53,642 bases of DNA, from the NCBI GenBank assembly GCA_017963105.1, contig JAGCTY010000097.1:1-53642 (forward strand), written 5' to 3'. This document shows, piece by piece, positions 1 to 53,642 of the stretch. The notes beneath the pieces are model-generated. The model was not told where the DNA came from. It did not search any database and saw only the letters and a list, made by a program, of their open reading frames with translations. Origin of the DNA: Lentisphaeria bacterium (GTDB taxonomy: Bacteria; Verrucomicrobiota; Lentisphaeria; Victivallales; UBA1829). The translations under genes and the position numbers were made by a program. Every line of letters starts with the position of its first letter. Within the stretch, counting starts at the first letter, position 1.

Positions 1-225
1 CAAGAAGAAAATGACTGTCCGTTGCGCCTGTATGCGAAAAATGCTCCTCATTCTCCGGTCGATCGTCGTTCATCAAAGACCTTTCGACAAGAATTTTCAA
101 AGAAAAATCTCAAAGTCGCTTGACTTTTGACACACCATCTTCTGTTTCCGGGCGCAGTCTTTTCTCAAAGAATCCAAATTCATATCTGTCTCAAGCCTCA
201 ATGAATTACAACAAATGTCATCTCG

Positions 226-1008
226 TCACTTGTCGAGGGAATCGTCGGCGAGGATGTCCCGGAACCGCGCCATTTTGGCATCCAGCGCCTCGCGCATCTC
301 CGGCGTACCGGTCTTGCGGTCGCCGATCGACGGATTCAGGATCATCGTGGCGTGGTTCAGGTGGTCCATGTACTTGATCAGGATTTCCGGCGGGATGAAC
401 TCCATGATGAAACCGGCATCGGTCAGATGTTTGTGGATGGCTTTCCCGGCGGATTTGCCCTCGGTGAAGCCGTTCGTATATTTTCTCAGCAGGTCCGTGC
501 GGTAGAGCGCGCAGTGGCTCCGCAGGAATTTCACCTCCGGTTTTTTCAGGCCCAGGAGCTGTTTGATGAGGTTTTCGATCACTTCGACCTTCTTGCCGAA
601 CCGCCGGAACGCGGAGAAAAACTCGATCTTCCAGCTGCCGACGCCCGCGATCTTTTCGGACCGGTTGATGCGACCGAGCAGGAAATCCAGCCAGTCCGGG
701 CTGTAAACGATGGTATCGGTGTGGAACGACAGGACGAACGGCGTGTCGACCTCCTTCATCGCCAGGTCCATGGCGGTAGTGTGCATGACCGCGGGCTCCA
801 GTCCGGCGATGTCCGCGGGGGTGCGTTCGATCAGCCGGATCCAGTCGAGCGACCGCAGATACTCCAGCGATTCGTCGCCGGACGCGTTGTCAACGGCGAT
901 GATGCGGACCGCATCGTGCGGCGTATATTTGCGGAGGGAACGGAGGCAGAGACGTGTCAGTTCCGGCGTTTTATAGTTTGGCAAGATAATGGAAACAGGC
1001 TGATTCAT
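226..1008 (-). CDS. Glycosyltransferase family 2 protein
   Basis: Probable cytoplasmic GT-A glycosyltransferase of 260 residues. The start is placed at ATG 1008 because homology to the family begins there (MNQPVSIILPNYKTPELTRL); the frame runs about 36 codons further upstream from a non-ATG codon, but that stretch is not family-like. The nucleotide-binding strand (VSIILPNYKTPE), the VDNASGDESLEYL motif and a DxD-like HTDT element after FVLSF are visible. The C-terminal part (FGKKVEVIENLIKQ, then the HCALYRTDLLR segment) resembles GT2 enzymes of surface polysaccharide synthesis. It lies downstream of the oppF-type gene on the same strand with a 155 bp gap, so it may be transcribed separately. 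Acceptor and donor sugars cannot be read from the sequence. Confidence 0.85.
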   Translation of the reverse strand: MNQPVSIILPNYKTPELTRLCLRSLRKYTPHDAVRIIAVDNASGDESLEYLRSLDWIRLIERTPADIAGLEPAVMHTTAMDLAMKEVDTPFVLSFHTDTIVYSPDWLDFLLGRINRSEKIAGVGSWKIEFFSAFRRFGKKVEVIENLIKQLLGLKKPEVKFLRSHCALYRTDLLRKYTNGFTEGKSAGKAIHKHLTDAGFIMEFIPPEILIKYMDHLNHATMILNPSIGDRKTGTPEMREALDAKMARFRDILADDSLDK

Positions 1009-1130
1009 ATCAAAGAAACGGTGTGTTTGTGACGATCGAAGTGTGTCAGAATGGCGCTTATGATTTCTTGTTTTTATGACTTTGTTTCCTGTGTGGCGGA
1101 TTGTCGCGGACTCCAAAAAGAAACCGATTG

Positions 1131-1169
1131 TCCGTCATTCCGTCATGTTCGTCCGTCATTCCGTCATGT
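1131..1169. repeat. Two-copy 18 bp direct repeat (period 21) at the 3' end of oppF
   Basis: The 18-mer TCCGTCATTCCGTCATGT occurs at 1131-1148 and again at 1152-1169. The second copy overlaps the stop codon of the ABC transporter gene on the minus strand. It may be a local duplication; no function is evident. Confidence 0.6.
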
Positions 1170-2180
1170 CTCTGATTGACAATGATTCGTTATTCCGTCA
1201 ACCTGTTCAGACTTCCGGAAGACGCCGGGTGTGTGACAGGCGCAGAACCGACCCGGAGACACTTCCTGAAGCGCGGGAATTTCCGTGGTGCAGCGCGGCT
1301 GTGCGAACGGGCAGCGGGTATGAAAACGGCATCCGGACGGCGGATTCAGCGGGGAGGGGACATCGCCTTTCAGGATGATGCGGTCCATGCGGCGTGACTG
1401 GTCGATCTGCGGGACGCTGGAAAGCAGCGCGAGAGAATACGGATGGAGCGGCTTGGAGCAGACGTCGTCGGACGGTCCGATCTCCATGATGCGTCCCAGG
1501 TACATGACCATGATACGGTGGCAGATGTGTTCCACGACGGCGAGGTCGTGCGCGATGAAGAGGAACGCGACGCCGGTCTGCTTCTGGATGTCCTGCAGGA
1601 GGTTCACGATCTGTGCCTGGACGCTGACGTCGAGGGCGGAGACGGGTTCGTCGGCGATGATGAACGCCGGATTGACGGCGAGTGCGCGGGCGATGCCGAT
1701 GCGCTGGCGCTGGCCGCCGCTGAACTGGTGGGGATGGCGCATGGCGTAGTCGGGGTTGAGTCCGACGAGCTTCAGGAGCTCGCGGATGCGCCTGTCGCGT
1801 CCGGCGGCATCGAGATTCGTATGGAGTTTCAGCGCCTCCTCCAGGATGGAGAAGATGCTCATGCGCGGGTTCAGTGAACCGTAAGGATCCTGGAAGATCA
1901 TCTGGAACTTCCCGCGCATTCTGCGGAGCTCTTCGCCCCGGATGCCGGTCATCTCCATGCCGTCGAGCAGGATGGATCCTTCGGTCGGGTTCTCCAGGCG
2001 GAGCAGAAGCCGCGCGAGCGTGGATTTGCCGCAGCCGGATTCGCCGACCAGGCCGAGCGTTTCGCCGGGCTCCAGCGTGAAGGAAACGTCGTCCACGGCG
2101 CGCACGTAGTCGGGTTTGCCGAAGAAGCCGCGCGCGACGGGGTAGAACTTTTTCAGGTGGGAGGCGGTGAGAAGCGGCAT
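1164..2180 (-). CDS. oppF: Oligopeptide/dipeptide ABC transporter ATP-binding protein (OppF/DppF type)
   Basis: ATPase subunit of a peptide or nickel importer, 338 residues. Walker A (GESGCGKST, about residue 45), Q-loop ([12 protein letters not shown], a motif typical of Opp/Dpp ATPases), signature ([15 protein letters not shown]), Walker B (AFIIADEP) and switch His (IAHDLAVV) are all present. The C-terminal oligopeptide-transporter extension with four cysteines ([15 protein letters not shown]...CACH) is intact and marks the OppF/DppF subfamily. It begins 3 bp after the HD-domain gene, as the last gene of the ygfA-rny-HD-oppF operon. No permease, OppD or substrate-binding gene is in the window, so its partners lie elsewhere. 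Substrate cannot be assigned. Confidence 0.93.
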
Positions 2181-2183
2181 CGG

Positions 2184-2990
2184 TCAGGGATTCTGTCGGC
2201 AGGACGGGTTGAGGTTGCGGAAGGTGTCGAGGCGGGAACGGGCGGTTTCCAGCAGGGCGTCGATCCGGTCCGATTCCGGGAGCGTGGCGCGGATGCGTCC
2301 GAAGAGGTCTTCGTCCAGTGCGAGCGCGGCGGATGCGGGATAGTTGATGTCGCCGGCCCAGGCGAAGAGCCCGATCTTGAAATCGTTGACATTCCTCATC
2401 TCGGTGTAGACCACGCAATTTCCGCGCAGGGCGGTTTCGAGGATGGCCGGAGTCCAGCCGGGCGTGTCAGGGAGTTCGAGCTTGATGGTCGGGTCGGAGT
2501 AGTCGCCGGTAAAGAACCGGATGATGAGGCGCAGAATGGCGAGCTTGTCTGCGTCGCGGACCATTTTTGCGGCGTCGAGGTGCTCAGGCGGAAAATCCGC
2601 CGGGATGGCAAACTTGTTATGCACGCGGACGGCGTCGATGATGCAGGCGCGGTCCGCAGGGGGAAGCTCCGGCACGAGGCCGAGCTCGTCGATCAGGGCT
2701 GCGCTGCGGTCGCCATGGTCGAACGAATTGCGGTCCAGAAACGTTTTGAACTGCGCATACTGCTCGAACCGGGAGAGGTCATGGAACAGCGCGCAGAGGC
2801 GGAAGATAAGCGTTTCACGGGGCGAGAACCTCGCTTCTCCCGCCACGATCTTCTCCGTGATTTCGCAGACTTCTCCGGTATGTTTGAACTTGGCTTCGAG
2901 CGCGAACGGCAAAGTGCCGGCGGCGTCGCGGAATCCCGCGACGTGGCTGTCGAACACTGCCCGAGCCCGTGTGAAGGTGTCCGTATCCAT
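2184..2990 (-). CDS. HD-domain phosphohydrolase
   Basis: Predicted metal-dependent phosphohydrolase of 268 residues. The HD motif is visible: His in EAKFKHTGEV (about residue 36), the HD pair in CALFHDLSRFEQ (about 69-70), a further His in DAVRVHNKF and the distal Asp in MVRDADKLAIL. The C-terminal half is not recognisable. It sits between rny, itself an HD-domain RNase (6 bp gap), and the oppF-type gene (3 bp gap), so it is co-transcribed with them. A nucleotide or phosphate-ester substrate is the usual expectation for the superfamily, but the sequence does not show which. Confidence 0.85.
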   Translation of the reverse strand: MDTDTFTRARAVFDSHVAGFRDAAGTLPFALEAKFKHTGEVCEITEKIVAGEARFSPRETLIFRLCALFHDLSRFEQYAQFKTFLDRNSFDHGDRSAALIDELGLVPELPPADRACIIDAVRVHNKFAIPADFPPEHLDAAKMVRDADKLAILRLIIRFFTGDYSDPTIKLELPDTPGWTPAILETALRGNCVVYTEMRNVNDFKIGLFAWAGDINYPASAALALDEDLFGRIRATLPESDRIDALLETARSRLDTFRNLNPSCRQNP

Positions 2991-2996
2991 ACTGCG

Positions 2997-4604
2997 TTAC
3001 TTGGCGTATTCCACGGAGCGCGTCTCGCGGATGATCGTGACCTTGATCTGGCCGGGATAGGTCATTTCCTTTTCGATGCGGTTGCAGATGTCGCGGGCGA
3101 TGACCTGCGCCTGTGCCTCGTTGATTTTCTCCGGTTCGACGACCACGCGGACCTCGCGGCCGGCCTGCAGCGCGTAGCAGGTGTCCACGCCGGGGAAGTC
3201 CTTGGCGATGGACTCGAGCTGTTCGAGGCGTTTGAGGTAGAGTTCGGTGGTTTCGCTGCGTGCGCCGGGGCGGGAGGCGCTGAGGGCGTCGCAGGCGTTG
3301 GCGAGGATGGCGTAGATGCTGGTGGCCTCGACCTCGCCGTGGTGGGCCGCAACGGCGTTGACGACGTCCTTGTTCTCGCCGTATTTGCGGAGCAGGTCGG
3401 CGCCGATCTGGGCGTGTGTCCCCTCGACTTCGTGGTCGACGGCCTTTCCGATGTCGTGGAAGAGGCCGATGCGTCGCGCGCGCTGTTCGTCGAGGCCGAG
3501 TTCGGCTGCGATGGCGCCCATGAAGGCCGAGGTCTCGATGCAGTGCTTGAGCACGTTCTGGGAGAAACTGTAGCGGAACTGGAGCGTGCCGATGAGCGTG
3601 ATGAGCGGTTTCGCGACGCCCTGCAGCCCGCAGTCGAGCACGGCCTGTTCGCCCGCGCTGAAAATCTCCTCGTCGACTTCTTTGCGCATCTTCTTCACGA
3701 GCTCCTCGATACGGGTCGGATGGATGCGGCCGTCGCCGATGAGCTTCTCCATCATGCGGCGCGCGACCTCCTTGCGGACGGGGTCGAAACAGCTGATGAC
3801 GACTGCTTCCGGGGTGTCGTCGATGAGGATGTTGACGCCGGTCGCCGCCTCGAGGGCGCGGATGTTGCGGCCTTCGCGGCCGATGATGCGCCCCTTCATC
3901 TCGTCGTTGGGCAGCGGGATGGTGGCGGTGGTGCGTTCGTAGGTGCAGTCGCCGGCGTAGCGCTGGATGGCGTAGGCGAGGAGCTTCTGGGATTCGCGTT
4001 CGGCGCGCTGGCGGGCGTCCTCGACGATGTTGCGGATGAGGAGGCCGGATTCGTTTTCGACCTCGCCCTTGAGCTTTTCGAGGATCATGCCGCGCGCGGT
4101 TTCGCGGTCGAGCTCGGCGATGCGTTCGAGTTCGGTGATCTGGCGGTCGATCGTGCTTTTGAGCTCCTCCTCCTTCTGGACGAGGCGTTCGCGCTGCTGC
4201 ACGAGTTCGGCTTCCCTGCGCTCGTTGTTCTTGATCTTCGCGTCCAGGGAATCGTTTTTGCGGTCGAGGTTTTCCTCTTTCTGGGCGAGGCGTTTTTCCT
4301 GCTGGGCGATCTCGCGGCGGCGCTCCTTGATCTCGTTTTCGACTTCGTCCTTGATCTTGAGGGCGTCGTCTTTGATCTTGAGCGCCTCGCTTTTTGCGGT
4401 GACGCGGGCTTCGCGGAGGATCTGGGAGGCTTCGCGCTGGGCGTCCTCCTTGAGCTTGGCAATTTCACGGGACGCTTTGTTTTTTCCCCTCTTGGAAAGA
4501 ATGGCGACGATGATCTCCACGATGGCGATGCCGATAATACAGCCGCCGATCATTTCCAGATATTTGCTATCTACGAAGGCAAGGATGATGAGATTGGAAA
4601 ACAT
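2997..4604 (-). CDS. rny: Ribonuclease Y
   Basis: Membrane-anchored endoribonuclease that starts mRNA decay; 535 residues, close to the usual size of about 520. Order: N-terminal membrane anchor (YLEMIGGCIIGIAIVEIIVA), a long charged coiled coil (about residues 40-190), a KH RNA-binding domain with GRIIGREGRNIRALE, and a catalytic HD domain with GLFHDIGKAVDHEVEGTHA. The start ATG 4604 (MFSNLIILAF) is chosen because a good ribosome site (AGGAG) lies 8-9 bases upstream; the frame stays open further upstream but overlaps ygfA. It follows ygfA by 5 bp. Confidence 0.97.
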   Translation of the reverse strand: MFSNLIILAFVDSKYLEMIGGCIIGIAIVEIIVAILSKRGKNKASREIAKLKEDAQREASQILREARVTAKSEALKIKDDALKIKDEVENEIKERRREIAQQEKRLAQKEENLDRKNDSLDAKIKNNERREAELVQQRERLVQKEEELKSTIDRQITELERIAELDRETARGMILEKLKGEVENESGLLIRNIVEDARQRAERESQKLLAYAIQRYAGDCTYERTTATIPLPNDEMKGRIIGREGRNIRALEAATGVNILIDDTPEAVVISCFDPVRKEVARRMMEKLIGDGRIHPTRIEELVKKMRKEVDEEIFSAGEQAVLDCGLQGVAKPLITLIGTLQFRYSFSQNVLKHCIETSAFMGAIAAELGLDEQRARRIGLFHDIGKAVDHEVEGTHAQIGADLLRKYGENKDVVNAVAAHHGEVEATSIYAILANACDALSASRPGARSETTELYLKRLEQLESIAKDFPGVDTCYALQAGREVRVVVEPEKINEAQAQVIARDICNRIEKEMTYPGQIKVTIIRETRSVEYAK

Positions 4605-4609
4605 GGGAA

Positions 4610-5272
4610 TTAACTCCTGACATTGTTTGTACAGCCAAAGACGCCGGATTCGGTGACGACGCGGCCGACGGGCTGATCCGTGGGCTCGCAGGGCAGTTCC
4701 GCGCATCTCTGGAGTTCATAAAAGATACCGATGGTTTTTCCGGTTCCCCGGGCAAGCAGACGGTCGTAAACGCCTTTGCCGCGTCCGAGACGGCGGCAGG
4801 CGGGATCGAAAGCCACGCCGGGTACCAGCCACAGGGCTTCCGCAAGCAGCTCCGGGAGAGCCGCCGGGGCATCGGCGGACGGTTCCGGGATTCCCCAGTG
4901 GGACACCGGAAAGTCCAGGGAACGTACTGTCACGATGGAATACGCGCCGGACTGCTCGAAACGCGGCAGGCAGAGCGTGATGCCCGCCTGAAGCGCATAT
5001 TGCATGACCGGGGCAAGATCGGGTTCCGTGCCGTCGCTGACATAGGCGACGAGCCCGGACGGTTTCTCTGTCCGGACGATGTCCAGGAGCCGGTCGTTGA
5101 TCGCCGCATCCGCCGCCGAGCGAAGCTCCGGGGGCATGGCGCGGCGCAGCGCGATCTTCTCGCGCCGGACGGCCCGTTTCAGATCATGCAATGTCGCGGC
5201 ATCCGCGACCGCCGCGGGTTGCGGCGCGCCGCAGATCTGCTCTGCATGGTCGACTGTCTGTTCGTCGTACAT
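4610..5272 (-). CDS. ygfA: 5-formyltetrahydrofolate cyclo-ligase
   Basis: Converts 5-formyl-THF to 5,10-methenyl-THF with ATP. 220 residues. The N-terminal basic helix (DLKRAVRREKIALRRAM), the middle element (GITLCLPRFEQ), the WGIPEPS segment and the C-terminal substrate/ATP motif (DPACRRLGRGKGVYDRLLA) match the family; the usual GGGYYDR is here GRGKGVYDR. It has about 25 residues before the first conserved helix, so a shorter start is possible, and no strong ribosome site is visible. It heads the ygfA-rny-HD-oppF operon. In many bacteria ygfA is next to cell-division or RNA genes. Confidence 0.92.
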   Translation of the reverse strand: MYDEQTVDHAEQICGAPQPAAVADAATLHDLKRAVRREKIALRRAMPPELRSAADAAINDRLLDIVRTEKPSGLVAYVSDGTEPDLAPVMQYALQAGITLCLPRFEQSGAYSIVTVRSLDFPVSHWGIPEPSADAPAALPELLAEALWLVPGVAFDPACRRLGRGKGVYDRLLARGTGKTIGIFYELQRCAELPCEPTDQPVGRVVTESGVFGCTNNVRS

Positions 5273-5844
5273 GAACCACTGCGTTTCTGCGAAGCGGCGA
5301 AAACGAAAGGCATCCGTGCCATGGACGAGGCGGGAACATGAAGGAAAAGGAACCCGGACCGGACGGCGGACCGCACGGTTTCCCGGTATCAGATCAAATG
5401 CGGCAGCGGCGGCATCGGACCGCCGATGATGCGTTCCGGCCTGCCTTCAGCCTTGATTTGTCCAAACTCCAAGTCATATTCCGTTCGATCCGCTAAGCGG
5501 CGGTTGTTTTCGGGCGGCGCTTTTTTCAGGAGCGCGGCCTCGTTTTCGCAGCAATTTCCAAAGTTGATATGTGAACGTTCCTGCCGAATGGCAAAAACCC
5601 TAACCGTAAACATAACCCCGATTTTAAAAAAAGAAAGCGGAAAACGGAAAAAAAACACAAAAAAGATGCACTTTTTTTGGAAAAGTTCAAAAAAAGCGGA
5701 CAAATGAGGCTGTTTCCGGGCAGCGGAACCGGGATTCCCAGAAAGCAGGAATCCAGTTTTTTGGGGATTGTGCTTGATTTGTTTCCGGGCATACGATATA
5801 TTATAGCCAAATAGACAAACACATCATTTGGAGATTCGAAAACA
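5273..5844. other. Divergent intergenic region, no gene recognised
   Basis: 572 bp between the minus-strand ygfA operon and the plus-strand LRAT-type gene. The right half (about 5580-5840) is markedly AT-rich with A and T runs. Short open frames on both strands here have lysine/phenylalanine-rich, low-complexity products and no plausible ribosome site, so they are not called. A promoter for the plus-strand gene is visible at 5774-5802; a promoter for ygfA must also lie here but I could not identify it. Confidence 0.6.
5774..5802 (+). promoter_or_regulatory. Sigma-70-type promoter for the LRAT-type gene
   Basis: -35 TTGATT (5774-5779), 17 bp spacer, -10 TATATT (5797-5802), followed by a ribosome site TGGAG at 5829-5833 before ATG 5845. 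Confidence 0.75.
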
Positions 5845-6393
5845 ATGTTCAGGATATTTCGACCGGCATTCGGGGGCGCGTTGGGGAACCTTTACGAGTC
5901 GTTCGTCAAAAATGTATTTTACGACACGGTCGAGCCGTGTATCGGTTCGGTCGTCAAGGTCGATCTGGTGGGGGGCATCGTGAATCATTCCGGGATTTAT
6001 GTCGGGGACGGCGAGATCGTGGAAATCACCAATATCGACGGCGCCGCCGCGGTGCGCAGGGTTTCGACGACGGAATTCATCAACGGGCCCGGCGGCTTGC
6101 TCAGGACCGGAGTGTATATCTATGTGGCGTGCAAAAAGGACCGGAACGGCAAATGCGTTGCCATGGGGTCGCAGGACATTGCCGACCGTGCGAACGCCGC
6201 CGTCGACCGCGTCGGAACGTACGATCTTGTCACCAACAACTGCCACCTGTTTACGGAATACTGCGTCACCGGAGAACAACCTGTCCCTCCGGGAATTCTT
6301 CTGTCCGTTGAAAATGCGCTGAAAAGAAGATTCGTCCGGCACGATTATGAACGGCTGCAGGATATATGGCGTTCCACCGGCATAGCCCAGTGA
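5845..6393 (+). CDS. LRAT/NlpC-like (permuted papain fold) domain protein
   Basis: 182 residues. Two motifs of the lecithin retinol acyltransferase / H-rev107 group are visible: an H-box (VKVDLVGGIVNHSGIYVGDG, His48) and an NC-box (TNNCHLFTEYC, Cys133 followed by His). These form the catalytic His and Cys of a circularly permuted NlpC/P60 fold. Relatives include acyltransferases, thioesterases and cysteine peptidases. There is no signal peptide, so it is probably cytosolic or peripherally bound. It is a single-gene unit with its own promoter; neighbours give no functional hint. The biochemical activity is unknown. Confidence 0.7.
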   Translation: MFRIFRPAFGGALGNLYESFVKNVFYDTVEPCIGSVVKVDLVGGIVNHSGIYVGDGEIVEITNIDGAAAVRRVSTTEFINGPGGLLRTGVYIYVACKKDRNGKCVAMGSQDIADRANAAVDRVGTYDLVTNNCHLFTEYCVTGEQPVPPGILLSVENALKRRFVRHDYERLQDIWRSTGIAQ

Positions 6394-6574
6394 CCGTCCT
6401 CCACATGCGCCCGGGTGAGCCGAAAGCGGGTGCGTAAGCGCTTCCGGCCCGGATTCCATTCATCTTCTTCCCGTCCGGAACGCGGAATCCATCCGGAACA
6501 CGGATCGATCGAAAGAGCAGCATCCCCGCGTCGGGGCGTTCTCCCGTTCTCCGCGGCGGATTGAAGGGGATTAT

Positions 6575-6603
6575 TTGACTTTTCAAGAGGGAAGGCGTAT
6601 ATT
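6575..6603 (+). promoter_or_regulatory. Promoter for the hisH-hisA-aroB-dprA-comF run
   Basis: -35 TTGACT (6575-6580), 17 bp spacer, -10 TATATT (6598-6603), about 43 bp before hisH. The ribosome site GAAGG lies at 6631-6635. Confidence 0.82.
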
Positions 6604-6645
6604 AATTAATGGTTTTTGTTTTCTAGGTAAGAAGGTTGAATCGAT

Positions 6646-7275
6646 ATGGCATTGATTGCGATCATCGACTACGACATGGGCAATCTCCGCAACGTGGAGA
6701 GGGCTCTGGTCTATGCGGGTGCGGAAGTCCGTATCGTCCGCGCGCCGTCCGAAGCCGCGGATGCCGCGGGTGTGGTTCTGCCGGGCGTCGGGAATTTCCA
6801 CGATGCGATGAAAAATCTCGACCGGGCCGGTTTTGTCGGATTTCTGCGCGACTGGACGGCGGCGGACAAGCCGTTCCTCGGGATATGTCTGGGACTTCAG
6901 ATGCTGTTCGAATCAAGCGAGGAGGCGCCGGGCGTGCCCGGGCTCGGTATCCTGAAGGGCTGCTGTCGCAAGTTCGAGTCCGCAACGGAGAAGGTGCCGC
7001 ACATGGGATGGAACACGGTATCGTTCCGATCGACACATCCGTGTTTTGCTTCGTTCAAGGAACCCAGGTGGTTCTATTTCGTTCACTCGTTCTATGTTGT
7101 GCCGGATGACGCGTCCGTGACAGCCGGACAAACGGATTACATTTGCGGTTTTACCTCGGCTGTGTCGCGCGGCAACCTGGCCGCGACGCAGTTTCATCCG
7201 GAGAAAAGCCAGGAAAACGGGCTGACGATCCTGCGCGGATTCTCGGCCCTGTGCAAAGGAGAGACCAAATCATGA
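6646..7275 (+). CDS. hisH: Imidazole glycerol phosphate synthase, glutaminase subunit
   Basis: Class I glutamine amidotransferase that supplies ammonia to HisF in histidine synthesis. 209 residues, full length. The nucleophile elbow FLGICLGLQMLF carries Cys81, and the FHPEKS motif carries His184 and Glu186, completing the triad. The N-terminal IIDYDMGNLRNVERAL and the oxyanion element LPGVGNFHDAM are typical. First gene of the unit; its stop overlaps the hisA start (ATGA). hisF is not in the window, so the histidine genes are split. Confidence 0.97.
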   Translation: MALIAIIDYDMGNLRNVERALVYAGAEVRIVRAPSEAADAAGVVLPGVGNFHDAMKNLDRAGFVGFLRDWTAADKPFLGICLGLQMLFESSEEAPGVPGLGILKGCCRKFESATEKVPHMGWNTVSFRSTHPCFASFKEPRWFYFVHSFYVVPDDASVTAGQTDYICGFTSAVSRGNLAATQFHPEKSQENGLTILRGFSALCKGETKS

Positions 7276-8009
7276 AATTATTCCCAGCCATTGATCTGCT
7301 TCACGGAAACTGCGTCCGCCTGTTCCAGGGCGATTATGCGCAGGAGACGGTATACGAGAGCACGCCGGCCGACCAGGCCGCCGTGTGGGAACAGGCAGGC
7401 GCGCCGCTGATCCACCTGGTCGACCTCGACGGCGCAAAATCCGGCGCGATGACCAATTCCGACGCGATCCGCGCGGTCTGCGCCCGCGTCTCCATCCCGT
7501 GCGAACTCGGCGGCGGCATCCGCACGGTCGACGACGCCAAACGCGCGTTCGACCTGGGCGTGTCCCGCGTGATCCTCGGGACCGCGGTCTGCGACGATCC
7601 GAAGAGCGCCGAGGACTTCATCAACGCGTTCGGTTCGGAGAAGATCGTGGCCGGGATCGACGCCCGCGACGGCAAGGTCGCCACGCGCGGCTGGGTCGAG
7701 ACCTCCACGGTCGAGGCGGCCGCGCTCGCCAGGTCGCTGTTCCTCTTCGGCATCGAACGCTTCATCTTCACCGACATCGCCACCGACGGCGCGCTGAAAG
7801 GCCCGAACCTCCCGTTCATGCGGAACCTCTGCGAACAGCTTCCCGACTGCCGGATCATCGCGTCCGGCGGCGTGAGCTCGCCCGCGGACGTGCGCGCCCT
7901 GATTTCGCTCGGCTGCACAAACCTCGAAGGCGCGATCGTCGGCAAGGCGCTCTACGACGGCCGCACGACTTACGCCGAACTTCAGGCCGCCGCCGGAAAT
8001 GCGGGCTGA
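7272..8009 (+). CDS. hisA: ProFAR isomerase
   Basis: TIM-barrel isomerase of histidine biosynthesis. 245 residues. The start ATG 7272 overlaps the hisH stop; the open frame upstream lies inside hisH. The N-terminal catalytic Asp is in LFPAIDLLHG (Asp8), the phosphate-binding loops are ELGGGIRTVDD and IIASGGVSSPADV, and the second catalytic Asp is in VAGIDARDGKVATRGW (about residue 129). FTDIATDGALKGPN is typical of HisA. It ends 1 bp before the preferred aroB start, which suggests translational coupling. Confidence 0.97.
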   Translation: MKLFPAIDLLHGNCVRLFQGDYAQETVYESTPADQAAVWEQAGAPLIHLVDLDGAKSGAMTNSDAIRAVCARVSIPCELGGGIRTVDDAKRAFDLGVSRVILGTAVCDDPKSAEDFINAFGSEKIVAGIDARDGKVATRGWVETSTVEAAALARSLFLFGIERFIFTDIATDGALKGPNLPFMRNLCEQLPDCRIIASGGVSSPADVRALISLGCTNLEGAIVGKALYDGRTTYAELQAAAGNAG

Positions 8010-8010
8010 T

Positions 8011-9108
8011 ATGGAAACCGTGAAGGTCAGCCTCGGAGCGCGTTCCTACGACATTTCCGTGGCGCAGGATATCTTTACGTCCGGCGCGTCCGTCGGACTG
8101 CTCTCCCCCTTCGCGAAGGGCGTGAAAGTCCTGATCGTCTCCGATTCAAACGTTTTCCCGCTGTACGGCGAGCTGCTGGCCCGGACACTTCTTGTCGCCG
8201 GGGGCTCCGGCGTGTCGGAATCCGTCTTCCCTGCCGGCGAGACTTCCAAGCACCTCGCCACGATCGGGGACATCTGCCGGGATGCCGCGCGCGCCGGCCT
8301 TGACCGAGGCTCGCTGATCGTCGGACTGGGCGGCGGCGTGGTCGGCGACATGGCCGCGTTCGCCGCGTCGATCTACATGCGTGGCATCCGCTGCGTGCAG
8401 ATCCCGACGTCGCTTCTGGCGATGATCGACTCCGGCGTCGGCGGCAAGACGGGCGTGGACCTGCCCGAGGGAAAGAACCTCGTCGGCACGTTCTATCAGC
8501 CGAAAGCCGTGCTGATGGACACGCTGTTCCTGGCATCGCTCCCGCCCCGCGAGATGTCGAACGGGTTCGCCGAGCTCATCAAGCACGCCGTCCTCTTCGA
8601 CCGCGCTCTCTTCGACGAGCTGGAAGCCGCCGGGGATACGCTCTTCCGTGACCATGCCCGCCTCGCGTCCCTCGTGGCGCGTTCCTGCGCGCTGAAGGCC
8701 GCCGTGGTGTCCCGCGACGAGCAGGAGCGCGGCGAACGGATGCTGCTCAATCTGGGGCACACGTTCGGGCACGCGATCGAAAAAGTGCAGGACTACCGCG
8801 GACTGGAACACGGCGAAGCAGTCGCGGTCGGGACCGCCGCCGCCGCCCGCCTTTCGGTCCGGCTCGGTCTGCTGGACGCGGATTCCGCCGAAAAGATCGC
8901 CGTCTTGCTCCGTCAGTACCGCCTGCCCGTCACGGTCTCCGGCTGCGAACCGGCCGCGCTTCTGGCGGCGATGTCGTCGGACAAGAAGGCCGTTTCCGGC
9001 GTGCCGCGCATCGTCCTGCCGCTCGCAATCGGACGTGCCGAGGTTCGCACGGACGTCCCGCGCGAGGCCATCGAAGCCGTCTGGGAGGAAGTCTGTGAAC
9101 GATCATGA
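8011..9108 (+). CDS. aroB: 3-dehydroquinate synthase
   Basis: Second step of the shikimate pathway; NAD- and metal-dependent. 365 residues. NAD-binding GLGGGVVGDMAAFAAS, substrate loop PTSLLAMIDSGVGGKTGVD, metal ligands including Glu in NGFAELIKHAVL and the His residues in LNLGHTFGHAIE and LEHGEAVAVG are all visible. I prefer ATG 8011; an in-frame ATG at 7999 would overlap hisA by four more codons. The last bases contain the dprA ribosome site and start codon. A 38 bp stretch of this gene has a near copy at 33495-33532. Confidence 0.96.
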   Translation: METVKVSLGARSYDISVAQDIFTSGASVGLLSPFAKGVKVLIVSDSNVFPLYGELLARTLLVAGGSGVSESVFPAGETSKHLATIGDICRDAARAGLDRGSLIVGLGGGVVGDMAAFAASIYMRGIRCVQIPTSLLAMIDSGVGGKTGVDLPEGKNLVGTFYQPKAVLMDTLFLASLPPREMSNGFAELIKHAVLFDRALFDELEAAGDTLFRDHARLASLVARSCALKAAVVSRDEQERGERMLLNLGHTFGHAIEKVQDYRGLEHGEAVAVGTAAAARLSVRLGLLDADSAEKIAVLLRQYRLPVTVSGCEPAALLAAMSSDKKAVSGVPRIVLPLAIGRAEVRTDVPREAIEAVWEEVCERS

Positions 9109-10252
9109 CGGCTGCCTCGTCCTGAACATGCTGAACGGCATCGGCGGTTCCCGCGCCAATGCCCTGATCGAATTCTGCGGCTCCGTTTCCGCCATCTTCG
9201 AATCGGACGCCGCCTCGCTTTCCCGCATCCGCGGCATCAGCGCCGAGCTCGCCGACCGCATCCTCCGCTGGCGCGATTTCGTCGATCTTGACCGCGAGCT
9301 GGAGATCGCGCGGAACGGCGGCGTGACCATCCTGTGCCGCACCGATGACGAATACCCGGCGGCCCTGCGCGAACTCCGCGACGCCCCGCTCTGCATCTAC
9401 ATGCGCGGCAGCCTGCCCGCCGACCTCGCCGTCCGCTCCATCTCCATCGTCGGCACGCGCAACGCCTCCAACTACGGCGCACGCATGGCGCGTCATCTTT
9501 CGGAATCCGCCGCGTACGGCGGCTGGACCACCATCAGCGGCCTCGCGATCGGCATCGACACCATCGTGCATCAGGCCACGGTCGACGCCGGCGGCAAAAC
9601 GATCGCCGTGCTCGGCGGCGGCCTCGCCAAGCTTCACCCCGTCGAGAATCTCGACCTCGCCCGCGCCATCATCCGGACCGGCGGCGCCGTGATCTCCGAG
9701 TTCCCCATGACCACCGCGCCCACGCGCCACACGTTCCCGATGCGAAACCGCATCATCGCAGGGCTTTCCTGCGGCACGCTGGTCGTCGAGGCGGGCGTCA
9801 ACAGCGGCTCGCTGATCACCGCGGCGCAGGCGCTGGAGCAGGGGCGCCATGTCTTCGCGGTGCCGGGCGAGGCGGACAACCCTTCGGCCGCGGGCTGCAA
9901 CACGCTCATCAAGCAGGGCGCGAAGCTCGTCATGAACTTCGACGACATCCTCGACGAGTTCGATTTCCTGCCCGGTTTCCATCCCGCCGCGCTCAGGGAA
10001 ATGCCCGCGAGTCCGTTCGGTCCGGACGATGCGGACGGCGCACAGTCCGAACCGGATGCGCTCGACGACTCCATGTTCTCCGAGGAGGAGGCCGCGATCC
10101 TGAATGTGCTGGCGAAAGGCCCGGCGAACGTGGACACGATCTCCGGGGCGACGGGCATTCCGCCGTCCACGGTGATCTCCACCATGATCGGCCTGGAAAT
10201 CCTTCACCGTGTCCGCAAGAACCCGGACGGTTCCTACTCGAAAAAGCGTTGA
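9095..10252 (+). CDS. dprA: DNA-processing protein DprA
   Basis: Loads RecA on incoming single-stranded DNA during natural transformation. 385 residues. The start is GTG 9095, 14 bp inside aroB, because a strong ribosome site (GGGAGGAAG, 9083-9091) lies just upstream. Order: N-terminal helix-hairpin-helix/SAM-like segment (LNMLNGIGGSRANALIEF), Rossmann-like DprA domain with SIVGTRNASNYG, SGLAIGIDTIVHQATV, RNRIIAGLSCGTLVVEAG and VFAVPGEADNPSAAGCN, and a C-terminal winged-helix-like domain (EEEAAILNVLAKGPANVDTI). The adjacent comF suggests a competence pair, although both are also widespread in non-competent bacteria. Confidence 0.96.
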   Translation: MNDHDGCLVLNMLNGIGGSRANALIEFCGSVSAIFESDAASLSRIRGISAELADRILRWRDFVDLDRELEIARNGGVTILCRTDDEYPAALRELRDAPLCIYMRGSLPADLAVRSISIVGTRNASNYGARMARHLSESAAYGGWTTISGLAIGIDTIVHQATVDAGGKTIAVLGGGLAKLHPVENLDLARAIIRTGGAVISEFPMTTAPTRHTFPMRNRIIAGLSCGTLVVEAGVNSGSLITAAQALEQGRHVFAVPGEADNPSAAGCNTLIKQGAKLVMNFDDILDEFDFLPGFHPAALREMPASPFGPDDADGAQSEPDALDDSMFSEEEAAILNVLAKGPANVDTISGATGIPPSTVISTMIGLEILHRVRKNPDGSYSKKR

Positions 10253-10261
10253 GGCCGCGCC

Positions 10262-10981
10262 ATGTCGTTCCGCCTCGAATCCCTGCTCATCCCGTGTCTC
10301 TCCGCGGTCGCGCCCTTCCGCTGTCCCGTCTGCGGGAAGCCGCCGTTCGACGGTACGCCGGGGATGTTCTGTGCGGAATGCCTGGAGTCGCTTCCCTTCA
10401 TCGCGCCGCCGTACTGCCCCGGCTGCGGCGGGCCGATGGACGGCATCCTGGACGTCTGCCCGAAATGTCTGCACCAGCCGCCCCGCCCGTGGAGTCAGGC
10501 GTTCTCCCTTTTCCACATGGAGGGAAACGCCCGTCTGTCGATCATGATGCTGAAATACCGCAACCGCCCGGAGTTCGCGCGTTCGATCGGCAGACTGCTC
10601 GGGACCAGGCTTGAACGCGAGCTGCCGTGTGCCGTCGACATGATCGTCCCCGTTCCACTTCACTGGACGCGCTTCGTCCAGCGCGGCTTCAACCAGGCCG
10701 ACCTGATCTGTCAGGGCATTTCCGCGGAACTCGGCGTCCCGGTGGTGCGGGCGCTCCGCCGCTGCAAACGCACCCGGCAGCAGGCGCGTCTGACCCGCAA
10801 GGAAAGATTTTTGAATTTAAAGGGCGCTTTTTCGCCGACGGATTCGACAAAATGCGAAAAGCGTGCTATATTAGTTGTAGACGATGTTTTGACGACGGGC
10901 GCCACGCTGGCGACGGCGGCGTCTGTCCTGCTTGAGGCGGGCGCGGCCAAAGTCTTTGCGGTTTCGGCCGCCCGCCGCTGA
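10262..10981 (+). CDS. comF: ComF family phosphoribosyltransferase-like protein
   Basis: Competence-associated protein of 239 residues. It has two N-terminal zinc ribbons (Cys21, 24, 37, 40 and Cys52, 55, 66, 69) and a C-terminal phosphoribosyltransferase fold with the PRPP loop ILVVDDVLTTGATL. The middle element VDMIVPVPLHWTRFVQRGFNQADL and KRTRQQARLTRKER are typical of ComF. It follows dprA by 9 bp. Its last 140 bp contain an AT-richer patch holding a promoter for accD. Exact role in DNA uptake is not settled for the family. Confidence 0.93.
   Translation: MSFRLESLLIPCLSAVAPFRCPVCGKPPFDGTPGMFCAECLESLPFIAPPYCPGCGGPMDGILDVCPKCLHQPPRPWSQAFSLFHMEGNARLSIMMLKYRNRPEFARSIGRLLGTRLERELPCAVDMIVPVPLHWTRFVQRGFNQADLICQGISAELGVPVVRALRRCKRTRQQARLTRKERFLNLKGAFSPTDSTKCEKRAILVVDDVLTTGATLATAASVLLEAGAAKVFAVSAARR
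10844..10872 (+). promoter_or_regulatory. Internal promoter for accD within comF
   Basis: -35 TCGACA (10844-10849, one change from consensus), 17 bp spacer, -10 TATATT (10867-10872). The -10 spans codons encoding the AILVVDD strand of ComF, in a locally AT-rich patch. Confidence 0.55.
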
Positions 10982-11024
10982 TGATAGAACGAGCCGGAAT
11001 CAACCCAATCCATAAGGTGCTGTC

Positions 11025-11975
11025 ATGGCCGCATTTGCCAAGAAAATCAAACCTCTGCCCACGACTCCCGTGGTCCCGTCCAGCGTCATCTCGCATCACG
11101 GCCTCCAGAAACAGAGCGAGGTCGCGAAACGGAAGGACATCCCGCAGGGGCTTTGGGAAAAATGCAAAAACTGCAACGAACTGATCTTTTCCAGCCGCAA
11201 GGAGGAGAATCTGCAGGTCTGTCCGAAATGCGGCTACCATTACCCGATGACCGCGCTGGAGCGCATCGACCTGCTGACCGACCTCGGCAGTTTCATGGAG
11301 CTCGACCCGAAGCTCGAATCGGTCGATACCCTCAAATTCGAGGGCGTGTCCTCCTACGTGGATAAGCTCCGCTCCAACCATGAGAAGACCGGCCTCCATG
11401 ACGCCGTGATCTCCGGCGTCACCGCCATCAACTTCATTCCGTACGTCCTTGCCGTCATGGACTTCCGTTTCCTCGGGGCCAGCATGGGCGCGGTCGTCGG
11501 CGAGAAGATCACCCGCGCGATCGAGACCGCCACCGCGAAACGCCTCCCGCTCGTGATCGTCACGGCCAGCGGCGGCGCGCGTATGTATGAGGGGCTCATC
11601 AGCCTCATGCAGATGGCGAAGACCAGCGGCGCGCTCTATCGCCACAAGGAAGCCGGGCTGCCGTACATTGTGATTCTGACCCACCCCACCACCGCGGGCG
11701 TCACCGCCAGTTTCGCCTCGCTCGGCGACCTGATCCTGGCCGAACCGGGCGCCATGGTCGGTTTCGCGGGCCGCCGCGTCATCGAGGCCACCACGCAGGC
11801 GCAGCTCCCGGAAGGGTTCCAGACTTCGGAGTTCCTGCTTCAGAAAGGTTTCGTCGACCGGATCGTCGAACGGAAAAATTTACGCGCGGAACTCACTCTT
11901 TGCCTTGAATATTTCACAAAACGGTGTAAAGTAAATAATACGGGAAAATCTTCCCGCAAACAGAAACCAGCATAA
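11025..11975 (+). CDS. accD: Acetyl-CoA carboxylase carboxyltransferase subunit beta
   Basis: Beta subunit of the carboxyltransferase that makes malonyl-CoA. 316 residues. The N-terminal zinc ribbon is intact (Cys47, 50, 66, 69). The crotonase-like core shows DFRFLGASMGAVVGEKI, LVIVTASGGARMYEG (oxyanion hole) and THPTTAGVTASFASLGD. The C-terminus after LTLCLEYF is lysine-rich and variable. accA is not in the window. It sits 43 bp after comF and may be driven both by read-through and by the internal comF promoter. Confidence 0.97.
   Translation: MAAFAKKIKPLPTTPVVPSSVISHHGLQKQSEVAKRKDIPQGLWEKCKNCNELIFSSRKEENLQVCPKCGYHYPMTALERIDLLTDLGSFMELDPKLESVDTLKFEGVSSYVDKLRSNHEKTGLHDAVISGVTAINFIPYVLAVMDFRFLGASMGAVVGEKITRAIETATAKRLPLVIVTASGGARMYEGLISLMQMAKTSGALYRHKEAGLPYIVILTHPTTAGVTASFASLGDLILAEPGAMVGFAGRRVIEATTQAQLPEGFQTSEFLLQKGFVDRIVERKNLRAELTLCLEYFTKRCKVNNTGKSSRKQKPA
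11905..11932 (+). promoter_or_regulatory. Possible promoter for the SRP RNA gene
   Basis: -35 TTGAAT (11905-11910), 16 bp spacer, -10 TAAAGT (11927-11932), inside the 3' end of accD. Transcription would start about 40 nt before the predicted mature RNA, so 5' processing would be needed. A CATAAT at 11971-11976 is nearer but has no -35. Confidence 0.4.
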
Positions 11976-11978
11976 TTT

Positions 11979-12090
11979 GCCGTCGTCCGCCGGACCCTGT
12001 GCGATGGAATTGCGTGAACCGAGTCAGGTTGGGAACAAAGCAGCTCTAAGCGTTAAGACCTTGCGCGTAGGCCATCTGTCGGGCGGCGGC
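11979..12090 (+). ncRNA. ffs: Bacterial signal recognition particle RNA (4.5S type)
   Basis: The conserved SRP Alu-less hairpin tip is clear: GTCAGGTTGGGAACAAAGC followed by AGC, matching the Ffh-binding GUCAGGU...GGAA...AAGCAGC core with a GGAA-type tetraloop region. The ends pair: the first 11 bases (GCCGTCGTCCG, 11979-11989) form a continuous helix, with G-U pairs, with CGGGCGGCGGC (12080-12090). A T-rich tract (TTTTCTTTT) follows directly, consistent with termination. The length of about 112 nt fits the small bacterial form. It lies in the 146 bp gap between accD and rph. Confidence 0.9.
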
Positions 12091-12121
12091 TTTTCTTTTG
12101 AACCGTTGAAATGGATCCCGC

Positions 12122-12925
12122 ATGAACAACACCAGACGCATTGACGGCCGCGCGCCGTCCCAGCCGCGCAAATTCCGCATCACGCCCGACTTCCTCGCCC
12201 ATCCGGTTGCCTCCGCGCTCATCGAGGTCGGCGGAACCAAGGTCATCTGCTCCGCCTCGTTCGAACAGGGCGTCCCCGGATGGATGCGCCAGCAGAACGT
12301 TTCCGGCGGCTGGGTCACCAGCGAGTACGGCATGATCCCCGGCGCTGGAAATACGCGTGTCGCCCGCGAAGCCTCCCGCGGCAAGCAGTCCGGCCGCACC
12401 ATGGAGATCCAGCGCCTCATCGGGCGCTCCTTCCGTTCGGTCATCGACCTCCAGGCGCTCGGTCAGAACACGCTTTACATCGACTGCGACGTGATCGACG
12501 CGGACGGCGGCACCCGGTGCGCCTCCATCTGCGGCGCCAGCGTCGTGCTCCAGATCGCGTTCCGCAAGCTCCTGGCGGAGAAAAAGATCCAGCGGTTCCC
12601 CATGCGCGAGAACGTCGGCGCGATCAGCGTCGGCATCCGCGGCGGCGTACCCCTGCTCGACCTCTGCTACGAGGAGGATTCCGGCGCGGACGTCGATTTC
12701 AACGTTGTCATGACCGAGTCCGGCAAGTTCATTGAGCTCCAGGGCACCGCCGAGGAAGTCCCGTTCGACCGCGAACAGCTCGACAAAATCCTTGAACTCG
12801 CACAAATCGGCCTCGCCCCCGTTTTCGAGGCGCAGAACAGGATTCTCTCCGCCTACCCGCTCCCGCAGAGCAGCGAACCCTTCGGCAGCCTCGCCGCCGC
12901 GTTCTCCAACATCAAGCCTAAATAA
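12122..12925 (+). CDS. rph: Ribonuclease PH
   Basis: Phosphorolytic 3'-5' exoribonuclease that trims tRNA 3' ends. 267 residues, slightly longer than the usual 240-255. Conserved elements: RIDGRAPSQPRKFRI, GGTKVICSASFEQGVPGWM, GWVTSEYGMIPGAGNTR (a modified form of the usual EYsMLPraT), GRTMEIQRLIGRSFRSVID, IDCDVIDADGGTRCASI and ESGKFIELQGTAEEVPF. It starts 31 bp after the SRP RNA, so the two may share transcription. No strong ribosome site is visible before ATG 12122. Confidence 0.96.
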   Translation: MNNTRRIDGRAPSQPRKFRITPDFLAHPVASALIEVGGTKVICSASFEQGVPGWMRQQNVSGGWVTSEYGMIPGAGNTRVAREASRGKQSGRTMEIQRLIGRSFRSVIDLQALGQNTLYIDCDVIDADGGTRCASICGASVVLQIAFRKLLAEKKIQRFPMRENVGAISVGIRGGVPLLDLCYEEDSGADVDFNVVMTESGKFIELQGTAEEVPFDREQLDKILELAQIGLAPVFEAQNRILSAYPLPQSSEPFGSLAAAFSNIKPK

Positions 12926-12965
12926 TTCATTTACAATATATAACACGAAAGCGTCCCCCCGCCTC

Positions 12966-14009
12966 ATGCAAACTCCTTCCTCCTACAAAGAAGCCGGCGT
13001 CGACATCGACCTCGCAACTGAACTCCTCGGCCGCGTCAAGCCCCGTCTCGCCGCCGCACGCCGCCCGGAAATGCTCGCCCCCATCGGCGGCTTCGGCGGG
13101 CTCTTCCAGGCCGGTTTCCCGGGCTACCGCGAACCCGTGCTCGTCGCCAGCATCGACGGCGTCGGGACCAAGCTCATGGTCGCCGCCGAAATGCAGAAAT
13201 ACGACACGGTCGGCTTCGACATCGTGAACCATTGCATCAACGACATCGCGGTGCAGGGCGCGGAACCCATCTATTTCCTCGACTACATCGGCATCGGCAA
13301 GCTCCGCAGCCCGCTCTACGAGGACGTCCTCGGCGGCATCGCCGACGCCTGCCGCGCCGCGAACTGCGCCGTGCTCGGCGGCGAGACCGCGGAAATGCCC
13401 GGCATGTACGGCAACGACTTCGACCTGGTCGGCATCATCACCGGCATCGTCGAGAAAAGCGAGATCATCACCGGCGAAAACATCGTCCCCGGCGACGTCG
13501 CGATCGGCCTCGCATCCAACGGCCTCCATACCAACGGCTTCAGCCTCGCCCGAAAACTCCTCTTCGAGGCCGCCGGATACACCGTGAAATCCACCCCGGA
13601 CGAGCTCGGCGGCGAATCCGTCGGCGAAGCGCTCCTGAAGCCCCATATCTGCTATCTCCCGGCCATCAAGGCCGCGAAAGCCGCGGGCGTCGCGATCAAC
13701 GGCATCGCCCACATTACCGGCGGCGGCCTCATCGACAACGTCCCGCGCATCCTGCCGAAGACCGTCGACGCCGTCTTCCACACCGCGAAGGTTCCCTTCC
13801 GCCCCGCCATCTTTGACCTCATGGTCAGGATCGGCAGCCTCCCCGTGCAGGAAGCCTACCGCGTCTTCAACATGGGCGTAGGCATGGTCTGGTTCGTCCG
13901 TCCCGACGCCGCGAAGGCCGCCATGGCCGCTGCCGAATCCGCCGGAATCCGCGCGTTCGTCGTCGGCGAGGTCACGGAAGGTTCCGGAAAGTCCATCGTC
14001 ACGGAGTGA
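12966..14009 (+). CDS. purM: Phosphoribosylformylglycinamidine cyclo-ligase (AIR synthetase)
   Basis: Fifth step of purine synthesis. 347 residues. The start ATG 12966 (MQTPSSYKEAGVDID) matches the family N-terminus; the frame continues upstream into rph. ATP and substrate motifs: SYKEAGVDI, IDGVGTKL, NHCINDIAVQGAEPIYFLDY, VLGGETAEMPGMY, GLASNGLHTNGFSLAR and HITGGGLIDNVPRILP are all present. It is 40 bp after rph with a small AT-rich gap (TATATA at 12937) but no convincing -35. The following permease gene begins 5 bp after its stop. Confidence 0.97.
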   Translation: MQTPSSYKEAGVDIDLATELLGRVKPRLAAARRPEMLAPIGGFGGLFQAGFPGYREPVLVASIDGVGTKLMVAAEMQKYDTVGFDIVNHCINDIAVQGAEPIYFLDYIGIGKLRSPLYEDVLGGIADACRAANCAVLGGETAEMPGMYGNDFDLVGIITGIVEKSEIITGENIVPGDVAIGLASNGLHTNGFSLARKLLFEAAGYTVKSTPDELGGESVGEALLKPHICYLPAIKAAKAAGVAINGIAHITGGGLIDNVPRILPKTVDAVFHTAKVPFRPAIFDLMVRIGSLPVQEAYRVFNMGVGMVWFVRPDAAKAAMAAAESAGIRAFVVGEVTEGSGKSIVTE

Positions 14010-14014
14010 CCCGC

Positions 14015-15643
14015 ATGGAATCCGAACCGGACCGGACCGGACACCTCCCCGCGGAATCGGCAGCGGAAACCTCCGCGCCGCGCAAATCCTTCTTCCGTCC
14101 GAAGTCGGACGGGTTCGTCACGCCCGCGCACGGGTTCATCCCGGTCTTCCTGATTCTGGTTCTGTTCCTGCTGGCCGCGGTCTTCGTGAAGCCGCTTTTC
14201 TTCGGCATTCTGGCAGCGGTCCTGTCGTTCTCGTTCGAACAGTTCCTGGAACGCCGTTTCTTCGGGACGAAGTTCATCCGCGGGGTCCATGCGTTCCTTC
14301 TGAAGATCAACGCCCCGTTCGCCGCCTTCCGCAGACGTATCACCCGCAAGTTCGACGACGGGTCGTCATCCCCCGCATCCGGAGAGGGGAAGCCCTCCGC
14401 AACGCCCGCCGGCGACGCCATCCCTGTCGAGGAGCGGCGCCGCATTGCGGCACGCGCCTCCGCCCTGACCGTCATTCTTGTGGTGGTCGTGACCATCCTG
14501 TTCGCCTGGATGCTCATCCATTTCATCCGTCCGTTCGCCGCGATGTCCGGCGAATCCATATCCAACTGGGCGCAGAACAACCATGTGATCGAAAAGATGG
14601 AGCAGAAGGTCGAAAACCTGCTGGACCGTATCGACCCGCCCTTGCAGGAAGACGTCCCCGCTGACAAACCGGAGACGGACGCTGCCGCCGTGTCTGCCCC
14701 CGACATGGATGCGGATGCTGCCGTCGCGCCGGATTCCGCCGCGCCGGATTCCGCTGCGCCCGATGCTTCCCATGCGGAAACCGGCAAACCGGGTTCCGCC
14801 GCGGGACCCGAAAAGAATGTCCGGGAGCGTTTGCGGGATCAGATATCCGATGTGCTGAAGGAGCACAACGTCGACGTGGCGAAATTCTCGCTCCGGGCGG
14901 GGAATGTTGTCCTGAAGAATCTATACCATGTTACCGCCTGGACCGGCACCTTTCTGTTCGATCTGGTCATGTTCCTTTTCTTCTACTATTATTTCCTGCT
15001 CAAAATGGCCGTTTATGCGGCCGGGCGCGAAGATTCCGGGCAGAACCTCGGCGAGTGGACCGTGAACAGCATCTACGAGAGCGGCTGGCTTCCGGACGCC
15101 TCCGAAAACGACCGCAAAGGCGCCGCCCGCATCATTGACCAGATCTACGTGAAGTTCCGGGCATGGCTGGTCGGCTATTTCTGGATCATCGTGCTGGAGA
15201 CCATCCTTTACGCGCTGATCTTCATTCCGTTCAACGTGCCGGGCTGGCCGATCCTTGCGCTCATCGCAGGTTCCACGATCCTGCTGCCGTTCCTCGGTCC
15301 CGTACTGGCGGCGATTCTGTCCGTCATCGTGACCATTGTTTTTGCGCAGGGCGGCATCGTGATGCCGATCGTTGGCATCGCGCTTGCGTACCTGCTGATC
15401 CATGTGATTCTGGAACAGCTCCTGCTGTATCCGGTCCTGGTCGGCGAAGCCATCGGCCTGACGCTCGTGGAGACTATCATTGTTGTGTTGCTCGGCGCGG
15501 TCGTCGCGGGCATCTCCGGCATGATCCTGGCCGTCCCGGCCGCTGCGCTCCTGAAAATGCTTGCTCCGCTTTTTTACAAGACACTGAACAAGCAGCTCCG
15601 TCTCCGCAGACTCGCGAAAAAAGAGGATTCCGGCACATCATGA
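14015..15643 (+). CDS. AI-2E family (PerM/UPF0118) membrane permease
   Basis: Multi-pass inner-membrane protein of 542 residues. Start ATG 14015 is preferred, with GGAG at 14003-14006; a GTG at 14006 overlapping the purM stop is an alternative. The C-terminal half carries the family signature: paired helices around FLFDLVMFLFFYYYFLLK, VGYFWIIVLETILYALIF, PGWPILALIAGSTILLPFLG and VGEAIGLTLVETIIVVLLG. An unusual low-complexity Ala/Asp/Pro-rich segment (about residues 225-275, with APDSAAPDSAAPDAS) sits in the loop before the conserved half. Members export diverse small solutes or sodium; the substrate here is unknown. Confidence 0.88.
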   Translation: MESEPDRTGHLPAESAAETSAPRKSFFRPKSDGFVTPAHGFIPVFLILVLFLLAAVFVKPLFFGILAAVLSFSFEQFLERRFFGTKFIRGVHAFLLKINAPFAAFRRRITRKFDDGSSSPASGEGKPSATPAGDAIPVEERRRIAARASALTVILVVVVTILFAWMLIHFIRPFAAMSGESISNWAQNNHVIEKMEQKVENLLDRIDPPLQEDVPADKPETDAAAVSAPDMDADAAVAPDSAAPDSAAPDASHAETGKPGSAAGPEKNVRERLRDQISDVLKEHNVDVAKFSLRAGNVVLKNLYHVTAWTGTFLFDLVMFLFFYYYFLLKMAVYAAGREDSGQNLGEWTVNSIYESGWLPDASENDRKGAARIIDQIYVKFRAWLVGYFWIIVLETILYALIFIPFNVPGWPILALIAGSTILLPFLGPVLAAILSVIVTIVFAQGGIVMPIVGIALAYLLIHVILEQLLLYPVLVGEAIGLTLVETIIVVLLGAVVAGISGMILAVPAAALLKMLAPLFYKTLNKQLRLRRLAKKEDSGTS

Positions 15644-16071
15644 GGCCCGGCGAACAGTTCACCTGTCCCGCCTGCGGGCGCACCGCCTTCGCGAAGCTCG
15701 AAAAGATCCTCGACGGATGGGACGTGAAGGGCGAACGCCTGGTCTGTCCGTTCTGCGGCGCGGACGCCGGCGCCCCGGACGCCCCGAAAACGTCCGATCC
15801 CGCCTCGGTTTCCGCCGGACGCAAAGCGCTGGACGCGCTCTTCGGCAACGATGAAGCCGATGCTCCGAAGAAACCTTCGATCCTGGACATGGATTCCCCC
15901 GCGGATCACCGTTTCTGCCGGGACTGCGCCCACGCGCTCGTGAACGTCTTCGCCGTGATCTGCACGCGCAAACACTGCGAGGTCCAGCCCATGGACGACT
16001 GTCCGGACTACGAAAAACGCCCGGACCACTCCGCTTCTTCCGGTTCCATCCTGGATTTCGGGAATAAATGA
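15640..16071 (+). CDS. Small two-cluster cysteine-rich (zinc-ribbon-like) protein
   Basis: 143 residues, unrecognised. ATG 15640 overlaps the permease stop (ATGA). An N-terminal ribbon has Cys9, 12, 36 and 39; a second cluster near the C-terminus has Cys93, 96, 108, 113 and 121 in CRDCAHAL...ICTRKHC...CPDYE. The two are joined by an Ala/Asp/Pro-rich linker. Spacing suggests one Zn in each cluster; the odd fifth cysteine in the second is notable. Co-transcription with the permease is likely. No enzyme motif is visible. Confidence 0.75.
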   Translation: MRPGEQFTCPACGRTAFAKLEKILDGWDVKGERLVCPFCGADAGAPDAPKTSDPASVSAGRKALDALFGNDEADAPKKPSILDMDSPADHRFCRDCAHALVNVFAVICTRKHCEVQPMDDCPDYEKRPDHSASSGSILDFGNK

Positions 16072-16110
16072 CTGCCCGGTTTTTCTTTTTTGACGGTTGC
16101 GTCCGGTGTC

Positions 16111-16133
16111 CGGAGCTTTAGCTCCGTTTCCTT
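16111..16133 (+). terminator. Hairpin terminator after the zinc-ribbon gene
   Basis: Perfect 6 bp stem CGGAGC/GCTCCG with loop TTTA (16111-16126), followed by TTTCCTT. It lies between the stop at 16071 and the topA promoter at 16173. The T tract is imperfect. Confidence 0.45.
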
Positions 16134-16172
16134 ATCCACTGATAAAAGGAACGTTCTTTTATTTTTTTGCGC

Positions 16173-16201
16173 TTGACATTCGCGGGGTAAGTCGTTATAT
16201 T
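16173..16201 (+). promoter_or_regulatory. Promoter for topA
   Basis: Consensus -35 TTGACA (16173-16178), 17 bp spacer, -10 TATATT (16196-16201), 88 bp before topA. One of the best promoter matches in the window. Confidence 0.88.
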
Positions 16202-16289
16202 AATAGAATATGGCAAAACAACCCTGCCGGCTCGGTGCGGGACATGGAAAAACCGCACGGATTTCCGGCATTTCCCGGAGCATACAGAT

Positions 16290-18839
16290 ATGAGCAAACA
16301 ACTTGTCATCGTGGAATCCCCCGCGAAAGCGCGCACCATCGGACGAATCCTGCCGCCCGAATACATCATCAAAGCCTCGATGGGGCATATCCGCGACCTG
16401 CCGGAAAACTCGTTCGGCGTGGATATCGAACACAATTTCGCGCCCCAGTACGAGGAGAGCAAGGCGCGCGGCCACAACCTCGGCGAACTCAAGACCGCGG
16501 CGAAGAGCGCCGAAGACATCTATCTGGCGTCGGACCCTGACCGTGAAGGGGAAGCCATCGCATGGCATTTGCAGGAAGTCCTCCGCAAGATCAACAGGAA
16601 GGCGCGCTTCCACCGCGTGTCATTCCACGAGATTACCCGCGGCGCCATCAACCGCGCATTTCAGGCGCCCGGTCAGATCGACATGAACCGCGTGGACGCC
16701 CAGCAGGCGCGCCGCGTGCTCGACCGCATCGTCGGCTATCAGATCAGCCCGCTGCTCTGGTCGCGCATCGAACGCGGCATCAGCGCCGGCCGCGTGCAGT
16801 CCGTGGCGCTCCGCCTGGTCTGCGAGCGCGAACGCGAGATCCTGGCGTTCATCCCGAAGGAATACTGGGTCTTCGAGGCGCTTTTCCATCCGGAGATCGC
16901 CCCGGAGCGTTCCTTCCGCGCGAAACTCGCGAAAATCGACGGCAAAAACGCCGACGTGGCCAATCAGGAAGAGGCGGATGCTCTGCACGCGCTGATCGGA
17001 AAAACCTCCGCCTGGCGGATTTCCGACCTGGAGACCGTCCCCCGCCGCAAGTTCGCCCCGCCGCCGTTCATCACCAGTACGCTCCAGCAGGCCGCCAGCT
17101 CCGCCATGGGCTTCACAGCGAACCAGACCATGCAGACCGCGCAGCAGCTTTATGAAGGCATCACGCTCGACAACGGCCCCGTCGGCCTCATCACCTACAT
17201 GAGAACCGACGCGGTGAACATCGCGACCGAAGCGCAGGTCGCCTGCCGCGCCTATATCGAGGCGACGTTCGGCGCGGACTATGTCCCGTCCAAGCCCAAT
17301 ATCTACAAATCCAAGGCGAACGCGCAGGCGGCGCACGAGGCGATCCGCCCCACCGACGTCAACCTGACCCCGGACAAGCTGCGTCCGTTCCTGAATCCGG
17401 CCCAGCTGAAGCTCTACACGCTGATCTGGCGCCGTTTCGTGGCGTGCCAGATGAATCCGGCCCTGCTCGAAACCACCACCGTCACCGTCGAAAATCCCGC
17501 GCCCGCCCCGCACGTCTTCACGTTCCGTTCCTCCGCGACCGTGACCAGGTTCCCCGGATTCCTCGCCGTCTATAACGTCAAGGACGAGACCCACACGCCC
17601 GAGGACGACCAGGACGAGTCCGCGCCCGATCCCGAACTCCTCGGAATGCTCCGCACCGGCACAGGCTGCGAACTCGCCGGATGCAAGCCCGAACAGAGAT
17701 TCACCGAGCCCGCCCCGCGCTACTCCGAGGCCACGCTCATCAAGGAACTTGAGTCCAACGGCATCGGCCGCCCGTCCACATACGCCACGATCGTGAACAC
17801 CATCCAGGTCCGCAAGTACGTGAACCGTGAGAAAGGCAAGCTCATTCCGACCGACCTCGGATTCCGCGTGAACGACTACCTCGTGAAGTCGCTCCCCGAA
17901 CTCTTCCAGGTCGGATTCACCGCCGATATGGAAAAGAAGCTCGACAACGTCGAGGACGGCGAGGTCGAATGGACCGCCATGCTCCGCGATTTCTACGGCG
18001 TCTTCTCCGAATGGCTCAAGGGCGCGAAGTTCGCCGACGCCCCGGACGACGGCAAGGCCGCCGCCCTTATCGGCATCCTTTCCGAGTTCCGCGGCTGGGA
18101 AAAGCCGGTCGCGCAGCCCGGCGCGAAACGCCCCTTCAACGAAAAGACTTTCTTCAACTCGGTCGTCTCCAAGAAGCAGTCCGGCGTCCCGGTCACGGTC
18201 AAGCAGTGGAACGCCCTCCTCTCCATCGCGGCGAAGTACCGCGACAGGCTCCCCGGCCTGGAGGAGGCCGCCGCGAAGTACGGATTTACCGGCGAACTCA
18301 ACGACGCCCAGGAGAAACTGAACACGCATCTGCAGGCGATCCGGGAACGTCAGTCCGAACAGGTCGAAGTTCCGAAATTCGAGGCCGATCCGCGTCTGGA
18401 AGCCGTTTTCCAGGCGGCGGAAAAGGTCAAGTGGAACAAGGCCGAGCGCATCCGCGGCCGCGTGTACGACGACGCGGCGTTCGTGGAGTCCCTCCGCAAG
18501 CAGTACAAGGCCGGCAAGACCCTCAGTGCAAAACAGATCGCAGCGCTCCTCCGCGTCATCCGCAAATACCCCGGGCAGTTCCCCGAAGGCGAGCTCACCG
18601 CCTCGACGCCCGCCCCGGAACAGAACCCCGACGCGAAAGCCCAGATCGACGCCCTTCTGAACGCGTTCAAGTCCTTCGAAAGCTGGAACGAACCCACGGT
18701 CCGCCGCGGACGCACCTTCAGCGACCGCGACTTCATCGCCTCGCTCGCCAAGCAGCACGCCTCCGGAAAGGTCCTCAGCGAAAAGCAGGTCGCCGCCCTT
18801 GAGCGCATGGCCGCCAAGTACAATCTGAAACCGGTATGA
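16290..18839 (+). CDS. topA: DNA topoisomerase I with a three-repeat C-terminus
   Basis: Type IA topoisomerase that relaxes negative supercoils. 849 residues. TOPRIM motifs are VIVESPAKARTIGRIL and ASDPDREGEAIAWHL; the active-site region is GLITYMRTDAVNIATEA; QAAHEAIRPTDV and NGIGRPSTYATIVNTI are also conserved. The usual C-terminal four-cysteine zinc ribbons are absent. Instead three roughly 60-residue repeats follow (about residues 591-670, 701-765 and 786-847), each with a Trp, a pattern like F..D..F..SL.KQ..GK.LS.KQ..AL and a terminal KY. These probably serve as DNA-binding modules. Its stop overlaps the next start (ATGA). Confidence 0.96.
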   Translation: MSKQLVIVESPAKARTIGRILPPEYIIKASMGHIRDLPENSFGVDIEHNFAPQYEESKARGHNLGELKTAAKSAEDIYLASDPDREGEAIAWHLQEVLRKINRKARFHRVSFHEITRGAINRAFQAPGQIDMNRVDAQQARRVLDRIVGYQISPLLWSRIERGISAGRVQSVALRLVCEREREILAFIPKEYWVFEALFHPEIAPERSFRAKLAKIDGKNADVANQEEADALHALIGKTSAWRISDLETVPRRKFAPPPFITSTLQQAASSAMGFTANQTMQTAQQLYEGITLDNGPVGLITYMRTDAVNIATEAQVACRAYIEATFGADYVPSKPNIYKSKANAQAAHEAIRPTDVNLTPDKLRPFLNPAQLKLYTLIWRRFVACQMNPALLETTTVTVENPAPAPHVFTFRSSATVTRFPGFLAVYNVKDETHTPEDDQDESAPDPELLGMLRTGTGCELAGCKPEQRFTEPAPRYSEATLIKELESNGIGRPSTYATIVNTIQVRKYVNREKGKLIPTDLGFRVNDYLVKSLPELFQVGFTADMEKKLDNVEDGEVEWTAMLRDFYGVFSEWLKGAKFADAPDDGKAAALIGILSEFRGWEKPVAQPGAKRPFNEKTFFNSVVSKKQSGVPVTVKQWNALLSIAAKYRDRLPGLEEAAAKYGFTGELNDAQEKLNTHLQAIRERQSEQVEVPKFEADPRLEAVFQAAEKVKWNKAERIRGRVYDDAAFVESLRKQYKAGKTLSAKQIAALLRVIRKYPGQFPEGELTASTPAPEQNPDAKAQIDALLNAFKSFESWNEPTVRRGRTFSDRDFIASLAKQHASGKVLSEKQVAALERMAAKYNLKPV
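18058..18836 (+). repeat. Three degenerate ~60-residue coding repeats at the 3' end of topA
   Basis: The units share W....R.R.F.D..F..SL.KQ...GK.LS.KQ..AL....KY. They are too diverged at the DNA level to be a recent duplication. Confidence 0.7.
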
Positions 18840-19495
18840 CCCGTGTCCGCCGCATCAGCCGTACCAGGGGGATCGTTCTCTTCTGGACGGCGGCGGCCGT
18901 ACTCGCCGCCCTGGAGGCCGTCCTGACCGCGGCCTGGCTGGTCGGCGCGACATCTTCGCGCGTCTGTTCCGACGTGAACGGCATCCCCGCCCGTAAGGTC
19001 GGGATGGTCCTCGGCGTTACCCCATATTCCGGCGGCCGGCCGAATCCCGTGTTTGCGGGACGTCTTCAGGCTGCGGCGGAACTTTACCATGCGGGCAAGG
19101 TGCAGTTGCTGGTCGTGTCCGGCGCGGACTATTCCGAACGGTTATATAACGAAATCCCCGCCATGAAGCAGGGGCTGGTCGCACTGGGCGTCCCGGAGGA
19201 TGTCATCATCGGCGACGGCAAAGGCCTCCGCACGCTCGATTCCATCCTCCGTATGAGGGACGTTTTCGGATACGACGACTTCATCACGATCTCCCAGCGG
19301 GACCACTGCGAACGCGCTCTTTATCTGGCGGACCACCACGGGATCAGCACCATCGGGTTCGAGGCGGATGTCGCCCCGCCGGGGCTGACGGCGTGCGATT
19401 ACCTCGTCACCGCGCTCTACGGACCGCTGGCCTGCGTGAAAGCGGTCCTGGACATCGCCGTCGACCGCCGCGCGAAATACCCGACCGAACGGTAA
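18836..19495 (+). CDS. SanA/YdcF-like (DUF218) membrane-anchored protein
   Basis: 219 residues. An N-terminal signal anchor (about residues 12-36) is followed by a DUF218 fold: GMVLGVTPYSGGRPNPVFAGRL, LYHAGKVQLLVVSGADYSE, MKQGLVALGVPEDVIIGDGK and RTLDSILRMRDVFGYDDFITISQ. This order is closest to SanA/SfiX, which in enterobacteria supports the outer envelope barrier to vancomycin at high temperature. Most of the protein would face the periplasm. ATG 18836 overlaps the topA stop, suggesting co-translation. The molecular activity of the family is unknown. Confidence 0.85.
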   Translation: MTRVRRISRTRGIVLFWTAAAVLAALEAVLTAAWLVGATSSRVCSDVNGIPARKVGMVLGVTPYSGGRPNPVFAGRLQAAAELYHAGKVQLLVVSGADYSERLYNEIPAMKQGLVALGVPEDVIIGDGKGLRTLDSILRMRDVFGYDDFITISQRDHCERALYLADHHGISTIGFEADVAPPGLTACDYLVTALYGPLACVKAVLDIAVDRRAKYPTER

Positions 19496-19526
19496 ACCCA
19501 ATGAACGGACAAGGAGAAGGCAAACC

Positions 19527-20252
19527 ATGAAACCTGTTTCCGACACGGTTCTGATCCTGGCCGCGGGCGGGGCGTCCACCCGGTTCGGCGGTGGCTCCAA
19601 GCTCTTCGCGGACCTCGACGGCATCCCCGTCTTTCTCCATGCCGTCCGAACTGCGGCGTCCGTGCTGACGCCCGGCTCGATCATTCTGTCCGTCCCGGCT
19701 GCCGCCGAGGCGGATTTCCGCGCCGCGGCGGAAACGCATCTCCCCGGCGTCCCGCCTCATTTCACGCACGGCGGAGCGACCCGCACGCTGTCCGTGCTGA
19801 ACGCCCTCGAAGCGGCGGCGAAGCTCGGCGAATCACGTTTCCGGCTCGCCGCGGTCCACGACGCCGGACGCCCGATGCTCACGCCCGAACTCCTGCTGGC
19901 CTGTCTGGACGCCGCACGAATCCACGGCGGCGCGATGGCTTGCCGCAAGGTCGCCGAAACCGTCAAGCGCATCACCCCGGACGGATTCCTCGGCGAGACC
20001 GTCCCGCGCGATGAACTCCGCACCGCGGAAACGCCGCAGGTGTTTCAGTTCGAGCCGCTCCTGAACGCCTACCGCCGCGCCGCAGAGTCCGGCGAAGTCT
20101 TCACCGACGACGCGCAGGTCATGGAACGGTTCGCCCCGGTCCGCGTGTTCCCGGTCGAACACGATTTCCCGAATCCGAAGATCACCTATCGGCCCGACCT
20201 GGAGCTTTGCCGTACGCTGCTGAAACTCCGCAAAGAAGGAGCCGGTTCGTGA
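19527..20252 (+). CDS. ispD: 2-C-methyl-D-erythritol 4-phosphate cytidylyltransferase
   Basis: Third step of the MEP isoprenoid pathway; transfers CMP to MEP. 241 residues. The CTP-binding loop LILAAGGASTRFGGGSKLF, the VHDAGRPMLTP motif, ETPQVFQFEPLLNAY, TDDAQVMERF and the closing KITYRPDLELC are all in family positions. The ribosome site AAGGAG lies before ATG 19527. No ispF neighbour is present. Its 3' end carries the ribosome site and GTG start of the following glycosyltransferase gene. Confidence 0.95.
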   Translation: MKPVSDTVLILAAGGASTRFGGGSKLFADLDGIPVFLHAVRTAASVLTPGSIILSVPAAAEADFRAAAETHLPGVPPHFTHGGATRTLSVLNALEAAAKLGESRFRLAAVHDAGRPMLTPELLLACLDAARIHGGAMACRKVAETVKRITPDGFLGETVPRDELRTAETPQVFQFEPLLNAYRRAAESGEVFTDDAQVMERFAPVRVFPVEHDFPNPKITYRPDLELCRTLLKLRKEGAGS

Positions 20253-22261
20253 GCAAAGCAAAGTCATCACCCGCCGACGATCCGTCACCCGCCGGTTCAT
20301 CACCCGCCGGAAATCCGCCAGTCGGGGCGGACTCGAGGCGCACCAATGTCAAATTCGAGCTGTCTCTCCTGGGGATCGTTGTCGTCTCCGTTCTGCTGCG
20401 AATCTGGATGTCCTTCCAGGTCGTCGCCACGGACCCGTTCGCCTTTGCTCCGCCGGACGTGACGGACATGGCGACCTACCACGAGCTTTCCCGCGCGATT
20501 CTCCACGGTCACAGCCCGGCGGAGTATGTCTACCAGCCGTTCTATTATGCGGTATTTCTCCCGTTCGTGAAGACGCTGTTCCGCTCCGAATATCTGGGCG
20601 TGGCCATCGCGCAGTCTCTGTGCGCGGGCGTGGTCATCTGGTGCGCGGGCATGGTCGGCGCGATGCTGCGTTCGCTCCGCGCCGGGCTGTTCGCCGCGCT
20701 CCTGTGCGCCTTCTCCACGATGCTGTTCTTCTACGTGCCGTACGCACTGATCGAGATCCAGCAGGCCATGTGGTTCGCGATGCTGCTGTATTTCACGCTG
20801 CGGGCGATGCAGACCGGGCGGCTGTTCTATTTCATCGTGACGGGGGTCGATCTGGCGTTCGCGATTCTGTCGCGCGGCAACGCCTGGTGTTTCCTGCCCG
20901 CGGTCGTTTTCGCTTTCATCGTCGCCCTGCGGCAGAAACGCTTTCCGACGCGCCGCAGGGCCGTTCTGACGGCGGTTCTCTGTCTCGCCGCGATCATCCT
21001 GCCCCAGGTGCCTTTCGCCGTCAAAAACACCGTTGCGACGCATTCCCTGTCCGGCCCATCGACGGCGGGGCCCGCGGTCCTCACGCTCGGCAATAACCCG
21101 GAATCCCCGCCCGGCGGCCTCCCGATCCCGTATCCGCCGACCTACGACGAATGGATGGAGCACGAGTCCGAACGCTCCATCCCGCTGCGAATGTGGGACT
21201 GGTTCCGCGCGGAGCCGGCGGCATTCCTTCAGCTTCAGGCGGAGAAGTTCTTCCTCTTCTTCGATTCGCACGAGATCCCGAACAACATCCAGCTCGGCAT
21301 GAACGCTTCGGAAAGCTCCATCTTCCGCATCTTCGGCTTCGTCCCGACCGGACTGGTCGTCATGCTGGCGCTCGCCGGGTTCTTCCTCGGCATCCCCCGG
21401 CTGAAAGAACGTCCCGGCGAGGTGTTGCTGTATTCGTTCATCTTCCTGTACGCCCTGGCCACCGTGGCGTTTTATGTGCTGGCTCGGTTCCGTGTGCCCG
21501 CGTGGTCGTTCTTCGCGATCGCGGCGGGGATATTCCTCGCGGACCTTCTGACGGCTCTGGCGGCCTGGCGGAAAAATGCCCGGCATCTGTGGCTTCATCT
21601 CCTCCCGGCTCTGCTCGCGGGCGCGTATTTCGCGTACGTCTTTTATCCGAGCTACCGGATATGGTATGAACCCCGGCTGACGAAGCTGACGCGCCCGGAC
21701 GGCGTGCGGCTGGAGACGGATTCCAGGCTTCTGATGCACGACAACGGGCCGAATTACCTCGGCTGCTGGGGGCTGGACGGCTGGTCGGTTTTCCGGATGG
21801 TCCGGATGGATGACGCACAGCTCTCCAAGTCGTTCTCCACCAGCGGCCTGGACCTGACGAAATACGAAAGCGCCTATGTGACCATGTATTTCTACACGGA
21901 AGTCCCATGTACGCTCCGCACTGTCTGCAACGGCAAACCGTTCACACTCCCCCTGATCCCGACGGAACAGCACCGCCTGCCGCTCATTCCGGTCCGGCTC
22001 GGGCCGTTCCCCGTCACCGAAAACCCGGAGTTCATGTTCGAATTCCCGCAAACGGAACTGCTTCTTCAGCAGCAATACGAAGGCAGGGAATCCGAACTTG
22101 TGCGCGGCAACCGTCGCGCGGTCATCGGGCTTGTGGTCGATCCCTACCGCGACTACGGCCGCACGAAGTACCTGGGAAAATCATACCCGGTGGAAGCGGT
22201 CGTTCAGCTTGAGTTTGTGAAAGCGGACGCGCCGCCGGAGGCAGAGCCTCCACTGCGGTAG
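20249..22261 (+). CDS. Multi-pass membrane glycosyltransferase (GT39/PMT-like fold)
   Basis: 670 residues. GTG 20249 overlaps the ispD stop (GTGA) and is preceded by AAGGAG at 20235-20240. A Ser/Pro/Ala-rich leader of about 35 residues precedes a first transmembrane helix (LSLLGIVVVSVLLRIWM), then the first periplasmic loop with acidic residues (PPDVTDMATYHELSRAI) and roughly ten further helices up to about residue 470. This layout is that of GT-C enzymes using lipid-linked sugars. The C-terminal 180 residues form a soluble, probably periplasmic, beta-rich domain. The last residues (EAEPPLR) are encoded by a dispersed hairpin repeat. Confidence 0.8.
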   Translation: MSKAKSSPADDPSPAGSSPAGNPPVGADSRRTNVKFELSLLGIVVVSVLLRIWMSFQVVATDPFAFAPPDVTDMATYHELSRAILHGHSPAEYVYQPFYYAVFLPFVKTLFRSEYLGVAIAQSLCAGVVIWCAGMVGAMLRSLRAGLFAALLCAFSTMLFFYVPYALIEIQQAMWFAMLLYFTLRAMQTGRLFYFIVTGVDLAFAILSRGNAWCFLPAVVFAFIVALRQKRFPTRRRAVLTAVLCLAAIILPQVPFAVKNTVATHSLSGPSTAGPAVLTLGNNPESPPGGLPIPYPPTYDEWMEHESERSIPLRMWDWFRAEPAAFLQLQAEKFFLFFDSHEIPNNIQLGMNASESSIFRIFGFVPTGLVVMLALAGFFLGIPRLKERPGEVLLYSFIFLYALATVAFYVLARFRVPAWSFFAIAAGIFLADLLTALAAWRKNARHLWLHLLPALLAGAYFAYVFYPSYRIWYEPRLTKLTRPDGVRLETDSRLLMHDNGPNYLGCWGLDGWSVFRMVRMDDAQLSKSFSTSGLDLTKYESAYVTMYFYTEVPCTLRTVCNGKPFTLPLIPTEQHRLPLIPVRLGPFPVTENPEFMFEFPQTELLLQQQYEGRESELVRGNRRAVIGLVVDPYRDYGRTKYLGKSYPVEAVVQLEFVKADAPPEAEPPLR

Positions 22262-22282
22262 TGTCCGGCTCCGCTCGGACAC
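22237..22282. repeat. Dispersed two-hairpin element, single copy
   Basis: Hairpin 1 is GGAGGC-AGA-GCCTCC (22237-22251), then linker ACTGCGGTA, then hairpin 2 GTGTCCG...CGGACAC (22261-22282). It overlaps the stop codon of the glycosyltransferase. The same layout recurs at 42632-42785 with a different but still paired second stem. Further palindromes, for example CCGGTTC...GAACCGG at about 22313-22333, fill the rest of the convergent gap up to 22389. Confidence 0.7.
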
Positions 22283-22389
22283 AAAGGAGACATTGCCTCC
22301 GCTGATGCGGCATCCGGTTCCGTTTCAGAACCGGAACTCCGACGACGCGCCCCGAATAGAATAAATCAGCTGAACAGGAAATCAGCGGC

Positions 22390-24684
22390 TCAGGCTTCCT
22401 GTTTCACGCACATCACGTGGTACACGCCGTCGATGGTTTCGGTGCCCTCGGTGACATGCTCGAACCCGGGGAACTCGGCGTCCCACGTCTCCAGCTGTTT
22501 CAGGTACTTGATCTGCGGGCAGTCCGCACCGCCGAAGACCTCGCCGGACATCAGCATCGGGATCCCCGGCGGATACGGGATCACGGAGTTCGCGCTCACG
22601 CGGCCTTCGAGCTTATGCGACGGCACGAGCTCGACGTTTCCGGTCACGATGTGCCGGTACGCTTCGCGCGGCGTGAGTTTCTGGCGCGGCAGTTCGCCGA
22701 ACGCGCGGTCGAGCATGGCTTCCGGCGTCTTCTCGCGGATGTAGCGGAACATGCGGTCGGAGAGCGTGCGGACGCCGTCCTTCCCGTAATGCTCCGGATA
22801 CGCGGCGGCGAGCTCGGGGAAGACCTCGGCGACGGGCGTGTCGGCCTCGTAGAGGCGCTTGAAGTTCAGGAGCGTGTTCAGGAGCGTGCCCCATTTGCCC
22901 TTCGTGATGCCCATGGAGAAGAGGAACATGATCTGGAAGTCCGTGGTGCGCGTGGGCACGATGCCCTCGCGGTACAGATAATACGACACGAGCGCAGCCG
23001 GGACGCCGCTCTTCAGGATCGTGCCGTCGTCGCCCATGCCGGGCGAAAGGATGCTGACCTTGATCGGGTCGAGCATGACCCAGTTCTCCTCCAGCCCGGA
23101 GAACCCGTGCCAGGACGCGCCGTTTTCGATGCGCCAGCAGCGCTGGTCTGTCGTCAGGAGCTCGCGCGGGGCGTCGGCGAAGGCGAAGGAATGCCCGGTC
23201 TTGAAGTCCGTGACCGTGTCGGCGTTCCACGGCCTGAAGAACCAGCTGCCGTCCTTTTCCGCCTGGCGGCAGATGCGGGCGAGCGCCTGCCGGAAGTCGA
23301 CTGCCTCCTCGATCACCTCCTGCGTGAGGGAACGTCCGCAGCGCGCCATCATGGCCGCGGAAATGTCGTTCGAGGCGCAGATGGCATAGAGCGGGGACGT
23401 GGTGGCGTGGAGCATGTACGCCTGGTTGAAGCGGTCGAACGGGACCGGGTGGCGCCCCTCGCGGACATGGATGTAGGATGCCTGCGACAGCGCGTTCAGG
23501 AGCTTGTGTGTGGAGTGCGTGGCGAACACGGTCGCGCCCTTGTGATCCGCCGGATCGCCGCGCATGGCGAAATGGTCCGCGTACATCGGGTTGAACCGGG
23601 CGTAGCCGTACCATGCCTCGTCCATATGGATCACGTTGACGGAGTGGTTGAGCTCGGCCTCGACCTTCGCGCTGTTGTAGCACAGCCCGTCGTAGGTGCA
23701 GTTCGTAACGACCGCGTAGGCGGGGCGGCCTCCCTCGGGCGCGATCGGGCTGGCGGCGATCTTTTCGCGGATCGCCTCGGGCGTCATCTCCGAACGGTGG
23801 ATGGGGCCGATGATGCCGTAGCGGTTGCGCGTCGGGATCATGTAGACCGGGGCGGCCCCGGTCAGGATGAGGCCCTGTTCGATGGATTTGTGGCAGTTGC
23901 GGTCGCAGACTGCGATGTCGGCGTCGGTCAGCACGCCCTGGATCACGGTGCGGTTGCTGCCGGAGGTGCCGACGACCACAGAGTACGACCGGTGTGCGCC
24001 GAATGTCTTCGCGGCGAACTCCTCGCTCTTTTCGAACGCGCCCTCATGGTCGAGCAGGGACCCGATGCTGCCGCGTTCGATGCCGGTGTCCGTGCGGAAG
24101 AGGTTCTCTCCGTAGAAGTCGAAGAATTTCTTGCCTTCCGGCGACTTGGTGAAGCCGACGCCCCCCTGGTGGCCGGGCGCGGCCCAGGAGTATTCGTGGC
24201 TGGATTCGTTGTAGTCCCAGATCGCCCGCATGAGCGGCGGGAGCAGATTTGCGCGGAAGCGGCAGATCGCGGCTTCGATGCGCCCGGCGATGAACCGCGG
24301 GCTGTCCTCGAAGATCCAGACGAACTCGTTGGCGAGCGCCATCAGCGATTCGCTGAGGTTGCGGCTGGTCCCGGCTCGGTCGGCGAGCAGGAAGACCGGG
24401 ACGCCCGCCTGTCGTTCACGGACGTGCCGCAGGAAATCGAGCGTGCGGCGTTCGGCGGCCTGTTCGAATTCCATGTCGGTGGCCACGAGGAACGCGTCGA
24501 GGTCCATGTTCGTGGCGGCGATCGGGAACGCCTCGCACACGCTCTGCGCGTACTGCACGGCGATGTCCCGGTCGGCGAGTGCGTCGGCCAGTCGCACGAC
24601 GGCGTTGTGCAGGGTGCGGCTGGATTCGGAAAGCAGATCCTCCACGATGAGGACCTGTCTGCCCTGAAGTTCTGTGTTGTTCAT
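22390..24684 (-). CDS. adiA: Biodegradative arginine decarboxylase (AdiA type)
   Basis: PLP enzyme converting arginine to agmatine with proton consumption. 764 residues, matching E. coli AdiA (about 755) along its whole length. The N-terminal wing domain (LIVEDLLSES...VRLADAL), EYSWAAPGHQGGVGFTKSP, VVGTSGSNRTVIQGV, VIHMDEAWYGYARFNP, the PLP-lysine motif FATHSTHKLLNALSQ (Lys394), RFNQAYMLHATTSPLYAIC and RTTDFQIMFLFSMGITKGKW are near-identical to AdiA, so arginine is the likely substrate rather than lysine or ornithine. AAGGAGG precedes ATG 24684. It follows the antiporter gene by 50 bp; together they form an acid-resistance pair. Confidence 0.95.
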   Translation of the reverse strand: MNNTELQGRQVLIVEDLLSESSRTLHNAVVRLADALADRDIAVQYAQSVCEAFPIAATNMDLDAFLVATDMEFEQAAERRTLDFLRHVRERQAGVPVFLLADRAGTSRNLSESLMALANEFVWIFEDSPRFIAGRIEAAICRFRANLLPPLMRAIWDYNESSHEYSWAAPGHQGGVGFTKSPEGKKFFDFYGENLFRTDTGIERGSIGSLLDHEGAFEKSEEFAAKTFGAHRSYSVVVGTSGSNRTVIQGVLTDADIAVCDRNCHKSIEQGLILTGAAPVYMIPTRNRYGIIGPIHRSEMTPEAIREKIAASPIAPEGGRPAYAVVTNCTYDGLCYNSAKVEAELNHSVNVIHMDEAWYGYARFNPMYADHFAMRGDPADHKGATVFATHSTHKLLNALSQASYIHVREGRHPVPFDRFNQAYMLHATTSPLYAICASNDISAAMMARCGRSLTQEVIEEAVDFRQALARICRQAEKDGSWFFRPWNADTVTDFKTGHSFAFADAPRELLTTDQRCWRIENGASWHGFSGLEENWVMLDPIKVSILSPGMGDDGTILKSGVPAALVSYYLYREGIVPTRTTDFQIMFLFSMGITKGKWGTLLNTLLNFKRLYEADTPVAEVFPELAAAYPEHYGKDGVRTLSDRMFRYIREKTPEAMLDRAFGELPRQKLTPREAYRHIVTGNVELVPSHKLEGRVSANSVIPYPPGIPMLMSGEVFGGADCPQIKYLKQLETWDAEFPGFEHVTEGTETIDGVYHVMCVKQEA

Positions 24685-24734
24685 ATCGGTACCCTCCTTT
24701 TTCGGCTTGGATGAACGTTATCGGAGTTCGTTTT

Positions 24735-26213
24735 TCAGATCTTGAGCTTGCCGGTGGCCGCCAGTACGACGGCGATGATCGCGATGATGACCATGGCGAT
24801 CGCGCAGGCCGCCTCGATGGGCGTAAACGACGGTTTGCTCTTCGCTGCGGCGTCCGTCGCGTCCTCGCGGGCCTGGGAACATGCCCGGATGTACACCGGG
24901 ATGCCGACCACGAGGAAACAGAACGCCATCAGCAGGTAGGTGAGCCCGGCGGCGTAGATCATCCAGAGCGCGTACAGCGTGCCGGCCACGCCGCAGAGCA
25001 TCGCGAACGGGCGCTTCACGGGCAGGTTGTTCGGGTATTCGTCCGTCATGCAGAGTTTCCACAGGTACGCCGTGCAGGCGAGGTACGGCGGCAGGATCAT
25101 CACGGACGTGATCGAGAGCATCGAGTTCCAGGCGTTGTTCTCGAAGTAGACGAAGATCATGGTGAGCTGCATGAGGCCGCTGGTGACCCAGAGCGAGGCG
25201 GACGGGCTTTCATGCGCGTTCGTGTGCTTGAAGAACCGCGGGAACGTGCCGTCGAGCGCGGCGGCGTAAGGGATCTGCGCGATCATGATCGTGAACGCCA
25301 GCCAGCTCGTCATGAGCGCGATGATCACGCCCAGGTTCATCACCCAGCCGCCCCAGGAGCCGACGACCTTCGTCAGGATCGGCGCGGTCGACGGGTTTTC
25401 CAGCGCGGCGAGGTGTCCCTGCGACATATAGCCGAACGGCAGCATGGAGAGCAGGAAATAGATCGTGAGGCAGGCGAAGAAGCCGAGCACGGTCGCCTTC
25501 CCGACGTCGCTCTGGCTTTTCGCGCGGCCGGAGATCACCACGGCGCCCTCGATGCCGATGAATGCCCACAGCGTGACCAGCATGGTCGACTTGATCTGGG
25601 GCAGGATGCCGCCCAGCGGCTTGTCCGCCAGCGCCTTCGAGAACGCGTGTCCCCAGAAGTCGAACTTGAACGTGTCGAACCGGAAGACGAACAGCATCAC
25701 GAGGATGAACAGGATGATCGGGACGAGCTTGCAGATCGTGCCGACCACGTTCAGGAACGCCGCCTGCTTCACGCCGCGCAGCACGAGGAAGTTCATGAGC
25801 CAGATCACGCAGGAGCCGCCGATGATCGACGGGATGTTGTTGCCGTGCGTGAACGTGCCCGGGAAAAAGTAGTTGAGCGCGTCCATCAGCAGCACGGCGT
25901 ACGCCACGTTGCCGAAGACGTTGCACAGCCAGTAGCACCACGCCATCTGGAACCCGGCGAACCTGCCGAACCCGAGGCGGGCGTAGGCGTAGATGCCCGT
26001 GGTGGCGTCCGGCCGCGCGTCGGCCAGGATCCGGAACGTGTTGGCCAGGAAAAAGATGCCGACGCCGGTGATGATCCATGCGATCAGCACGGCTCCTGCC
26101 CCCGCCCCCTGCGACATGTTCTGCGGCAGGCTGAATATGCCGCCTCCGACCATGGCGCTGACGACCAGTGCCGCCAGGCTCATCACGCCAAGTTTCTTCG
26201 ATTGATCTCCCAT
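24735..26213 (-). CDS. Basic amino acid antiporter (APC superfamily, ArcD-like)
   Basis: Inner-membrane exchanger of 492 residues with about 12-13 helices. Start ATG 26213 (MGDQSKKLG) has ribosome site GGGAGGGA six bases upstream; the frame is open for 78 more codons, which cover the promoter and leader. Family hallmarks: LVVSAMVGGGIFSLPQNM in helix 1, ILADARPDATTGIYAYAR, LVLRGVKQAAFLNVVGTICK and LWAFIGIEGAVVISGRA. These match the arginine:ornithine antiporter branch (ArcD-like) rather than the shorter AdiC. Pairing with adiA suggests arginine/agmatine exchange in acid conditions; that substrate call is inference. Confidence 0.88.
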   Translation of the reverse strand: MGDQSKKLGVMSLAALVVSAMVGGGIFSLPQNMSQGAGAGAVLIAWIITGVGIFFLANTFRILADARPDATTGIYAYARLGFGRFAGFQMAWCYWLCNVFGNVAYAVLLMDALNYFFPGTFTHGNNIPSIIGGSCVIWLMNFLVLRGVKQAAFLNVVGTICKLVPIILFILVMLFVFRFDTFKFDFWGHAFSKALADKPLGGILPQIKSTMLVTLWAFIGIEGAVVISGRAKSQSDVGKATVLGFFACLTIYFLLSMLPFGYMSQGHLAALENPSTAPILTKVVGSWGGWVMNLGVIIALMTSWLAFTIMIAQIPYAAALDGTFPRFFKHTNAHESPSASLWVTSGLMQLTMIFVYFENNAWNSMLSITSVMILPPYLACTAYLWKLCMTDEYPNNLPVKRPFAMLCGVAGTLYALWMIYAAGLTYLLMAFCFLVVGIPVYIRACSQAREDATDAAAKSKPSFTPIEAACAIAMVIIAIIAVVLAATGKLKI

Positions 26214-26219
26214 AAAAAT

Positions 26220-26296
26220 CCCTCCCGGTTGCGATTGTTTTTCTAGACCGGGAAGGGACCTGCGGACGCGGTCGAATGCGGACGCCCCCTCCCCGG
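26220..26296 (-). promoter_or_regulatory. Leader with mutually exclusive hairpins over the antiporter ribosome site
   Basis: Reading the minus strand from the predicted transcript start, segment 1 CCGGGGAGGG (26296-26287) can pair over all 10 bases, one of them G-U, with segment 2 CCCTTCCCGG (26257-26248). Segment 2 can instead pair over 9 bases with segment 3 CCGGGAGGG (26228-26220), which contains the Shine-Dalgarno sequence. Pairing 1:2 frees the ribosome site; pairing 2:3 hides it. The loop between 1 and 2 holds a direct repeat GCGTCCGCA. Not a riboswitch class I recognise. Confidence 0.6.
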
Positions 26297-26313
26297 ATGT
26301 CCGTTGTTCGTTT

Positions 26314-26341
26314 AACATAGCACAGCTTGGCGGGATTTCAA
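26314..26341 (-). promoter_or_regulatory. Promoter for the antiporter-adiA operon
   Basis: On the minus strand: -35 TTGAAA (26341-26336), 16 bp spacer, -10 TATGTT (26319-26314). The predicted start near 26307 gives a leader of about 90 nt that contains all three pairing segments. Confidence 0.7.
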
Positions 26342-26398
26342 ACGCCAAAAAAGGCCCGCGGAAGCCGGAAAAAAGGGCGGAATGACGGGAAAAAGCGC

Positions 26399-26426
26399 TT
26401 GCTTTTTGGAGAAGATGATGTATAAT
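26399..26426 (+). promoter_or_regulatory. Promoter for mraY
   Basis: -35 TTGCTT (26399-26404), 16 bp spacer, consensus -10 TATAAT (26421-26426), 66 bp before ATG 26493. It diverges from the antiporter promoter about 60 bp away. Confidence 0.75.
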
Positions 26427-26492
26427 ATTCCGCAGAAAATCAAGCACCCCGTTTTTTCCAAAATTTCATCCCAATCCCCACTGCACGCCGCC

Positions 26493-27590
26493 ATGCTCTA
26501 TTATCTCGTCTCCCTCATCCCCGACTTCGAAGAAACCCCCCTCCGCCTGTTCAACTACTTCACCTTCCGCGCCGCCGCCGCGCTCGTCACCGCCACGCTG
26601 CTGGGCATCCTGCTCGGCCCGCTGACCGTGCGCCTGCTGAAAGACTTCGTCGCGCCGCCTCGCCTGGAGGGGATCGTGGCGGAAGAGTTCGTGGACCATT
26701 CGAAAGACAAGACGCCGAGCATGGGCGGGCTGCTGGTGGTGGCGAGCATCATTCTGGCGACTCTCCTGTGGGGCGATCTGACGAACCGCCTGCTCCTGCT
26801 CTTCCTGTGCACGCTCGCGGCGTTCAGCGCCATCGGGTTCATCGACGACTTCACGAAGATCAAGAGCAAGAAGGACGGCGTGTCCGCCAAGTACAAGCTG
26901 GTCTGTCAGTTCGCCGTTTCCATCATGGCGATCCTGATCTATTCCCACCTCACGCCCGAGATCGCGAAGACGTTCTGCCAGCTCTACGTGCCGTTCATCA
27001 AGGAGCCGGTCTGGACCATGCCCTACCCCGTGGCGGTCGCGTTCGCCGTGTTCGTGCTGGTCGGCACGTCCAACGCCGTGAACCTGACGGACGGGAAGGA
27101 CGGCCTCGCGACGGGCTGTACGGTCTGGTGCATGATGACGTACGCGCTGATCGCATACCTGTGCACGAACTCCATCTTCGCCTCGCACCTGGACCTGCCG
27201 TTCATCCGCAACGGCGCCGAAATCGTCGTGTTCGCCGCCGCGATCATCGGCGCGTGCGTCGGGTTCCTGTGGCACAACTGCAAGCCCGCGTCCATGTTCA
27301 TGGGCGACACCGGCAGCCTCGCGCTCGGCGGCATCATCGGGTTCATCTCCATCCTCGTGAACCAGGAGCTCCTGCTCATTCTCGTGGGCGGCGTCTTCGT
27401 GATGGAAATCGGGTCCGTCATCATCCAGGTCACCAGCTTCCGGCTGACCGGGAAACGAATCTTCAAGTGCACCCCGATCCACCACCACTTCGAACAGCTC
27501 GGCTGGACGGAGACGCAGATCGTGACGCGGTTCTGGATCCTTGCGGGGCTCTTCGCGCTCGCGGGCGCCGCCACGATGAAACTGCGCTGA
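26493..27590 (+). CDS. mraY: Phospho-N-acetylmuramoyl-pentapeptide-transferase
   Basis: Makes lipid I from UDP-MurNAc-pentapeptide and undecaprenyl phosphate in the inner membrane. 365 residues, normal length. Start ATG 26493 (MLYYLVSLIPDFEETPLRLFNYFTFR) matches the family; codons upstream of it overlap the promoter. Conserved: HSKDKTPSMGGLLVV, the DD pair in AIGFIDDFTKIKSKK, NAVNLTDGKDGLATG, FLWHNCKPASMFMGDTGSLALGG and the CTPIHHHFEQLGWTETQIVTRFW tail. It lies outside any mur/fts cluster here, as a separate unit. No clear ribosome site is visible before the start. Confidence 0.97.
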   Translation: MLYYLVSLIPDFEETPLRLFNYFTFRAAAALVTATLLGILLGPLTVRLLKDFVAPPRLEGIVAEEFVDHSKDKTPSMGGLLVVASIILATLLWGDLTNRLLLLFLCTLAAFSAIGFIDDFTKIKSKKDGVSAKYKLVCQFAVSIMAILIYSHLTPEIAKTFCQLYVPFIKEPVWTMPYPVAVAFAVFVLVGTSNAVNLTDGKDGLATGCTVWCMMTYALIAYLCTNSIFASHLDLPFIRNGAEIVVFAAAIIGACVGFLWHNCKPASMFMGDTGSLALGGIIGFISILVNQELLLILVGGVFVMEIGSVIIQVTSFRLTGKRIFKCTPIHHHFEQLGWTETQIVTRFWILAGLFALAGAATMKLR

Positions 27591-27627
27591 GGACTGCTCT
27601 TTTTTCCGTTTTTTGAGGGGGACAGCC

Positions 27628-28074
27628 ATGAAAAAGAAATACGAATGCCTGATTTGGGGCGGCGGTTTCGTCCTTCTTGCGGTCCTTGCGCTTTCGGTTT
27701 ATGTTTTCATTTCAGGGCGCAGTCGCGAACCGGTTTTCGATCCCGCCCCGCTGATCGGATTGACGAAGGAAGAAGTCCTCGGACTGGCATTCGACCAATA
27801 CCGGAAAAGCGGGGCCGAACTGGAAATTCGTGTTCCGGCAATCCGTGCTCAGGTAATCAGAGGAGAGAGACACCTGTCGATGATGGATTGCTCGTACAAA
27901 ACCATCGGGGACGCAAAGAAGGACGATTATCTGATGAGCAGCGACATCTGGGAAACCAACGAGCGGAAAAAGTTCTCCCTTTCCATGATCCAGAAACCCA
28001 GGGAAGTCTATGTTTTTTATTTCGAAAATGGAAAAGTCTCGAAAGTGAAAACAAAGATCTTTTACAGAGAGTGA
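27628..28074 (+). CDS. Hypothetical membrane-anchored protein
   Basis: 148 residues, not recognised. ATG 27628 is preceded by GAGGGGGA (27615-27622). One N-terminal transmembrane or signal-anchor segment (about residues 9-30, LIWGGGFVLLAVLALSVYVF) is followed by a roughly 115-residue soluble domain with LIGLTKEEVLGLAFDQYRKSG, which resembles short lipoprotein-like domains that begin LIGKTKEEV. Codon use is less GC-biased than in its neighbours, hinting at a fast-evolving or acquired gene. It is 37 bp after mraY and convergent with the Bat-type operon. Confidence 0.7.
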   Translation: MKKKYECLIWGGGFVLLAVLALSVYVFISGRSREPVFDPAPLIGLTKEEVLGLAFDQYRKSGAELEIRVPAIRAQVIRGERHLSMMDCSYKTIGDAKKDDYLMSSDIWETNERKKFSLSMIQKPREVYVFYFENGKVSKVKTKIFYRE

Positions 28075-28087
28075 CTTTTTTAAGCCC

Positions 28088-28107
28088 AAAACGGAAATCT
28101 GTTCCGT
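28088..28107 (-). terminator. Possible terminator of the Bat-type operon
   Basis: On the minus strand a 6 bp stem ACGGAA/TTCCGT with a 5-base loop (28107-28091) is followed by a short T run. It lies 25 bp after the batA stop, in the convergent gap. Confidence 0.35.
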
Positions 28108-28132
28108 CGAATCACTGTGCGCCTGTGAAATG

Positions 28133-29173
28133 CTACGGCAGGCGCAGGCAGACCGTCTGGCGGAGGCAGAATCCGAGCAGGATCGCGCCGAGACCGATCC
28201 AGCAGAAGATCGGGTAGAGTTCGCGCCAGTTGACCACGACGGGCTGTTCCACGCTCGTCTTTTCCAGCTTGTTGATCTCGTCCATGGCCTGTGCCATGCC
28301 CTTGGCGTCGGCGGCGCGGTAGTAGCGCCCGCCGGTCATGTCCGCGAGCTCGCGCAGCAGCGGCTCGTCGAATTCGTCCGGGTAGTTCTGGAGGATGACG
28401 CCGCCGAGCAGGCTTTGAACGGGAAGCCTGGCGAAGCGCGATCCGATGCCGACCGTGTAGATGGTGATGTCGAACGTGTCGGCGAGCTTGCCGGCATCGC
28501 GCGGCGAGATCTGGCCGTTGACCGTGTTCGAACCGTCGGTGAACAGCACCAGGATGCGGCTTTTCGCGTCGGAGTTCTTCAGGCGTTTCACCGCGCTGGC
28601 GATCGGCGCTGCGATCCCGGTTCCGTCGCCGATCTGGCGCGAGGAGAGACGTTCCAGGTTGGCCAGCAGGAACGCATGGTCGAGCGTGGGCGGGCACACC
28701 ACGTAGGGCAGGCTGGCGAACGCGATCAGGCCGATGCGGTCGTTCGGGCGCTCCTCGATGAACCGGGCGATCTCGTCCTTGGCGGTCTCGACGCGGTTCT
28801 TGAGCGTGCCACGCTGGATCATGCCGATGATCTGCGTGTCGGTGAGGTTACGCGCGGGCGGATCGTATGCCTCCATGCTGGGCGACAGGTCGAACGCGAT
28901 CATGATGTCGATGCCGTCCGCCTTCGAGCGGATTTCCTCGATCCCCTCGCGGGGCTGCGCCAGCGCGACGATCATGGCCGCGCCGCCGAGCGCGAAGAGC
29001 ACGAACGGGATCAGCTTGCGCCAGTTCACGCGGCGGCCTTTCTGACCGGCGGCGCGTTTGAACGGAGCCAGGCCGGGGACCCGGATCGACGGCGCGTGCA
29101 GGGTCCAGGCGTAATACAATACGGCGGCGTACGGGATGAACAGCAGAAGCAGCCAGGGATATTCGAGTTTCAT
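28133..29173 (-). CDS. BatA-like von Willebrand factor A domain membrane protein
   Basis: 346 residues. Two N-terminal transmembrane helices (LEYPWLLLLFIPYAAVLYYAW and FVLFALGGAAMIVAL), then a VWA domain with an intact MIDAS: DLSPSM, a Thr in the GDGTG loop, and FTDGSN. A C-terminal helix (IFCWIGLGAILLGFCL) anchors the other end. This is the BatA/BatB architecture of MoxR-linked aerotolerance-type operons, which may act as metal-dependent chaperone or envelope complexes. Its start overlaps the stop of the preceding gene (ATGA). A separate BatB is not present in the window. Confidence 0.88.
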   Translation of the reverse strand: MKLEYPWLLLLFIPYAAVLYYAWTLHAPSIRVPGLAPFKRAAGQKGRRVNWRKLIPFVLFALGGAAMIVALAQPREGIEEIRSKADGIDIMIAFDLSPSMEAYDPPARNLTDTQIIGMIQRGTLKNRVETAKDEIARFIEERPNDRIGLIAFASLPYVVCPPTLDHAFLLANLERLSSRQIGDGTGIAAPIASAVKRLKNSDAKSRILVLFTDGSNTVNGQISPRDAGKLADTFDITIYTVGIGSRFARLPVQSLLGGVILQNYPDEFDEPLLRELADMTGGRYYRAADAKGMAQAMDEINKLEKTSVEQPVVVNWRELYPIFCWIGLGAILLGFCLRQTVCLRLP

Positions 29174-30192
29174 TTACGGCCTCCATTTTTTCCATTGGCC
29201 TGAAGGTCGTCTTCCCGCGGAATCGTGCCGGAAATAAGCTCCTCCGCTTTCTCGGACGCCTGTTCGAAGAGGTGCGGATCGGCGGGCAGCCGGGCGAACT
29301 TCACCATGTCGGCGGACGCGAGGAACGAACGCAGGAACTTGCGGTCCTTGTCTTCCAGCAGTTTGTCGCTGCGTTCCAGGTCGGCCAGGAATTCCGCCGT
29401 GGTCTGTCGTTCGGCGCGCAGACGGAACCGCGCCTCGAGATAATGCCGGACGACATCTGTGAGCCCGGCGATGGCGAGTTCGGGCGACGCCATGCCGCCG
29501 CGGACCTGCGCCCGGAGCATCCGGATGGCCTCGATGGCATGTTCCCAGGCGGTCTTGATGTGCTTTGCTGCCTCGCGTTTCTTATGGGCGAGTAGTGCCC
29601 AGACGGCCAGGGAAACGAGGATGATGATGGCGGCGACGATACCCGCGACCAGCCAGGACAATTTCCTGTCGCGCACGTCGATGCGCGGCGCCAGCGAAAG
29701 GTCGGTGCCGTTGTCGTCCAGCGGCAGCACCAGGTCGGCGACCTTCAGCTCGGGCAGGGCCGTTTCGATGCTCTTGCCCGCGAAGAATTCGGCCAGGACC
29801 GAGCCCCCGCCGGATTCCCCGCCGCGGTACGCCTGAAGCGGGATCACGAGCGTCCAGTCGGAGTACCCCCAGCGGATGCGCGAACGGTGAAACGCCGGGT
29901 CCGAGGTAAGTTGAAGATTTTTGCCGGGTTCGGCCGCGGCCAGCTTGAACGAGTCGGTCCAGGGAAGGCGGTATTTCAGGACGGCGTTGAAGTGCGTCCC
30001 GATGGTCGGTTCACCGCCGTCCGCGAACTCGTAGGCGGGTTCGCCGAGCAGGACGGGATCGGCGGCCTCTTTTGCGGACATGCGCCAACGGATCGCGACC
30101 GCCGCGCCCGCGGCGATCAGGAGCAGCAGGATGCAGCCGAGGATGAGCGGGAGCATCCGGAACCAGGTCTTTTCGATCAGTTTTGACTTCAT
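29170..30192 (-). CDS. Bat-operon membrane protein (DUF4381-like)
   Basis: 340 residues. An N-terminal helix (LPLILGCILLLLIAAGAAVAI), a periplasmic beta-rich segment of about 140 residues, a second helix (WLVAGIVAAIIILVSLAVWAL) and a cytosolic helical tail with YLEARFRLRAERQTTAEFL and ASADMVKFARLPADP. That tail pattern is typical of the DUF4381/BatD C-terminal region. It lies between the DUF58 gene (9 bp) and batA (4 bp overlap). The N-terminal periplasmic part is unlike BatD repeats, so this may be a reduced functional equivalent. Confidence 0.7.
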   Translation of the reverse strand: MKSKLIEKTWFRMLPLILGCILLLLIAAGAAVAIRWRMSAKEAADPVLLGEPAYEFADGGEPTIGTHFNAVLKYRLPWTDSFKLAAAEPGKNLQLTSDPAFHRSRIRWGYSDWTLVIPLQAYRGGESGGGSVLAEFFAGKSIETALPELKVADLVLPLDDNGTDLSLAPRIDVRDRKLSWLVAGIVAAIIILVSLAVWALLAHKKREAAKHIKTAWEHAIEAIRMLRAQVRGGMASPELAIAGLTDVVRHYLEARFRLRAERQTTAEFLADLERSDKLLEDKDRKFLRSFLASADMVKFARLPADPHLFEQASEKAEELISGTIPREDDLQANGKNGGRK

Positions 30193-30201
30193 GGCAGTTC
30201 G

Positions 30202-31086
30202 TCAACCTCTGGATTTGCGTTTGCCGCGCTTCTGGAAGAATCCCATCAGCGGTTTCACGATGTCGCCCGTGCACGGAAGCTCGATCAGGTCGACTTTCGC
30301 CTGGCGGCAGTTCTCCTCAAGTTGCTGGTCGAACAGCTCCTGCGCGGCGGCGTAGCGCGCGGCGGCCATTCTGCTGCCGGGGAACGCGAAGCTCGCGCCG
30401 GTTTCGGCGTCTTCGAGCTCGAGCGCGGCTGCGGCCGGCAGGGCGGTCTCCAGCGAATCCACTACGCGGATGGCCGCCAGGTCGTGCCTGCGGTTCAGGA
30501 TCCGCAGCGGCTTCCAGTAATCCCCTTCGTCCATGAAGTCGCTGATGAGGAAGATCACGCTCTTCTTTTTCAGCGTGCGGCTGAGCGATTCGAGCGCGGT
30601 CGCGATATTCGTGCCGCGGCCCCGGGGATGCGTGGCCACCAGGTCGCGGATCACGCGCATCACGTGGGCGCGCCCGGAACGTGGCGGGATGTAGGACTCC
30701 ACGCGGTCGGAGAAGAGCAGCAGCCCGACCTTGTCGTTGTTGCGGATGGCGCTGAACGCGAGGAGTGCGGCGGTCTCCGCCATCTTGTCGCGCTTGTCGT
30801 CCTCGGCGGACCCGAAGAGCGTGGAGGACGAGATGTCGACCGCGATGATCACGGTGAGCTCACGTTCCTCGACGTATTTCTTGATGTGCGCGACGCCGGT
30901 GCGGGCGGTGACGTTCCAGTCGATGTCGCGGACGTCATCGCCCTCGGTGTACGTGCGGACCTCGCTGAACTCGATGCCGCGTCCGCGGTACACGCTGCGG
31001 TACGCGCCGCCGGTCATCTCTTCGACGACCTTGCGCGTCTTGATTTCGATCTTCCGGATCCTGGCGAGCAGGTCTCTGGTCAACAT
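30202..31086 (-). CDS. DUF58 family protein (MoxR-associated VWA-like)
   Basis: 294 residues, cytosolic. Start ATG 31086 (MLTRDLLARIRKIEI) has GAGG upstream and matches the family N-terminus. The DUF58 signature GRGIEFSEVRTYTEGDDVRDIDWNVTARTG is complete, and the VWA-like fold has DISSST and ISDFMDEG. Such proteins are obligate partners of MoxR AAA ATPases. It follows moxR by 64 bp. Confidence 0.93.
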   Translation of the reverse strand: MLTRDLLARIRKIEIKTRKVVEEMTGGAYRSVYRGRGIEFSEVRTYTEGDDVRDIDWNVTARTGVAHIKKYVEERELTVIIAVDISSSTLFGSAEDDKRDKMAETAALLAFSAIRNNDKVGLLLFSDRVESYIPPRSGRAHVMRVIRDLVATHPRGRGTNIATALESLSRTLKKKSVIFLISDFMDEGDYWKPLRILNRRHDLAAIRVVDSLETALPAAAALELEDAETGASFAFPGSRMAAARYAAAQELFDQQLEENCRQAKVDLIELPCTGDIVKPLMGFFQKRGKRKSRG

Positions 31087-31150
31087 GTGGTGAACCTCGC
31101 TGAATGACTGTAAATCTGCGATGGATGAACGTATCGGGGAGAAATGCAAA

Positions 31151-32173
31151 TTACGGCGTGCGGAGCTCGTTCAGGATGCGTTCGATGATGCTGTCGGCGT
31201 CGAGTCCTTCCGCCTCGGCCTCGTAGCTGAGGATCAGGCGGTGTCGGAGCACGTCCGGAGCGAGCGCCTTCACGTCCTGCGGGATCACGTAGGCGCGGCC
31301 TTCCAGGAACGCCGCCCCCTTCGCCGCGAGGGCCAGCGCGATGCCGGCTCGCGGGGATGCTCCGAACTGCACCAGCTCGGCGAGTTCGCCCAGCTTCACG
31401 CCGTTCTGGCGGCTGGACAGCTCGGCGTGGTGCTTCGGACGCGTCGCGATCACGATGTCGAGGATGTATTCGAGGATCTTTTCGTCCATGTAGACCTTGT
31501 CGACCCATTCGCGGGCCTGCTCGATGTCGGAGAGTTTCGCCACTGCCATCGCGGACAGTTTCGTCTCCGGGTGCGCCATGCGGTCGATCACGGAGCGTTC
31601 CGCCTCGCGCGTCGGATAATTCACTTTCAGCTTGAACATGAAGCGGTCGACCTGGGCTTCGGGCAGGGGGTATGTGCCTTCCTGCTCGATCGGGTTCTGC
31701 GTGGCGAGCACCAGGAACGGCGACGGCATGGGGATGGTCTCCCCGGAGATGGTCGCCTGGCGTTCCTGCATACATTCCAGCAGCGCGCTCTGCACTTTCG
31801 AGGGCGCGCGGTTGATCTCGTCGGCGAGGACCAGGTTCGCGAAGACCGGACCCTTCTTGACCGAGAACGTGTGGTCGTTCTGGTTGTAGATCGTGGTGCC
31901 GACTACGTCCGAGGGCAGCAGGTCCGGCGTGAACTGGATGCGGGAGAATGCGCCGTCCATGGCCTGCGCAACCGTCTTCACCAGCAGCGTCTTCGCCAGG
32001 CCGGGCACGCCTTCCAGCAGCAGATGCCCGTTCGCGACCAGCGACAGCAGCACGCGGTCGACCAGCTGTTCCTGGCCAGCCACGATGCGTCCGATTTCGG
32101 TGCGGAGCGGGCGGATGAACGCGGACGCGTCCGAAATTTTGCTTTGGAGTTCCTGAAGTTCTTCCTGTCTCAT
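31151..32173 (-). CDS. moxR: MoxR family AAA ATPase
   Basis: 340 residues. Walker A is GHLLLEGVPGLAKTLLVKT, Walker B NLVLADEINRAPSKVQSALLE, with FLVLATQNPIEQEGTYPLPEAQ (sensor 1) and GASPRAGIALALAAKGAAF (sensor 2). GAGGAG precedes ATG 32173. It is the first gene of the operon moxR-DUF58-DUF4381-like-batA. MoxR proteins act as chaperone-like ATPases that help metal or cofactor insertion with VWA partners; the client here is unknown. Confidence 0.95.
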   Translation of the reverse strand: MRQEELQELQSKISDASAFIRPLRTEIGRIVAGQEQLVDRVLLSLVANGHLLLEGVPGLAKTLLVKTVAQAMDGAFSRIQFTPDLLPSDVVGTTIYNQNDHTFSVKKGPVFANLVLADEINRAPSKVQSALLECMQERQATISGETIPMPSPFLVLATQNPIEQEGTYPLPEAQVDRFMFKLKVNYPTREAERSVIDRMAHPETKLSAMAVAKLSDIEQAREWVDKVYMDEKILEYILDIVIATRPKHHAELSSRQNGVKLGELAELVQFGASPRAGIALALAAKGAAFLEGRAYVIPQDVKALAPDVLRHRLILSYEAEAEGLDADSIIERILNELRTP

Positions 32174-32657
32174 GCCAATTTATCTCCTCAAAAATGGGTC
32201 GGTGTTGAAAAGCTGCGACGATGCGGCGGGGGGCTGTTTTGTCCGGATGCTTCACGGCGGTCTGCCCACGTCCGGACGGGGGCTGTGGACTCCCGGCACA
32301 GGGTATAGACACCGGTTTTCCGGAAAAGTTCCCTCTTTTTCGCGCGGTCCCGCAAAAAAGCCGTCCTGTCCGGTTTCATCCGCCCGGCGCCATGTGCATC
32401 TTCCGCGGGTTGAACAAAAAAGGGCTCCTCCATTAATTGGTTTTCGGCGGCTTTTCGCACCCGGGCAAAGTCCAACTGGTAAGGTTTTAGCTGGTTTCTT
32501 TCAGGTAGCCACGCTCGAATCTTCCTGCATTGTCTTGTTTGCCCATACGCTGAAAATCCATCCGCTCGAACAAATAGAGATACCCAAAAGAGCGCTGTTG
32601 CCGTCCTCTCCTGTTTCATCGGGATTGACAATAAATTGAAAGTTTTTGATTTCTTTT
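32174..32657. other. Intergenic region upstream of moxR, no gene recognised
   Basis: About 480 bp of mixed composition between the divergent moxR and repressor genes. Open frames on both strands lack ribosome sites and show no family resemblance. I found no convincing promoter for moxR, no tRNA fold and no repeat. Confidence 0.5.
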
Positions 32658-32684
32658 TTGAAACATCCTTGAAACTTCTTTCAA
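32658..32684 (+). promoter_or_regulatory. Candidate operator of the S24-like repressor
   Basis: A perfect palindrome TTGAAA-CTTC-TTTCAA (32669-32684) overlaps the -35 box. A direct repeat TTGAAAC lies 11 bp upstream (32658-32664), about one helical turn away. This fits an autoregulated repressor. Confidence 0.5.
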
Positions 32685-32697
32685 CGCGGTGTATAGT
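32669..32697 (+). promoter_or_regulatory. Promoter for the S24-like repressor gene
   Basis: -35 TTGAAA (32669-32674), 17 bp spacer, -10 TATAGT (32692-32697), 77 bp before ATG 32775. The ribosome site is AGAGGGG (32759-32765). Confidence 0.78.
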
Positions 32698-32774
32698 GTA
32701 TCGTTCCGACACGTTTTCATTCGACATCGGTCCAGCCGTTTGCCTTTACCTTTTTTTCAGAGGGGTCTTTCATC

Positions 32775-33476
32775 ATGGTCATTACAGAAGCAATCCAGAA
32801 TGCGATCCGGGACGCGATCAGCAAATGCGGCAGCTCGCTCAGTTTTTCCCGTTTGATCGGGGTCTCGCACACGACCGTCGCCTACTGGCTTAGCGGGCGC
32901 ACCCGCAAGATCAATTCCACGGTTTGGGACAATCTGCTGCCCGTGATCCGGGAGTTCCTGGAATCCGGGGGCGACAAGTCCGTTTCCTATCCGAGCGAGC
33001 CCGAGGCGGCGGGAGGTCCGGCCTATGTCCTGCGCGAAAACTATGCCGGGCGCTACTGCGTGCCGCCGAATACGTCGGCGCCCCTGCTCCAGCTGGACGA
33101 CCTGAAGAATTTCGATCCCCAGATCGATTCGATCGAGGAGATCGTCAGGAAAAAGTCCCGGCGCGTCGTCACGTTCACTTCCGCGGTCCAGTCCGGTTTC
33201 TTCGCGGTCGAAGTCGACAAGAAACGCAGCGGTTTCTTCCCGACCGGGACGCGTCTGCTGCTCCGGGGGCTGGATGCGCCGCGCGACGGCGACACGGTGC
33301 TTGTGAGGTTCCGCGGCAAAAAGGAATACATCTTCGCCCTATACTCCCGCAAGGACGATGATGTCGTCCTGACGCCGCTCCAGGACGACGCCCCGGAGCA
33401 TCGGATTTCCCGCGAGGATTTCCACAACGTCTGCTGCTGGATCGTCCCGGTCCGCGAGGCGGTCCGGGTTTTCTGA
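32775..33476 (+). CDS. XRE-type repressor with a degenerate S24/LexA-like C-terminal domain
   Basis: 233 residues. N-terminal helix-turn-helix: SLSFSRLIGVSHTTVAYWLSG, followed by RKINSTVWDNLLPVIREFL, as in XRE-family phage-type repressors. The C-terminal part, SGFFAVEVDKKRSGFFPTG, then TRLLLRG, PRDGDTVLVRF and IFALYSRKDD, follows the peptidase S24 fold. The usual GDSM motif is replaced by DKKRSG with two residues fewer to the next Gly, and the Lys of the dyad is not evident. Self-cleavage is therefore doubtful; it may sense a ligand or simply dimerise. A palindrome over its own promoter suggests autoregulation. Targets are unknown. Confidence 0.72.
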   Translation: MVITEAIQNAIRDAISKCGSSLSFSRLIGVSHTTVAYWLSGRTRKINSTVWDNLLPVIREFLESGGDKSVSYPSEPEAAGGPAYVLRENYAGRYCVPPNTSAPLLQLDDLKNFDPQIDSIEEIVRKKSRRVVTFTSAVQSGFFAVEVDKKRSGFFPTGTRLLLRGLDAPRDGDTVLVRFRGKKEYIFALYSRKDDDVVLTPLQDDAPEHRISREDFHNVCCWIVPVREAVRVF

Positions 33477-33494
33477 GTCCGACATGTCCTCTTC

Positions 33495-33532
33495 GGCGGC
33501 GGCGTGACCGGCGATATGGCCGCGTTCGCCGC
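33495..33532 (+). pseudogene. 38 bp aroB-like fragment
   Basis: Thirty-five of 38 bases match aroB at 8329-8366 (the NAD-binding GGGVVGDMAAFAA coding region). In frame it reads GGGVTGDMAAFAA and then meets a stop. No flanking aroB similarity was seen. It may be a remnant of a duplicated or acquired aroB. Confidence 0.4.
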
Positions 33533-33572
33533 TGACAAGGTGTGAAATACGCGGAGAAACACGCGTTTCCGC

Positions 33573-33601
33573 TTGTATTTTTCATTGGCTTCAGATATAT
33601 T
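33573..33601 (+). promoter_or_regulatory. Promoter for uxaC
   Basis: -35 TTGTAT (33573-33578), 17 bp spacer, -10 TATATT (33596-33601), 45 bp before ATG 33647, with AAAGGA as ribosome site. Confidence 0.72.
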
Positions 33602-33646
33602 ATTCGTTGAATTCAACTTCATTTTTCATAAACGAAAGGATTCACC

Positions 33647-35008
33647 ATGTTTCTCGGTCAGGACTACCTCATCGCCAACGAAACCGGAAAACGCATTTTC
33701 GCCTCGGTCAAAGACCTCCCCATCCTCGATCCCCACAACCACGCCGACGTCGCCGCAATCGCGCGCAACGAGAATTTCAAGGACGCGTGGGAACTCTTCG
33801 CCGCCACGGACCATTATGTTTGGGAAGTCCTGCGGAAGACGGGCGTGCCGGAGGAGAAGATCACCGGCGGCGCGTCCCCTCACGACAAGTTCATCGCCAT
33901 GGCGGAGGTCTTCGACCGAATCGCCGGGAACCCGGTCTACGAATGGATCCACCTCGACCTCCGGTTCCTCGGCATCGAGGAGCTCCTGAGCGCGGAGACG
34001 GGCGAACTGATCTGGCGGAAAGTCAACGAAATCCTCGCGAAGGAGGAAAGCCGGCCGCAGGCGCTCCTGAAGCGCATGAACGTCGGCGTGATGTGTTCGA
34101 CGGACGACCCCGCCGACACGCTCGAATATCATAAGGCGGTCAACGGGAGTTTCGGCCGGACGGTCGTGCGGCCGACCTGGCGTCCCGATGCGGCCATGAA
34201 GGCCTGCAAGCCCGGATTCCCCGCCTACATCGAACGCCTCGGCAAACGCTGGGGCGTCACCATCTCCACGCTCGCAAATCTTCTCGACGTCCTTCGGAAA
34301 TCCCACGATTTCTTCGCGGAAAACGGCTGCCGCGCCAGCGACCACGGACTTGAGCTCGCGCCAGGCGGGACCGGCGACGCCGCGGTCGCCGCGGAGACGT
34401 TCCGGAAGGCTCTCGCCGGCGAACCCGTGAGTCCCGAGGAGGCCTCGAACTATGCGGACTACCTGCTCGGCGAATTCGGCGAGATGAACAGCCGGAGCGG
34501 CTGGGTGATGCAGCTTCACATGGGCGCGGTCCGCGACGTGCGCGAATGTCTTTTCCGCACGCTCGGCCCGGATTCCGGCGGCGACGTGAGCGACCTTTTC
34601 CAGTCGCACGAGGCGAAGCTCATCCGGTTCCTGAACCGCTTCGACGGTCGACTGAAGGTCGTGCTGTACTGCCTGGACCAGGCGCATCAGGCCACCCTCG
34701 CCGCGCTCGCCCGCGCGTTCGGAAGCACGGTCCGCCTCGGTTCCGCCTGGTGGCTCTGCGACACGCCCATCGGGATGAAGCGTCAGCTGGAATACATCGG
34801 CAGCGTCGATCTCCTGAGCGCGTTCGCCGGCATGGTCTCGGACTCCCGAAAGCTCCTGAGCTACGGGTCCCGCTTCGAGATGTTCCGCAGGATACTTTCC
34901 TCCACGCTCGGCGGCATGGTCGAGGCCGGACAGATGCCGGAGCCCGTCGCCGTGAAGCTTGCGAAGACCATGTGCTACGACGGCCCGCTCGCATTCTTCG
35001 GCCTGTGA
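33647..35008 (+). CDS. uxaC: Uronate (glucuronate/galacturonate) isomerase
   Basis: Amidohydrolase-fold isomerase converting glucuronate to fructuronate or galacturonate to tagaturonate. 453 residues, slightly shorter than E. coli UxaC (470). Metal motif LPILDPHNHADVAAIARNEN near the N-terminus, MCSTDDPADTLEYH, VVRPTWRPD, the WVMQLHMGAVRD strand with its His, and LGSAWWLCDTPIGMKRQLEY are typical. Its own promoter and the upstream repressor make local regulation possible but not shown. No other uronate catabolic gene is in the window. It indicates use of pectin or glycosaminoglycan sugars. Confidence 0.93.
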   Translation: MFLGQDYLIANETGKRIFASVKDLPILDPHNHADVAAIARNENFKDAWELFAATDHYVWEVLRKTGVPEEKITGGASPHDKFIAMAEVFDRIAGNPVYEWIHLDLRFLGIEELLSAETGELIWRKVNEILAKEESRPQALLKRMNVGVMCSTDDPADTLEYHKAVNGSFGRTVVRPTWRPDAAMKACKPGFPAYIERLGKRWGVTISTLANLLDVLRKSHDFFAENGCRASDHGLELAPGGTGDAAVAAETFRKALAGEPVSPEEASNYADYLLGEFGEMNSRSGWVMQLHMGAVRDVRECLFRTLGPDSGGDVSDLFQSHEAKLIRFLNRFDGRLKVVLYCLDQAHQATLAALARAFGSTVRLGSAWWLCDTPIGMKRQLEYIGSVDLLSAFAGMVSDSRKLLSYGSRFEMFRRILSSTLGGMVEAGQMPEPVAVKLAKTMCYDGPLAFFGL

Positions 35009-35047
35009 TTCCGCTCCCGGCGGAAGTCCAGCATCCCCCCGTTTCTT

Positions 35048-36226
35048 ATGCCGTCCGATCGGGATCCGCAGTCCGAACGCGAGCAGATCGAGGCGAAAGA
35101 TGCCGAGATCGTCGCTCTGAAGAAGCTCGTGGACCGTCTTTCGCGTCAGGTTTACGGACGCGTCATGCCGGGGCTTTATGCGTTGCCGTCCGAGGAAAAA
35201 GCATGTCCTTCCGATGCCGCCGGTCCGCGGCCGGACGCCGTTTCGGAAAGGCCGCCTCGGGGGTTGCACGAATCCGCTGCGCCCTATCATGCCTCCGAAC
35301 CGGTCTTCGTTCCGCCTGATTTCCCTTCGGATGAGTTGATCCTCGAACTGCCGCCCGCGGAATCCGGCGCAATGGCCGTGGTCGCCTTCGAATCGGCGGA
35401 GGCGATCGCCGCGCGTCCCGCGGTTGTCCTGCGGACGGTCCGCCGTGCGATGTATGCGGCAAACGACGGTTCGGGGATGTCCGCCGCCGCGCCTCGGCCC
35501 GCGCTGTTTCCCGATCCCTCCGGCGGCGGGCGGATGTTCGACGCCTCGTTCGTGGCGTATGCGGCCGATCTCCGTCTGGCGGGCATGACGTTCCGCACGA
35601 TCTCCGACCGCCTGAAGACGGAATCCGGCCTGGTCGTTCCCGAACCTGCCCTGCGCGGACTGGTCCTGGCCGCGGCGGAGACGATCGGGCCTGTCTGCTC
35701 CGCCATGGTCGCGCGGACGCTTCCCGACTGGATGAACCTGCGCCGCATGTTCGGGGAAGCGAAAGCCGGAGGCGACTGGCTTGCCGATGAGTTCCTGCAG
35801 AGGATCCATGCGCTCGGCGAACTGGAGGACCATGCCCGGATTCGTGCGGAACGTCTCGGCGGGTCGCCGGAGGACCTGTACCGCGAACGCCGCGCCGTCC
35901 GTACGGAATCGGCCCGGATCGCGGCGAAGATATTTGAGCGCTGCCGGGAGACGCTTCCGGCTCAGGATCCCCGGTCGATTCTTTCCGAGGCGCTTTCCTT
36001 CGCGCTCGAACACGAGACTTCCCTTTCCGAATTCCTGCACGATCCCCGGCTGGAGCTCTTCCGTGCGAATCCGGAGACGCCCGTCGCCGATCCGTTTGCC
36101 GCACTGGCGATCTGCGCGGACGAATGCCGCTCGCGCAGCGTGTCATTCCGTGTGTGGCTCGAAAAGACGCTCGTCAGACTGAACCGGCCGAATCCGCCGC
36201 CGCCTGCCTCGTTGTTCCCCCGTTAA
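35048..36226 (+). CDS. IS66 transposase-derived protein lacking the catalytic core
   Basis: 392 residues. An N-terminal leucine-zipper-like helix (IEAKDAEIVALKKLVDRLSRQVYGR) corresponds to the IS66 TnpC start. AVVLRTVRRAMYAANDG and FVAYAADLRLAGMTFRTISD to ALRGLVLAAAETIGPV follow the IS66 zinc-finger and helix-turn-helix region, but the zinc-binding cysteines are missing. The next segment (MNLRRMFGEAKAGGDWLADEFLQRIHALGELEDHAR, then ERRAVRTESARIAAKIFE and SILSEALSFALEHETSLSEFL) matches the IS66 C-terminal region. The stretch that should carry the first two catalytic Asp residues is absent. No terminal inverted repeats or tnpA/tnpB were seen. The intact frame suggests a domesticated DNA-binding protein rather than fresh decay. 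Confidence 0.62.
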   Translation: MPSDRDPQSEREQIEAKDAEIVALKKLVDRLSRQVYGRVMPGLYALPSEEKACPSDAAGPRPDAVSERPPRGLHESAAPYHASEPVFVPPDFPSDELILELPPAESGAMAVVAFESAEAIAARPAVVLRTVRRAMYAANDGSGMSAAAPRPALFPDPSGGGRMFDASFVAYAADLRLAGMTFRTISDRLKTESGLVVPEPALRGLVLAAAETIGPVCSAMVARTLPDWMNLRRMFGEAKAGGDWLADEFLQRIHALGELEDHARIRAERLGGSPEDLYRERRAVRTESARIAAKIFERCRETLPAQDPRSILSEALSFALEHETSLSEFLHDPRLELFRANPETPVADPFAALAICADECRSRSVSFRVWLEKTLVRLNRPNPPPPASLFPR

Positions 36227-36281
36227 ACAGTTTCCGGGGCGCTTTCAGGGCGGATTCGAAGCGGAATCGAGGGAAGAACGA

Positions 36282-37523
36282 TTACAGCGCGCCCGCCGCT
36301 GCGAGGCCCGCGAGGCGTCCGCTTGACAAGGCGAACTGGATGTTGAACCCGCCGGTCGGTCCGGTCAGGTCCAGGATTTCCCCGGCGAAATGCACGCCTT
36401 CGACGAGGCGGCTTTCCATCGTGCGCGGATCGACCTCCTTCAGCAGGACGCCGCCGTCCATCGCCATGGCCTCGTCCATGGAGGCCGGCTCCGACACCGT
36501 GAACGGGATGCGGTCCAGCAGATGCGCGAGCTCGTGAGCCCCGGCGTTCGTGAGGCGCTTGGAGTGGAAATCCTCCCCGAAAAGACGTTCGCAGACGAGC
36601 GCCGCCAGCGAACGCGGCATGATGCGCGCGAGGGAATTTTTCAGCAGGTGGTCCGGTACGTTTTCCCGTTCGTCGACCAGGTAGTCGTACAGTTTTTGCT
36701 CCTTTTTGTCCGGCAGGACGCGCAGGTAAATGTGTGCCGGTTCCCCGCCAGCCAGGACGCGGTTCACCGTGCCGGAGAGGTTCAGCGCCGCCGGACCGGA
36801 GAACCCGGTGTGCGTGAAAAGCAGGCTGCCGCGCATGGAGACATGGCGTGTCCCGACCATGACGCCGAGCTCGGCATCTGGTACGGTCAGCCCGGCGAGT
36901 CCGGAAATCCACGGGTCGTCGACGTGGATCGGCGCCAGCGCGGCGACGGGTTCGCGGACATTGTGGCCGAGCGCCTTCGCGAGTTCCAGGCCGGACGCCG
37001 TTCCGCCGAGCGAAGGGGCCGCCGTGCCGCCGCACGCCAGGATCACGTGCGGCGCGCGGATGACGGCGCCCCCGTCCGTTTCGACGCCCGCCGCCGCGCC
37101 GTTCTCCACGAGCACGCGCCGAACAGAGATGGACAGGCGTGTTTCCGCCCCGGCGCGCCTGGCCGCGCGCAGGAACGCGTCCCGGACGTCGGACGCCCGC
37201 CCGTTCAGGGGGAAATAATGGATTTCGTCTTCGACCGTCGGGCGAATGCCTTCCTTCTGAAGCAGGTCCAGGAAGAACTCGCGCGGCGCGGCCCGGAGCG
37301 CGTCGGCCATGAACCGTCCGTGCCGTCCGAACTCCGACATGAACTTGAGGGGCGGCAGCGTGTTGGAGAAATTGCAGCGTCCGTTTCCCGTGGCGCACAG
37401 TTTGCGCCCGATGACATAGTTCGGGTCCAGGATGACCGTTGATGCGCCGTGCGAGGCGGCGGCGAGTCCGGCGGCGAGTCCGGCGGGACCGCTTCCGCAG
37501 ATGATGACGTCGAAAGATTCCAT
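36282..37523 (-). CDS. BaiN/HI0933-type NAD(P)/FAD-dependent oxidoreductase
   Basis: Flavoprotein of 413 residues. The start ATG 37523 (MESFDVIICGSGPAG) is chosen because the FAD-binding Rossmann motif begins there; an upstream in-frame ATG adds 18 unlike residues. DVIICGSGPAGLAAGLAAA, GRKLCATGNGRCNFSN (family signature), VILACGGTAAPSLGGTASG, FTHTGFSGPAALNLS and GVHFAGEILDLTGPTGGFNIQFALSSGRLAG are all present. Members reduce double bonds or serve other redox roles; the substrate is unknown. It is convergent with the IS66-derived gene and divergent from the giant greA. Confidence 0.93.
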   Translation of the reverse strand: MESFDVIICGSGPAGLAAGLAAASHGASTVILDPNYVIGRKLCATGNGRCNFSNTLPPLKFMSEFGRHGRFMADALRAAPREFFLDLLQKEGIRPTVEDEIHYFPLNGRASDVRDAFLRAARRAGAETRLSISVRRVLVENGAAAGVETDGGAVIRAPHVILACGGTAAPSLGGTASGLELAKALGHNVREPVAALAPIHVDDPWISGLAGLTVPDAELGVMVGTRHVSMRGSLLFTHTGFSGPAALNLSGTVNRVLAGGEPAHIYLRVLPDKKEQKLYDYLVDERENVPDHLLKNSLARIMPRSLAALVCERLFGEDFHSKRLTNAGAHELAHLLDRIPFTVSEPASMDEAMAMDGGVLLKEVDPRTMESRLVEGVHFAGEILDLTGPTGGFNIQFALSSGRLAGLAAAGAL

Positions 37524-37652
37524 GCTTCGGGAGTCCGGATTGAGCTGAAAAGAAAAAAGGGCGGGAACAAAAGACAAAACATAAAAATAGTTTCATCCGG
37601 AAAAAAATCAAATCAAAATGGAGGAAAAGGGGGATCATTTGCGAAAAAAAAC

Positions 37653-37681
37653 TTGAAAAAAAGCGGAATCGGGTGTACATT
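37653..37681 (+). promoter_or_regulatory. Promoter for the giant greA
   Basis: -35 TTGAAA (37653-37658), 17 bp spacer, -10 TACATT (37676-37681). The ribosome site AAGGAG is at 37726-37731. Confidence 0.78.
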
Positions 37682-37741
37682 AATTAGTTATCCATACAAA
37701 TATGCTGCTTGACTAACTGACGTCGAAGGAGACGACAATCT

Positions 37742-39922
37742 ATGAGCATCAATGACTTTTCTCTGCCGGACCTGATCCTGTACGCTCAACTGGAACAGCA
37801 CGACGACGCTGTCAATGTCCTGTTCGAACGCGTCAACCGCCTGGGGACGGCGGACGGCATCCAGGAACTCCGGGCCGCGGCGCCCCAGTTCGAAGCCTTG
37901 TTCGAGGCCTGGGACGATGCGATTTCCGCCTCCGTCGACAAGGCCAGGTTCTGTGTCAGGATCGCCGAACTTTCCATCCTGGATTCCGCGAACTTCCGCA
38001 GCGCGCTGAACTATGCGGTCCGCAAGCTCCTTCCGCCCTACATGGTCAGCGGCGCCGTTGTGAAGGCGCTCGGCGCGAAGGACGCCAACGTCGGCGTCCG
38101 CGAGGTGGCGCTGCGCCTCAAGAAACTCCAGCGCCTGCGCTCGACCGCGATCATGTACCAGTCCGAGACCGGGCAGTGCGGCCGCATTACCAGCATCGAC
38201 CGCGTGACCGGCACGATCGCGGTTTCCCCGGTCGACGGCTCCTCGTCCTCGTCCATTCCGATCGCTTCGGCGATCGTTTCCGCGTATTTCTTCGAAACCA
38301 CGCCCGAGCTCGTCGAGCTGATTTCCCCGATCGGGTCCTCGATCCGTTCCTCGTCCGAATACCGCCGCGTCCTGAACCGTCTGGCGCTCTCCGAAGTGCC
38401 GGAGCAGAAGATCCAGGAGCTCGTGCAGAAGCTTCTTGTTCCGCGGTATTTCACGCCCGCCGCGTTCGCCGCATGGTGGGACACCGCCCCGGCGGCGGCC
38501 ACGCCCGGCGGGAAACGCCATTTCAGCGACTCCCGCAGCGTGCTGGAGCTTTACACGCTTCTGAAAGCCGTCGTGGACGGCGGCGGCACGGTTTCCGTCG
38601 ACGCGGCATCCGCCGAAAAGCTCGGGAAGCTGTTCGTCCGCGTCAGCTCCAGACTCCTTCCGAAGGACGTCCAGATGCTCGCCGAATCCATCTCCTGGCT
38701 CTCCCTCGACGCCGCCCCGGAGGATCTCGCCGCGATGTTCTCTCCGCTCCGCGGACAGGTTCCGTTCTGGCCCGCCTCGATCCCCGAGGGCGTCAAGCTC
38801 GCGAACCTCGCGATCTGGGCGAAGATTTCGGTGAAGGACCTCGACGGTCTTCTGGCCGCCACGCGCGCCATCTACACGCAGGACGAGTTCGTTTCCCTCG
38901 GCCTGATGCTCCCGCTCCGCTGCATGACCGTCTTCTTCGAGCCGCTGAAGAAAGCCGCGAACGAGACGAAGGAAGACGCCGCCGCCCGTGAAGCGGCCGA
39001 CGCCGCCCTTATCCAGGGCATCATCACCAAGATCGCCGCGATGGACACCCTTTCCGCCGACGTCTGCCTGTGGATATGGAAGAACAAGTCCCGCATCAAA
39101 TCCAAGATCATCACCTCGCTGGTCGACATGGAGACCGTCGTTGCCGCCCTGAACCGTCAGGACCTCCCGAAGGAATGGGGGGCGGCGCAGCGCGAACTCA
39201 AACGCATCCTCCTCGGCGAGAAGCCCGATTTCCGCAAGTACCTGATCGAAAATGCAGACGGCGACATCCCGTCCATAGTCGGCAGCCTTCAGAAATTCCG
39301 TACGCAGGCCAGCGAACTTCAGAGCGTCATGGTCAAGATGGGCCGCGTCTCCCCGGAATTCATGGAATACATCGAAAGCGGCGAGGGCAGCAAGCTGCTC
39401 GGCCTCCACGGGACCAACACTTCCGAACAGCCTCCGATCGCATCGTTCGCCTCCCAGAAGCGGATGCAGACCGAACTCAAGAATCTCATCGAGGTGCTTA
39501 TCCCGCAGAACGCCAAGGCCGTCGCCTACGCGAGAAGCTTCGGCGACCTCCGCGAAAACGCGGAATACGACGCTGCCAAGGAACAGCGCCGCTTCCTCCA
39601 GAGACGCCGCTCCGAGCTCGAAAAATCCCTCGGTTTCCTGGACGTCACGAACTTCAGCGACGTCGAGCTTTCCGACGTCGTCGTACCGGGATGCCGCGTC
39701 TTCCTCAAAGACGCCGGCGGCAAGGAGTTTTCCTACTACATTCTCGGCGCCTGGGACGGCGATTTCGACCGCGGCCGCATCGCCTACAAGGCCCCGCTGG
39801 GACAGGCGCTCGTGGAGCACAGGATCGGCGAAAAGGTCAAGCTGCCCGAACTCGGCGAGTGCGTGATCACGAAGCTTGAGCCCCTGCCGGCCGAAATGAT
39901 CAAAGAACTCTCCGGCGAATGA
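37742..39922 (+). CDS. greA: GreA-type transcription elongation factor with a 540-residue N-terminal extension
   Basis: 726 residues, against about 158 for ordinary GreA. The C-terminal 160 residues are a complete GreA: coiled coil with AKAVAYARSFGDLRENAEYDAAKEQ (about residues 590-615, acidic tip Asp-Glu preserved) and an FKBP-like domain (DVVVPGCRVFLKDAGG, APLGQALVEHRIGEKVKLP). The N-terminal 540 residues are mostly helical with no recognised motif. Chlamydial GreA is also about 715 residues with a similar layout, so this is probably a PVC-type GreA. It likely rescues backtracked RNA polymerase; the role of the extension is unknown. Confidence 0.88.
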   Translation: MSINDFSLPDLILYAQLEQHDDAVNVLFERVNRLGTADGIQELRAAAPQFEALFEAWDDAISASVDKARFCVRIAELSILDSANFRSALNYAVRKLLPPYMVSGAVVKALGAKDANVGVREVALRLKKLQRLRSTAIMYQSETGQCGRITSIDRVTGTIAVSPVDGSSSSSIPIASAIVSAYFFETTPELVELISPIGSSIRSSSEYRRVLNRLALSEVPEQKIQELVQKLLVPRYFTPAAFAAWWDTAPAAATPGGKRHFSDSRSVLELYTLLKAVVDGGGTVSVDAASAEKLGKLFVRVSSRLLPKDVQMLAESISWLSLDAAPEDLAAMFSPLRGQVPFWPASIPEGVKLANLAIWAKISVKDLDGLLAATRAIYTQDEFVSLGLMLPLRCMTVFFEPLKKAANETKEDAAAREAADAALIQGIITKIAAMDTLSADVCLWIWKNKSRIKSKIITSLVDMETVVAALNRQDLPKEWGAAQRELKRILLGEKPDFRKYLIENADGDIPSIVGSLQKFRTQASELQSVMVKMGRVSPEFMEYIESGEGSKLLGLHGTNTSEQPPIASFASQKRMQTELKNLIEVLIPQNAKAVAYARSFGDLRENAEYDAAKEQRRFLQRRRSELEKSLGFLDVTNFSDVELSDVVVPGCRVFLKDAGGKEFSYYILGAWDGDFDRGRIAYKAPLGQALVEHRIGEKVKLPELGECVITKLEPLPAEMIKELSGE

Positions 39923-39935
39923 GCCCGCAGCCCGC

Positions 39936-40853
39936 ATGCCGGCCATGTCGGACGTTTCCACGTTCAAATCCCGGATCTATGGCGGGAGAAAGAAACCGAC
40001 GCTGACGGCGGAGCAGCGTGCGGGCGTCCTGCTCTGGCAGCCCGCTCCGTCTTTGGTCGTCGGCAGGACGCGCATCCTTCCGTCCGGACTGCGTGTCCGG
40101 TTCCTCCGCATTTCCAAACCGCAGCTGGCCGGCCGCACCCTTCTGTTTTTTTCCGACACCCACATCCGAGCCGCCGGTTTGCGCGGTTTTTTCCCGTCCG
40201 TGCGCCAGCCCGGCGGAACGGAATGGCTCGGGAGGGCCTTCCATGAGCTGTTCGAGGCCGTCCCCATGCCGGACTGCATTGCGTTCGGCGGGGATCTTTC
40301 CGGGGATGCCGCCTGGATCGGCAAATCGCTTGATTTCCTGCGTGCGATTCCCTCCGGCCCGCACAAGTTCGCGGTCTGCGGCAATTGGGAACTCCGGCGC
40401 AGGTGGCTCCCCGCGGACCGCTGGCGGGAGCTTTATGCCGAGGCGGGTTTTCAGCTTCTTGTGAACGAAACCGCCGAAGCGTGCGGGATCCATTTCCTGG
40501 GGCTGAACGACGCCAAGGAAGGTGACGGGTTGTCCTGCGAAGCGGCGATCCCGCATTCCGAAAATGTCTGCGTACTTTCGCACAACCCCGATACGGCGTC
40601 CGCCATGCTCCTCACGGATAAACTGAAGGGCGCGCCGCTGATTCTCTGCGGCCATACGCACGGCGGCCAGTTCCGGGTCCCCTGGTTCGGCGCGGTCGTG
40701 ACCTCCTCGCGTTTCGGCAAGCGCCTGGAATACGGCGCGTACCGGCACAGCTCGACCGGCGCGACGATGTACGTGACCGCGGGCATCGGCGCGACCTGGT
40801 TCAATGCACGCATCTGCTGTCCCCCGGAGGTCCTGTTCGTCAACTTTTGCTGA
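39936..40853 (+). CDS. Calcineurin-like metallophosphoesterase (YaeI/LpxG-like)
   Basis: 305 residues. Metal-binding motifs in order: LFFSDTHI, IAFGGDLSGD, VCGNWELRRR, VLSHNPD and LILCGHTHGGQFRVPW. The third motif reads GNWE where the superfamily normally has GNHD/E, so the usual catalytic His is replaced by Trp. Layout is closest to YaeI-type membrane phosphodiesterases, some of which hydrolyse UDP-diacylglucosamine, but there is no transmembrane helix. ATG 39945 is an alternative start. It follows the giant greA by 13 bp and probably shares its transcript. Substrate unknown. Confidence 0.85.
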   Translation: MPAMSDVSTFKSRIYGGRKKPTLTAEQRAGVLLWQPAPSLVVGRTRILPSGLRVRFLRISKPQLAGRTLLFFSDTHIRAAGLRGFFPSVRQPGGTEWLGRAFHELFEAVPMPDCIAFGGDLSGDAAWIGKSLDFLRAIPSGPHKFAVCGNWELRRRWLPADRWRELYAEAGFQLLVNETAEACGIHFLGLNDAKEGDGLSCEAAIPHSENVCVLSHNPDTASAMLLTDKLKGAPLILCGHTHGGQFRVPWFGAVVTSSRFGKRLEYGAYRHSSTGATMYVTAGIGATWFNARICCPPEVLFVNFC

Positions 40854-40869
40854 ACTTTCGGATTCCGGC

Positions 40870-40898
40870 TTGAAAGCCGGGGTAAGCCGTGCTATACT
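40870..40898 (+). promoter_or_regulatory. Promoter for glnS
   Basis: -35 TTGAAA (40870-40875), 17 bp spacer, -10 TATACT (40893-40898), 50 bp before ATG 40949; GGAG ribosome site at 40937-40940. Confidence 0.82.
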
Positions 40899-40948
40899 AA
40901 TAGATTAAACTGTTCTTCAACCGAATTCCCGGATACGGAGCGACAACC

Positions 40949-42640
40949 ATGAGCGAAAACGAATTCAACCTCCCCGACAATTTCATCCACGAGATCATCC
41001 GCAAGGACCTCGAAGCCGGCAAGAACGGCGGCGCGGTCAGGACTCGTTTCCCGCCGGAACCGAACGGATACCTTCATATCGGGCACGCCAAGAGCATCTG
41101 CCTGAACTATGGCACCGCGCGGAAGTTCGGCGGCAAGTTCAACCTCCGCCTCGACGACACCAACCCCGTGAAGGAGGACACCGAATACGTCGAGTCCATC
41201 CTCGAAGACGCGAAATGGCTCGGCGCCGACTGGGAGGACCGTTTCTTCCACGCGTCCGACTATTTCGATCAGATGTACGAGTACGCGCTCCAGCTCATCA
41301 AAATGGGGAAGGCCTACGTCTGCGACCTCTCCGAAGACGAGTTCAAGGAATACCGCGGCACGCTGACCGAACCCGGCAGGGAGCCGCCCGGACGCAAGCG
41401 CACGGTCGAGGAGAACCTGGACCTCTTCGAGCGTATGCGGGCCGGCGAGTTTCCTGACGGCAGCAAGGTGCTCCGCGCCCGCATCGACATGGCGTCGCCG
41501 AACATCCACATGCGCGACCCGGCGATCTACCGTATCCGCCACGCCGACCACCATAACACCGGCTCGAAGTGGTGCATCTATCCGCTCTACGACTTCGCGC
41601 ACTGCCTGGAGGACGCCATCGAGGGCATCACCCACTCCATCTGCACGCTTGAGTTCGAAATCCACCGTCCGCTTTACGACTGGATCCTGAACACGCTTGA
41701 CACCCCGTGCAAACCCCAGCAGATCGAGTTTGCGCGCCTCAACCTGACCTACACCGTCATGAGCAAGCGCAAGCTCCTCGAACTCGTGAAGACCGGCCTC
41801 GTGAACGGCTGGGACGATCCCCGGATGCCCACCATCTGCGGCATGCGCCGCCGCGGCATCCCCGCTTCCGCCATCCGCGACTTCTGCGAGACCATCGGCG
41901 TGACCAAGTTCAACAGCCTCACCGAGATCGAGCTGCTCGACCACTGCGTCCGGGACGACCTGAACAAGTCTGCCCGCCGCGCCATGGCCGTCATGAACCC
42001 GCTCAAGCTCGTGATCGACAACTACCCCGAGGGCCAGGTCGAGGAGGTCGAGACCGTGAACAATCCGGAAGACCCCGACGCCGGCACCCGCATGGTCCCG
42101 TTCTCCAGGACGCTCTACATCGAGCGGGATGATTTCATGGAGAACCCCGCGAAGCAGTTCCACCGCCTCGCGGTCGGCAAGGAAGTCCGCCTCCGCAGCG
42201 CCTATTTCGTGACCTGCACCTCGATCGTGAAGGACGAAAACGGCGAAATCGTGGAGCTCCACGCCACGTACGACCCCGCCACGAAGGGCGGCAACGCCCC
42301 CGACGGACGCAAGGTCAAGGGCACCATCCACTGGGTCTCCGCCGACCACTCCCTGGAGGCCGAGGTCCGGCTCTACGACAGGCTTTTCACGATTCCCGAC
42401 CTCTCCGCCATCCCGGAGGACGCCGACTGGAAGAGCTACCTGAACCCGGATTCCATGAAAACCGCCACATGCCGCATCGAACCCGGCCTCGCCGAGCTTC
42501 CGCCGTCCACGCACGTCCAGTTCGAGCGCGTCGGCTATTTCTTCTCCGATCCGATGGACCATTCCAAAGAGCATCCGGTGTTCAACCGCACGGTCGCGCT
42601 GAAGGATTCCTGGGCCAAGATCGCGAAGAAGGGAGGCTGA
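40949..42640 (+). CDS. glnS: Glutaminyl-tRNA synthetase
   Basis: Class I aminoacyl-tRNA synthetase charging tRNA-Gln. 563 residues, as in E. coli (554). [24 protein letters not shown] (HIGH motif), [46 protein letters not shown], the KMSKS equivalent [13 protein letters not shown], and the C-terminal beta barrel ([20 protein letters not shown]) are present. The presence of GlnRS rather than GatCAB-only charging is informative for lineage. The stop codon TGA lies in the loop of the first hairpin of the downstream tandem repeat. Confidence 0.98.
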
Positions 42641-42785
42641 GCCTCCACTGCGGAAGTGCGCTCAGCTTCGCTTGCGCACGAGGGAAGGCTGAGCCTCCAC
42701 TGCGGAAGTGCGCTCAGCTTCGCTTGCGCACGAGGGAAGGCTGAGCCTCCACTGCGGAAGTGCGCTCAGCTTCGCTTGCGCACGA
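42632..42785. repeat. Tandem array (3 x 52 bp) of the dispersed two-hairpin element
   Basis: Units begin at 42634, 42686 and 42738; the third is cut at 48 bp. Copies are identical. Each has (G)AGGC-TGA-GCCT(C), linker ACTGCGGAA, and a stem GTGCGC...GCGCAC. Copy 1 includes the glnS stop codon. The single copy at 22237-22282 shares hairpin 1 and the linker but has a different, still paired, second stem. Confidence 0.9.
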
Positions 42786-42813
42786 ACACAAGGGAAAAAT
42801 GGATAGTCACCGG

Positions 42814-42860
42814 TTCCGCGGGAACACGATTATCGCAAAACCTTCGTGTTTTCCGCGGAA
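42814..42860. repeat. Imperfect long inverted repeat before the hcp promoter
   Basis: Arms TTCCGCGGGAACACGA (42814-42829) and TCGTGTTTTCCGCGGAA (42844-42860) pair over 8 and 7 bp with one small bulge, loop of 14. No T tract follows, and the hcp -35 begins 5 bp later. It could be a terminator of the glnS unit or a regulator site. Confidence 0.55.
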
Positions 42861-42865
42861 ACGAT

Positions 42866-42894
42866 TTGACAAAACGCTTTTCAGCGTGTAAAAT
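42866..42894 (+). promoter_or_regulatory. Promoter for hcp with a dyad in the spacer
   Basis: Consensus -35 TTGACA (42866-42871), 17 bp spacer, -10 TAAAAT (42889-42894). The spacer contains ACGCT-TTTC-AGCGT (42874-42887), a candidate operator. It does not match the HcpR, NsrR or Rex consensus as I know them. Confidence 0.75.
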
Positions 42895-42954
42895 ACATCC
42901 GGGATTTCCTGTTTTCCGAATCGAACATCATTTTTTATAAAGGAGAAAATCCAG

Positions 42955-44526
42955 ATGGAAGGATCCATGTTCTGCTACCAGTGCCAGGAGGCCTCCGGCA
43001 ACAAAGGGTGCACGTCCGGCGGCCGCTGCGGCGAGACCTCCGAGACGGCCAATCTTCAGGACCGCCTCATCGCCGAGCTCAAGGCCGTCGCCCTGACCCT
43101 GGAAGGCCGCACCAATGTCACGCGTGAATTCAGCCGGTTCATCGTGCGCGCCATGTCCGCCACGCTTGCAGATACCAACTTCAACCCCGACCGCATCTAT
43201 TCCCTCATCGACGAGGCGAAACGCGCGCTCCGCACGCTCGACTCGGACATCCGGGTGGAGCCGTCCGACCCTGCCGCCGAGGATCTGGAGGAACGCAGCT
43301 ACCGCGATATGCTCCTGTGCGGTCTGAAAGGCGTCTGCGCCTTCGCGTTCCACGCGCTCGCCCTCGGGTACGAGGACAATGCCATCTACAATTTCATCAT
43401 CAAGGCCCTGTCCGCCACGGCCAAGCCCGACACCCCGCACGAACGCCTCGCCCTGCTGATCGTGGAGTGCGGACGCATCGCCGCCGTCGCCATGGCGCTG
43501 CTGGACGAGGCCAACACCGAGACCTACGGCTCCCCGACCATCTGCCATGTCTCCTGGAAAGCCGGCCAAAATCCCGGCATCCTGATGTCCGGCCAGGACC
43601 TGAAGGACCTCGAGGAACTCCTGATCCAGACCGAACATGCCGACGTCGACGTCTACACGCACGGCGACATGCTCCCCGCCAACACCTATCCCGGATTCCG
43701 CAGATTCCCGCACCTGAAGGGCAACTACGGCGGTTCCTGGTGGACCCAGACGCAGGATTTCGCATCGTTCAACGGACCGGTCGTCATCAACTCGAACTGC
43801 GTCGCTCCGGTGCAGGACGCCTACCGCGGCCGCATTTTCACGACCGGCATGGCCGGCTGCAAGGGCACCCCGCACATCACGCACCGCCACATCGGGATGC
43901 AGAAGGATTTCTCCGAGGTCATCAGGCTCGCCAAGACCCTTCCCGCGCCCACGCCGCTCGACACCGATTCCGTCATCCTCACCGGCGGCTTCGGACACCA
44001 CCAGGTCTGCTCCGTGATCTCCCAGATCGCGCGCTACATCGAAAACGGCACCATCCGCCGTTTCATCGTGATCGCGGGCGAAGACGGACGCGACGAACGC
44101 CGCGAGTATTACACCGAGCTTGCGAAGGCGCTTCCCCCCGACACCGTCATCCTGACCGCCGGCGGCGCGAAATACCGCTTCCTGAACCTCGACCTCGGCA
44201 AGATCACCGGGATCCCGCGCATCATGGACATCGGGCAGATCAACGACGCCTATTCCATCATCCGCATCGCGCTCGAACTTCAGAACGCCCTCGGCATCCG
44301 CACGCTCGACAAGCTCCCCGTCTCCTTCGTCCTCTCCTGGCACGAACAGAAGACGATCGCGGTCTTCCTGGCGCTCCTCACGCTCGGCTTCAAGAATATC
44401 CGCCTCGGTCCCACTTTCCCCGCCTTCTTCTCCCCCGGCATCCTCGAAGTCCTCACGCGCGATTACGGCGTGAAGCCGGTCACCACCGCCGAGGCCGACG
44501 CCGCGGATATGATGGCGGGCAACTGA
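42955..44526 (+). CDS. hcp: Hydroxylamine reductase / hybrid cluster protein (class I)
   Basis: Iron-sulfur enzyme with a 4Fe-4S and a hybrid Fe-S-O cluster; reduces NO or hydroxylamine and takes part in S-nitrosylation and nitrosative defence. 523 residues. The N-terminal cysteines are Cys7, 10, 19 and 25 (C-x2-C-x8-C-x5-C), the spacing of class I enzymes from strict anaerobes. Hybrid-cluster ligands are in VYTHGDMLPANTYP, INSNCVAP and TGMAGCKGTPHI. A strong AAAGGAGA ribosome site precedes ATG 42955. No hcr reductase gene is next to it. Confidence 0.97.
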   Translation: MEGSMFCYQCQEASGNKGCTSGGRCGETSETANLQDRLIAELKAVALTLEGRTNVTREFSRFIVRAMSATLADTNFNPDRIYSLIDEAKRALRTLDSDIRVEPSDPAAEDLEERSYRDMLLCGLKGVCAFAFHALALGYEDNAIYNFIIKALSATAKPDTPHERLALLIVECGRIAAVAMALLDEANTETYGSPTICHVSWKAGQNPGILMSGQDLKDLEELLIQTEHADVDVYTHGDMLPANTYPGFRRFPHLKGNYGGSWWTQTQDFASFNGPVVINSNCVAPVQDAYRGRIFTTGMAGCKGTPHITHRHIGMQKDFSEVIRLAKTLPAPTPLDTDSVILTGGFGHHQVCSVISQIARYIENGTIRRFIVIAGEDGRDERREYYTELAKALPPDTVILTAGGAKYRFLNLDLGKITGIPRIMDIGQINDAYSIIRIALELQNALGIRTLDKLPVSFVLSWHEQKTIAVFLALLTLGFKNIRLGPTFPAFFSPGILEVLTRDYGVKPVTTAEADAADMMAGN

Positions 44527-44619
44527 GTCCGGTCCGGTTCCGCCGCTCCGATCCGGGTTCCCCGCCGGGGCGGCCTTCCGGTCCTTTCCGTTCAGCATGA
44601 ATCCATCCGGCCACAGATC

Positions 44620-45150
44620 ATGAAGCATTTCCGGTTTACATTCGTTTTCCTCCTCGCGGTCCTTGCCGCCTGCCTTGCCGCCTGCCGCTCCCCGCAGAAG
44701 ATCTTTCTTACGAACATGGATTCCGGCAGGACGCTCGACCTGCGCGTCGGCGACACGATCGTGGTGGCGCTGATCTCGGTCGGCACCCCGGGATTCGACT
44801 GGTATCCCCGGCACGGCGCAGGCAGCGTGCGCATCCTCGCCGAGAAGGGCGAACGCTACGAATCCGATCCCGACCCGGACGGCACGCGGCAGTTCCGGCC
44901 CGTCGAGGGAAGGGAAGGCACGCATTATTTCGCCTACCGGGTCATCGGCCCGGGCGTCTGCGGCATCGCGATCGACTACAAGCGCAGCTGGGAAAAGAAG
45001 GACCCGGAGAAGTATTTCGAAGTCATGATCCGGGCCACCGGCACGCCGGAGGAAGCCGCCTCCGATCCGGCCGAACAACCCCCGGAGGAAGCGCCCGTCT
45101 TCATGACGGACTCCAAGGGCAACGTGACCGTCCGGCCGAACCTGCCGTAA
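44620..45150 (+). CDS. Lipoprotein with a chagasin-like (I42) domain
   Basis: 176 residues. A signal peptide with a duplicated lipobox (LAVLAAC-LAAC, Cys18 or Cys22) indicates a lipoprotein. The domain begins with LDLRVGDTIVVALISVGTPGFDWYP, resembling the chagasin loop NPTTGYxW with a changed tip, and ends with HYFAYRVIGPGVCGIAIDYKRSWEK, as in I42 inhibitors. A Pro/Glu-rich tail follows. It may inhibit cysteine peptidases, but the altered loop leaves this open. It is 13 bp before waaP and probably co-transcribed with it. Confidence 0.65.
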   Translation: MKHFRFTFVFLLAVLAACLAACRSPQKIFLTNMDSGRTLDLRVGDTIVVALISVGTPGFDWYPRHGAGSVRILAEKGERYESDPDPDGTRQFRPVEGREGTHYFAYRVIGPGVCGIAIDYKRSWEKKDPEKYFEVMIRATGTPEEAASDPAEQPPEEAPVFMTDSKGNVTVRPNLP

Positions 45151-45163
45151 CATCGAGGCCTCC

Positions 45164-45976
45164 GTGGAAAAGCTCTACTTCAACGACACGTTTCAGAAAG
45201 CTTGGGGTAAAGACCCGTTCGCCAGTGCGTTCGCCGTGACGGGCGAGGTCTTCCGCGACGTCAAGAACCGCAAGACCATGCGGTTCCGCATGGACGGGAA
45301 ATCCTACTTCATCAAGCTCCACGGACCGGTCGGCTGGCGCGAAATCTGGAAAAACCTGCTCCAGTTCAAGCTCCCCGTGACCGGGTCCGCCAACGAATAC
45401 CTCGCAATCTCCCTGCTGAACAAGCTCGGCGTGCCCACCATGACCCCCTGCGCGTTCGGCATCCGCGGCGTCAACCCGGCCGCCATGGAGTCGTTCCTGG
45501 TGACCGAGGACCTCGTCGGCATGGTTTCCCTGGAGGATTTCTGCCGCGACTGGAAGACGAACCCGCCGCCGCCCGCGCTCAAAAACCGCATCATCCGCGC
45601 CCTGGCCGTGACTGTCGCCCGGATGCACGGCAGCGGCCTGAACCACCGCGACTGCTATCTCTGCCATTTCCTGCTGGACCCCGCCTCGCTTCAGGAGAAA
45701 CGCGTCAGACTGCACGTGATCGACCTCCACCGGGCGCAGCTCCGGTCGCGCATCCGCCGCCGCTACCGCGTCAAGGACCTGGCCGGCATCTTCTTTTCCT
45801 CCATGGATCTCGGGCTCTCCCGGCGCGACGCCCTCCGGTTCATCGCTGCGTACACGCCCCGCGCGGGCGCCCTGGACGCGAAGATGTGGCCGGACGTCCT
45901 CCGGGCCGCGGTCCGGCTTTACCGCAAGGAATTCGGACGCGGACCCGATCTCCCCGCCGATTGTTCCCGCAACTGA
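45164..45976 (+). CDS. waaP: LPS core heptose/Kdo kinase, WaaP (RfaP) family
   Basis: 270 residues, GTG start at 45164. Protein-kinase-like fold that phosphorylates inner-core LPS sugars. Conserved: VKNRKTMRFRMDGKSYFIKLHG (ATP Lys), GWREIWKNLLQFKLPV, AIRG-like FGIRGVNPAAMESFLVTEDL, the catalytic LNHRDCYLCHFLL (Asp163) and LHVIDLHRAQLRSR (Asp187), then KDLAGIFFSSMDLGLSRRDALRF. This is among the closest matches to enterobacterial WaaP in the cluster and shows that the cell makes a phosphorylated LPS core. Confidence 0.93.
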   Translation: MEKLYFNDTFQKAWGKDPFASAFAVTGEVFRDVKNRKTMRFRMDGKSYFIKLHGPVGWREIWKNLLQFKLPVTGSANEYLAISLLNKLGVPTMTPCAFGIRGVNPAAMESFLVTEDLVGMVSLEDFCRDWKTNPPPPALKNRIIRALAVTVARMHGSGLNHRDCYLCHFLLDPASLQEKRVRLHVIDLHRAQLRSRIRRRYRVKDLAGIFFSSMDLGLSRRDALRFIAAYTPRAGALDAKMWPDVLRAAVRLYRKEFGRGPDLPADCSRN

Positions 45977-46000
45977 CCCCACAACCTCCCGATTCCGATC

Positions 46001-47008
46001 ATGTCCTACTCCAAGTCCTCCGATCCCCATGTCGAACGCCATATCCAGGACGCCCTCGACGGCATCCGGGCATCCCTTGCCGCTTCCCCGGAATCCTCCG
46101 CGATCCGCGCCGTCGTGCTCGGCGGCGGCTACGGACGGGGCGAGGGCGGCGCCACGCCCGACGGCATGCCGTACAACGACCTGGATTTCTTCGTGGTGAT
46201 GAACGAGAAGAAGCCATCCCCGGGAGTCCGCCTGCTTCTGTCCGACCTCTCTTCGGAATGGCGCGGCAAGCTCGCCATCGACATCGATTTCTGCTGCGTC
46301 AAATCCATGAAGGCGCTTTGCAAGGATGCTGACACGCTGATGATTCAGGAGCTTTTCGCAGGCAGCCGCATCGTCTTCGGCGACGAACACGTCTTCGACG
46401 ATGCGCCGCGCCGCCCCTTTTCCGATCTGCCCTGGACCGAGGCCGCCCGCCTTCTCCTCAACCGAGGCGCGGGGCTGCTCTTCGCCCGGCAGCGCGCGTC
46501 CGATCCCGCCCAGGCGGATTTCGTCCGGCGCAACCTCCACAAGGCCGCCCTGGGCTGCGGCGACGCCATCCTGGTCGTGCACCACGATTACCGCAGGACC
46601 GGCACGGAACGTCTCGAGGCGCTCCGCAAGTATTACGAGGCGTCCTGGCTGATCCCGGCATACGAGGCCGCGCTGGCGTTCAAATACACCCCCGGCACGG
46701 GAAAGGAGCCGGACTACGCGTATCTTCTGGACTGCTGGTTCCGCACCATGGCGCTCGTCACCACGGAAATCACCCGGCACATCGCCTCCTCGGACGCATA
46801 TTTCTCCGCCTGCCGCATCGCGGACGCGGGGCCGCGTTCGCTGAAGTCCATGATCCTCTCGCTGTGCAGCGCCCCGGTTCTGCCGGCGCTGCTTTTTCCG
46901 CTCGCGGTGCATCCGCGCGTGAAGCTCCTGCGCCTTCTGACGATCTGCCTGGAGGATCCCGGACACGAGACCGAAACGTTCATCCGCCTCTGGAAACGGT
47001 ACAATTAA
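46001..47008 (+). CDS. Nucleotidyltransferase-fold protein with helical C-terminus
   Basis: 335 residues. The N-terminal domain has the pol-beta-type pattern VVLGGGYGRGEGG (residues about 38-50), NDLDFFVVMN with the DxD-like Asp pair, and a third acidic strand IDIDFCCV. The C-terminal 200 residues are helical and unrecognised (ARLLLNRGAGLLFARQR, KYYEASWLIPAYEAAL). It lies 24 bp after waaP and before an alkaline-phosphatase-superfamily enzyme. A role in activating or attaching a phospho-substituent is a guess from context only. Confidence 0.65.
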   Translation: MSYSKSSDPHVERHIQDALDGIRASLAASPESSAIRAVVLGGGYGRGEGGATPDGMPYNDLDFFVVMNEKKPSPGVRLLLSDLSSEWRGKLAIDIDFCCVKSMKALCKDADTLMIQELFAGSRIVFGDEHVFDDAPRRPFSDLPWTEAARLLLNRGAGLLFARQRASDPAQADFVRRNLHKAALGCGDAILVVHHDYRRTGTERLEALRKYYEASWLIPAYEAALAFKYTPGTGKEPDYAYLLDCWFRTMALVTTEITRHIASSDAYFSACRIADAGPRSLKSMILSLCSAPVLPALLFPLAVHPRVKLLRLLTICLEDPGHETETFIRLWKRYN

Positions 47009-47021
47009 CGCCGATCCGCAC

Positions 47022-47050
47022 TTGAAAAATCACGTTTTTTGTGCTAAGTT
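47022..47050 (+). promoter_or_regulatory. Promoter for the phosphatase-fold/GT2 pair
   Basis: -35 TTGAAA (47022-47027), 17 bp spacer, -10 TAAGTT (47045-47050). A TATAAT at 47050-47055 is closer to consensus but badly spaced. Confidence 0.55.
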
Positions 47051-47089
47051 ATAATAAAAATTCATGCTTTGTTTTTGGGAGATGAAGCC

Positions 47090-48256
47090 TTGAAGGATCA
47101 TGTCAAGATTTTTATGTTCAGCGATGCGCTCGGGTATGAGATCGTCCAGCGTTACCGTTTCATGACGGATGTTTTTCCCGTGCGTCTGCCCGTCCGCACG
47201 CAGTTCGGCTATTCCTCAACCTGCGTCCCGACGATCCTGACCGGCGAACCTCCCACGAAACACGGCCATTTCAGTTTTTTCTACCGTCCGAAGGGGGCGG
47301 AGTCCCCGTTCGCTTTTTTCCGGTTCCTGCATCCCTTTCTGCACCCGTCCGTTATCTTCGACAATCACCGCATCCGCCACCGCGTGAGCCTCTGGCTGGC
47401 GCGCGCCAGGAAATATACGGGATACTTCAACCTCTACCGCGTGCCGTACGCCCGTCTGCCGTTCTTCGACTACTGCGAGAAACAGGACATCTTCGCCCCG
47501 CACGGCCTGGCCCCCGTGAAGAACCTCCGGGACGTGCTGACCGAATCCGGCGTGCCGTTCCATATTTCGAACTGGCATTGGGACGACGACCGGAACATCG
47601 CCGCCGCGAAGAAACTGCTGGAGGAGGAACGGACGGAATTCTTCTTCGTCTACACGGCCGGACTGGACAGCATGCTGCATTTCCACATGCATGAACCCGA
47701 GGTCGTGGCGAAACATCTGGAGGCGTTTTCCGGCAAGGTGCGCGGACTGCTCGAAACCGCGCGGGCGCATTTCCGCCGGGTCGATTTCTGCATCTTCTCC
47801 GACCACGGCATGACGCCCCTGAAGGGCGAGACCGACATCAAATCCAGGATCGAGGCGCTCCCGCTCAAGTTCGGGCGCGACTACGTCGCCGCCTACGATT
47901 CCACCATGCTCCGCGTGTGGTTCCTGAAGCCGGACGCCCGCAAACCGGTCATGGACGCCGTCGCCGACGCACCGGGCCACTGGCTTGCCCCGGAGGAAAA
48001 AACCGCGCTTCACGTCGATTTCGCGGACGCCAGCTACGGCGACGAGATCTTCCTGCTCGACCCGGGCGTGCAACTGGTTCCGAGCGACATGGGGAACAAG
48101 CCCATCCCCGGGATGCACGGCTACTCGCCCGACGACCGCGACTCCACGGCCTGCATCCTCTCCGTGAACGAGCTTCCCGAACATCCGCGCGAGATCGCCG
48201 ATTTCTTCCGCCTCATGAAACAGGCCGCCTCCGAGCTGAAGGCCGACGGAGCCTGA
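47090..48256 (+). CDS. Alkaline phosphatase superfamily enzyme (PDE/nucleotide pyrophosphatase-like)
   Basis: 388 residues. I place the start at TTG 47090, with GGGAG at 47077-47081; there is no in-frame ATG before the first conserved strand. Metal-site motifs in order: IFMFSDALGYEIV (Asp12), STCVPTILTGEPPTKHGHF (probable nucleophile Thr44), VYTAGLDSMLHFHMHEP, FCIFSDHGMTPL and IPGMHGYSPDD. This is the type I phosphodiesterase/phosphatase layout. No signal peptide is evident, so action is likely cytosolic. Relatives include phosphopentomutase-like and phospho-transfer enzymes of cell-surface glycans. Six bp separate it from the GT2 gene. Confidence 0.8.
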   Translation: MKDHVKIFMFSDALGYEIVQRYRFMTDVFPVRLPVRTQFGYSSTCVPTILTGEPPTKHGHFSFFYRPKGAESPFAFFRFLHPFLHPSVIFDNHRIRHRVSLWLARARKYTGYFNLYRVPYARLPFFDYCEKQDIFAPHGLAPVKNLRDVLTESGVPFHISNWHWDDDRNIAAAKKLLEEERTEFFFVYTAGLDSMLHFHMHEPEVVAKHLEAFSGKVRGLLETARAHFRRVDFCIFSDHGMTPLKGETDIKSRIEALPLKFGRDYVAAYDSTMLRVWFLKPDARKPVMDAVADAPGHWLAPEEKTALHVDFADASYGDEIFLLDPGVQLVPSDMGNKPIPGMHGYSPDDRDSTACILSVNELPEHPREIADFFRLMKQAASELKADGA

Positions 48257-48262
48257 GTTCTC

Positions 48263-49186
48263 ATGCCCGCCGATCCTGCAACGCCGGAGCACTGTCCGCC
48301 CGAGATCACCGTCGTGGTGCGGTCCCACAACGACCGCGACCTCATCCGCGACACGCTGACCAGGCTCTGCGAGCAGACCGTCGCGGACCGCATGGAAATC
48401 CTGCTTTTCGACGACGATTCCACCGACGGCACGCTGGAGATCGCCGCGACATTCCCGTCCGTCACGATCGTGCCCTGGGACGGGCTTCCGTACAATCCGC
48501 CTCGCGTGCTGAACCGCGCGGTCGACGCCGCGCACGGCAAATACATCGTCTTCAACAATTCCGATGCCGTACCGTGCAGCCGCGACGCGGTCGAACGCAT
48601 CGTCGCCCCGCTCAGCGACCCCGGGGTCGGCGCGGTCTACGGCAACCAGCTCCCGCGTACGGACGCCCTGCCGCTGGTGCGGAAGGACTACGAACGCGCG
48701 TTCGGAGACGGCACGGTCGCGGCCTCCTGGGGATTCATGTTCTCGCTGGTCTTCTCCGCAGTCCGCACGGACGTCGCCCGGCGTATCCGGTTCAATCCGG
48801 CGTTCCAGTATTCGGAGGACATCGACTGGGCGCTCCGCATCCGCGAATCCGGGCTGAGGATCGTCTACGAAAAGGACGCCGTCGTCGTCCATTCGCACAA
48901 TTATGCGCCGGAAATCCTCCGCAAACGGTTCTACAACGAGGGGATCGCGAACGGGATGCTCTACGGCGCGAAACCGTCCTTCTGCCGCGCGTTTCTCGGC
49001 TTCGCCGCCGAATCCGCGCGCGACATGCTCTACCTCTGCCGTCACCATGAACTCGGCTATTGCTTCAGGGGGCTCCGCTACCGCTGGACCCAGCGCATGA
49101 GCTGTTTCCGCGGCGAGAAGTACGCCTGGCGGCAGGATTTCTTCCACAGGAAGGATTCCCGGACGCCTCTCGTGCCGAAATCCTGA
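48263..49186 (+). CDS. Glycosyltransferase family 2 protein
   Basis: 307 residues. GT-A fold: ITVVVRSHNDRDLIRDTL, EILLFDDDSTDGTLEIA, the DxD-like NNSDAVPCSRDAVE, and QYSEDIDWALRIRESG (ED catalytic region). The C-terminal helix region (GIANGMLYGAKPSFCRAFLGF) resembles rhamnosyl or core glycosyltransferases. With waaP nearby it probably acts in LPS core or O-antigen synthesis. It is the last gene of the envelope cluster. Confidence 0.88.
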   Translation: MPADPATPEHCPPEITVVVRSHNDRDLIRDTLTRLCEQTVADRMEILLFDDDSTDGTLEIAATFPSVTIVPWDGLPYNPPRVLNRAVDAAHGKYIVFNNSDAVPCSRDAVERIVAPLSDPGVGAVYGNQLPRTDALPLVRKDYERAFGDGTVAASWGFMFSLVFSAVRTDVARRIRFNPAFQYSEDIDWALRIRESGLRIVYEKDAVVVHSHNYAPEILRKRFYNEGIANGMLYGAKPSFCRAFLGFAAESARDMLYLCRHHELGYCFRGLRYRWTQRMSCFRGEKYAWRQDFFHRKDSRTPLVPKS

Positions 49187-49209
49187 ATCTTCTTATCCCA
49201 TCCCATGCC

Positions 49210-49282
49210 GGCGCGCATTCGGTCGCGCCGATCTCCGCCGGGGCGGCAGTTCAGCGTCCCGGCATCATTTGTCTGTTTTTTT
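49210..49282 (+). terminator. Double hairpin and T tract after the envelope cluster
   Basis: Stem GGCGCG/CGCGCC (49210-49229), then stem GCCGGG/CCCGGC (49237-49263), then a T-rich run ending in TTTTTTT near 49282. The T run starts some 12 bp after the second stem, so efficiency is uncertain. The rest of the 313 bp gap up to 49499 holds only the promoter described separately. Confidence 0.45.
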
Positions 49283-49416
49283 CTGATATGCCGCTTCGGA
49301 CAGCCATGCCCGAATCTTCCCTCGTGTTTCCCCGTGTTCATCCGTTACTAGTCCTTCCGTTCGAACAGGATAAATGGAAACCCCCTGAATATTTCCCGAA
49401 TGGAATAAAAAAATGC

Positions 49417-49444
49417 TTGATTTTTCTTCGATCCATATTATATT
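49417..49444 (+). promoter_or_regulatory. Promoter for the AIDA-type repeat protein
   Basis: -35 TTGATT (49417-49422), 16 bp spacer, -10 TATATT (49439-49444), in an AT-rich stretch. The ribosome site AGGAAGG is at 49483-49489. Confidence 0.72.
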
Positions 49445-49499
49445 GTTGGTAAGAAATTTAGAAAGAATAAAACATGCTGAACAGGAAGGGGCATATCCC

Positions 49500-52400
49500 A
49501 TGGCAAACATCATCATTTCCAGCGGCATCACCAGCGACGGCATCGTTATTGAGGAAGGCTGCATTTATGTCTCCAGCGGCGGCACGGCGAACAATACCGT
49601 CCTGGACGGCGGCGCCATGAACGTTCTTGGCGGGGCGGAGGCAAACGACACCACCGTCAATTCGGGAGGCAGGCTTTTTGTCAACACGGTCGATGTGAAT
49701 TCCGTTACTGTCCGGAGCGGCGGTTCTCTGATCATCTACAGCAACTGCGGTGTCAGCGGTCTGGACGTGGCCAGGGGAGGGACAATGGTCCTGTCCGGGA
49801 CGGTATCCATAAAGGACGCGACGCTCGAAAGCGGGGTCTGCGTAAACAACTTCTATTTGCTGGAAACCAACACATTGGAAAGCGGATTCCTGCTGTCCTC
49901 GCTCTATGTTCCCTCTCGGGCAAATGCCATATTGTACCAGAACCAGACCATGAAGGACGTCGTCATATCTTCCGGCGGCAGCCTTTACCTCTCCGGCGGG
50001 ATAATCGAAGACCTGTATGTGATGTCGGATGGCGGAATCACCCTGGGCGTCAATGCTTTCCTGCGGAATGCGACGTTCGAAAAGGGCGCGAAAGTTAACG
50101 GTTTCACGCTTCTGGAGACAAACACCGTGGAGGATGCGCTGACGCTTTCCAACGTGGCGGTTTTCGGCGGTTACGGGAACCTGAGTTGGAACCAGTCGGC
50201 TGGAAACATCACCGTCAACCAGGGCGCGATCCTGAACCTTGGTTCCGGAGGTTCGGCGGAAGACGTCTTCGTTTCCCGGGGGGGGATTCTTCTTGTCTCG
50301 AACGGCGCTTTCGCGGAAAACTGCACCCTGGCCGCCGGCGCGCAATTCAATTTCATCACGCTGGCGGAAGCCGTGGAATTCGATACGGCGAACGGCATTG
50401 TCATCGTCGGCGGCACGGTCGTTCCCGTGAGTAAGGATTCGTGGAACATGACCAGCGCCTCCCTGTGCTTCAGCGTGAATGCAAGCGACACCCTGGTCTG
50501 TTCCAACACCCGGCTGATTCTTTCCAGCGGGGCGACCGCGCTGCACACGGTCGTGTCCGGCACACTGTCCGCATTCAACGGCGGATTCGCGCTCGATACG
50601 GTGGTATGTTCCGGCGGGACCGTTTTTGTTTCCGGCGGCGGAGTCCTGGATGAAACCGTCGTCAATTCCGGCGGAAGTCTTGTCGTGAGCCAGAACGGCA
50701 CGGCATCCGTCGTCTTCAATCCGTGGCAGGGGACCGTTTCCTCCGGGTACAGGGCCTCCGTCACATTCCTTGAGCGGGACGCCAACGTGTATTACGGCGG
50801 AAACGAATCGGGACTGGTCGGCAGATCGGATTCATTCGACTCGCTCAACATTGTGTCCGGAAACACCGCGATCGTCTATTCCGGCGGCTTCGTGAGCAGC
50901 GCCTTTGTCAATGAAGGCGCCGTATTGCATGTGCTGGAAGGCGGCACGGCGTTTGTCGCCTATACCCCGTGGTCCGGCTCCGTCATCGCGGATGAGGGCG
51001 CCGGCATCACCATGCTCGAACGCGATGCGAACATCTATTGCTGCAGCCCGGAATCCGGTCTTGTTCTCAGGGCGGACGGAATCGACGGTTTCAGCGTCGA
51101 GGCCGGATACAGCGCCGTCATTTACGCCGACGGATCGGCCGCCGGTCCGGAGATTCATTCCGGGGGGCGCCTTGAACTCAAGTCGGGCGGAACGGCGGAA
51201 AATGTCCGGGTCAACAGCGGGGGCTCCCTGGTCGTTTCGGGCGGCGCGACCGTTTCCGTGGATTACAATCCCTGGAGCGGAACCGTCGTCGCGGAGGAAG
51301 GCGCGGACGTGACGTACTTGGACCGCGACGCGAATATCTATTATGGCGGCGATGCGTTCGGCATCCTGCTGAAAGGCGATGCCCTGGACGAATTGACGAT
51401 CCATTCCGGCTATCAGGCGATTGTCCACGCGGGGGGAGCCGTCCGGGATGTCGTCATGAACAGCGGGGGCAAGCTTGAGGTATTCAGCGGCGGTTCGGCA
51501 AACGTGGTGTTCAATCCGTGGAGCGGCGGGACCGTGGTCATTGCTGCCGGAGCGTCGGTCACGAGCCTTGCCCGGGATGCGAACATCTACTTCGGCGGCT
51601 CGAAAACCGGGCTGCTCAGCCGCGCGGATTCGATGAGCGGACTTGAGGTTTCAGGCGGGAACAGCGCCATTATCTACAGCGGCGGCATGGTCCGGGACCT
51701 GACCGTCGATTCTTCCGGCTACGTTTTGGTCAACAGCGGCGGTGTCGTGGAGAACGCTTCCATTTTCGGAACCAACAGGCTGAGTATAAGCTCGGGCGGC
51801 TTCGTTTCCTCCATTTCCCTTCTCAACGGCGCTTCCGTCGACGTCATGGGCGGCGGCACGGTATGCGGCGTTTCCCTGGACAGCGCCTCCGGGTACAATG
51901 CGTGCAGTATGATCATGAACCCGCGCAGAGCCTATGCGGAAGTTGTTTTCATCGGCAGAAACTGTCTCGTTTCCATGTCTTCATACAACTCCGCCAAAAA
52001 CATCTTTGTCGGCAGCGGAGGCGAGATCATCGTCGGCAGCTACTCCGTCATCAGCAATACGTCCGCTCTTCCGGGAGGCATCATCTTATTGGGCGCCAAT
52101 GCTTCCGCCAATGACCTGTTCCTGGCTTCGGGCGCATCCCTGTCGCTTCCGGATAACGGCTTCCTGCGAAGAGCCGCAATGGACGCCGGGGCCATCGTGA
52201 ACGGATTCCGGCTGCTCCAGCCCCATCTGCTGGACGGGGACCAGGCCTTCTCCTCGGTTTACGTGGGATCAAGCGCGACCCTGCTTTACAGGCAGAAGGC
52301 GGATCATGTCACGGTCGACAGCGGAGCAGTCCTGTCCATCAGCGGTTACGGCCTGGCGGAAAATGTATTCGTTTCTTCCGGGGGCGGGATCCGGGCCGGA

Positions 52401-53642
52401 CAGAATTCCCTGGCCAGAAACGTGACCCTCGCTTCGGGTGCGAACATCAACAACTTCACCATGCTGGAGGATACCACTTTTTCTTCCTTCGAAGACATTG
52501 TCTTTTCCGGGACCGTGGTCTCGTCGAACAGTATTGCCGCCTCATTGAGCAACGGGCAGGCGGCCGTCAGCACCCTGGTTCTTCGCAGCGCCGGTCTTAC
52601 TGTCCACGCAGGTGCGTCCGCCGAAAAAACGACCGTCTTCGGAAACCTTTCCATCCAGGGGAGCGCCCGGGACGTCGTCGTCTCTTCCGGAGGGGTTGTC
52701 TCTGCCTATGGCTGCAATCTTTCCGGCATGACCGTCCTTTCCGGCGGACGGGTCTCCCTCCAGCAAATCTCAAGCGGAATGTACGGTTCCCAGGTGATCG
52801 GATCGTTTTCGGACATCGTCATTTCGTCCGGCGGCACTCTGACAGCCGCAGTTCTCGAAAAGGATGCCACCGTTGAATTTTGCGAGGGCGCTGTCATCAG
52901 CGGATGGATCCGCAACGCGGCGAACCTGGTCATCCGCGGAGACATCGACGCCGGCAGTGCGCAGATCACGATGAACTTCTCGAAGCGCACCCGGAACGAC
53001 GGGACCATGTTCAGCGACATGAGCAGCCTGATCGCCCTGGATATGGACCTGGTCGTCGATACCTGGCAGGATCCCGGGACCTATGTCATCGGCGCGAATG
53101 CAGCCGGTTTTTCCGGGACGATCACGGTCAAAAACGCATCCGGGACGGTCTACGGTCAGTTGTCGCTGGAGCAATCCCGGATCAACTGGAACATTTCGGA
53201 GTATGTCCTCTCCCTGAACGACTCCGATGAACTGTGCCTGACCATCGACACCGTTATCCCGGAAAACGACGGCATCCTGTTCTATAAGAACGGCGTCTTC
53301 GTGAGTTCCCTCAGGTCTTCCTATGAACTCAATCTCAATCAGAGCGACTTCGATCAGGTGTTCATCGCCTCGAACGGTTTCATGGAGGAGACCCGCGGGG
53401 GCTGCTCCATGACTGTCCTGAGCGGCGGAAGCGCGGTCCGGACAAGAGGCGGAGCGATCAACGTGATGGACGGGGGACGCGCGACGGGGATTACCAACGC
53501 GGCAAGCATCCATATCTATGAGGGCGGATTCGCCGAGGATATCGTGTCGGTGACCAGCATCACGGTGGAGTCCGGCGGAAGACTGATCGACACCGTAACG
53601 CCCTACGGAGAGGTCACCGTTTCGTCCGGCGGCGTCATGGAG
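49500..53642 (+). CDS. Giant AIDA-type strand-loop-strand repeat protein (3' end outside window)
   Basis: 1381 codons are open to the window edge. ATG 49500 follows AGGAAGGGG with a 9-base spacer; an ATG at 49474 is in another frame. The protein starts at once with repeats (MANIIISSGITSDGIVI) and has no signal peptide. Units of about 19-20 residues such as VSSGGTANNTVLDGGAMNV recur: the AIDA/autotransporter passenger pattern, which folds as a beta-helix. A longer unit beginning NPWSG appears four times (residues 407, 489, 590 and 672). Around residues 1130-1255 a non-repeat domain ends in DELCLTIDTVI, and a second AIDA block starts after it. Probably a secreted adhesin; the C-terminal barrel, if any, is beyond the window. 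Confidence 0.9.
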   Translation, partial: MANIIISSGITSDGIVIEEGCIYVSSGGTANNTVLDGGAMNVLGGAEANDTTVNSGGRLFVNTVDVNSVTVRSGGSLIIYSNCGVSGLDVARGGTMVLSGTVSIKDATLESGVCVNNFYLLETNTLESGFLLSSLYVPSRANAILYQNQTMKDVVISSGGSLYLSGGIIEDLYVMSDGGITLGVNAFLRNATFEKGAKVNGFTLLETNTVEDALTLSNVAVFGGYGNLSWNQSAGNITVNQGAILNLGSGGSAEDVFVSRGGILLVSNGAFAENCTLAAGAQFNFITLAEAVEFDTANGIVIVGGTVVPVSKDSWNMTSASLCFSVNASDTLVCSNTRLILSSGATALHTVVSGTLSAFNGGFALDTVVCSGGTVFVSGGGVLDETVVNSGGSLVVSQNGTASVVFNPWQGTVSSGYRASVTFLERDANVYYGGNESGLVGRSDSFDSLNIVSGNTAIVYSGGFVSSAFVNEGAVLHVLEGGTAFVAYTPWSGSVIADEGAGITMLERDANIYCCSPESGLVLRADGIDGFSVEAGYSAVIYADGSAAGPEIHSGGRLELKSGGTAENVRVNSGGSLVVSGGATVSVDYNPWSGTVVAEEGADVTYLDRDANIYYGGDAFGILLKGDALDELTIHSGYQAIVHAGGAVRDVVMNSGGKLEVFSGGSANVVFNPWSGGTVVIAAGASVTSLARDANIYFGGSKTGLLSRADSMSGLEVSGGNSAIIYSGGMVRDLTVDSSGYVLVNSGGVVENASIFGTNRLSISSGGFVSSISLLNGASVDVMGGGTVCGVSLDSASGYNACSMIMNPRRAYAEVVFIGRNCLVSMSSYNSAKNIFVGSGGEIIVGSYSVISNTSALPGGIILLGANASANDLFLASGASLSLPDNGFLRRAAMDAGAIVNGFRLLQPHLLDGDQAFSSVYVGSSATLLYRQKADHVTVDSGAVLSISGYGLAENVFVSSGGGIRAGQNSLARNVTLASGANINNFTMLEDTTFSSFEDIVFSGTVVSSNSIAASLSNGQAAVSTLVLRSAGLTVHAGASAEKTTVFGNLSIQGSARDVVVSSGGVVSAYGCNLSGMTVLSGGRVSLQQISSGMYGSQVIGSFSDIVISSGGTLTAAVLEKDATVEFCEGAVISGWIRNAANLVIRGDIDAGSAQITMNFSKRTRNDGTMFSDMSSLIALDMDLVVDTWQDPGTYVIGANAAGFSGTITVKNASGTVYGQLSLEQSRINWNISEYVLSLNDSDELCLTIDTVIPENDGILFYKNGVFVSSLRSSYELNLNQSDFDQVFIASNGFMEETRGGCSMTVLSGGSAVRTRGGAINVMDGGRATGITNAASIHIYEGGFAEDIVSVTSITVESGGRLIDTVTPYGEVTVSSGGVME
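50718..51758 (+). repeat. Four long-period coding repeats (NPW units) in the AIDA-type gene
   Basis: Units start at 50718, 50964, 51267 and 51513, with spacings of 82, 101 and 82 residues. Each has (N/T)PW(S/Q)G, then about 12 residues later VT.L.RDANIYYGG, then a GLL.RAD segment, and then one or two ordinary 20-residue AIDA units. The 101-residue unit carries one additional AIDA unit, so copy-number change occurs at that level. Confidence 0.85.

Follow-up and report, generated by a model that had tools for sequence, protein, structure and literature searches.

The 5' leader of an mRNA carrying an antiporter gene and the arginine decarboxylase gene adiA in a Lentisphaeria genome contains three short segments which can form two mutually exclusive helices, one of which includes the Shine-Dalgarno sequence of the antiporter gene, and this two-helix arrangement is non-random. 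The probability that the leader is a kinetic translational switch, that is to say a bistable and genus-specific one with no recognized aptamer, can be put at roughly one half. The stretch of DNA analyzed (53,642 nucleotides; genome G000, contig C18), which is called the window below, has rumen Lentisphaeria MAGs as its nearest named relatives. To our knowledge, gene regulation has been little studied in the phylum to which the host belongs. If the proposed reading is correct, it would mean that an arginine decarboxylase/antiporter operon is controlled at the RNA level by a minimal three-segment design with no obvious aptamer. The features discussed are listed in Table 1.

Table 1. Genes, predicted promoter and leader segments of the antiporter-adiA operon (positions in the window)
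Feature	Position	Strand	Basis
Predicted sigma-70-like promoter, TTGAAA-16-TATGTT, extended -10 (TG)	26314..26341	-	Consensus scan, 9/12; position kept in congeners
P1, small predicted 5' hairpin (CGGAC...GTCCG), not present in all leaders; segment 1 lies in its loop and next to it	26279..26303	-	Predicted folds
Segment 1, CCGGGGAGGG; pairs with segment 2 (putative anti-sequestrator) and is nearly a copy of the Shine-Dalgarno sequence	26287..26296	-	Sequence, pairing, core GGGAGGGG invariant in 11 leaders
Segment 2, CCCTTCCCGG; partner of either segment 1 or the Shine-Dalgarno sequence	26248..26257	-	Pairing; pyrimidine-only core in 11 leaders
Segment 3, CCGGGAGGG; Shine-Dalgarno sequence of the antiporter gene, just 5' of the ATG at 26213	26220..26228	-	Sequence and conservation
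Basic amino acid/polyamine antiporter gene (TIGR00905), ATG at 26213	24735..26213	-	NCBIfam and Pfam
Arginine decarboxylase gene adiA (NF011603)	22390..24684	-	NCBIfam equivalog above cut-off

The antiporter gene is followed by adiA on the minus strand, and its divergent neighbor is mraY. The adiA product scores 1189 bits against the arginine decarboxylase equivalog of NCBIfam (cut-off 1167) and the antiporter passes the NCBIfam model for the basic amino acid/polyamine antiporter subfamily, which bears out the operon assignment made in a preliminary description of this DNA. The antiporter falls below the NCBIfam cut-offs of both the AdiC equivalog (172 vs 574 bits) and the arginine-ornithine antiporter equivalog (514 vs 591 bits), and it is therefore the gene pair which suggests that the operon may serve for arginine/agmatine exchange and acid resistance. 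The sole Rfam match obtained in the window was the bacterial small SRP RNA (RF00169) at 11988-12084 on the plus strand.

Read on the minus strand, segments 1 and 2 form a helix (1:2) of 10 contiguous base pairs, and segments 2 and 3 one (2:3) of 9, each with one G-U pair among them; the duplex energies predicted in the window are about -24 and -22 kcal/mol, respectively. The GGGAGGG sequences of segments 1 and 3 are nearly identical and both invariant, and the two segments, being near copies of each other, are rivals for segment 2. This layout, with its helix lengths, their mutual exclusion and the Shine-Dalgarno sequence in segment 3, had already been proposed from the window alone: the coordinates and pairings proved to be exact, and the layout is kept in all 11 congeneric leaders. 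The one additional structure in the leader is the hairpin P1, whose 5' arm has been removed by a deletion in L004 and L008 and has diverged in L010. The core of segment 1 persists in these three of the 11 sequences, and P1 is thus dispensable.

Transcription is predicted to start near 26307, giving a leader of about 94 nt. Since the predicted promoter lies upstream of segment 1, all three segments belong to the predicted transcript; a start downstream of 26287, which had been named beforehand as an observation that would tell against a switch, finds no support in the sequence. A 29-nt near-copy of this promoter (TTGAAATCCCG...GTGCTATGTTA) is present elsewhere in the same genome (L118, G000:C46:46088-46116, minus strand), and G003, G006, and G012 also contain matching copies similar to it. 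The gene following the near-copy encodes a 704-aa protein resembling an FG-GAP/VCBS-type repeat protein, and its leader is unrelated. The occurrence of the near-copy 5' of an unrelated gene supports the identification of TTGAAA-16-TATGTT as a promoter, and the unrelated leader makes the motif look like an ordinary one; for the same reason, co-regulation of the two genes via the shared motif was rejected.

Two helices as strong as these were present at none of 297 other predicted gene starts, taken heuristically from the window and from 380 kb of the congener G005, and in none of 1000 dinucleotide shuffles in which the Shine-Dalgarno sequence was kept fixed. Helix 2:3, which sequesters the Shine-Dalgarno sequence, is less unusual by itself, as 2 of the 297 starts have one as strong and the shuffle p is 0.009. 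When the two helices were considered jointly in five orthologues, shuffle p values of 0.002-0.022 were obtained.

The leader and the antiporter gene are present in 11 of the 13 congeneric genomes (including that of the window); in the other two, G007 and G010, neither was found. A covariance model of the leader gave one match in each of the 11 congeners (E 4e-12 to 3e-30). Since this model was built from eight of the 11 sequences, the strength of the matches is partly due to its construction, which is not so of their single occurrence. Nothing convincing was detected elsewhere in these 11 genomes, and the idea of a regulon was rejected because the antiporter locus is the only convincing match in each of them. 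The antiporter is also present in other genera of the family, usually along with adiA, where its leaders consist of unrelated sequence and do not match the covariance model, and where similar triads upstream of it are not enriched (p<0.05 in 3 of 44 leaders). Weak matches to the model within the family (E 0.003-0.09) were inspected at four loci and discarded, as they align poorly and none of them is the antiporter locus. The element therefore appears to be restricted to one genus of rumen Lentisphaeria. The leader of G005 is 87% identical although no mraY was detected within 4 kb on its upstream side, so that the element travels with the operon rather than with mraY. As regards the gene content, no adiA was found in the stretch around the antiporter at L013, L014, L017, and L022, where the partner or the role of the antiporter may be different.

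The core of segment 1, GGGAGGGG, is identical in the 11 leaders, and where the core of segment 2 varies, it does so by C/U exchange or by indels, and the pairing with G is preserved. Neutral evolution was simulated 3000 times on a tree based on the four-fold sites of the antiporter gene, using an approximate rate model; none of these runs left the core of segment 1 unchanged, and a pyrimidine-only segment 2 was obtained with P values of 0.001-0.012. No other part of the leader is as constrained as segment 1. The congener which has diverged most is L010 (49-62% identity with the others at four-fold sites); its spacers and P1 arms have diverged, its segment 1 is intact, and its altered segment 2 (CCCTTTCTCCGG) can still pair with both partners (-19.2 and -19.0 kcal/mol). 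Judging from the duplex energies, both pairings are possible in all 11 congeners; in an alignment of eight sequences, 85.9% and 87.1% of the cells are paired for the two helices. The CC:GG end pairs are lost in a subclade.

The covariation of both helices which the preliminary description had looked to for support did not emerge from this alignment: no pair in helix 1:2 shows a two-sided change, and the single cell with such a change in helix 2:3 is matched as often by shuffles. Likewise, when segments were swapped among orthologues, the pairs belonging to the same leader were not significantly better matched (p 0.07 and 0.21). As the G-rich sides of the helices (segments 1 and 3) are invariant, the covariation test has little power here, and the sample of ten relatives from a single genus is a shallow one.

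Predictions of the folding of the nascent RNA gave helix 1:2 in all 11 leaders once segment 2 had emerged, with a probability of 0.52-1.0. When the whole leader was folded together with 50 nt of coding sequence, helix 2:3 was predicted to dominate in nine of the 11 (only 0.6 in L003), and L009 and L010 are predicted to keep 1:2 at equilibrium, so that the sequestration of the Shine-Dalgarno sequence is not universal. The energy difference between the constrained folds ranges among the orthologues from -5.6 to +4.7 kcal/mol; like all the energies given here, these values are predicted under standard conditions and are only a guide in the case of GC-rich RNA. Helix 1:2 is strong in every orthologue, including those with a weak 2:3. 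At L038/L009 (G002:C36), a GC-rich insert of about 60 nt, which can form a hairpin, lies between segments 2 and 3 and is predicted to tip the balance fully toward 1:2.

The most economical reading of these predictions would be a kinetic switch which is open early and closes later unless helix 1:2 is held. Segment 1 might first lie in a small hairpin as the RNA polymerase leaves the promoter, and would pair with segment 2 when the latter emerges, leaving the newly made Shine-Dalgarno sequence free for the first ribosomes to load. The finished leader would be more stable in the 2:3 form in most orthologues, and the message would therefore drift to the OFF state, unless 1:2 were held or refolding slowed down. 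Ribosomes on the message, pauses of the RNA polymerase, a protein, an ion, or a metabolite could have such an effect. The antiporter, and perhaps the decarboxylase downstream, would as a result be translated in a burst or during a conditional window. The sequences themselves show which pairings are possible, that these are conserved, that the element is linked in a single copy to this operon, and that a promoter motif lies at a suitable place; we infer that both forms exist in cells and act on translation, and the order of the ON and OFF states and any signal are likewise inferred. pH, arginine, and agmatine as the signal are guesses based on the identity of the genes, and the more specific proposal that the leader is a lineage-specific sensor of acidity or of arginine/agmatine, in which a three-segment kinetic switch with a Shine-Dalgarno look-alike as its anti-sequestrator opens an arginine-dependent acid-resistance operon, is decidedly improbable. 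Among the 11 natural variants there are leaders whose hairpin is deleted, one that carries an insert, and others in which the predicted equilibrium is reversed, and together they provide a ready test set for control by co-transcriptional folding.

None of the Rfam covariance models matched the leader at the gathering thresholds, and only a chance match on the opposite strand was obtained up to E 5. The families thus failing to match include yybP-ykoY/alx and speF, in agreement with the earlier remark that no known riboswitch or pH-responsive element could be recognized here, and our search of the literature on adiA leaders and anti-anti-Shine-Dalgarno sequences yielded nothing bearing on this element. 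The leader is a candidate for an already known kind of RNA control rather than for a new kind. It resembles the alx pH-responsive element (PRE) of Escherichia coli in that the 5' UTR of a transporter gene is able to adopt two exclusive folds, in which the ribosome-binding site is either hidden or exposed; the active fold of the PRE is the less stable one, and it requires co-transcriptional folding and polymerase pausing (PMC3874183). However, the present leader has only about 94 nt and three segments, and no Rfam model matches its coding strand even at E 5; the stimulus of alx is alkali, whereas acid would be the expected one for an arginine decarboxylase. The nearest decarboxylase leader is that of Salmonella speF (orf34), which likewise precedes an amino-acid decarboxylase/polyamine gene and in which the RNA has alternative structures and the ribosome-binding site is sequestered. 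Its control works through Rho, RNase G, and the translation of orf34, in which arginine codons follow one another (PMC6386406); speF requires this leader ORF, whereas none is conserved here. In the mRNAs of type I toxins (aapA3 of Helicobacter; hok), an upstream anti-Shine-Dalgarno sequence pairs with the Shine-Dalgarno sequence, and sequential co-transcriptional hairpins compete (PMC6733600). In these mRNAs, however, the transient fold hides the Shine-Dalgarno sequence, whereas the transient fold predicted here would free it, and the gene present here is a metabolic one.

The main rival to the kinetic switch is a constitutive tuning hairpin, in which helix 2:3 sets translation at a fixed lower level and segment 1 either is a by-product of the purine-rich sequence or serves to set the balance in the absence of switching. 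The predicted dominance of 2:3 in 9/11 full leaders, the lack of covariation in 1:2, and the wide variation of a balance which would be fixed in each orthologue are consistent with this explanation, but it does not account for the exceptional constraint on segment 1, which has no other evident role, or for the fact that 1:2 is strong in all the orthologues, even where 2:3 is weak; we regard it as unlikely, although deserving serious consideration. Segments 1 and 3 might also be twin purine-rich sites at which a trans-acting factor docks. This factor would be a protein that binds RNA, or else the 30S subunit, to which segment 1 would offer a standby or a decoy Shine-Dalgarno sequence; the pairing of segment 2 would then be a secondary matter. 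The invariance of the two near-identical sequences and the position of segment 1 in or beside a predicted loop would be in line with this idea, which is nevertheless quite improbable, as it leaves the pyrimidine-only segment 2 unexplained and CsrA, which is the best known of such factors, is encoded in 0/13 congeneric genomes. Control by CsrA itself is disfavored for the latter reason, the control genomes having given positive results.

Three other explanations have far less to recommend them. That the repeated G-rich and C-rich blocks are a DNA-level operator binding a transcription factor just 3' of the promoter is suggested by the presence of direct and inverted repeats within about 95 bp of the predicted transcription start, but one of these repeats is the Shine-Dalgarno sequence itself, the spacing between the blocks varies (with the deletion in L004 and L008 and the insert in L009), and the element occurs only once per genome, which makes an operator extremely improbable. 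We would give as little credence to a leader peptide steering the folding as in speF, or to a longer N-terminus of the antiporter: an ATG directly follows segment 1 in L004 and L008, and an open frame extends upstream of the ATG in the window, but most of the 11 leaders lack a start codon after segment 1, no short ORF is conserved, and stops and indels cause the open frames upstream of the ATG to range from 9 to 84 aa. Transcription attenuation, with 2:3 and a T run as an intrinsic terminator and 1:2 as the antiterminator, is very unlikely, though marginally less so. In the window, the 2:3 stem is indeed followed by ATTTTT just 5' of the ATG, but the T run is not conserved, which disfavors a terminator or attenuator (TATCTC, GCTTTT, GTTACC, or GTTATTTT is present in the relatives), the loop is long, and the terminator scan gave no call. 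Upstream of another gene in another genus (L131, 1098-1006, minus strand; G018:C104), GCCTCCTG...CAGGAGGC is followed by TTTTTT and an ATG; this hairpin could either mask a Shine-Dalgarno sequence or end transcription.
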